Shown here one piece after another: positions 1 to 25,787 of a stretch of 25,787 nt of DNA. The position numbers and the translations under genes were made by a program. Each line of letters starts with the position of its first letter. Within the stretch, counting starts at the first letter, position 1. The notes under the pieces were generated by a model, which did not search any database, was not told where the DNA came from, and saw only the letters and a program-made list of their open reading frames with translations. The DNA comes from a virus. The DNA lies in the IMG/VR virus record IMGVR_UViG_3300005511_000070, positions 1 through 25,787 of that record. One strand, 5' to 3'.

Positions 1-46
1 GACTGCAAATCCTTGTACCCCGGTTCAATTCCGGGCGAGGCCTCCA
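1..46 (+). tRNA. tRNA-Cys (GCA), 3' half only
   Basis: The window opens inside the anticodon arm of a tRNA. The seven-base loop CTGCAAA (3-9) carries anticodon GCA at 5-7. The T arm (CCCGG, loop TTCAATT, CCGGG) lies at 19-35, the acceptor 3' strand at 36-42, discriminator T at 43 and an encoded CCA at 44-46. A U73 discriminator fits cysteine tRNA. The 5' half is outside the window, so acceptor pairing cannot be checked. Confidence 0.9.
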
Positions 47-60
47 ATCTTTTCAACCAC
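1..60. other. probable prophage attachment site (attL) at the tRNA 3' end
   Basis: A tyrosine integrase gene ends about 50 bases from this tRNA and points toward it, which is the usual arrangement when a phage integrates into a tRNA 3' end and restores it with its own copy. The core would be some part of the anticodon-to-CCA segment. The matching attR copy is not in the window, so the core boundaries are inference. Confidence 0.6.
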
Positions 61-74
61 TTATGTTTTGTCGT

Positions 75-101
75 TTAGACAGATTTTCGGAAACTGTCTA
101 A
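75..101. repeat. perfect 8-base inverted repeat beside attL
   Basis: TTAGACAG (75-82) and CTGTCTAA (94-101) are exact reverse complements around an 11-base loop that can pair further (TT with AA). The right arm contains the stop codon of the integrase gene. No T-run follows on either strand, so it is not a clear intrinsic terminator. It could stop integrase transcription, or it could be an integrase or excisionase binding site. Confidence 0.5.
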
Positions 102-1168
102 GACGCGCCGACTTTCAGGGCGATAATTTCCGCCATTGGCCCCGTTACGGCATTCAATTCTGCGCTCTTGCCGTACAGCAATGGCATCGTTTCATCTTCC
201 TGGCCGAGATATTGCGCCACCTGTTCCGTGCTGTAGCCCGCATCGCGGAGGATCGTCGCTACCGTATGGCGGCATCCGTGAAGGGTTATATCGCTGCGGA
301 CGAGAATCGGCCTGTCTTTGGTGGCGGTCGAAAGCTTGGCGCGCAGTTCGTTGAACCGCTGGTGATAGCCTCCGTAAGCCCATGGCGTGCCGTCCGCCTT
401 CAAGGCGAGCGTTACCGAATCACCACGAGGGCGATTGTCCAAAATCCTTTTCAGCGGAGCCGGTACGGGGATCGATACGAAGACGCCACGCTTGTTGGTC
501 TCCTTGCGGATCGATCGGCCGTCATAATCCTTGGAGCTGATCGTGAGCGCGTCCCCTATTCGGAAGCCGAGGTAGATGCATAGCGCCAAAGGCACCAGGA
601 CAGTCGCTGAGGCGTTAGCGAGCATGTGGCGGCACTCATCAGCCGTCCACGGCTTGTTGCGCTGTGGGAGCTCTTGTGGGCGTTTTGCGTAGGGGATGCC
701 CTTGATGCGATGCTCAGAAATCCAGCCTGCCTCTTCCGCGCAATCCATTAACAGCTTCAGGATCGTCAACGTCTTGTTGGCGAACCGATATCCCTTTTCC
801 TCTGATGTGCGATTACGCAGCTCGACAGCAAACGGCTTTGTCACGTCGATAAGCGCCGTAGAGCCAACCGTCTCCAGCCAGGTCAGCACCTTCCGGTAAT
901 CCGCCTTGGTGCTCTCGCGCAGGAATTTCCATCTGTCATCCTGATCGTAAAGCAGAATGGCACCGTCTATGGTGCCGTAGAAGTCATCTGCTTTCGGCTT
1001 GCCTCGAAGTCGCTCGACTTCTTTTTTGAAGGCAGGCGTGCCCCTTTGGGCCTCGATCTTCTTCCCGCTCTTCCGATCGTAATGATACCAGACGTCGCCG
1101 ATCTGATACGACTTGATCCCCTTGATCCCGTCACACCACATGCGCCGTCTTACTCTTGGTCGCGCCAA
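98..1168 (-). CDS. int: tyrosine-type site-specific integrase
   Basis: This 356-residue protein catalyses phage integration and excision at the adjacent tRNA-Cys. The C-terminal catalytic domain shows Arg203 (in GFRIGD), the HGCR box (His297, Arg300) and nucleophile Tyr332 (in LLYGKS). The second box histidine is Gln323 in YLGQED, a tolerated variant. Residues 65-155 look like the core-binding domain, and the basic N-terminus (MARPRVRRR) like an arm-binding domain. The start used is TTG at 1168, because it retains the MARPR-type N-terminus common in integrases; ATG at 1141 is an alternative. It overlaps the excisionase-like gene upstream, so it is the last gene of the leftward operon. Confidence 0.93.
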   Translation of the reverse strand: MARPRVRRRMWCDGIKGIKSYQIGDVWYHYDRKSGKKIEAQRGTPAFKKEVERLRGKPKADDFYGTIDGAILLYDQDDRWKFLRESTKADYRKVLTWLETVGSTALIDVTKPFAVELRNRTSEEKGYRFANKTLTILKLLMDCAEEAGWISEHRIKGIPYAKRPQELPQRNKPWTADECRHMLANASATVLVPLALCIYLGFRIGDALTISSKDYDGRSIRKETNKRGVFVSIPVPAPLKRILDNRPRGDSVTLALKADGTPWAYGGYHQRFNELRAKLSTATKDRPILVRSDITLHGCRHTVATILRDAGYSTEQVAQYLGQEDETMPLLYGKSAELNAVTGPMAEIIALKVGAS

Positions 1169-1409
1169 CTCCTAGCCCTTTCAGCAAGGTTTTCGGGTCG
1201 GTGGCACCTTTTGACATGCTGACGCGCTGATCAAGCCATGTGTCAATCAGGCGAATATCGTAGAGAGTTTTCCCGGATCGGGACTTGATTGCTCGTCCTG
1301 AATAGAAATCTTCAAATTCCTCAATGGTCATGCTGCAATAAGCGGCTGCCGCTTCGACCGGGATAAGCCGGGGCGCAACGCCATAAGCGAGGCAGGCGGG
1401 CTTTTTCAT
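1131..1409 (-). CDS. excisionase-like / AlpA-type helix-turn-helix protein
   Basis: A 92-residue protein whose residues 16-60 read as a small winged or MerR/AlpA-like helix-turn-helix: a 'PVEAAAAYCSMT' helix followed by a short segment that orients the protein by Arg/Lys contacts, then 'LIDTWLDQ'. Size, fold and a 38-base overlap with the integrase gene suggest a recombination directionality factor that biases integrase toward excision. The ATG at 1409 overlaps the previous stop (ATGA) and has a GGAG-type ribosome site. The excisionase role is inferred from position. A transcriptional regulator of the AlpA type is the alternative. Confidence 0.7.
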   Translation of the reverse strand: MKKPACLAYGVAPRLIPVEAAAAYCSMTIEEFEDFYSGRAIKSRSGKTLYDIRLIDTWLDQRVSMSKGATDPKTLLKGLGVGATKSKTAHVV

Positions 1410-1594
1410 CCCCGATCTCCACAGAACTTATCCACAGGTGCACGCTTTAGGGCATTCCGGCTGGTGATCATCGTATAGCCGTCGGCGAAGCGGACCTCGC
1501 AGCTATTCATGGTTCCGCGAGCGCGCACCTCGCACGGCTGGCCCTTCCGACCTTGGCGATCCCACCGGTAGATGTAGGGCAGGTGATCGGTCAT
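1406..1594 (-). CDS. small hypothetical phage protein
   Basis: A 62-residue protein I do not recognise. It is basic, rich in Arg and aromatic residues, contains two 'CEVR' repeats (around residues 21 and 32) and would fold mainly as beta strands. A ribosome site (AAAGGTG) precedes the ATG by about five bases. It sits 25 bases after the HNH gene and shares an ATGA with the excisionase-like gene, so it is co-transcribed with the integration genes. A modulator of integration is possible, but nothing in the sequence shows it. Confidence 0.65.
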   Translation of the reverse strand: MTDHLPYIYRWDRQGRKGQPCEVRARGTMNSCEVRFADGYTMITSRNALKRAPVDKFCGDRG

Positions 1595-1619
1595 TAATTC
1601 ACCTTTCGTTCTCGCGCGG

Positions 1620-2009
1620 TCACCTGCTGATTACCTCACCAGTGCGCGTGTCGACGACGTCGCCATTCATTTTGCGCCGGAATCTCTTGTTGAAGCCGCC
1701 GGCCTTGTCTGGCTTGATGCCGAGATGCTTCTTCCGGGTACGGGCGATCTTCGATTTTACGGCAACCTCTGCTGCAGTCTTTTTCCTGTGCGGCTCCTTC
1801 AGGGCGGGGAAGAGATTGCTCTCGCGGTGCTCTCCGCCAAGGATGAGCGAAACCCGATGATCGAGGTCCCAGGCATCGCTGACCGGATCTATCTTGCGGC
1901 CTGTCAGGTGGCAAACGCCATTCTCCCGGTCGAAAATGCGCATACGCACACGGTCCGGAACCTTCTGGTCATCGTGCTTGCCGATCCACTCGGGGACTGA
2001 TCTAGCCAT
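1620..2009 (-). CDS. HNH endonuclease
   Basis: A 129-residue protein with an HNH core: a Cys in CHLTG, then 'DLDHRVSLILGG' with the metal-binding Asp-His pair, then 'SNLFPAL' supplying the Asn, and a basic tail. HNH enzymes nick or cut DNA at a divalent-metal site; in phages they act in packaging, as homing enzymes or in DNA repair. The start MARSVPEW is chosen because GGGGGAGG lies six bases before the ATG and the gene then overlaps the upstream stop by 8 bases. A longer reading from 2090 would run deep into the previous gene. Lying far from terminase, it is probably not the packaging HNH. Confidence 0.85.
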   Translation of the reverse strand: MARSVPEWIGKHDDQKVPDRVRMRIFDRENGVCHLTGRKIDPVSDAWDLDHRVSLILGGEHRESNLFPALKEPHRKKTAAEVAVKSKIARTRKKHLGIKPDKAGGFNKRFRRKMNGDVVDTRTGEVISR

Positions 2010-2220
2010 CGGCATCCTCCCCCTGCGAGGGCGGTGCTGGGACATCATCCTCGAAAGGCACTCCGAAATCGTCGTCGTATGTCGGGTCAATCAGCCCTTC
2101 ACCTTCGCATTCGAAGCATGTGTCTTCGTCCTGGCCGCAGATGCAGTCTCCCGGCCAGCAGTCGCAGCGGAAGTATCCGAGGCCACCACAGGCGGGGCAT
2201 TTCGAGAGTTTGTCCGTCAT
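2002..2220 (-). CDS. small cysteine-rich zinc-ribbon protein
   Basis: This 72-residue protein has a CPACGG motif, then CDC, CIC and CFEC clusters within the first 40 residues, a pattern like the CxxCxGxG repeats of DnaJ-type zinc fingers. It ends in an acidic, proline-containing tail. It probably binds one or two zinc ions and may contact protein or nucleic acid. Its start overlaps the upstream stop by ATGA. Function is unknown; similar short zinc-ribbon proteins are common in early phage operons. Confidence 0.75.
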   Translation of the reverse strand: MTDKLSKCPACGGLGYFRCDCWPGDCICGQDEDTCFECEGEGLIDPTYDDDFGVPFEDDVPAPPSQGEDADG

Positions 2221-2486
2221 AGGCGTGGGTCCTTCACACCGAGAACTTCACGGATCTCGCGCTTCGCAGCCGCTCGGCCAAGCTCATAGGCCTTTTCAAG
2301 GAAGGCGATCAGCGCATCGCGTCGGTAGATATCCTGCTCGGTGTTAACGAAGGTCTGCTCGCCGTAGGTATAGGCGCCGAGCGGCGTAACCTTGCATTCG
2401 GTCCAACCCTCGCCATCCTTCGCCATCGAGTGGTTGTTCCAATAGGTTAGCTGGCAGAAATCGTAACGTACGGTGTGCTCGCTCAT
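2217..2486 (-). CDS. hypothetical phage protein
   Basis: An 89-residue protein, not recognised. The N-terminal half is strand-rich with several aromatic residues ('YDFCQLTYWNNH', 'GEGWTECKV'). The C-terminal half is a helix ('DALIAFLEKAYELGRAAAKREI') that is charged and amphipathic. The ATG at 2486 is chosen over an upstream in-frame start because it forms an ATGA overlap with the preceding gene, the pattern used throughout this operon. Confidence 0.7.
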   Translation of the reverse strand: MSEHTVRYDFCQLTYWNNHSMAKDGEGWTECKVTPLGAYTYGEQTFVNTEQDIYRRDALIAFLEKAYELGRAAAKREIREVLGVKDPRL

Positions 2487-3463
2487 GGCTTCGTCTCCGG
2501 AGTTGCGGTGGCGGGCGGAGCGGGAAGCGGTTGCCAGTGTGTAACGAACCGATCTAACTGGCCGTGAACGCGGAAGCACTGCTTCGCCGCGTCGTAGAAG
2601 CCGGTGCGGTAGCCCCAGCCGCCGCCATTACGCTTTTCACGATCGAGAAGGCCACAATGGCCATTGAGAAATACGGACACGTCTTCGCTGTCGTGGCCCT
2701 GCTCGCCCGGAAGACGCTCGTTGACGTCGATCCAGGCATCCGCCCGCACATTATCTGCGGGAGTGGGCTGGCCTTCCTCAATGACCTTCGCCCTGAACAT
2801 GGCAACGCGCTCGTTGAGCCATTGGCCTTTCGGGCGAACCTCTTTGTGGGCAAGCGGTTCATAGCCCATGGCGGCGGCAATCCCCCGCCAGGTCGCGGCC
2901 TGCTCAATGAAAAACGGTACAAGCCCCACGAGTTCCGCCGCTTCGTCATTGATCGGCCGTATCGCGGCTTCTAGGCGCTCGCACCTCTCGCGCGATGGAT
3001 TGCCTACAGTGACCTTCCGGCGGCGCGCTCCTTCGATCTCAAGGCGCGCATCCTCAAGCTCTGCTTCCAACTCGGCAATACGGCGCATCTGGCCACCCAC
3101 CACCGGATGATCGGCGGGAGCGGGCCGCAGCTGCGCTTCGGTATCAACCCAAGGCTCATATCGGCAAAAGGTCGGATCGACGGCTTGGTAGAGCTGGTGA
3201 TAGGCCTCCGAGACATCATTGCGGATCAAGGCGTCACGCATCGCGATAACGGTCTCAGCAGTCAGGGTGACGCCCATCGATTGTGACGAGGGCGGTGGGG
3301 ACTGCGGTATCGCGTCCCACGCGTCGATCATCTCTTTGATGACCTTTGCATCCGCGGCCGACATCTTCGGATCTTGCCGGAGATTGTAGAGCGTGTTGGC
3401 CATCGACGTTCCGACATTGCGGACGGATGAGAGCCACTGGGCGAATTCGGCGGAGGTTGTCAT
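2483..3463 (-). CDS. DUF551-domain phage accessory protein
   Basis: A 326-residue protein with three parts: an N-terminal helical region (1-110) containing a proline/serine stretch near 55-62, a coiled-coil segment (about 124-170) rich in Glu/Arg/Leu, and a C-terminal DUF551 domain (about 244-316) framed by WIDVNERLP and VTHWQPLP. DUF551 domains occur in many phage and prophage proteins; their function is not established. The start has GGGAGA ten bases upstream and overlaps the previous stop by ATGA. Fusion of several short early-phage modules is typical of this operon class. Confidence 0.85.
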   Translation of the reverse strand: MTTSAEFAQWLSSVRNVGTSMANTLYNLRQDPKMSAADAKVIKEMIDAWDAIPQSPPPSSQSMGVTLTAETVIAMRDALIRNDVSEAYHQLYQAVDPTFCRYEPWVDTEAQLRPAPADHPVVGGQMRRIAELEAELEDARLEIEGARRRKVTVGNPSRERCERLEAAIRPINDEAAELVGLVPFFIEQAATWRGIAAAMGYEPLAHKEVRPKGQWLNERVAMFRAKVIEEGQPTPADNVRADAWIDVNERLPGEQGHDSEDVSVFLNGHCGLLDREKRNGGGWGYRTGFYDAAKQCFRVHGQLDRFVTHWQPLPAPPATATPETKP

Positions 3464-3696
3464 GATGTCTTCTCCCGATCAGCCTTGTGCATGTGTTGAC
3501 GAACACGCCACCGCAGCGCGCCGACGGTCTTTGACATGTCGATGACGTCGTTCAGTCGATGGAGGACGCCAAAGGCCTCCAGCTTGCCAATGAGCCGGAA
3601 CACCTCAAGATCAAGCTGGTTGGCCTCCTCCTGCATCTTCGTGCGCCTGATACGCATGGCAGGAGGGACGAGGCCTTCGAAATCTTCTCGACCCAT
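3460..3696 (-). CDS. small hypothetical helical protein
   Basis: A 78-residue protein, mostly predicted alpha-helix with alternating charged and hydrophobic residues ('LDLEVFRLIGKLEAFG') and a basic C-terminal end. I do not recognise a family. The start MGREDFEG at 3696 has GGAGG seven bases upstream. The longer in-frame reading would overlap the DUF5131 gene by almost 200 bases and is rejected. It starts one base past the stop of DUF5131. Confidence 0.7.
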   Translation of the reverse strand: MGREDFEGLVPPAMRIRRTKMQEEANQLDLEVFRLIGKLEAFGVLHRLNDVIDMSKTVGALRWRVRQHMHKADREKTS

Positions 3697-3697
3697 G

Positions 3698-4621
3698 TCA
3701 CACCTCCGGGAATGCGTCGTGGGTGACGCCGTCGATCGTGCGCCCGGATAGCTTCTTTCCGATCCGGCGAACCGTTGCGCCGTCTTCGAACTTGAAATGA
3801 TCTCCAGGACCGGCGACCTCCGAGACCGACACCCACTCGCCGTTCTGCTTATGGTGGAATGGCACCGACCACGCAGCGCACTGATCACGCAGCTTACGAA
3901 ACCAGTCCGGATGAGTGGGGCGCGCCTTATGCCCGCCCTGGTCGGTTTCTCCTCCGGTGATTACCCAGTCGATGCCGTAGATCAATGGAGGATCGGTCGG
4001 CATGCCACGGCACCCGCACATATAACCGTTGCAGCACATCGGCGGTCCGCCAGGCCAGACGCTATTCGGCCATTCGAGATCGATCTCACCCACAAGTGGT
4101 TCGCAGGAAAGGAAGGCGAAGAGCGGATTCGTCTCGTGCTTCGCACGCAGCAATGCCGGAATGTTGGTATCGGCCCGCTTCTGATCCTCGATGGTCGTTC
4201 CGATCGCCGCGTTGCTCGGCAAGCCGCCAGCCTCGGTTGCAAGCTTGATGATGTTCTGAGGGCGCTTGGTCAGCAGCAGGTAAACAAGGCGCGGCGTCTT
4301 GCGCATTACCTCAAAGGCGTCGGCGCGCCATTGCGGATCCCACTGATTGTCAAAGACGTCAGCGAGAGAACAGCAGAAGACAAATGGACGATCACCGTCC
4401 TTTTCGGCTTGGCGCTGCCACCTTAAAGGATCATTCCACGTGCTGGCGCCTGTCCTGGAGAGCGTCCCCTTTTGTCCAGGCTTCCCCCACTGCACACGAT
4501 GATATCGGTGATCCATCATCGCTTCCGCATAACACCCGTCGCACGCGGGGCTGACCTTGGTGCAGCCTATCACCGGGTTCCAAGTGTGGCGCGTCCACGA
4601 AATTGCAGAATTCTCAGCCAT
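3698..4621 (-). CDS. DUF5131 (Gp37/Gp68) family protein
   Basis: A 307-residue member of the phage Gp37/Gp68 family. The hallmark N-terminus 'WNPVIGCTKVSPACDGCYAE' places Cys20, Cys27 and Cys30 together, an arrangement suggestive of an iron-sulfur cluster as in radical-SAM-like TIM barrels. Further conserved pieces are 'LLLTKRP', 'FLSCEPL', 'IDWVITGGETDQGGH' and 'PFHHKQNG'. The catalytic activity is not established. The start at 4621 (MAENSAISWT) gives an 8-base overlap with recT; two earlier in-frame starts are possible. A role in nucleic-acid modification is often guessed but cannot be shown here. Confidence 0.9.
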   Translation of the reverse strand: MAENSAISWTRHTWNPVIGCTKVSPACDGCYAEAMMDHRYHRVQWGKPGQKGTLSRTGASTWNDPLRWQRQAEKDGDRPFVFCCSLADVFDNQWDPQWRADAFEVMRKTPRLVYLLLTKRPQNIIKLATEAGGLPSNAAIGTTIEDQKRADTNIPALLRAKHETNPLFAFLSCEPLVGEIDLEWPNSVWPGGPPMCCNGYMCGCRGMPTDPPLIYGIDWVITGGETDQGGHKARPTHPDWFRKLRDQCAAWSVPFHHKQNGEWVSVSEVAGPGDHFKFEDGATVRRIGKKLSGRTIDGVTHDAFPEV

Positions 4622-5801
4622 TTGCGTCGGCTCCCAAATCATAGATCGAGCATCCGAGCGCCTCTGCGTAATAATCCAGCGCGCTATCCAGGCTCGTGTT
4701 CCCGTTGAAGATCGCCCGCATGGACTTCGAGATGCTGTTGGCCTTGGCTTGTCCTTCAGGAGACATCGCCTTGATCCGCGGTGCCCATTCGTTCTCGATC
4801 GCCTTCAGCGCTGCGCCAGAGGTTTCGGTATCGGCAGCCATCGGCAGCACGTCTCGGGCGAACTGGATGAGCAGACCGTTCTCTGTCTCAGGTGCCGGCG
4901 ATTCCGACGGCGGGTTAGGATCTCCGGCACTGTCCGATACTCCAGCGGCGGCAGAAGTATCGGAAGAGGTGGAGGAGACCGGGGCGGGTCCGGTCTCCTC
5001 GTCAGACGGCGGAGGAGGCTCGTCTGACGTATCCGACGGCGGGGGCGGTGCGTCGGATTCGGTTTCATCATTGAGTATTTCGCCATCCAAGCCCGTCAGC
5101 GTCTGTTCAGTCTCCGAGTGGACGAACGAACTGTCAAAGCCTTCACGATCGCCGGTGGGCTGCTGGGTGGCGTTCTGGCGCAAGCGCTGCATGACGGTCG
5201 GCTGCGGAGTGATATCACGGGCGTTGTCGGGGCCTTGGAACTGCTCGGCCTCGTCTCGGTCATACACCCCAAGGATAACTTCCGGGGTGTGCCGGCGTCC
5301 CCATGCGCGGCCAGTGTAGTAGCAATGCTGCTGATCTGGATCGGACTTCCACAAGGGCGAGTTCTTCGGGGTTATATCCTTGAACTTCGGCGATCGGACT
5401 TCCAGAACCTTTCCATCCAGCTTGCCAGAAGCGATACATACCTTGTCAGCGCCTTCACCCTCGAAACGGTATTCAAGCCGCCCCTCAATCCCAGACCGCG
5501 TGTTAATGACGGCAATGATGAGCTGCGCCTCGTAGGCGATCATGCCGTTCACCTGATAGGACTTGGAAGCAACCGCAAAAGGGTTCATCTGCCAGTCGAG
5601 GGCCTGCAGGGATACGGCCATGCATGCGCCGGCGTTCCCGCGCAGGTGCTTCGGAAGAGCGATATCGGCTCGGCACATCACCTCGGCGAACTTAACGACC
5701 TCGGCCAGGTTCTGCGGGGCGATCTTCGCGCCGGTCGAGCCGGTGGACATGCCGACCGAATCCATCGGAAGGCGTTCGGTGCGTTCTGCGAGTTGGTTCA
5801 T
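4614..5801 (-). CDS. recT: RecT-family single-strand annealing protein
   Basis: A 395-residue protein whose first 200 residues match RecT: 'LPKHLRGNAGACMAVSLQALDW' near 49-70, 'MNPFAVASKSYQVNG' near 72-86 and 'YEAQLIIAVIN' near 90-100. RecT coats single-stranded DNA left by an exonuclease and anneals it to a complementary strand. A Pro/Ser/Glu/Asp-rich linker (about 240-315) separates it from a C-terminal helical domain (about 315-395) that is not part of typical RecT, making the protein longer than the usual 270-300. It follows the ExoX-like gene with a one-base TAATG overlap. Confidence 0.92.
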   Translation of the reverse strand: MNQLAERTERLPMDSVGMSTGSTGAKIAPQNLAEVVKFAEVMCRADIALPKHLRGNAGACMAVSLQALDWQMNPFAVASKSYQVNGMIAYEAQLIIAVINTRSGIEGRLEYRFEGEGADKVCIASGKLDGKVLEVRSPKFKDITPKNSPLWKSDPDQQHCYYTGRAWGRRHTPEVILGVYDRDEAEQFQGPDNARDITPQPTVMQRLRQNATQQPTGDREGFDSSFVHSETEQTLTGLDGEILNDETESDAPPPPSDTSDEPPPPSDEETGPAPVSSTSSDTSAAAGVSDSAGDPNPPSESPAPETENGLLIQFARDVLPMAADTETSGAALKAIENEWAPRIKAMSPEGQAKANSISKSMRAIFNGNTSLDSALDYYAEALGCSIYDLGADANG

Positions 5802-6493
5802 TATCGCGCTCCCAGGTAATGGCGCGCGGTATGCTTCTCGTCAGCGCCGAGGTCAGATTTGTGGGCAACCCAGTTCAGGTAGTCCCACGGCAGGTTTGCC
5901 CATTTGTCGCCCCTATGCTTGCCGAAGGTGACGTCTCGCAGCAGGACTGGCGCTGTGGTCAGGCGGATAAGCTCTTCGACACCCTCGACCAGCAGCAGGC
6001 GATCGAGCAGATGGGCGGTGACAAACGTGTCAGGGCCGGCGCGGTGAGGTGGCATGGCCCGAGCAGTGTCCTTGAAGTAATCATCCAGCTTGAGCCAATA
6101 CCGCAGCGTCTGGTTCGAATGCCCGGGCGCATCAGGGAAGATGTGCTTGGCGCACTGCATCGTGCAGATCCACGGCAATCCGCCGCCAGCAAAGAACGCC
6201 TGTTCGAATTTGCAATTGTGAGCGGCGAAGACGTCACCGGGCTCCATGCCGACCATAAGCGTACGAAGCGCCACGTCAGGCGGCACGGCATTAGCAACAT
6301 CAGCATCCGAGATGTGATGGATAGCGCGCGTCTGTGGCGGGATAGGATGCCCCGGGTTGACGAGGAATGAGAACGTCTCTCCGACCTTCCAATCCGAAGT
6401 CAGATCGGTGTAGCCGACCTCGCATATGCCACGCACAGCGTCTTCGGGAAATCCTGTGGTCTCGAAATCAACTACGCGGATTCTCTGCATCAT
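5801..6493 (-). CDS. ExoX-like DEDDh 3'-5' exonuclease
   Basis: A 230-residue protein resembling E. coli exonuclease X along its length. Exo I has Asp9 and Glu11 in DFETTG; Exo II is AHNCKFE with Glu97 where Asp is usual; Exo III has His150 and Asp155 (HRAGPD), marking the DEDDh subgroup. A C-terminal domain with 'FGKHRGDKW' and 'LPWDYLNW' (about 185-210) is the ExoX-C/DUF3820 type. It degrades DNA 3' to 5' with two metals. Start MMQRIRVVDF is chosen because the exonuclease fold begins at once. Its position between RecE-like and RecT genes points to recombination or end trimming. Confidence 0.9.
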   Translation of the reverse strand: MMQRIRVVDFETTGFPEDAVRGICEVGYTDLTSDWKVGETFSFLVNPGHPIPPQTRAIHHISDADVANAVPPDVALRTLMVGMEPGDVFAAHNCKFEQAFFAGGGLPWICTMQCAKHIFPDAPGHSNQTLRYWLKLDDYFKDTARAMPPHRAGPDTFVTAHLLDRLLLVEGVEELIRLTTAPVLLRDVTFGKHRGDKWANLPWDYLNWVAHKSDLGADEKHTARHYLGAR

Positions 6494-6677
6494 CGATCGC
6501 CTTCTTGATTTTGATGTTGATGTCCCGAGCCGCGCTAATCCCATACGGTCGGCGGTCGTGGTCTTCGGGTGGACTGAGAGCGGCATTAAAGCCGGCGCAC
6601 CAGCAGAGGAGATCGGACAATCCGTTGCTAAGGATCTCAGCTTCCTCTTTGCTCATCTGGACGGTCACGGAGGTCAT
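6468..6677 (-). CDS. small hypothetical protein
   Basis: A 69-residue, soluble, mainly helical protein ('KEEAEILSNGLSDLLCW' then 'ARDINIKIKKAIDDA'), family not recognised. Its ATG overlaps the stop of the RecE-like gene (ATGA), and its 3' end overlaps the start of the ExoX-like gene by 26 bases, so it belongs to the recombination cluster. It might be a small modulator of the nuclease pair, which is inference from position alone. Confidence 0.7.
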   Translation of the reverse strand: MTSVTVQMSKEEAEILSNGLSDLLCWCAGFNAALSPPEDHDRRPYGISAARDINIKIKKAIDDAENPRS

Positions 6678-7675
6678 GCGGCCTCCAGCGCGGTCTTGAT
6701 CCGCGTCTTGGCCCAGCTGGGCATTTCCGTGTAGGAAACCTCACGCTCAAAGCCGTCGAAGCCAGGCCAGCGGTTTTCCTTCAGGCAGCGCTTGACCAGT
6801 TCGATAGCCACGCGGGCCTGACGCTCGCCGAGGTCGATATCCTCATCCTTCAACTGCAGGACGCGAACGTCATATGGCGGGGCCTTCTCGACGAAGACGA
6901 AAGTGAAGCTCGAAAAAGCGTCGGCTCCGAGAACATGGCGAACGATCATCCGCATCAGGCCGGCTTGCACGTGGTAGCCGTGATTGAAGATCGCTTTGGA
7001 GATGCTTTCGTCGTCGACCGACGCAGCAGTCTTCAGGTCCACGAAGTCGCCGCTGTCGTTCGGGACGACGTCCGGACGAGCCTTCAGCCAAATATCGCCA
7101 TCCTTGCAGAACAGGCTTCGTTCGATACGACCGTTCAGAATGCCGAGGCGGATTGCCTCTTTCCGTTCGAGAGCCTTGGCAATCTGACGGATATGGCCGA
7201 TTTCGGTATCGGTGATAACGACCTTGCCCGCGCCGGCCTGCTCAGCAAGCCATGCCTTGCACCAGTTGGACTGGCCGCTCCACGGCTTCTCGCCGCCTTT
7301 GCCGTCAGGGTAGGCCGCCGGCCGGAGCGAATAGCGTTCCTTGAAGCCCTGCTCGCCAAGGAGCAGCATGTGTGCGGCTTTGCCGAACTCCAACGCTGAC
7401 GAGCTATCGTCTTCGAACCGGTCAGGGTTGTAGGGCGAATATGCCCAGTATTCGGAAGGGCGATGAAGTGCTGCACGAAGGCCAGAACTGGAGATCGAGA
7501 ATCCGTCAAAGAGATCGACGTTCTGGTGGTAGTCCTCGATCGGGACGCCAGCATAGACGCCTCGGCGGATGATGGTCTTGCCGTTCCATTTCTGCTCAGC
7601 TCGAAGGCCGGCGACGATCCCGCCCGCGACCGATCCGACCGACTGGAAGGAGTCCTTGTCGATGATCTTATCCAC
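6674..7675 (-). CDS. RecE-like PD-(D/E)XK exonuclease (DUF3799 type)
   Basis: A 333-residue nuclease of the type that partners RecT, resecting double-stranded ends 5' to 3'. Visible motifs: 'SSSGLRAALHRPSEYW' (helical cap), 'ALEFGKAAHML' with His102, Glu185 in 'IERSLF', 'ARPDVV' with Asp202, and 'DFVDLKTA' with Asp213 and Lys215, the core PD-(D/E)XK residues; then 'YHVQAGLM' with the Gln helix. It begins at GTG 7675 with AGGAG ten bases upstream and overlaps the preceding small membrane gene by 8 bases. Together with the ExoX-like and RecT genes it forms a phage recombination module. Confidence 0.88.
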   Translation of the reverse strand: MDKIIDKDSFQSVGSVAGGIVAGLRAEQKWNGKTIIRRGVYAGVPIEDYHQNVDLFDGFSISSSGLRAALHRPSEYWAYSPYNPDRFEDDSSSALEFGKAAHMLLLGEQGFKERYSLRPAAYPDGKGGEKPWSGQSNWCKAWLAEQAGAGKVVITDTEIGHIRQIAKALERKEAIRLGILNGRIERSLFCKDGDIWLKARPDVVPNDSGDFVDLKTAASVDDESISKAIFNHGYHVQAGLMRMIVRHVLGADAFSSFTFVFVEKAPPYDVRVLQLKDEDIDLGERQARVAIELVKRCLKENRWPGFDGFEREVSYTEMPSWAKTRIKTALEAA

Positions 7676-7874
7676 GGCTGACGTTCTCCTGATTGGCGAG
7701 CTCCATCTGGCGAAAACTTTCGCTGCAGCTCGGGATCGATACGAAGGCGATGACGGCGACCAAGATCACCAGCATGTGGTAGGCGATGATCGAGTAAAAC
7801 TGCCGGTCGCGTGCGGCCTGAGCGGCGGCGCAGCGGGCGTTGATGTCGGCGAGGCGGGCTTGGATGTCGGTCAT
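7668..7874 (-). CDS. small single-pass membrane protein
   Basis: A 68-residue protein with an amphipathic Ala/Arg-rich N-terminal helix (residues 1-24), one hydrophobic segment (about residues 26-48, 'YHMLVILVAVIAFVSI') and a polar C-terminal tail. ATG at 7874 forms an ATGA overlap with the upstream gene; a longer in-frame reading lacks support. It is probably an inner-membrane protein. No signal peptidase site is obvious. Function unknown; early-operon membrane peptides may alter host physiology or exclude other phages, but no evidence here decides. Confidence 0.7.
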   Translation of the reverse strand: MTDIQARLADINARCAAAQAARDRQFYSIIAYHMLVILVAVIAFVSIPSCSESFRQMELANQENVSRG

Positions 7875-8257
7875 GACCGGCCCTCCGCCTTGGCGAGAGC
7901 GGCGCGAGCGCGGTTTCTCACCTCGATCACCGCAGCACGTTGCCATTCCCTATCGTCAGGTCCGTCTGTACGTCCGGAGAGAGTGTCGTTCGCGTAGAGA
8001 TAGATGCTTTCCAGCGCATCCAGAAGGTCAGGTGCAGCGGCTATCAGCCGTGCGTCATCGTGGGAGAAACAGACATAGTCCATCCGCACCCGATCTTCGT
8101 CGTCAAGGAACGGATAGCCAACGCAGTATTCGCCATCGCGGTATCCATATCCTACCTTGGAGCGAGTATCGTTCCTTGGCGGCAAGGTGGGGGATACGAC
8201 AGTGGACGAGCCGCCCATCGGTATGGCCCTCCAAGGGCCTGGAGTGTGCTTGCTCAT
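7871..8257 (-). CDS. conserved phage protein of the HTPGPW...AAAPDLL type
   Basis: A 128-residue protein starting with 'SKHTPGPW' and containing 'DARLIAAAPDLLDAL' (about residues 66-82), two signatures that recur together in small hypothetical proteins of many prophages. Between them lies a strand-rich part with several Tyr and Asp; after them a helix ('AAVIEVRNRARAALAKAEG'). Biochemical role is unknown. Both ends share ATGA overlaps with neighbours, so expression is coupled to the leftward operon. Confidence 0.82.
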   Translation of the reverse strand: MSKHTPGPWRAIPMGGSSTVVSPTLPPRNDTRSKVGYGYRDGEYCVGYPFLDDEDRVRMDYVCFSHDDARLIAAAPDLLDALESIYLYANDTLSGRTDGPDDREWQRAAVIEVRNRARAALAKAEGRS

Positions 8258-8454
8258 ATGCGCGCCCCTTCAACTCGAAACACCGGCGGCTCTCCTCGGA
8301 AATCGAGATCAAGCCGGCTCGGCAACGCATCGACGAGCGCGTCCGTCTCAAAGCACATCTGCTTCAACCGGCGCTTTTCTTCTTCGTTCTGGCAAGCTCT
8401 GGCGGCTGCATAGGCCGCTTGGTTCAGAGCGCGGAGGGCGTCGGCGTAGCTCAT
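8254..8454 (-). CDS. small hypothetical helical protein
   Basis: A 66-residue protein ('MSYADALRALNQAAYAAARA' then 'EEEKRRLKQMC'), nearly all helix in its first 45 residues, with a short strand-like end. Start at 8454 chosen for the ATGA overlap with the gene upstream; the longer in-frame reading would lie inside that gene. No family is recognised. Confidence 0.65.
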   Translation of the reverse strand: MSYADALRALNQAAYAAARACQNEEEKRRLKQMCFETDALVDALPSRLDLDFRGEPPVFRVEGARI

Positions 8455-9110
8455 GCTGCACCTGCCTTGGCGGCAATCTGCTTGGCCGAGTAGATCGCGT
8501 TGTTCGTGATTTTCCGCTGCCATGCGCCGTTCTTCGGCGACCAGTTCCAGGCTGCGCCTTTCAGGGCGGAAATGATCTCGGCAGAGGGCTTGCCGTCGAA
8601 AATGATCTGCAGGCGCTCAATGTCGTGATTGGCGACTATGAGGACATCGCCGATGGCGAACTCTTCCTTACCGGTCTTCGCGCCTTCTGGTTTGGGAGGG
8701 GCGACATAGCCGACGGCCTTCACTGCCTTGATGGAAGCAGCCAAGGCTCGGTCCTGCCAGTCATAAAGCTCCTTGGCCTTCTTCTCGTAGGAGTTCCAGA
8801 TTTTCTCCTGACGACGAACAGGGAAGTTCGCTGGGCCGGTGATCATCGTCGACATCATTCGGCTGCGAGAAGACCAGACCTCAGAGAGGCGCTTGAGGTA
8901 GTTTTCCCGGTAGCGCTCAGACTGCGCGACCGCTTCGGCCATGCGCTCATCTGTGTCAGCGACAGAAACGAGCTTGGCGTTGAAGTTGGTCATGTGCGCC
9001 ACGTAATCGGCGACTTCGCTTTCACCCCGGCGCTCGGGGCTGTGGCTGGTACCTGCATGCGCCCGGATGGCGAGCTGCAGGTTCACGTCGGAAGCTTGCG
9101 GCTCACGCAT
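8451..9110 (-). CDS. phage protein with C-terminal 'WSPKNGAWQRKIT' domain
   Basis: A 219-residue protein. Residues 1-140 are helical and highly charged ('MSTMITGPANFPVRRQEK' sits mid-way). The last 70 residues ('VANHDIERLQIIFDGKPS', 'ALKGAAWNWSPKNGAWQRKIT') match a small alpha-beta domain that appears at the ends of plasmid and phage proteins linked to DNA methyltransferase-like or antirestriction-type modules. Activity is not established. The start MREPQASDV at 9110 gives an 8-base overlap with the upstream stop; the longer reading would lie inside the first operon gene. Confidence 0.75.
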   Translation of the reverse strand: MREPQASDVNLQLAIRAHAGTSHSPERRGESEVADYVAHMTNFNAKLVSVADTDERMAEAVAQSERYRENYLKRLSEVWSSRSRMMSTMITGPANFPVRRQEKIWNSYEKKAKELYDWQDRALAASIKAVKAVGYVAPPKPEGAKTGKEEFAIGDVLIVANHDIERLQIIFDGKPSAEIISALKGAAWNWSPKNGAWQRKITNNAIYSAKQIAAKAGAA

Positions 9111-9360
9111 AGAACTGATCCTCGTTGGTGATGCCCATGATGGATCTGGCGTAGTCGTAGTGACCGCGACGGGCAGAGATCGCCCCACGGACCCACGTCG
9201 GGCCTTTCCAGGCATTTGCTTCGATGAACGGACCGGCGAGAGCACCCATCCGCTGGGCTTCGATCGCCATGTAGGCGTTGCAGTCGTCGAGCGTCTTGAC
9301 GCTGTTCCAGCGGGCGTCCCGCTTGGACTGTTCCGTTTCGATTGATCGAATGTGCTGCAT
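9103..9360 (-). CDS. first gene of the leftward operon, hypothetical
   Basis: An 85-residue protein, family not recognised: a polar helical first half ('RSIETEQSKRDARW') and a C-terminal part with Trp and Arg ('WKGPTWVRGAISARRGHYDYA'). The reading frame is open from ATG 9456, but that codon lies inside operator 1 and upstream of the transcription start expected from the promoter at 9469-9441. The ATG at 9360, with GAGG nine bases before it, is therefore preferred; ATG 9369 is another option. As the first leftward gene it holds the position of lambda N, but no antiterminator motif is evident. Confidence 0.65.
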   Translation of the reverse strand: MQHIRSIETEQSKRDARWNSVKTLDDCNAYMAIEAQRMGALAGPFIEANAWKGPTWVRGAISARRGHYDYARSIMGITNEDQFYA

Positions 9361-9440
9361 CGCCGTCATCCTCGTTTGGGTCCAGCAGACCGTTTCGCGG
9401 ACTTCGCTTTGAGCGGGCTCAGTCGGCTGCTGTTGAGGAG

Positions 9441-9469
9441 AATATGCATTACGCATTATTGTGCGTCAA
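9441..9469 (-). promoter_or_regulatory. leftward early promoter (PL-like)
   Basis: On the minus strand TTGACG (9469-9464) is followed after exactly 17 bases by CATATT (9446-9441), a good sigma-70 arrangement for Rhizobiales. Transcription would start near 9434. The -35 lies inside operator 2, operator 1 covers the end of the spacer and most of the -10, and operator 3 is just upstream, so bound repressor would block polymerase. Confidence 0.75.
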
Positions 9470-9491
9470 GCATAAAAGATGCAGAACGCAT
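9444..9491. promoter_or_regulatory. left operator cluster, three ATGC-N5-GCAT sites
   Basis: Three 13-base partial palindromes: ATGCATTACGCAT (9444-9456), GTGCGTCAAGCAT (9461-9473) and ATGCAGAACGCAT (9479-9491). Centre-to-centre spacings are 17 and 18 bases, which would put dimers on nearly the same helical side, as in lambda OL. The same consensus appears three times before the cro-like gene. Binding by the S24 repressor and by the Cro-like protein is inferred. Confidence 0.8.
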
Positions 9492-9500
9492 TTTATTTTG

Positions 9501-9530
9501 TTGACCGTCGGCAACGCCGGGGCTTATGCA
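9501..9530 (+). promoter_or_regulatory. possible rightward promoter for the structured leader
   Basis: TTGACC (9501-9506) is followed after 18 bases by TATGCA (9525-9530), a moderate sigma-70 match. A transcript would begin near 9537, exactly where the structured sequence starts. It is not overlapped by a full operator, so it might remain active in a lysogen. Evidence is sequence resemblance only. Confidence 0.4.
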
Positions 9531-9536
9531 TAGGCA

Positions 9537-9793
9537 ATCGACGGGCGACCGGGTGCAATTCCCGAGCTGGTGAAGCCCGAGGCGCGGGGAGCGAGAGTCC
9601 TGCTGTGCTGCCAGAAAATGCAGGACGGATCAGCCGCAAGGCATCCTGCTAGAGCGACCGACCGAACGACGGTTCAAGCCCGAAGCACACGCTCCTCCTG
9701 CTCTTCAGGGTCTTTACAGGCTTTGAGGGGTAGGGGGAGCTTTGCTTCACTCCCTCCCTTCTCTCGGGTTCAAGACCAGAAAAACAGATACCT
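9537..9793 (+). ncRNA. structured non-coding leader or small RNA (candidate)
   Basis: About 260 bases without a convincing gene but dense in pairing: CGGGC/GCCCG (9542-9546 with 9575-9579) enclosing CGGG-TGCAATT-CCCG (9550-9564); GTCCTGC/GCAGGAC (9597-9603 with 9620-9626); GCAGGA/TCCTGC (9620-9625 with 9644-9649), which competes with the previous stem; and GGTCTT/AAGACC (9709-9714 with 9772-9777) around a long G-rich/C-rich hairpin (9727-9760). It directly precedes the ribosome site of a short reading frame at 9806. It may be a regulatory 5' leader or an independent RNA. No known riboswitch class is matched. Confidence 0.4.
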
Positions 9794-9805
9794 TGAGGAG
9801 AGTAG

Positions 9806-9934
9806 ATGGTCTCTCTGAAGCGCGAAAATAAAATTCATAGTTGCTGTCGCGGGTTAGCGCGAATCAGCGCGCCGAAGCGAAAAATCGATTCGACTCTTCC
9901 ATCAGGATTTGCTTTTAATCCGAGAACGAAATGA
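9806..9934 (+). CDS. possible 42-residue basic peptide
   Basis: A short reading frame with a strong ribosome site (GAGGAG, about six bases before ATG). The product begins MVSLKRENK, has a CC pair at residues 13-14 and is rich in Lys, Arg and Ser. Its sequence is more AT-rich than its neighbours, and no family is recognisable. It lies just after the structured leader and 19 bases before the next gene, so it could be a leader peptide or a real small basic protein. It also contains three GANTC sites (9861, 9887, 9892). Confidence 0.4.
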   Translation: MVSLKRENKIHSCCRGLARISAPKRKIDSTLPSGFAFNPRTK

Positions 9935-9953
9935 GAACAAACGGGAGAAGAGA

Positions 9954-10220
9954 ATGCCGCGTGCTCCAGTCGACCACCCCGAAGCAATGCGCCTGGTCGT
10001 CGAACTCTCGAGCTTATACGTCGCCTGTGACGACTGCGGTCACTCCCGCGTTCTGCATCTCTCGAACCTGAAGAAGGCCGCCGAACTGGGCGTCCACAAT
10101 TACATGCAGCTCTGTCGGAAGATCCGGTGTAGCGAGTGCCCGAAGACGCCGCCGGCATTGCGCAATCTCACCATTCGCCCGACCTGGGTCGATCATGGCC
10201 AGCTTCAGACCGTGGCGTGA
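9954..10220 (+). CDS. small four-cysteine zinc-binding protein
   Basis: An 88-residue protein with CxxC pairs at Cys25/Cys28 and Cys59/Cys62 flanking a helical stretch ('LSNLKKAAELGVHNYMQL'), a likely zinc ribbon that could bind nucleic acid. The start MPRAPVDH at 9954 is preferred because GGGAGAAGAGA precedes it; a further-upstream in-frame start has no ribosome site. It is convergent with the repressor gene and their 3' ends overlap by 16 bases (10205-10220). Function is unknown; a lysogeny-related accessory role is plausible from position. Confidence 0.75.
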   Translation: MPRAPVDHPEAMRLVVELSSLYVACDDCGHSRVLHLSNLKKAAELGVHNYMQLCRKIRCSECPKTPPALRNLTIRPTWVDHGQLQTVA

Positions 10221-10924
10221 AATACGATCTTGTGGATCGAGAACACTTGGTCAGTGTCGAAGGAAAGCTCCTGCGTCTCTCCCTCGTCGGGATTATGCTG
10301 CCATAGGCGAGTGACGCTGGCCGATCGCGACACAAATCGCTTGATGTAACTCTCCCGGCCATTTTCTTCATCGGTGATCAGCTGCACGACGACATCGTCA
10401 CCTTGACGAACAGGCTCGTGCGGGTTCAGCCACACAGTCTCGCCTGCATAATACCGCGGCTCCATGCTCGTTCCGTAAACGCGGACGGCATAGGCGCCCT
10501 CGACGCCTTCGAGCATAGGCGGGATGAAGACCCGGCCCACTTCTGATCCGTTTAGAACGAAGCGGCCATTCGGGCCGCCTACTGTTTGCCCGAGCAGGGG
10601 CAGAAAATTGTCGGTGGCAAATGGCTGGTAGCGAGGCGGGAAGCTGGCATTCGGTTTGGTGCGGGTTTCCACAACCGGAACACGCTCGTCAGCGGCTGCA
10701 CCCGTTGGGCCATCGCCTTTGCCTCTCATCAGCCAATCAAGCGAAATCTTGTATCGGCGCACATAGAGATCTGCCTCCCTGGTGATCCCCCGAGTGCCGT
10801 TCTCGTGCTGCGAATACGTGGGGTAGGGCACGCCAAGAGACTCGGCCGCCGCCTTAGCTGTTTTGAAGCCAGCCTTCTTCCTCGCAGCTTTCAGGCGCTG
10901 CCCGATTTCAACATCATCTGCCAT
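10205..10924 (-). CDS. CI/LexA-like phage repressor with S24 peptidase domain
   Basis: A 239-residue lysogeny repressor. Residues 5-65 are an XRE-type helix-turn-helix ('RLKAARKKAGF', 'AAAESLGVPYPTYSQHENG'). Residues about 110-230 are the S24 fold with catalytic Ser153 in 'YGTSMEPRY' and Lys195 in 'ESYIKRF'. Such repressors bind operators as dimers and are inactivated by RecA-stimulated self-cleavage. The usual Ala-Gly cleavage pair is not evident; 'TVGGPNG' lies near the expected place. ATG 10924 is preferred to an in-frame GTG at 10930; its ribosome site is weak. It is divergent from the Cro-like gene with three operators between them. Confidence 0.92.
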   Translation of the reverse strand: MADDVEIGQRLKAARKKAGFKTAKAAAESLGVPYPTYSQHENGTRGITREADLYVRRYKISLDWLMRGKGDGPTGAAADERVPVVETRTKPNASFPPRYQPFATDNFLPLLGQTVGGPNGRFVLNGSEVGRVFIPPMLEGVEGAYAVRVYGTSMEPRYYAGETVWLNPHEPVRQGDDVVVQLITDEENGRESYIKRFVSRSASVTRLWQHNPDEGETQELSFDTDQVFSIHKIVFHATV

Positions 10925-10948
10925 ATGCACGTTCTACCGAAAACAAAA

Positions 10949-11004
10949 ATGCAAGAGGCATTGACACGAAAGAATGCGTAAGGCATTTAATATGCATGAC
11001 GCAC
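10949..11004. promoter_or_regulatory. right operator cluster, three ATGC-N5-GCAT sites
   Basis: ATGCAAGAGGCAT (10949-10961), ATGCGTAAGGCAT (10974-10986) and ATGCATGACGCAC (10992-11004), with centre spacings of 25 and 18 bases. They sit between the divergent repressor and Cro-like genes, covering the edge of the rightward -35, its spacer and its start region. The first is closest to the repressor gene and could serve autoregulation, like lambda OR3. Confidence 0.8.
10961..10991 (+). promoter_or_regulatory. rightward early promoter (PR-like)
   Basis: A perfect TTGACA (10961-10966) is followed by a T-rich -10 region; the best match is TTTAAT (10986-10991) with a 19-base spacer, or a weaker hexamer at 17. 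Transcription would start at about 10996-10998, essentially at the ATG of the Cro-like gene. Operator 5 lies in the spacer, and operator 6 covers the start point. Confidence 0.7.
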
Positions 11005-11208
11005 GATCTGAACCACTCCGAGAACATCAAGGCCGCGATGAAGACGCTCGGCCTCAACCAGCCACGCTTTGCCGATGAACTCGGCGTTGACCAGGGCACA
11101 GTGTCCAAGTGGATCAACGGCAAAGCAAACCCGTCGGGACCAGTTCTTAAGCTGATCGACCGGATGCTCGCCGACCACGTGGCGCAGGTTTCGGAGGCCG
11201 CAGAGTGA
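10996..11208 (+). CDS. Cro-like XRE helix-turn-helix regulator
   Basis: A 70-residue protein that is almost wholly an XRE helix-turn-helix: 'IKAAMKTLGLNQPRFADELGVDQGTVSKWING' spans helices 1-4 (about residues 11-42), and 'SGPVLKLIDRML' gives the dimer-side helix. It begins the rightward operon opposite the repressor and likely binds the same ATGC-N5-GCAT sites to limit repressor synthesis. The ATG lies inside operator 6 at the predicted transcription start, so the mRNA may be leaderless. ATG 11038 would remove part of helix 1 and is less likely. Confidence 0.88.
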   Translation: MTHDLNHSENIKAAMKTLGLNQPRFADELGVDQGTVSKWINGKANPSGPVLKLIDRMLADHVAQVSEAAE

Positions 11209-11903
11209 ACATGATCCGGTACGAAACAGCCGGATCGGTACCGGCGACCATCAATCCCGCCAACGCGAAGCTGCCAGCCAGCTACGAAACCGCGAAAAAC
11301 GCCCTGTCGAATTGCGTGTCGATCGACGAGTGCCAGACATGGGCCGACAAGGCCGCCGCCTTGGCTTCCTATGCGAAGCAGGCAAACGACGACGAGCTGA
11401 TGAAAATGGCAACCCGCATCAGGGATCGAGCCATTCGTCGAGCCGGCGAACTTCTCAAGCAGATCGAGCCGAAAAAAGGCGGGGATCGAAAATCCGAGGA
11501 ATATCAAACGGCCGGCAACGGCCCTTTGGTTTCTCGAAAAGAAGCTGGGGCAGGAGCCGGGATGTCGGATCGACAGATCAAGACAGCAATCCGCGTGGCT
11601 AATGTTCCGGAGCAAGAATTCGAGCGCCAGGTCGAAAGCAACAACCCGCCAACGGTGACGAAGTTGGCAGAGCAGGGCACCAAGGCCGCTCCAAAGCCAG
11701 TCGTCGATCTCAAAGGCCGCGACCCCGGGGAATTCAACCGCTCCATGCATTTCGTGGCTGAGTTCGAGGATTACGCAAAGGCAATCCGGTCTTTCGATCT
11801 GGAAAAGATGCTCCCGGCGCTGACGCCAGTCGAAGCCAGCCGCATCCGCGTAGCGATCACGGAGATCGACGCGATCCACGACCGCATCATCACGAGGATC
11901 TGA
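11205..11903 (+). CDS. conserved phage protein with RRAGELL motif, possibly DNA-binding
   Basis: A 232-residue protein. Residues 25-75 are helical ('YETAKNALSNCVSIDECQTWADKAAALASYAKQ' pattern); then 'RAIRRAGELLKQIEP' (about 73-90), a lysine-rich loop, 'MSDRQIKTAIRVANVPEQEFE' (about 120-142), which resembles a helix-turn-helix, and a C-terminal helical region. This layout recurs in phage and plasmid proteins related to ParB-like or methyltransferase-associated regulators. The start is GTG 11205 (GTGA overlap with cro, GGAGG eight bases upstream); ATG 11211 is the alternative. A replication or regulatory role is inferred from position. Confidence 0.72.
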   Translation: MNMIRYETAGSVPATINPANAKLPASYETAKNALSNCVSIDECQTWADKAAALASYAKQANDDELMKMATRIRDRAIRRAGELLKQIEPKKGGDRKSEEYQTAGNGPLVSRKEAGAGAGMSDRQIKTAIRVANVPEQEFERQVESNNPPTVTKLAEQGTKAAPKPVVDLKGRDPGEFNRSMHFVAEFEDYAKAIRSFDLEKMLPALTPVEASRIRVAITEIDAIHDRIITRI

Positions 11904-11906
11904 AAA

Positions 11907-12335
11907 ATGCAGGAATCCAGCATCTATCCGGAAGTGAGGAAATTCATCGCCGAGAAAGTTGCGCGCGGTGATGTCGTCGTCATCGACTGGCTCACGCACG
12001 AGATCGTATCGAGCAAAGCTGCGATCACCGGCACCGACACGGAATTTTACCGCATCTGCGCTTTCACCCACGTGAAGGACGTCGTGAAGCGGTGCATCGG
12101 AAAGTACGACGGACAGCCGAAGACAGACCGGCAGCTGACGCTCGACGGGTTCGAGCACCTGCAGGTCGCCTACACAGTAATGCGGGATGATCAGATTGTT
12201 CTCGTTCCCGTCGATCAGATGACGGACGAGGAAATCGAAGCACGGGCAAAAGAATACGAGGCTATGGCCCTCGGGTGCCGTGCTCATGCTCGAGAACTCC
12301 GTTCTTACAAATCTGCTCGTCGAGACGCGGCATGA
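11907..12335 (+). CDS. hypothetical early phage protein
   Basis: A 142-residue alpha/beta protein, not recognised. Visible parts: 'EKVARGDVVVIDWLTHEIV' at the N-terminus, a central 'FYRICAFTHVKDVVKRCIGKYD' and a long charged C-terminal helix ('MTDEEIEARAKEYEAMALG'). It begins three bases after the previous stop and shares ATGA with the LexA-like gene, so it is translated as part of the rightward operon. Confidence 0.75.
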   Translation: MQESSIYPEVRKFIAEKVARGDVVVIDWLTHEIVSSKAAITGTDTEFYRICAFTHVKDVVKRCIGKYDGQPKTDRQLTLDGFEHLQVAYTVMRDDQIVLVPVDQMTDEEIEARAKEYEAMALGCRAHARELRSYKSARRDAA

Positions 12336-12640
12336 CCGACCTCACCACCAAAGCCCGCGAACTGATCAGCGAAGACCCGGCGCTGGCAGAGGAGATCCGC
12401 CGGCAGCTTTCCGTTGCCAACGTCTCCACTCTCCCGCGTAGGCAGAGAGAATGCTTCGAGGTCATCAAGACCTTTGTCGCCGAGAACGACTATGCGCCCA
12501 CGCTCGCGGAAATCGCTGAACGCATGGGGTTGGCGTCTCGTGGCAACGTCAGCTTGATGGTTGCCAGCCTCCAGAAGCGAGGACTCGTTAAGCGCTCCGC
12601 CGAAGGTCGTCGGGCAATCTCCACCGTGGAGGCCGCGTAA
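12332..12640 (+). CDS. LexA-type DNA-binding domain protein, no peptidase domain
   Basis: A 102-residue protein. After a 33-residue helical extension it shows the LexA N-terminal winged helix: 'LPRRQRECFEVIKTFVAEN' (about 34-52), 'APTLAEIAERMGLASRGNVSLM' (about 55-76) and the wing 'KRGLVKRSAEGRRAI'. The S24 domain that normally follows is absent, so it cannot self-cleave and may not dimerise in the LexA way. ATG 12332 overlaps the previous stop; a longer reading from 12275 is rejected. It may bind SOS-box-like or phage sites. Confidence 0.85.
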   Translation: MTDLTTKARELISEDPALAEEIRRQLSVANVSTLPRRQRECFEVIKTFVAENDYAPTLAEIAERMGLASRGNVSLMVASLQKRGLVKRSAEGRRAISTVEAA

Positions 12641-12838
12641 ATGCTCGCCGTCGGTTTCATCATCGGCATGTTCTTCACCTGCGCTGTCACTGCGCTTCTC
12701 GATCATTTTCGATCCACAGCGCCGATCCTTCCCCAGTCCGGGGAAGATGCTTCGTTTCATTACACTCGCCTGCGAGCTCAAGGTTCCACGCTCAGCTTTC
12801 AGGCTCATCACAACCCGTCGAGAGGCGGGAACGCATAA
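12641..12838 (+). CDS. small membrane-anchored protein
   Basis: A 65-residue protein with an N-terminal hydrophobic segment (residues 2-20, 'VGFIIGMFFTCAVTALL') followed by a polar, histidine-containing tail. The ATG directly follows the stop of the LexA-type gene. It is likely a single-pass inner-membrane protein with most of its length on one face. A signal peptide is possible but the cleavage site is poor. Function unknown. Confidence 0.6.
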   Translation: MLAVGFIIGMFFTCAVTALLDHFRSTAPILPQSGEDASFHYTRLRAQGSTLSFQAHHNPSRGGNA

Positions 12839-12847
12839 CCATCTGAC

Positions 12848-12889
12848 ACCGCCTGCCCGACGAATAGCAACATAGCCAGGGCAGGCGGT
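12848..12889. repeat. perfect 11-base inverted repeat
   Basis: ACCGCCTGCCC (12848-12858) and GGGCAGGCGGT (12879-12889) are exact reverse complements separated by 20 bases. It lies in the roughly 110-base gap between two early genes. No T-run follows on the plus strand, so it is not a standard intrinsic terminator. It could stabilise the mRNA end or bind a protein. Confidence 0.65.
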
Positions 12890-12951
12890 CTCGAATGGAA
12901 AACTTCAACCCTAAACTGACAATTAGAAAATCCGAAAACAAGGCGAAAACA

Positions 12952-13308
12952 ATGAGTTCTGTAGACGCTTTTACTCCCGATCTGGCTGCGCAGTACGCGC
13001 GCCGGATGGTCGAGAGAGAATCCCGCGGAAACGGGGACCAGATGAACGCGCTGGAAAGGGTAGGGCGCCGTTGCGGCATGACCGCCCGTTCTCTGCGCAG
13101 GCTTTTGAATGGTGAGACGCGCGACCCAGGGATCGCCGTCTTCGGGAGGATTCGCGCCGCGTACCTTGATCTCTGCGCGCGGCAGATAGCGGCACTACAG
13201 CACGAACTGGAGATCGAGAAAGCGAGGATCGGCGATGCTTCTTTGGAAGATCTTGGCCGCGAGGTGGAAGCTCTGGCTGAAAAGGTCAGGCAAGCAAAAG
13301 GAAGGTGA
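12952..13308 (+). CDS. helix-turn-helix-like phage protein with coiled coil
   Basis: A 118-residue protein. Residues about 30-56 ('DQMNALERVGRRCGMTARSLRRLLNGE') look like a helix-turn-helix. Residues 75-115 form a charged helix with heptad-like Leu/Ala spacing, suggesting a dimerising coiled coil. ATG 12952, with AAGG eight bases upstream, is preferred; an in-frame ATG at 12895 would add an AT-rich segment unlike coding sequence here. It may be a DNA-binding regulator or a replication accessory factor; the family is not established. Confidence 0.72.
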   Translation: MSSVDAFTPDLAAQYARRMVERESRGNGDQMNALERVGRRCGMTARSLRRLLNGETRDPGIAVFGRIRAAYLDLCARQIAALQHELEIEKARIGDASLEDLGREVEALAEKVRQAKGR

Positions 13309-13313
13309 TGGCA

Positions 13314-13841
13314 ATGGCAGCAGCAGCGACAGTCGGCGACAACAGTAAGGCGGACCGCGAACGGCGCGTCTCCTTCTCCTATTATCACCGGAAGGACAGG
13401 GAGCTTGCGGCGAAGATCCGCGAGCTCAATGAGCAGAAGAAGTCGAACCGGCAGAACGCCAAGGCAGCAGGCTTCCCCTCGCAGAAGCTGGACCACTATC
13501 TCAAATCCTTCCAGGCGGAAGACCAGCAGAAGCCGGTCGACAAGCACCGGTCCGAGCGCGAGAACCTGATCTGGCTCGGTCTCATCCATGAAGACCCACA
13601 AGGCGATCTTCTCGCCGACCGCGCTTCCAAGGAGCAGCTGATCGCCGCCCAGGGCTTCCATGCAGGCGTCAACGGTCTTGACCGTGTCTCGAAATATGCC
13701 GCCGGCAGCACCGAGGATAAGGCGTGGCTCGAGTCCTACGATGCCGGACGAAAAGAATACGACACCGTCATCCCCGACATCATGGCCCGCATCAACGCGG
13801 AAGCCGACAAGGAAGCGCCTCCCGAGGGCGAAGACGACTGA
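13314..13841 (+). CDS. hypothetical early phage protein
   Basis: A 175-residue soluble protein with a basic, helical first half ('YYHRKDRELAAKIRELNEQKKSNRQNAKAAGFP' pattern near 20-55), a middle segment with acidic patches and a C-terminal acidic tail (PPEGEDD). A small-domain nucleic-acid role is possible. Starts GTG 13305, ATG 13308 and ATG 13314 are all in frame; 13314 has GGAAGG eight bases upstream and is preferred. The gene ends at a double hairpin, making it the last of the first rightward gene block. Confidence 0.72.
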   Translation: MAAAATVGDNSKADRERRVSFSYYHRKDRELAAKIRELNEQKKSNRQNAKAAGFPSQKLDHYLKSFQAEDQQKPVDKHRSERENLIWLGLIHEDPQGDLLADRASKEQLIAAQGFHAGVNGLDRVSKYAAGSTEDKAWLESYDAGRKEYDTVIPDIMARINAEADKEAPPEGEDD

Positions 13842-13854
13842 CCAGTTCCTCCCA

Positions 13855-13887
13855 GGCGGCTCGCTGTCCTCCCAGAGCTGAGCCGCC
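13855..13887. repeat. inverted repeat after the early-gene block
   Basis: GGCGGCTC (13855-13862) pairs perfectly with GAGCCGCC (13880-13887) across a 17-base loop. It lies immediately before the T-rich hairpin at 13895 and may help stop or protect the transcript. Confidence 0.5.
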
Positions 13888-13894
13888 CACCTAA

Positions 13895-13919
13895 GCCACG
13901 CGAATGTGGCCTTTCTTTT
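13895..13919 (+). terminator. likely intrinsic terminator
   Basis: GCCAC (13895-13899), loop GCGAAT, GTGGC (13906-13910), followed by CTTTCTTTT (13911-13919). The stem is short, but the T-rich tail fits a rho-independent terminator reading rightward, between the early block and the RuvC-like gene. Downstream replication genes would then need read-through, antitermination or their own promoter. Confidence 0.6.
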
Positions 13920-13940
13920 CCAACGCCTACGGAGGTTACC

Positions 13941-14564
13941 GTGATTGTAATGGGCTTAGACCTTGCCACCCGCAGCGGTTGGGCTGTACGCGACAGCGCG
14001 AGACATCGGTCCTCGATCCTCTGCGGCACCTTCACCGTCAAGGATTATGACTGGGAAGAAAAGTACGCGATTGCGGCCAATCTCTTCTATCGCCTCGTGA
14101 AGGAGCACAAGCCCGACTTCGTCGCGATCGAGCGCCCCGAGCATGGTGTTCGCCAGTTCAAGAAGAAGGGCAAAGCCGACCTCACCGGGCAGGAGGAGAC
14201 AATCTCCACCATCAACCCGGCCGCCCTGCAGCTTACCGGCATCGCCGGCGCCTGCATCGCCATTTGCCAGATCCGCGGCATCCCGTACGGCACCATTGCC
14301 GCCGTATCGTGGCGTCCCGTCTACTTCGGCAAAGGCGTCAAGCCGGCTGAAGGCAAGGACTGGAAAGACCTCGCCATCGAATATGCCGAGCGCGAGCACA
14401 TCGCTCTGCCATCCACCAAGGCTGAACAGCGTGACGCGGCCGAGGCGATCGGCGTCTGCACTTGCTGGGCTCAATGCGCCATCCCTGAGATCAAATGGAT
14501 GCAGGAGCGGTTCATGGAACTGCGCACCGGTGCGTTCGATGCAAAGCGGAAGGCTGCAGCATGA
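13941..14564 (+). CDS. RuvC-like Holliday junction resolvase
   Basis: A 207-residue RNase H-fold nuclease. Acidic catalytic candidates are Asp7 ('MGLDLATRSG'), Glu64 ('VAIERPEHG') and Asp165 ('EQRDAAEAIG'), in the order and spacing of RuvC; the second C-terminal acid is probably Glu168. Phage RuvC-like enzymes cut four-way junctions made by recombination or replication. Its start is GTG 13941, with GGAGG five bases upstream; ATG 13950 is a less likely option. It begins a second block after the terminator and overlaps the helicase gene by ATGA. Confidence 0.87.
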   Translation: MIVMGLDLATRSGWAVRDSARHRSSILCGTFTVKDYDWEEKYAIAANLFYRLVKEHKPDFVAIERPEHGVRQFKKKGKADLTGQEETISTINPAALQLTGIAGACIAICQIRGIPYGTIAAVSWRPVYFGKGVKPAEGKDWKDLAIEYAEREHIALPSTKAEQRDAAEAIGVCTCWAQCAIPEIKWMQERFMELRTGAFDAKRKAAA

Positions 14565-15943
14565 ACGCCTATGATGCATTCCTCGCCCGAAAGCAGATCA
14601 CAGACCCGTCGACCGGCATCACGCGGCGTCTCGTGCTACCCGAGTACCTCAAGCCTCACCAGACCGACATCACTGCATGGGCGCTTCGTCGCGGCCGATC
14701 GGCGATCTTCGCCGGCACAGGGCTTGGCAAGACGCTTATGGAGCTCGTCTGGGCCAAGGAGGTAGCGCAGGAGACGCGCCGGCCGGTTCTGATCCTGGCA
14801 CCTCTCGCCGTCAGCCATCAGCACGTTCGCGAAGGCAACAAGTTCGGCATATCGGCCACGGTTGTTTCGTCTCCTTCGAACGAGACGATCGATATCACCA
14901 ACTATCAGAAGTTCGATCGGTTTGATCTTTCAGAGTTTGGCGGGGTCGCTCTCGATGAAAGCTCGATCCTCAAGAACACCGATGGCAAATACCGAAACCA
15001 ACTGATCGAGGAGTGCGCGTCGGTCCCGTTCCGCCTCGCTGCGACTGCTACACCCGCACCGAACGATTTCATGGAGCTCGGCAACCACGCTGAATTCCTG
15101 GGCGTCATGTCCTACACCGACATGCTCTCGACTTTCTTCACCCATGACGGCGGCGATACGCAGAAGTGGCGACTGAAAGGCCACGCCGAGTCCGAGTTCT
15201 GGAAGTGGATGGCATCGTGGGCCGTCATGCTTCGTATGCCTTCCGATCTCGGCTACGACAATACTGGCTACGACCTGCCGCCGCTTCGCTATCACCAGCA
15301 TACAGTCAGTGTTGACTACGCCCCGAGCATGGACACTGGCCTGTTGTTCCCGATGGAAGCCAGGACGATGCAGGAGCGTATAGCGGCGCGGCGCGATAGC
15401 GTCGAGGAGCGCGTCGATCTCGCTGCATCATTGACGCCGGCAGGTAAGCCTTTCGTATGGTGGTGCAACCTCAATAGCGAGGCAGAAGCCCTCACCAAGG
15501 CAATCCCCGGCGCGGTCAATCTCCACGGCGGTCTCAAGGATAGCGAGAAAGAGCGCATCCTCCTCGATTTCAGCGATGGCAAGATCGAGAAGCTGATCAC
15601 TAAGGCATCACTGGCCGGGTTCGGCATGAACTGGCAGCACTGCGCCGATACCGGCTTCGTTGGCCTCAATGACAGCTATGAGCAGCTGTATCAGGCTGTC
15701 CGCCGCTTCTGGCGCTTCGGCCAGACCAAGCCTGTCAACGCCCATATCATCGCATCCGAAATGGAAGGCGCCACCGTCGCCAACATTCGCCGCAAGGACC
15801 ACGACGCCGAGCGGATGGCCGCCGCGATGGTGATGCACATGGCCGACCTGTCGAGCCAAGAGGTCCGCGGCATGATCCGCGACCGACCTGACTACGATCC
15901 TCAAATTCCGTTGCGCCTGCCAGAATTTCTGGAGGCGGCGTGA
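14561..15943 (+). CDS. SNF2-type superfamily 2 DNA helicase
   Basis: A 460-residue SF2 helicase/translocase. Motifs seen: 'LKPHQ' (30-34), Walker A 'GTGLGKT' (52-58), Walker B 'LDESS' (131-135), motif III 'ATATP' (161-165) and, in the C-terminal domain, 'LHGGLKDSEKERIL' and the arginine-finger motif 'QAVRRFWRFGQ'. It would use ATP to move on DNA and remodel replication forks or bound proteins. ATG 14561 overlaps the RuvC-like stop. Phages with a helicase of this type often carry it next to a methyltransferase and DnaB, as here. Confidence 0.9.
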   Translation: MNAYDAFLARKQITDPSTGITRRLVLPEYLKPHQTDITAWALRRGRSAIFAGTGLGKTLMELVWAKEVAQETRRPVLILAPLAVSHQHVREGNKFGISATVVSSPSNETIDITNYQKFDRFDLSEFGGVALDESSILKNTDGKYRNQLIEECASVPFRLAATATPAPNDFMELGNHAEFLGVMSYTDMLSTFFTHDGGDTQKWRLKGHAESEFWKWMASWAVMLRMPSDLGYDNTGYDLPPLRYHQHTVSVDYAPSMDTGLLFPMEARTMQERIAARRDSVEERVDLAASLTPAGKPFVWWCNLNSEAEALTKAIPGAVNLHGGLKDSEKERILLDFSDGKIEKLITKASLAGFGMNWQHCADTGFVGLNDSYEQLYQAVRRFWRFGQTKPVNAHIIASEMEGATVANIRRKDHDAERMAAAMVMHMADLSSQEVRGMIRDRPDYDPQIPLRLPEFLEAA

Positions 15944-17265
15944 TGAGCGATGAAAAGCGGGCGCACAAGAACGCCATGGCAAGAGCTAGATATGCGGCAA
16001 ATCCGGACGCTCGCCGCGAAGGCAACCGGCGCAGCCTTATCAAGCAGAGATACGGCATCACCGTGGAAGGCAAGGCAACAATCCTGTCAATGCAGGGCGG
16101 CAAGTGTGCGATCTGCCAGACATCTAAACCCGCGACGTCAAGCGGGTGGCACGTCGATCACTGTCACGAGACCGGGAACATTCGCGGCGTCCTGTGCCAG
16201 CACTGCAACAACATGCTCGGCATGGCTAAGGACAAAACAGAGATTTTAGAGACAGCCATCAAATATCTTGGAAGGAAACGATCGGTGATATCGGACATCA
16301 AGTGCGTCAACCAAGTCGTGACGGACAGATATGCAATCTATGAAGGCGACTCCATTGAGTTGATCCGAGCGATACCGACCAACAGCATTCACTTTGGTAT
16401 CCATTCTCCTCCCTTTGAGGGGCTTTATAAATTCTCCAACTCGGACCGAGACATCTCTAACAATGAGAAGGATGGGTTTTGGGCGCATTACCAGTTCCTC
16501 ATTCAGGAACTGCTCAGGGTTACCATGCCCGGCAGAATTTGCAGCGTCCACTGCATGCAGTTGCCGACCAGCAAGATACGCCACGGCCACATCGGCATGC
16601 GCGACTTTCGCGGCGAGGTCGTCAGAGCCTACGAGGACGCCGGTTGGATATTCCATTCCGAGGTCTGCATCTGGAAAGACCCGGTAGTCGCGCAGCAGCG
16701 CACCAAGTCGATAAGGCTGCTACACAAGCAGATCACCAAAGACAGCACCATCAGCGGGCAGGGGCTCGCCGATTACATGCTCATGTTCCGCAAGCCAGGT
16801 GATAATCCCGAGCCGGTCGACGGCATGTTCGACCGCTACGTCGGCTATGGCAACGAGCCTGCTAGCGTAGACAGCCGCATCGCATCGGGAAAATCGTCCG
16901 CTGACGCTGAAAAGTGGTTCTCGATCGAGGTTTGGCAGCGTTACGCCTCTCCGGTCTGGATGGACATCAACCAGACCAGAACCCTGCAGTATCGCGCTGG
17001 CCGAGACGAAAAAGACGAGCAGCATATTTCCCCGCTACAATTGGATGTGATCGAACGATGCATCGAACTTTGGAGCAACCCGGGTGACGTGGTGCTCACG
17101 CCGTTCCTCGGTATCGGAAGCGAGGTCTACGGCGCGGTGGCTGCTGGCCGCAAGGGTATAGGTTTCGAGCTTAAGCCGTCCTACTTCCGCCAGGCTGTAC
17201 GCAACATTGCGGAGCTAGATGAGGCAAAGACCGTCAACCTGTTTGCGATGGATGGTGCAGCATGA
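15943..17265 (+). CDS. endonuclease VII-like domain fused to a DNA methyltransferase
   Basis: A 440-residue protein joining two enzymes. Residues 35-110 match recombination endonuclease VII: Cys55/Cys58, 'HVDHCHETGNIRG' (His70-Gly82) and Cys85/Cys88, giving a zinc-bound beta-beta-alpha-metal nuclease. Residues 115-440 form a beta-class amino-methyltransferase: motif IV 'HSPPFEG' (154-160) precedes motif I 'TPFLGIGSEVYGA' (about 386-398), with 'GIGFEL' after it. It would methylate adenine or cytosine amino groups using S-adenosylmethionine. An internal GTG with GGAAGGA upstream (16285) starts 'VISDIK', the likely ancestral methyltransferase start. Start ATG 15943 has GGAGG seven bases upstream. 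Confidence 0.85.
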   Translation: MSDEKRAHKNAMARARYAANPDARREGNRRSLIKQRYGITVEGKATILSMQGGKCAICQTSKPATSSGWHVDHCHETGNIRGVLCQHCNNMLGMAKDKTEILETAIKYLGRKRSVISDIKCVNQVVTDRYAIYEGDSIELIRAIPTNSIHFGIHSPPFEGLYKFSNSDRDISNNEKDGFWAHYQFLIQELLRVTMPGRICSVHCMQLPTSKIRHGHIGMRDFRGEVVRAYEDAGWIFHSEVCIWKDPVVAQQRTKSIRLLHKQITKDSTISGQGLADYMLMFRKPGDNPEPVDGMFDRYVGYGNEPASVDSRIASGKSSADAEKWFSIEVWQRYASPVWMDINQTRTLQYRAGRDEKDEQHISPLQLDVIERCIELWSNPGDVVLTPFLGIGSEVYGAVAAGRKGIGFELKPSYFRQAVRNIAELDEAKTVNLFAMDGAA

Positions 17266-18773
17266 ACGCTCATCCATCCGATCTCCACAAGCGCAAGCAG
17301 GACGAGTTCACCGAAGAGGAGCGCGCGCTTCACTTCGGCCACGCAGAGGAAGTGCAGGAGGTTCCCTGTAACATCCTCGCAGAGCAGGCGCTGCTCGGCG
17401 CCATCCTCATGAATAACGAGGCGCTCGACGCTCTACGCGTACCGATCGAGCCGGACCACTTTTATGAGCCGGTCCACCGCCAGATATTCGATGCAGCTGT
17501 TGACCTCCGTCGCGCCGGCAGGGTGGCAAATCCTGTCACCGTCAAGAACTTCGTCAACGATGGCATGGTGGGCGATCTCACCATGGCCCAATACCTCGCC
17601 AAGCTCGTACAGGCGGCCGTCAGCGTACTGAACGCGCCGGACTATGCCCGCGCCATCATTGAGACAGCTGCGCGCCGTGCCTGCCTCACTCTCAGCCAGA
17701 AGATGGAGCAGACGGCCTATTCCAAAGAGCTCGACATCATGGACGAGTTCGACGCTCTGCGGGCGAAGTTCGAAGCTGTAAGCCGTGCGCTGAGTGGTGA
17801 GGAGAAGACAAAGACGCTGGCTCAGGCGTCGAAGCGCTCGCTTGCGTCGACCGCGCTGGCCTACCAGGGCAAAGGCCTGTCAGGCGTCGACTATGGCGTT
17901 CCCTTCCTGATGCAGATGATCGGCCCGCTGTTGCCGGGCCAAGAGGTCATCATCGGCGGCATGACCAAGCACGGCAAGTCTTCGCTGATCGAGCAGATGG
18001 TTGCCGGCGCCGCGATCAACGGACACCCGGTCTGGATCAACTCCGGTGAAATGAAGGATGAGGAGCTCGCCCGCCGAGCGCTTGCCCGTCTCACCGATAT
18101 CAAAGCCTGGCAGCAGGTTCGCGGAAAAGTCAGCGACCATGATTACGAGAGGCTTGAGACAGCGCGCCGCAATGCCGAAACCTGGCAGGATCGGGTATTC
18201 ATCCGCGATGACACGATGACGCTCCGGCAGATCGATCGCGACCTTGCCGACTTCTCCAAACGCAATCCTGGCGGCATGGCTGTCGTCGACCACGTCGGCC
18301 TCGTTGAAAAAGACAGCACCCACGCCAGGACGAACGACGCCGAGTTCTCCTCGATCGTCACCCGCAAGCTGAAGGTCTTCGCCGGGAACTACAAGCTCCC
18401 GATCGTCGCGGCAGCGCAGCTCAAGAAGAACATCTTCGAAATCACCGATCGGACCATCAACCGCAAGACCTTCATGAAGGTGATCGGCCGGCGCCCGAAG
18501 GCTGCCGACTTGTTCGGTTCCTGCGAGAAGGACGCGGACCACGTCATCACGCCGTTCCGTGCGGAGGCCGTCATGGATGAAAACGAGCCCGCCGAGATCG
18601 ATGACCTCCACGTCGTATGGGAAGAGGTTATGGGCGACGTGCGCAACAAGGCAGAGATTGTGCTCGCCCTGTCGCGTCACACCCGCTGGCCGCAACGCAA
18701 GTCCGTCGGATGGGACGGGCCGCGAACCATGTTCACCGATCTTCACCAAAACCAGCAAGGGAGCTTCCTGTGA
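17262..18773 (+). CDS. dnaB: replicative DNA helicase (DnaB-like)
   Basis: A 503-residue hexameric fork helicase. An N-terminal primase-interaction domain (about 35-150, 'ILAEQALLGAILMNN') leads by a linker to a RecA-fold motor: Walker A 'GGMTKHGKSS' (232-241, Lys239), Walker B-like 'AVVDHVGLV' (340-348) and 'VAAAQLKK' with the sensor Gln. It unwinds DNA 5' to 3' at the phage fork. The length is somewhat above the bacterial enzyme, with extra sequence near 420-480. It overlaps the previous gene by ATGA. No phage primase is recognised in the window, so the host primase may be recruited. Confidence 0.93.
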   Translation: MNAHPSDLHKRKQDEFTEEERALHFGHAEEVQEVPCNILAEQALLGAILMNNEALDALRVPIEPDHFYEPVHRQIFDAAVDLRRAGRVANPVTVKNFVNDGMVGDLTMAQYLAKLVQAAVSVLNAPDYARAIIETAARRACLTLSQKMEQTAYSKELDIMDEFDALRAKFEAVSRALSGEEKTKTLAQASKRSLASTALAYQGKGLSGVDYGVPFLMQMIGPLLPGQEVIIGGMTKHGKSSLIEQMVAGAAINGHPVWINSGEMKDEELARRALARLTDIKAWQQVRGKVSDHDYERLETARRNAETWQDRVFIRDDTMTLRQIDRDLADFSKRNPGGMAVVDHVGLVEKDSTHARTNDAEFSSIVTRKLKVFAGNYKLPIVAAAQLKKNIFEITDRTINRKTFMKVIGRRPKAADLFGSCEKDADHVITPFRAEAVMDENEPAEIDDLHVVWEEVMGDVRNKAEIVLALSRHTRWPQRKSVGWDGPRTMFTDLHQNQQGSFL

Positions 18774-19072
18774 ACCACTGTGGCTTCGGCACCCTAAAGC
18801 GCCCAACCGGCTTCATCGCCTGGATAAGATTATATCACCACGGCGAGAACCGCACCCTCCGCCACGGCCGGGACGACATCATCTTCCCGTCGGAAGCCGA
18901 AGCAGAGGCCGCGGCAAAGAACGAGTTCCTCCGCCAGATGAACAGCCCGATCGTATCCGAGGCGATCACCGGCCCGACCAGCAAGAAGGCGCTCGCCAAG
19001 GCTCAGGCTCATAAGCTCTTCCGAGGAGGAGGCAAGGTGATCGAAGTTGAAAGCAAGGGAAAAGCAGCATGA
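18770..19072 (+). CDS. hypothetical protein between dnaB and the GcrA-like gene
   Basis: A 100-residue protein, family not recognised. The first 30 residues are strand-like with aromatic positions ('GFIAWIRLYHHGENR'). The middle is an alanine/glutamate helix ('SEAEAEAAAKNEFLRQM'), and the C-terminus is lysine-rich. GTG 18770 with GGGAG seven bases upstream overlaps the dnaB stop (GTGA); a longer reading lies inside dnaB. It might be a small replication or DNA-binding cofactor, not shown by motif. Confidence 0.68.
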   Translation: MNHCGFGTLKRPTGFIAWIRLYHHGENRTLRHGRDDIIFPSEAEAEAAAKNEFLRQMNSPIVSEAITGPTSKKALAKAQAHKLFRGGGKVIEVESKGKAA

Positions 19073-19536
19073 ACGCCATCGTCAGACAAAACCTCTCGGA
19101 AGCATCCGAGCTTTGGAAATCCGGCAAATCGATAACCGAGATTGCCAACATGTATGGCGTCAGCCGTCAGTCGATCGCGGGCTTCATGAACCGCAACCGT
19201 GGACTCTTCCCGAAGAGGAAAGGAGGCCTGACGGTCGAGAGCTACAGCAACGGCGCTCCGGCTCGATCGTCCCGCCGCGTGAATATCCAGCGCGTCAGGC
19301 GGGCGAAGAAAGAAGCCGTGCAAGGCATGAACCAGGGAGACGAGCGGATCGAGTTCTACCCGACCGCCTACGATAACGAGCGCAAGCTGAAGGCTAAGAC
19401 GTTTCTGGAGATCGGCCAACACGAATGCCGCTGGCCGCTAATGGATGGGCAGGAGATCAAGTTCTGCTCTGCGGCGACCGAGGCCACCTATTGCACCCAC
19501 CACAGCCGCCGGGCCTACCGTGTGAGGTTCGAATGA
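19069..19536 (+). CDS. GcrA-family cell-cycle regulator homologue
   Basis: A 155-residue protein with a GcrA layout: N-terminal helix-turn-helix ('ASELWKSGKSITEIANMYGVSRQSIAGFM', about 11-40), a basic linker (50-90) and a C-terminal 'IGQHECRWPL ... FCSAATEATYCTHHSRRAY' segment with Cys120, Cys133, Cys142 and His144/145 as metal-ligand candidates. GcrA, known from Caulobacter and relatives, activates sigma-70 promoters near methylated GANTC sites. A phage copy may redirect this system or drive later phage promoters. The starting ATG overlaps the previous stop. Confidence 0.88.
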   Translation: MNAIVRQNLSEASELWKSGKSITEIANMYGVSRQSIAGFMNRNRGLFPKRKGGLTVESYSNGAPARSSRRVNIQRVRRAKKEAVQGMNQGDERIEFYPTAYDNERKLKAKTFLEIGQHECRWPLMDGQEIKFCSAATEATYCTHHSRRAYRVRFE

Positions 19537-19736
19537 ACGCCGTATCCATTTCCCCTCGCGAGAAAGAAGTCCTCACGCTGGTAGCCGACGGCAAGACCTC
19601 GGCGGAGATCGCGGCCGTTCTCGGTATCTCCTATCACACGGCCAGCGGCATCAAAGAGCGGCTGAAGGTCAAGTTCGAGGTCTACAAGGAGACGGCCCTC
19701 ATCGCTGCCGCGTTCAGGAGAGGGGTGCTGTCGTGA
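19533..19736 (+). CDS. stand-alone LuxR-type helix-turn-helix protein
   Basis: A 67-residue protein that is essentially one GerE/LuxR DNA-binding domain: 'ISPREKEVLTLVADGKTSAEIAAVLGISYHTASGIKERLKVKF' spans residues 5-48. No receiver or autoinducer domain is attached, so it would act as a constitutive DNA-binding protein. The ATG overlaps the GcrA-like stop (ATGA); the longer in-frame reading is rejected because it lies inside that gene. With the GcrA-like gene it forms a regulator pair at the end of the early-right operon. Confidence 0.87.
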   Translation: MNAVSISPREKEVLTLVADGKTSAEIAAVLGISYHTASGIKERLKVKFEVYKETALIAAAFRRGVLS

Positions 19737-20203
19737 CGCCAATGTCCGATCATCCCGAGGCACTCGCGATATTCGCTGAATACGGCATCGCTGTCGTGCC
19801 GGCGCATGTCATGCCCTCGATCGGACAGACAAGAGCAATAGCCACGCTGGACCGCATCAGAAAGCGCCATGGAGAGGCGCACGCTCGCTTCGTCGTCATG
19901 ACGCTATCAGAGACCGCAAACAACAAGGCGTTCATTGACGAGACGTCTCTGTGGGTTGTGAGCGACATGGCCCGAGCTGCGGCAAAGAACTTCCCCGAAC
20001 TGGTCGATAACAATGTCTCCGCATGGTTCGACTTCTTCGACAAAATCCCGCTGGGCTATCTACAATACTGGGCTTTCGACCTGGATGGAGTGGTCTCCAA
20101 ACGACATGCCCTTGGGGGGATGATATACGAGAGGATGCGGCGGCGCTTCGGAGCGCTGGCGGTCCAGCCCGATCTTCTGGACGACCGACGAGGAGCAGCA
20201 TGA
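19733..20203 (+). CDS. hypothetical phage protein
   Basis: A 156-residue protein not recognised. It is mostly helical, with a core of 'FVVMTLSETANNKAFIDETSLWVVSDMARAAAKNFPELV' (about 53-92) and a distinct 'IPLGYLQYWAFDLDG' stretch near 104-118. It has a GTG start at 19733 that overlaps the LuxR-type stop; ATG 19742 is the alternative. Co-translated with both neighbours. Length and composition suggest a soluble single-domain protein. Confidence 0.75.
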   Translation: MTPMSDHPEALAIFAEYGIAVVPAHVMPSIGQTRAIATLDRIRKRHGEAHARFVVMTLSETANNKAFIDETSLWVVSDMARAAAKNFPELVDNNVSAWFDFFDKIPLGYLQYWAFDLDGVVSKRHALGGMIYERMRRRFGALAVQPDLLDDRRGAA

Positions 20204-20946
20204 ACAAGGAAGAAATCATAGATCTCTTCATCAAGGGTGCAACGATCGAGAAGCGCTTGCCGGCAGAGTTCGCAAGGCCCGAGCCGCTTCGAGCCCAGCA
20301 CATCCCGTACTATCACACCGCAGAAGACATGCGCGGCTGGTTCTCGGTGAACGGGCGGACCCGGAGCGAACGTATCGCCAACCGGAAGAAGACCGGGGAC
20401 CAGCAGGAGGACGGCGATCTTGGCCGCTACATCGAAGAGCGCATGGCGATGTGGGACCCAGACCACCAGAAGCTTGAGGCGACCGACGTCAGCGACTGGG
20501 AACGCCGCCTAAGCCTCATCGCCATGGTCAGCGTCGAGAAGAACCGGCGCGCTCTGTGGGCGTGGGCAAGGGCCAAGGCCGGCGGGAAACCATTCACCAA
20601 GTGGTGCAAGTCAGAAGGCATTCACGAAATGACCGGACAACGCAGAAAAGACAAGGCGATAAAAGAATTGGCTCATCTGTTGCGCGAGCCGTCGCAGCAT
20701 AGTCAAAACGGCGAAATTGCTGTGTTGCCTCTACCCCCTGTTTTTTGGCATGTTTCAGATAACATCGCAGCCGACGCGCCGATTGACGAGCGCACCGCCT
20801 ACAGGGAGCCGGATGCGAAGCCGATGGCAGAGTTCTTCGACAGCGAGTTGACCAACTTCGACTGGGCCATCAAACAGAACGAAAAGCGCAAGGCGCGCGA
20901 GGCCAAACGCCGCGAGGAAGAGGCCAAGAAGCGCCAGGCCGCATAG
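20200..20946 (+). CDS. conserved phage protein, possibly DUF6362-like
   Basis: A 248-residue protein. The N-terminal half has 'IEKRLPAEFARPEPLRAQHIPYYHTAEDM' (about 16-45), the middle 'WERRLSLIAMVSVEKNRRALWAWARAKAGGKPFTKWC' (about 103-140) resembles a helical DNA-binding domain, and the last 40 residues are a charged helix rich in Lys, Arg and Glu. Similar proteins occur in rhizobial phages next to the packaging block. Start ATG 20200 overlaps the previous stop; the longer in-frame reading is rejected. It ends the early-right operon; its function, such as late regulation, is unproven. Confidence 0.65.
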   Translation: MNKEEIIDLFIKGATIEKRLPAEFARPEPLRAQHIPYYHTAEDMRGWFSVNGRTRSERIANRKKTGDQQEDGDLGRYIEERMAMWDPDHQKLEATDVSDWERRLSLIAMVSVEKNRRALWAWARAKAGGKPFTKWCKSEGIHEMTGQRRKDKAIKELAHLLREPSQHSQNGEIAVLPLPPVFWHVSDNIAADAPIDERTAYREPDAKPMAEFFDSELTNFDWAIKQNEKRKAREAKRREEEAKKRQAA

Positions 20947-20972
20947 ATAGGGAAGAGGTGACATCTATCCGC

Positions 20973-21030
20973 CTCTGCTACTGCAGAGCTTCCCGACCCC
21001 ACACAGCCCGCCCGGTTCGCCGAGGCGGGC
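20973..21030 (+). terminator. hairpins in the gap before the late genes
   Basis: The 105-base gap at 20947-21051 holds CTCTGC-TACT-GCAGAG (20973-20988) and GCCCGCC-N11-GGCGGGC (21006-21012 with 21024-21030), followed by TTCGCATTT. The second is a strong seven-base GC stem with a T-rich tail of moderate quality and may be a terminator or partial terminator between early-right genes and the mini-gene cluster. No strong promoter was recognised here. Confidence 0.5.
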
Positions 21031-21051
21031 TTCGCATTTCAGGAGAGCGAG

Positions 21052-21201
21052 ATGACTGACATTGAGGTCGCGCGCAAGGCCGCAGCCGAGGCGCAAGTGA
21101 GCCCAACGGTCAAGAAGATGATCCTCCCCGGTGATTTCGATGCGTGGCCGAACGTGCAGGGCGCTCTCAATGCCGTCCGTATGGTCCGCCAAGCTGCATG
21201 A
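21052..21201 (+). CDS. 49-residue hypothetical protein
   Basis: A short soluble protein beginning MTDIEVARKA and ending MVRQAA. Residues 5-22 are an Ala/Glu/Lys-rich helix, then 'LPGDFDAWPNVQGALNAVRM' forms a second helical part. AGGAG lies six bases before the ATG. Its TGA overlaps the next start (ATGA). It opens a chain of mini-genes just ahead of terS. Family unknown. Confidence 0.6.
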   Translation: MTDIEVARKAAAEAQVSPTVKKMILPGDFDAWPNVQGALNAVRMVRQAA

Positions 21202-21275
21202 CCACAGACGCCTTCATCACTCTCCTCATCGTCATCCTGGTATCTGGATGGCTCTCACTGTGGATCGTCCCATGA
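21198..21275 (+). CDS. 25-residue membrane peptide
   Basis: The product starts MTTDAFITLL and is one hydrophobic segment (residues 6-24, ending WIVP). Both ends share ATGA overlaps with the flanking genes, so translational coupling is likely even though no independent ribosome site is seen. Too short for family assignment; a single-pass inner-membrane peptide is the plain reading. Confidence 0.5.
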   Translation: MTTDAFITLLIVILVSGWLSLWIVP

Positions 21276-21409
21276 CGCGCAAAGAACGCTCGACAATCAC
21301 GATCATGATCACGGTCGCCGCTATCGCCTTCGGGATCGCCGGGCTCGCGTCACTTGCGGGGTGTGGGCATTACGAACCGCCAGGTCGCGATCTGTGGCGG
21401 GCGCTATAA
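21272..21409 (+). CDS. 45-residue lipoprotein
   Basis: The product has a positively charged start (MTRKERS), a hydrophobic core (residues 8-27) and a lipobox LAGC with Cys31, then 14 residues ending in LWRAL with a Pro-Pro pair. This fits a signal-peptidase II lipoprotein whose mature part is only 15 residues. Rz1-type spanin subunits and entericidin-like peptides are comparable in size, but there is no Rz partner here. The ATG overlaps the previous stop. Confidence 0.62.
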   Translation: MTRKERSTITIMITVAAIAFGIAGLASLAGCGHYEPPGRDLWRAL

Positions 21410-21421
21410 AGGAGACCTGAC

Positions 21422-21577
21422 ATGCTCGGCACCATCCTCCTCATCATCCTGATCCTGCTCCTCATCGGAGCCCTCCCGAACTGGCCTTACTCGGCAAGCT
21501 GGGGTTACGGACCGACCGGAGGCGTTGCTCTCGTTCTCACGATTATCATCATTCTGGTCTTGCTGGGGCGGGTTTGA
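21422..21577 (+). CDS. DUF3309 mini membrane protein
   Basis: A 51-residue protein of the pattern hydrophobic helix, short loop with 'LPNWPYSASWGYGPTGG', hydrophobic helix, ending GRV. That is the DUF3309 signature, widespread in alphaproteobacteria and some other bacteria; function unknown. AGGAG lies eight bases upstream of the ATG. A DUF3309 protein in a phage late region is unusual, so capture from a host genome is possible. Confidence 0.8.
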   Translation: MLGTILLIILILLLIGALPNWPYSASWGYGPTGGVALVLTIIIILVLLGRV

Positions 21578-21590
21578 CCCAAGGTGCCGT

Positions 21591-22037
21591 ATGCCATCTC
21601 TGAGTGCGAAGCAGCGCCGGTTCGTCTCCGAGTACCTGATTGATCTGAACGCTACCAAGGCGGCCATACGAGCTGGCTATAGCGCTAAGACGGCGCGCAG
21701 TGTCGGGTCAGAGAACCTTTCAAAACCTGACATCGCTGCAGCCATCGCCAAGGCGCAAGAGAAAGTCGAGAAGAAGGCGGAATGGACGGCCGCTGACAGG
21801 CTTCAAGCCCTCAAGACGATCTTCGATAGCCACGCGGAGAAAGACGCTCGGGTGGCGATCTCTGCGATCGCTGAGGCCAACAAGATGCAGGGCAGTTATG
21901 CCCCGCTGAAGCGCGAACACTCCGGCCCGAACGGCGGCCCGATCGAGTACGCCAACCTGACCGAAGAGGAAATTGATGCTCGCATTGCAGCCCTCGCAGC
22001 TGGTGCTGGCGAAGATGAGCCTGAGGGAGAAGCGTGA
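21591..22037 (+). CDS. terS: terminase small subunit
   Basis: A 148-residue protein whose N-terminus 'LSAKQRRFVSEYLIDLNATKAAIRAGYSAKTARSVGSENLSKPDI' (about 4-48) is the terminase-small helix-turn-helix of the phage packaging type. The middle is charged helix ('AKAQEKVEKKAEWTAADRLQAL'), and the tail is acidic. TerS recognises the phage packaging site and loads TerL. Start MPSLSAKQ at 21591 is chosen because longer readings would cross the DUF3309 gene. It overlaps terL by 62 bases. Confidence 0.88.
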   Translation: MPSLSAKQRRFVSEYLIDLNATKAAIRAGYSAKTARSVGSENLSKPDIAAAIAKAQEKVEKKAEWTAADRLQALKTIFDSHAEKDARVAISAIAEANKMQGSYAPLKREHSGPNGGPIEYANLTEEEIDARIAALAAGAGEDEPEGEA

Positions 22038-23655
22038 ATACCTCGCCCTTCTCGAAGCAAAGCGGAAGAGGCAGGCAGAGCGAGAGCAGAGGGAGCGCGT
22101 CGAGGCAGACGCCGGTGGATGGAAGGCAGAGAAAGAGCGCTGCGCCGCCGACATCCTTTACTGGTTCGACAAGTGGGTTTGGACATACGACCCGCGCTTG
22201 GTAGGCAAGCCAGGCGGCGCCTACGTTCAATTCAGGCTCTGGCCAAGGCAGCGCGAAGCCGTTCTCTGGCTGCTGGAAAAGATCAGGCGCGAGGAAGAGG
22301 GGCTTATCGAGAAAAGCCGTGACACCGGGGCGACCTACATCACGGCCGGCGTAGCGCTGCATCAGTGGCTCTTTAACCCGGGCTTCAAGGCAACGTTCGG
22401 CTCTCGCAAGGTCGATTACGTTGACAAGAAGGATAACCCGGACAGCATCTTCGCCAAGATACGGATCATGGGCCGACGCCTGCCTCCTGAGATGCTCCCC
22501 GAGGGCTTCTCGTGGGCGCAGCACGACAACTACATGCGCCTGGCCAACCCCGAGACAGGCGCTGTGATATCGGGCGAGGGCGGCGAGGATATGGGCCGCG
22601 GCGGTCGATCCTCGATGTACGTCGTCGACGAAGCGGCATTCGTTCCGAACGCTGAGGTAGTCGAGAAGGCACTGTCCGGCAACACCGATTGCGTCATCTG
22701 GGTTTCGTCGGTCAATGGCATGGGCAACCTCTTCGCCCGCAAGCGCCACTCGATCCTTAAGCCAAACCAGATCATGCGCATCCACTGGCGCGATGATCCT
22801 CGCAAGACAGAAGAGTGGGCCGCGAACAAGCAGGCCAGCTTCTCCGACCCGACCACATGGGCGAGCGAGTACGATATCGACTACAGCGCATCGGTGGAGG
22901 GCATCTGCATCCCGGCGCTGTGGGTGGAGAGTGCTAAGCGCCTTCGCAGCCTGGAGCCACGCCTAAGGCCGAGCAACGATGGCCGCCTTGGCGTGGACGT
23001 CGGCGCCGGCAAGGCCAAGTCAATTGTCGTCCCCAGGCGGGGGGCGGTCGTCGAGGTGCCGCATAGCCGCGGTGATCCTGATACCACCGAGACTGCCTGG
23101 TGGGCGCTTGAAGCTGCCTTGTCAGAGCGGTGCGACACGCTGAACTTCGATGCCCCTGGCGTCGGTGCAGGCGTCTCGTCCACGATGATGCATCGGTCGG
23201 ACGATCCAGAGAAGGCGAGGCTGTTTGCGCACCTGACGGTGACGCCGATCAACACCGGCCTTCCGCCCTCGGAAGATCGGGAATGGCCGGACGGTCGAAC
23301 CTCGGTAGAGATGTTCGGGAACCTGAAGGCTGAAATCTGGTGGCTTTGCCGCACGGCCTTGCAGCGCACGCATGAGCACGTCCTGTGGCTCGAAGGTAAG
23401 GGCGGCCTGCAGCACGAGGTCACCGACCTTCTGGCGCTGCCCAGTGGCGACAAGGAATCCGACGAGCTCTGCCTGCAGCTCTCCCTGGTGAAGTGGGGGC
23501 GCAATGAAAAGGGCAAGATCGTCATCGAACGGAAAGAGGCGCTCGCAAAGCGCGGTATCGCATCGCCTGACTATGCTGATGCGCTGATGCTGACATTCGT
23601 GGACCCGCCGGCAGGACCGACGGTCGCCATGTTCCTGAGCAAGAGGCACCGATGA
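21976..23655 (+). CDS. terL: terminase large subunit
   Basis: A 559-residue packaging motor and nuclease. The ATPase half has a deviant Walker A region ('EKSRDTGATY', about 112-121) and Walker B 'SSMYVVDEAAF' (about 212-222, Asp218-Glu219). The nuclease half has acidic positions in 'GRLGVDVGAG', 'FDAPGVGAG' and 'SPDYADALML'. It cuts concatemers and pumps DNA into the prohead. ATG 21976 is preferred for the AGAGGA site just upstream; TTG 21973 and ATG 22015 are possible. Overlap with terS suggests coupled translation; the gene also overlaps the portal start (ATGA). Confidence 0.93.
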   Translation: MLALQPSQLVLAKMSLREKREYLALLEAKRKRQAEREQRERVEADAGGWKAEKERCAADILYWFDKWVWTYDPRLVGKPGGAYVQFRLWPRQREAVLWLLEKIRREEEGLIEKSRDTGATYITAGVALHQWLFNPGFKATFGSRKVDYVDKKDNPDSIFAKIRIMGRRLPPEMLPEGFSWAQHDNYMRLANPETGAVISGEGGEDMGRGGRSSMYVVDEAAFVPNAEVVEKALSGNTDCVIWVSSVNGMGNLFARKRHSILKPNQIMRIHWRDDPRKTEEWAANKQASFSDPTTWASEYDIDYSASVEGICIPALWVESAKRLRSLEPRLRPSNDGRLGVDVGAGKAKSIVVPRRGAVVEVPHSRGDPDTTETAWWALEAALSERCDTLNFDAPGVGAGVSSTMMHRSDDPEKARLFAHLTVTPINTGLPPSEDREWPDGRTSVEMFGNLKAEIWWLCRTALQRTHEHVLWLEGKGGLQHEVTDLLALPSGDKESDELCLQLSLVKWGRNEKGKIVIERKEALAKRGIASPDYADALMLTFVDPPAGPTVAMFLSKRHR

Positions 23656-25028
23656 ACCAAGTTGTACGGCTGGCAAACTACGCACAGCGCCGGCTCGGCA
23701 GCATGTTCCCGGCCTTCTTCCCGGGTCAGAACGTCAAGCATGACTACTACAAGGACTTCGGCTGGCCTGAGACGCTGACCTTTGATCAGCTCTACAAGAT
23801 GTATCTGCGCAACGGCGTGGCTGCTGCCGGCGTGGACAAGACGGCACTGAAGACATGGCAGGACGCGCCATTCCTCCTTGAGCAGGAGCGCGACGGCTCG
23901 GAAACCGGCCCGCAGAAGGAAACGACACTCGAAAGGGATATCCGCAAGAAGTTTGCCGCGCTGCGCCTGTGGGCCAAGCTTGCCGATGCGGACCGCATGG
24001 CAATGGTGGGCGGCTATTCCGGCGTGATCCTACGGGTGAGGGACGGCAAGGCATTCGACCAGCCAGTCGACCGCGTACCGGGTGGGCTCGATGGTCTTTA
24101 TAAGGTCGACCCGGTCTGGAAAGGTCAGCTCACGGTCGCCGAATATGATGCTGATCCTCGGTCGGAAACCTATGGCGAGCCGACCATGTATCAGTTCACC
24201 GAGTCCGCTCTGGACGGTGACAAGAAGCAGAATCGCCAGCTTCGCATCCATCCCGACCGCGTGCTGATCTGGTCGGAAGACGGCACGATCTATGGCCGGT
24301 CGATCCTTGAACCTGGCTTCAACGACCTGATTGACATGGACAAGGTCAAGGGCGCGGGGGGCGAGGGCTTCTGGAAGAACGCCAAGTCGGCGCCGGTGCT
24401 CGAAATCGACAAGGAAGCCAAGATCGACCAGATGGCGAAGGCCATGGGTGTCACGGTCGAAGAGCTTGCCGACAAGATGAACGATCAGGTGGCCGACTAT
24501 AACGCCGGCTTCGATCAGCTTCTGATGCTCATGGGCATGCAGGCGAAGCAGCTCAATGTTACGCTGCCGTCGCCCGAGCACTTCTTCGGAACCCCGCTGA
24601 GCTCGTTCGCAGCCTCCATCACTATGCCGGTGAAGATCCTGATCGGCATGCAGACAGGCGAGCGCGCCAGCCAAGAGGATGCAGACGAGTGGGCGCAGAC
24701 CTGCATGTCGCGCCGCGCCAATATCACGCATCCGAACATCATGGAGTTTGTCACACGGCTCGTTCGCTTCGGCATCCTGCCGGAGAAGGACTGGTTCATC
24801 GACCAGGCCGACCTGACAGAGGCATCGATGGGCGAGAAGATCGACCGCGCCGTGAAGATGGCCGACGTCAACCAGAAGACCGGCACCACCGAGTGGGTCT
24901 TCACGCCCGAGGATATCCGCGGCGCCGTCGGCTATGAGCCGCTGGACGAAGGCGACAAGTATCGAGACGAAGCGACGGATGAAGAAACCGCCGCATCTCT
25001 CGGGAAACCCACACCCACACAGGAATAA
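23652..25028 (+). CDS. phage portal protein (PF06381/DUF1073 type)
   Basis: A 458-residue protein following terL directly, as portals do. It has 'DFGWPETLTFDQLYKMYLRNGVAAAGVDKTA' near 35-65, 'VPGGLDGLYKVDPVWKGQL' (about 140-160), 'RIHPDRVLIWSEDGTIYGRSILEP' (about 196-220) and a long helical stem before 'LLMLMGMQAKQLNVTLPSPEHFFG'. A ring of 12 would form the packaging vertex. The family is now named anti-CBASS Acb1-like in some databases because of shared domain architecture; the head-gene context supports a portal. No defence role is implied by sequence. Confidence 0.9.
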   Translation: MNQVVRLANYAQRRLGSMFPAFFPGQNVKHDYYKDFGWPETLTFDQLYKMYLRNGVAAAGVDKTALKTWQDAPFLLEQERDGSETGPQKETTLERDIRKKFAALRLWAKLADADRMAMVGGYSGVILRVRDGKAFDQPVDRVPGGLDGLYKVDPVWKGQLTVAEYDADPRSETYGEPTMYQFTESALDGDKKQNRQLRIHPDRVLIWSEDGTIYGRSILEPGFNDLIDMDKVKGAGGEGFWKNAKSAPVLEIDKEAKIDQMAKAMGVTVEELADKMNDQVADYNAGFDQLLMLMGMQAKQLNVTLPSPEHFFGTPLSSFAASITMPVKILIGMQTGERASQEDADEWAQTCMSRRANITHPNIMEFVTRLVRFGILPEKDWFIDQADLTEASMGEKIDRAVKMADVNQKTGTTEWVFTPEDIRGAVGYEPLDEGDKYRDEATDEETAASLGKPTPTQE

Positions 25029-25034
25029 TCGCTC

Positions 25035-25787
25035 ATGCCCCAGGTGCGTGTGAACGTCAGGTCACTGGCGAACGTGAAGGCTGTCCGCAAGGAAAAGCGC
25101 AACGGCCGTGATGTGGTTATCGTGCCCTCGGCGACCCTGCCGGACGACATCATCATGAACGGGATCAAATACCCGTCCGAGGAGATCGAGAAGAGCTATC
25201 TGACGCTCAACCGGTCGCCGGCTCCACTCGGTCATCCGCTGGTCAACGGCAAGTTCATCTCCGCCCGAGACCCGGAAGGCGTCAACATCGGCCATATCGG
25301 GGCATGGAACGAGAACGTGCGCCGGGAAGGCGGCCGCGTGCTGCTGGACAAGGTGATCGATGTTGAGGTCGCCAACCGCACGGAAGGCGGAAGGGCAGTT
25401 CTTGCCGCGATTGAGGCAGGCGGCCCGGTCCACACCTCGACTGGTCTTCTCGCCACTATGGAGACGGTCAACGCCTCCGATCACAAGCGCATTGCCCGAA
25501 ACATGGTGTTTGACCATGACGCGATCCTCATTGGCGAGGAGGGCGCAGCCACCCCCGATCAGGGCGTCGGCATGCTCGTCAACGCCAAGGGCGAGATGGA
25601 AGACATCGAGGTCGTCAACTCCGCACTGACGGACGCCGCCGACCAGGAAATCGACTGGGCTGGAACACGCCTCGTTGAAGCTCTCATGCGCCGGAAGAAC
25701 GTCGGCCTGTGGGAGAAGACCAAGACCGCAATGATGGAAGCCTTGGGCTTCAACGAGCGGGAATCCTCAACCAACACGAAGGAAGAC
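25035..25787 (+). CDS. DUF2213-family head protein, cut by the window end
   Basis: Open from ATG 25035 to the window edge (251 codons, no stop). The segment 'SPAPLGHPLVNGKFISAR', 'VNIGHIGAWNENVRREGGRVLLDKVIDVEVANR' and 'GGPVHTSTGLLA' match DUF2213, a family found next to portal genes and thought to act as prohead protease or scaffold-like protein. Late residues (about 190-251) become acidic/helical. It starts six bases after the portal stop. Its true length and C-terminal domain are unknown here. Confidence 0.85.
   Translation, partial: MPQVRVNVRSLANVKAVRKEKRNGRDVVIVPSATLPDDIIMNGIKYPSEEIEKSYLTLNRSPAPLGHPLVNGKFISARDPEGVNIGHIGAWNENVRREGGRVLLDKVIDVEVANRTEGGRAVLAAIEAGGPVHTSTGLLATMETVNASDHKRIARNMVFDHDAILIGEEGAATPDQGVGMLVNAKGEMEDIEVVNSALTDAADQEIDWAGTRLVEALMRRKNVGLWEKTKTAMMEALGFNERESSTNTKED

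Follow-up and report, generated by a model that had tools for sequence, protein, structure and literature searches.

The window analysed here, a 25,787-nucleotide stretch of viral DNA (positions 1 to 25,787, the whole of IMG/VR record IMGVR_UViG_3300005511_000070), contains an immunity region built around a cI repressor gene (10205..10924, minus strand) and a divergent cro-like gene of 70 aa (10996..11208, plus strand). Domain matches assign an HTH N-terminal domain and a Peptidase_S24 C-terminal domain to the repressor and an HTH_3 domain to the Cro-like protein, whose recognition region is well conserved. The S24 Ser/Lys pair of the repressor (S153 and K195) is invariant, and the best match of its model in a fold search was the lambda repressor (3bdn); the AlphaFold model itself is good only in the HTH and weak elsewhere, with a mean pLDDT of 60. 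A small gene which we call 'MID' (9954..10220, plus strand) is convergent with cI and overlaps its 3' end. Its four-cysteine, zinc-ribbon-like product gave no Pfam or PHROG match, and in nearly all loci the gene accompanies this type of cI C-terminal domain. The leftward genes include an integrase, a DUF5131-type relative in the leftward operon (3698-4642) and, as we assume from reading the sequence by eye, RecT-like and nuclease-like proteins, and the rightward genes include a DnaB-type helicase.

In agreement with the preliminary description, the S24 repressor gene and the cro-like gene are flanked by two clusters of 13-base sites of the form ATGC-N5-GCAT, and all six sites were recovered at the positions it gave, four of them perfect and two deviating by one base. 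The left cluster (OL) comprises a perfect promoter-proximal operator at 9444..9456 (ATGCATTACGCAT), which overlaps the -10 region of the leftward promoter PL; a weak middle site with one mismatch at 9461..9473 (GTGCGTCAAGCAT), which contains the PL -35 hexamer; and a perfect outer operator at 9479..9491 (ATGCAGAACGCAT), with a -35 box 9 bp away on either side, the two being divergent. The promoter-proximal and outer positions each carry a site in 11/11 phages of the same immunity, the outer one with one mismatch in L027. The right cluster (OR) consists of a perfect operator at 10949..10961 (ATGCAAGAGGCAT) upstream of the -35 box of the rightward promoter PR, a second perfect operator at 10974..10986 (ATGCGTAAGGCAT), which lies between the -35 and -10 boxes and reaches the latter, and a weaker third site with one mismatch at 10992..11004 (ATGCATGACGCAC), inside which the cro start codon falls.

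Promoters were called by consensus. The predicted PL (TTGACG-N17-CATATT, 9441..9469, minus strand) reads into the leftward operon, and its TTGAC and -10 region are kept in 11/11 relatives. Whether the first leftward gene really begins at the ORF start at 9456 is doubtful, since this position lies upstream of the expected PL start. The predicted PR (TTGACA-N17-CATTTA, 10961..10989, plus strand) has an imperfect -10 box, for which TTTAAT with a spacing of 19 is an alternative, and its TTGAC stands ahead of the downstream operator in 11/11 relatives. No PRM was identified, and no OR site lies clearly over a PRM -10 box. Counted from where the PR -35 box starts, the cro ATG follows at 35 nt, both in the window and in the majority of the 11 phages. 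Transcription would be expected to begin there, leaving no room for a ribosome-binding site, which suggests that the cro mRNA is probably leaderless. Some loci show extra in-frame cro starts further upstream, and other starts are listed first in L025 and L045. The reverse is the case in lambda, where it is the cI mRNA transcribed from PRM that is leaderless.

The positions of the four perfect sites are conserved among 11 distinct phages with the window's N-terminal repressor domain. Relative to the cI start, the first OR site begins at -62 and the second at -37 (-63 and -38 in L050), and the two OL sites are spaced by 33-36 bp (35 in the window). The OR pair, 25 bp apart, brackets the PR -35 box, and the OL pair brackets that of PL. 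At both promoters of the window, 13 nt separate the start of the -35 box from that of the downstream operator. The start of the upstream operator precedes the -35 box by 12 nt at PR and by 22 nt at PL, so that the two promoters differ by about one turn of the helix. Both one-mismatch sites are the ones that lack general conservation. The conserved design of these predicted operators is two plus two strong sites, nearer to Rhizobium phage 16-3 than to lambda; the six copies, three per side, of the preliminary description are present in the window, but as a conserved design they do not stand and the likeness to lambda was overstated. The lambda design of three plus three was dropped as a family-wide arrangement, because a full third site is not a general feature of the 11 phages.

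A true lambda-type system, in which CI and Cro each bind all six sites with graded affinities and CI octamers loop out the intervening 1.5 kb, is consistent with the six sites in two clusters, with the third OR site being scored in 7/11 phages and with the resemblance, in a fold search, of the CI C-terminal region to the lambda C-terminal domain, including the octamer entry 1kca. However, the full middle OL site occurs solely in the window, where it coincides with a -35 box, the third OR site, which overlaps the start codon of cro, is absent or degenerate in 4/11 phages, and phage 16-3 is annotated with two plus two operators. The OL-OR distance ranges from about 1.1 to 2.2 kb among relatives, and because it varies about twofold the looping predicted earlier gains no support, although OL-OR looping is possible. 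We consider this lambda-type alternative rather unlikely.

Comparison with known systems places the locus more precisely. Like the window, lambda has its repressor and Cro diverging from OR, a second operator cluster at the leftward promoter, an HTH plus S24-type repressor, and recombination and integrase genes to the left with replication genes to the right. The broad features of a lambda-type immunity switch were all found: divergent cI and cro, operators between them, the same operator at PL, and an HTH plus S24 repressor. Three conserved operators per cluster were not found among the 11 phages, and lambda differs from the two plus two conserved sites of the window's group in having three plus three. 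As to RecA-stimulated self-cleavage, another trait of the strict lambda switch, the repressor has the conserved S24 Ser/Lys pair. Further differences from lambda are the 13-bp operators, the predicted divergent RNA promoter beside OL described below and the possibly leaderless cro rather than cI. The earlier proposal of a lambda-like OL/OR switch holds for operators at two divergent early promoters but not for the OR positions, which are unlike those of lambda.

Phage 16-3 (DQ500118), with an annotated C repressor, OL1/OL2, OR1/OR2, PL and PR, shares the cI-centred divergent layout. Its two right operators, spaced by 26 bp (25 in the window), enclose the PR -35, an arrangement likewise found here; its left operators are 17 bp apart, as are the window's sites at 9444 and 9461. 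The C-terminal domain of its repressor is homologous to the window's (43% identity), whereas the N-terminal domain is unrelated, and its left operators read ACAA-N4-TTGT, unlike ATGC-N5-GCAT, so that the specificity of 16-3 is not that of the window. The window's type of structured RNA was not found in the 16-3 immunity region. The predicted switch is one of the known lambda kind with its own DNA code.

Loci were gathered by separate queries with the Cro-like protein, the repressor and each of its two domains, N-terminal and C-terminal. Among distinct repressors with the same N-terminal domain as the window's (76-100% identity), 8/8 are accompanied by at least two perfect OR sites and 8/8 by an OL pair 30-40 bp apart, whereas repressors of the same C-terminal family with an unrelated N-terminal domain have neither the OR sites (0/26) nor the OL pair (0/26). 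Relatives with ATGC-N5-GCAT operators share phylogeny, so that 8/8 versus 0/26 are not independent events, but the comparison is still informative because of recombination between the two repressor domains. In locus L008, 88% of the C-terminal domain is shared but none of the N-terminal domain, and the motif is absent; two unrelated C-terminal domains, the window type and that of L046/L052, occur with one and the same N-terminal domain and operator type. At lower similarity, L082 (N-terminal domain 64% identical) has both the OR sites and the OL pair and L091 (54% identical) is without both features. On this evidence the putative operator sequence and the DNA-binding domain of the repressor go together. 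Several of the 26 loci carry other paired palindromes at both places (GCGA-N3-TCGC, CGGT-N6-ACCG, AAAG-N5-CTTT and GTGGGA..TCCCAC). In the repressors of L046/L019, L052/L020 and phiLM21, which have the second type of C-terminal domain, the S24 GTSM motif reads GNCL; this domain is joined to the window's N-terminal domain and operators in L046/L019 and L052/L020 and to another N-terminal domain in phiLM21.

The same comparison bears on the alternative that the sites serve the Cro-like protein only, or a host regulator, with CI acting elsewhere. The cro-like gene also accompanies the ATGC-N5-GCAT sites, and its conserved recognition region would suit such a role, but presence of the motif tracks the CI N-terminal domain. 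Moreover, more distant alphaproteobacterial CI-type N-terminal domains pair with related palindromes at the same place, those with QHENGTRG mostly with GTGC-N5-GCAC and two with QHERG with GTGA-N5-TCAC. We regard this explanation as improbable.

With respect to the motif itself, the window contains 5 perfect copies of ATGC-N5-GCAT versus 0.70 expected from dinucleotide shuffles, the fifth lying at 23986 inside coding sequence. The preliminary description had suggested scanning the whole prophage for the motif, copies scattered through coding sequence being evidence against its reading; outside the clusters, matches with at most one mismatch are at chance level, with 21 observed in the window against 15 expected from dinucleotide shuffles. 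Clusters of three within 60 bp occur twice in the window, and even one was seen in only 6/400 shuffles; local shuffles gave three matches in 6/5000 cases for OL and 2/5000 for OR. Chance clustering or promoter-sequence bias, with which the background level of one-mismatch matches and the abundance of the bare motif in a host-type genome would agree, is refuted by these cluster statistics and by the position-specific conservation in 11 phages, and we give it practically no credence. The bare motif alone is unspecific because 189 copies occur in the genome (4.8 Mb) of Gellertiella hungarica, a related lysogen that has cI, the sites and the structured RNA described below, and for this reason it was dropped as a genome-wide marker. 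Besides the ATGC and GCAT halves, the phage sites have an A/T-rich centre, and it follows from the 189 copies that much of the specificity would reside in this centre and in the pairing of sites. No mention of the motif, written in six notations, was found in a search of the literature.

Taken together, the region is very probably the lysogeny switch of a temperate rhizobial (Hyphomicrobiales) phage, in which CI would bind ATGC-N5-GCAT through its N-terminal HTH and shut PR and PL. In the mechanism we propose, this S24-type repressor would recognize the palindrome together with its A/T-rich centre. Two strong sites straddle the predicted PR -35 and two the PL -35, the downstream one of each pair reaching the -10, so that bound CI would turn off cro and the replication genes at PR and, at PL, the integrase and the recombination genes. 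In the lysogen, the OL and OR pairs would be occupied by CI and both promoters silent; upon induction, loss of CI would free them. The Cro-like protein would at that point come into play at OR, where its co-occurrence with the sites suggests that it probably competes for some of those bound by CI. The analysis thereby supplies testable candidate operators for a group of rhizobial phages, and the natural swaps of DNA-binding domain and operator are candidate orthogonal repressor-operator pairs for alphaproteobacteria.

The gene layout of the window is also that of Sinorhizobium phage phiLM21 and of phiLM21-like prophages. The latter are common in Sinorhizobium meliloti; they are reported to lack the lambda and 16-3 operators, and the same paper describes their actual operators as unknown (PMC12429752, 2025). 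The same reading proposes operator candidates for phiLM21 itself, which are GTAGCG...CGCTAC-like (L060, 9911-9962 and 11180-11270 of NC_029046). Two palindromes, at 9911 and 9946 of NC_029046, lie left of cI with a spacing of 35 bp, and related half-sites lie near cI-cro. phiLM21 differs from the window in operator sequence and in repressor N-terminal domain, and the structured RNA was not found in the part of it that was searched.

Beside OL, the window carries a divergent promoter-like sequence and a conserved, apparently structured RNA, a new feature missed by the preliminary description. The promoter-like sequence, P_RNA (TTGACC-N18-TATGCA, 9501..9530, plus strand), was read from the sequence and is aligned in homologs. 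It is followed by a candidate structured non-coding RNA of about 240 nt (9537..9776, plus strand), proposed from folding and covariation, which folds better than 200 shuffles (z = -4.6). Homologs were collected from related loci, from an exact 16-base scan of viral contigs and from whole genomes; matches at E <= 0.001 occurred in 12/151 sampled genomes of one family, the weakest being doubtful. In an alignment of 22 sequences, 12/46 pairs show changes on both sides and 97.6% of cells pair, and sliding the structure along the alignment destroys both signals. A second alignment of 12 sequences, seven of them homologs from outside model building, shows compensatory changes in 22/47 pairs. Rfam returned no match at threshold, only one at chance level (sR53, E = 0.8), and a slight likeness by eye of the 5' part to a cobalamin box was not supported by search. 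The RNA appears to be an unlisted family; no named phage carrying it was found by blastn.

The outer OL site lies 9 bp from the divergent -35 box of P_RNA, which suggests that CI probably controls the structured RNA. If P_RNA is active and the RNA expressed, the effect of this site could run in either direction, repression or activation; transcription from P_RNA would proceed towards cI and, more speculatively, could oppose it. Many homologs of the RNA have a TTGAC promoter-like sequence upstream. In a strict computer test, a matching palindrome pair 26-46 bp apart was found in 13/30 upstream regions of the RNA versus 3/544 control stretches, and more of the 30 have paired but imperfect palindromes by eye. 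The divergent GTCAA, the -35 core on the other strand, is present in 22/30 upstream regions versus 31/544 controls. The RNA thus lies beside OL-like sites in many rhizobial phages, including some whose putative operators are quite different, with GGTAT-N5-ATACC in L104 and L135, GAAAGC..GCTTTC in L134 and CGGT-N6-ACCG in L142. Only 5/11 same-immunity phages carry the RNA, so it is not essential to the window's immunity type. A wider reading, for and against which we see equal weight, is that OL controls transcription in both directions, its outer operator being common to PL and to the promoter of the new RNA family, that the RNA and the promoter-operator scaffold outlast swaps of the repressor DNA-binding domain and its operator, and that in many rhizobial phages the RNA is controlled by the repressor and takes part in the control of lysis and lysogeny. 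If expressed, the RNA would belong to a new family linked with this switch.

In L008, L115, L140 and L148, the RNA is closely followed by a DUF5131-type gene; as an obligate partner of the RNA it is not supported, these four loci being the only such cases. Weak, truncated-looking matches to the RNA model were seen in L145 and L147, which are A/T-rich genomes of 1.5-1.9 Mb. The 3' domain of the RNA occurs in two types, each with a repeated motif, either GGTTCAA or CCTTCAGGA.
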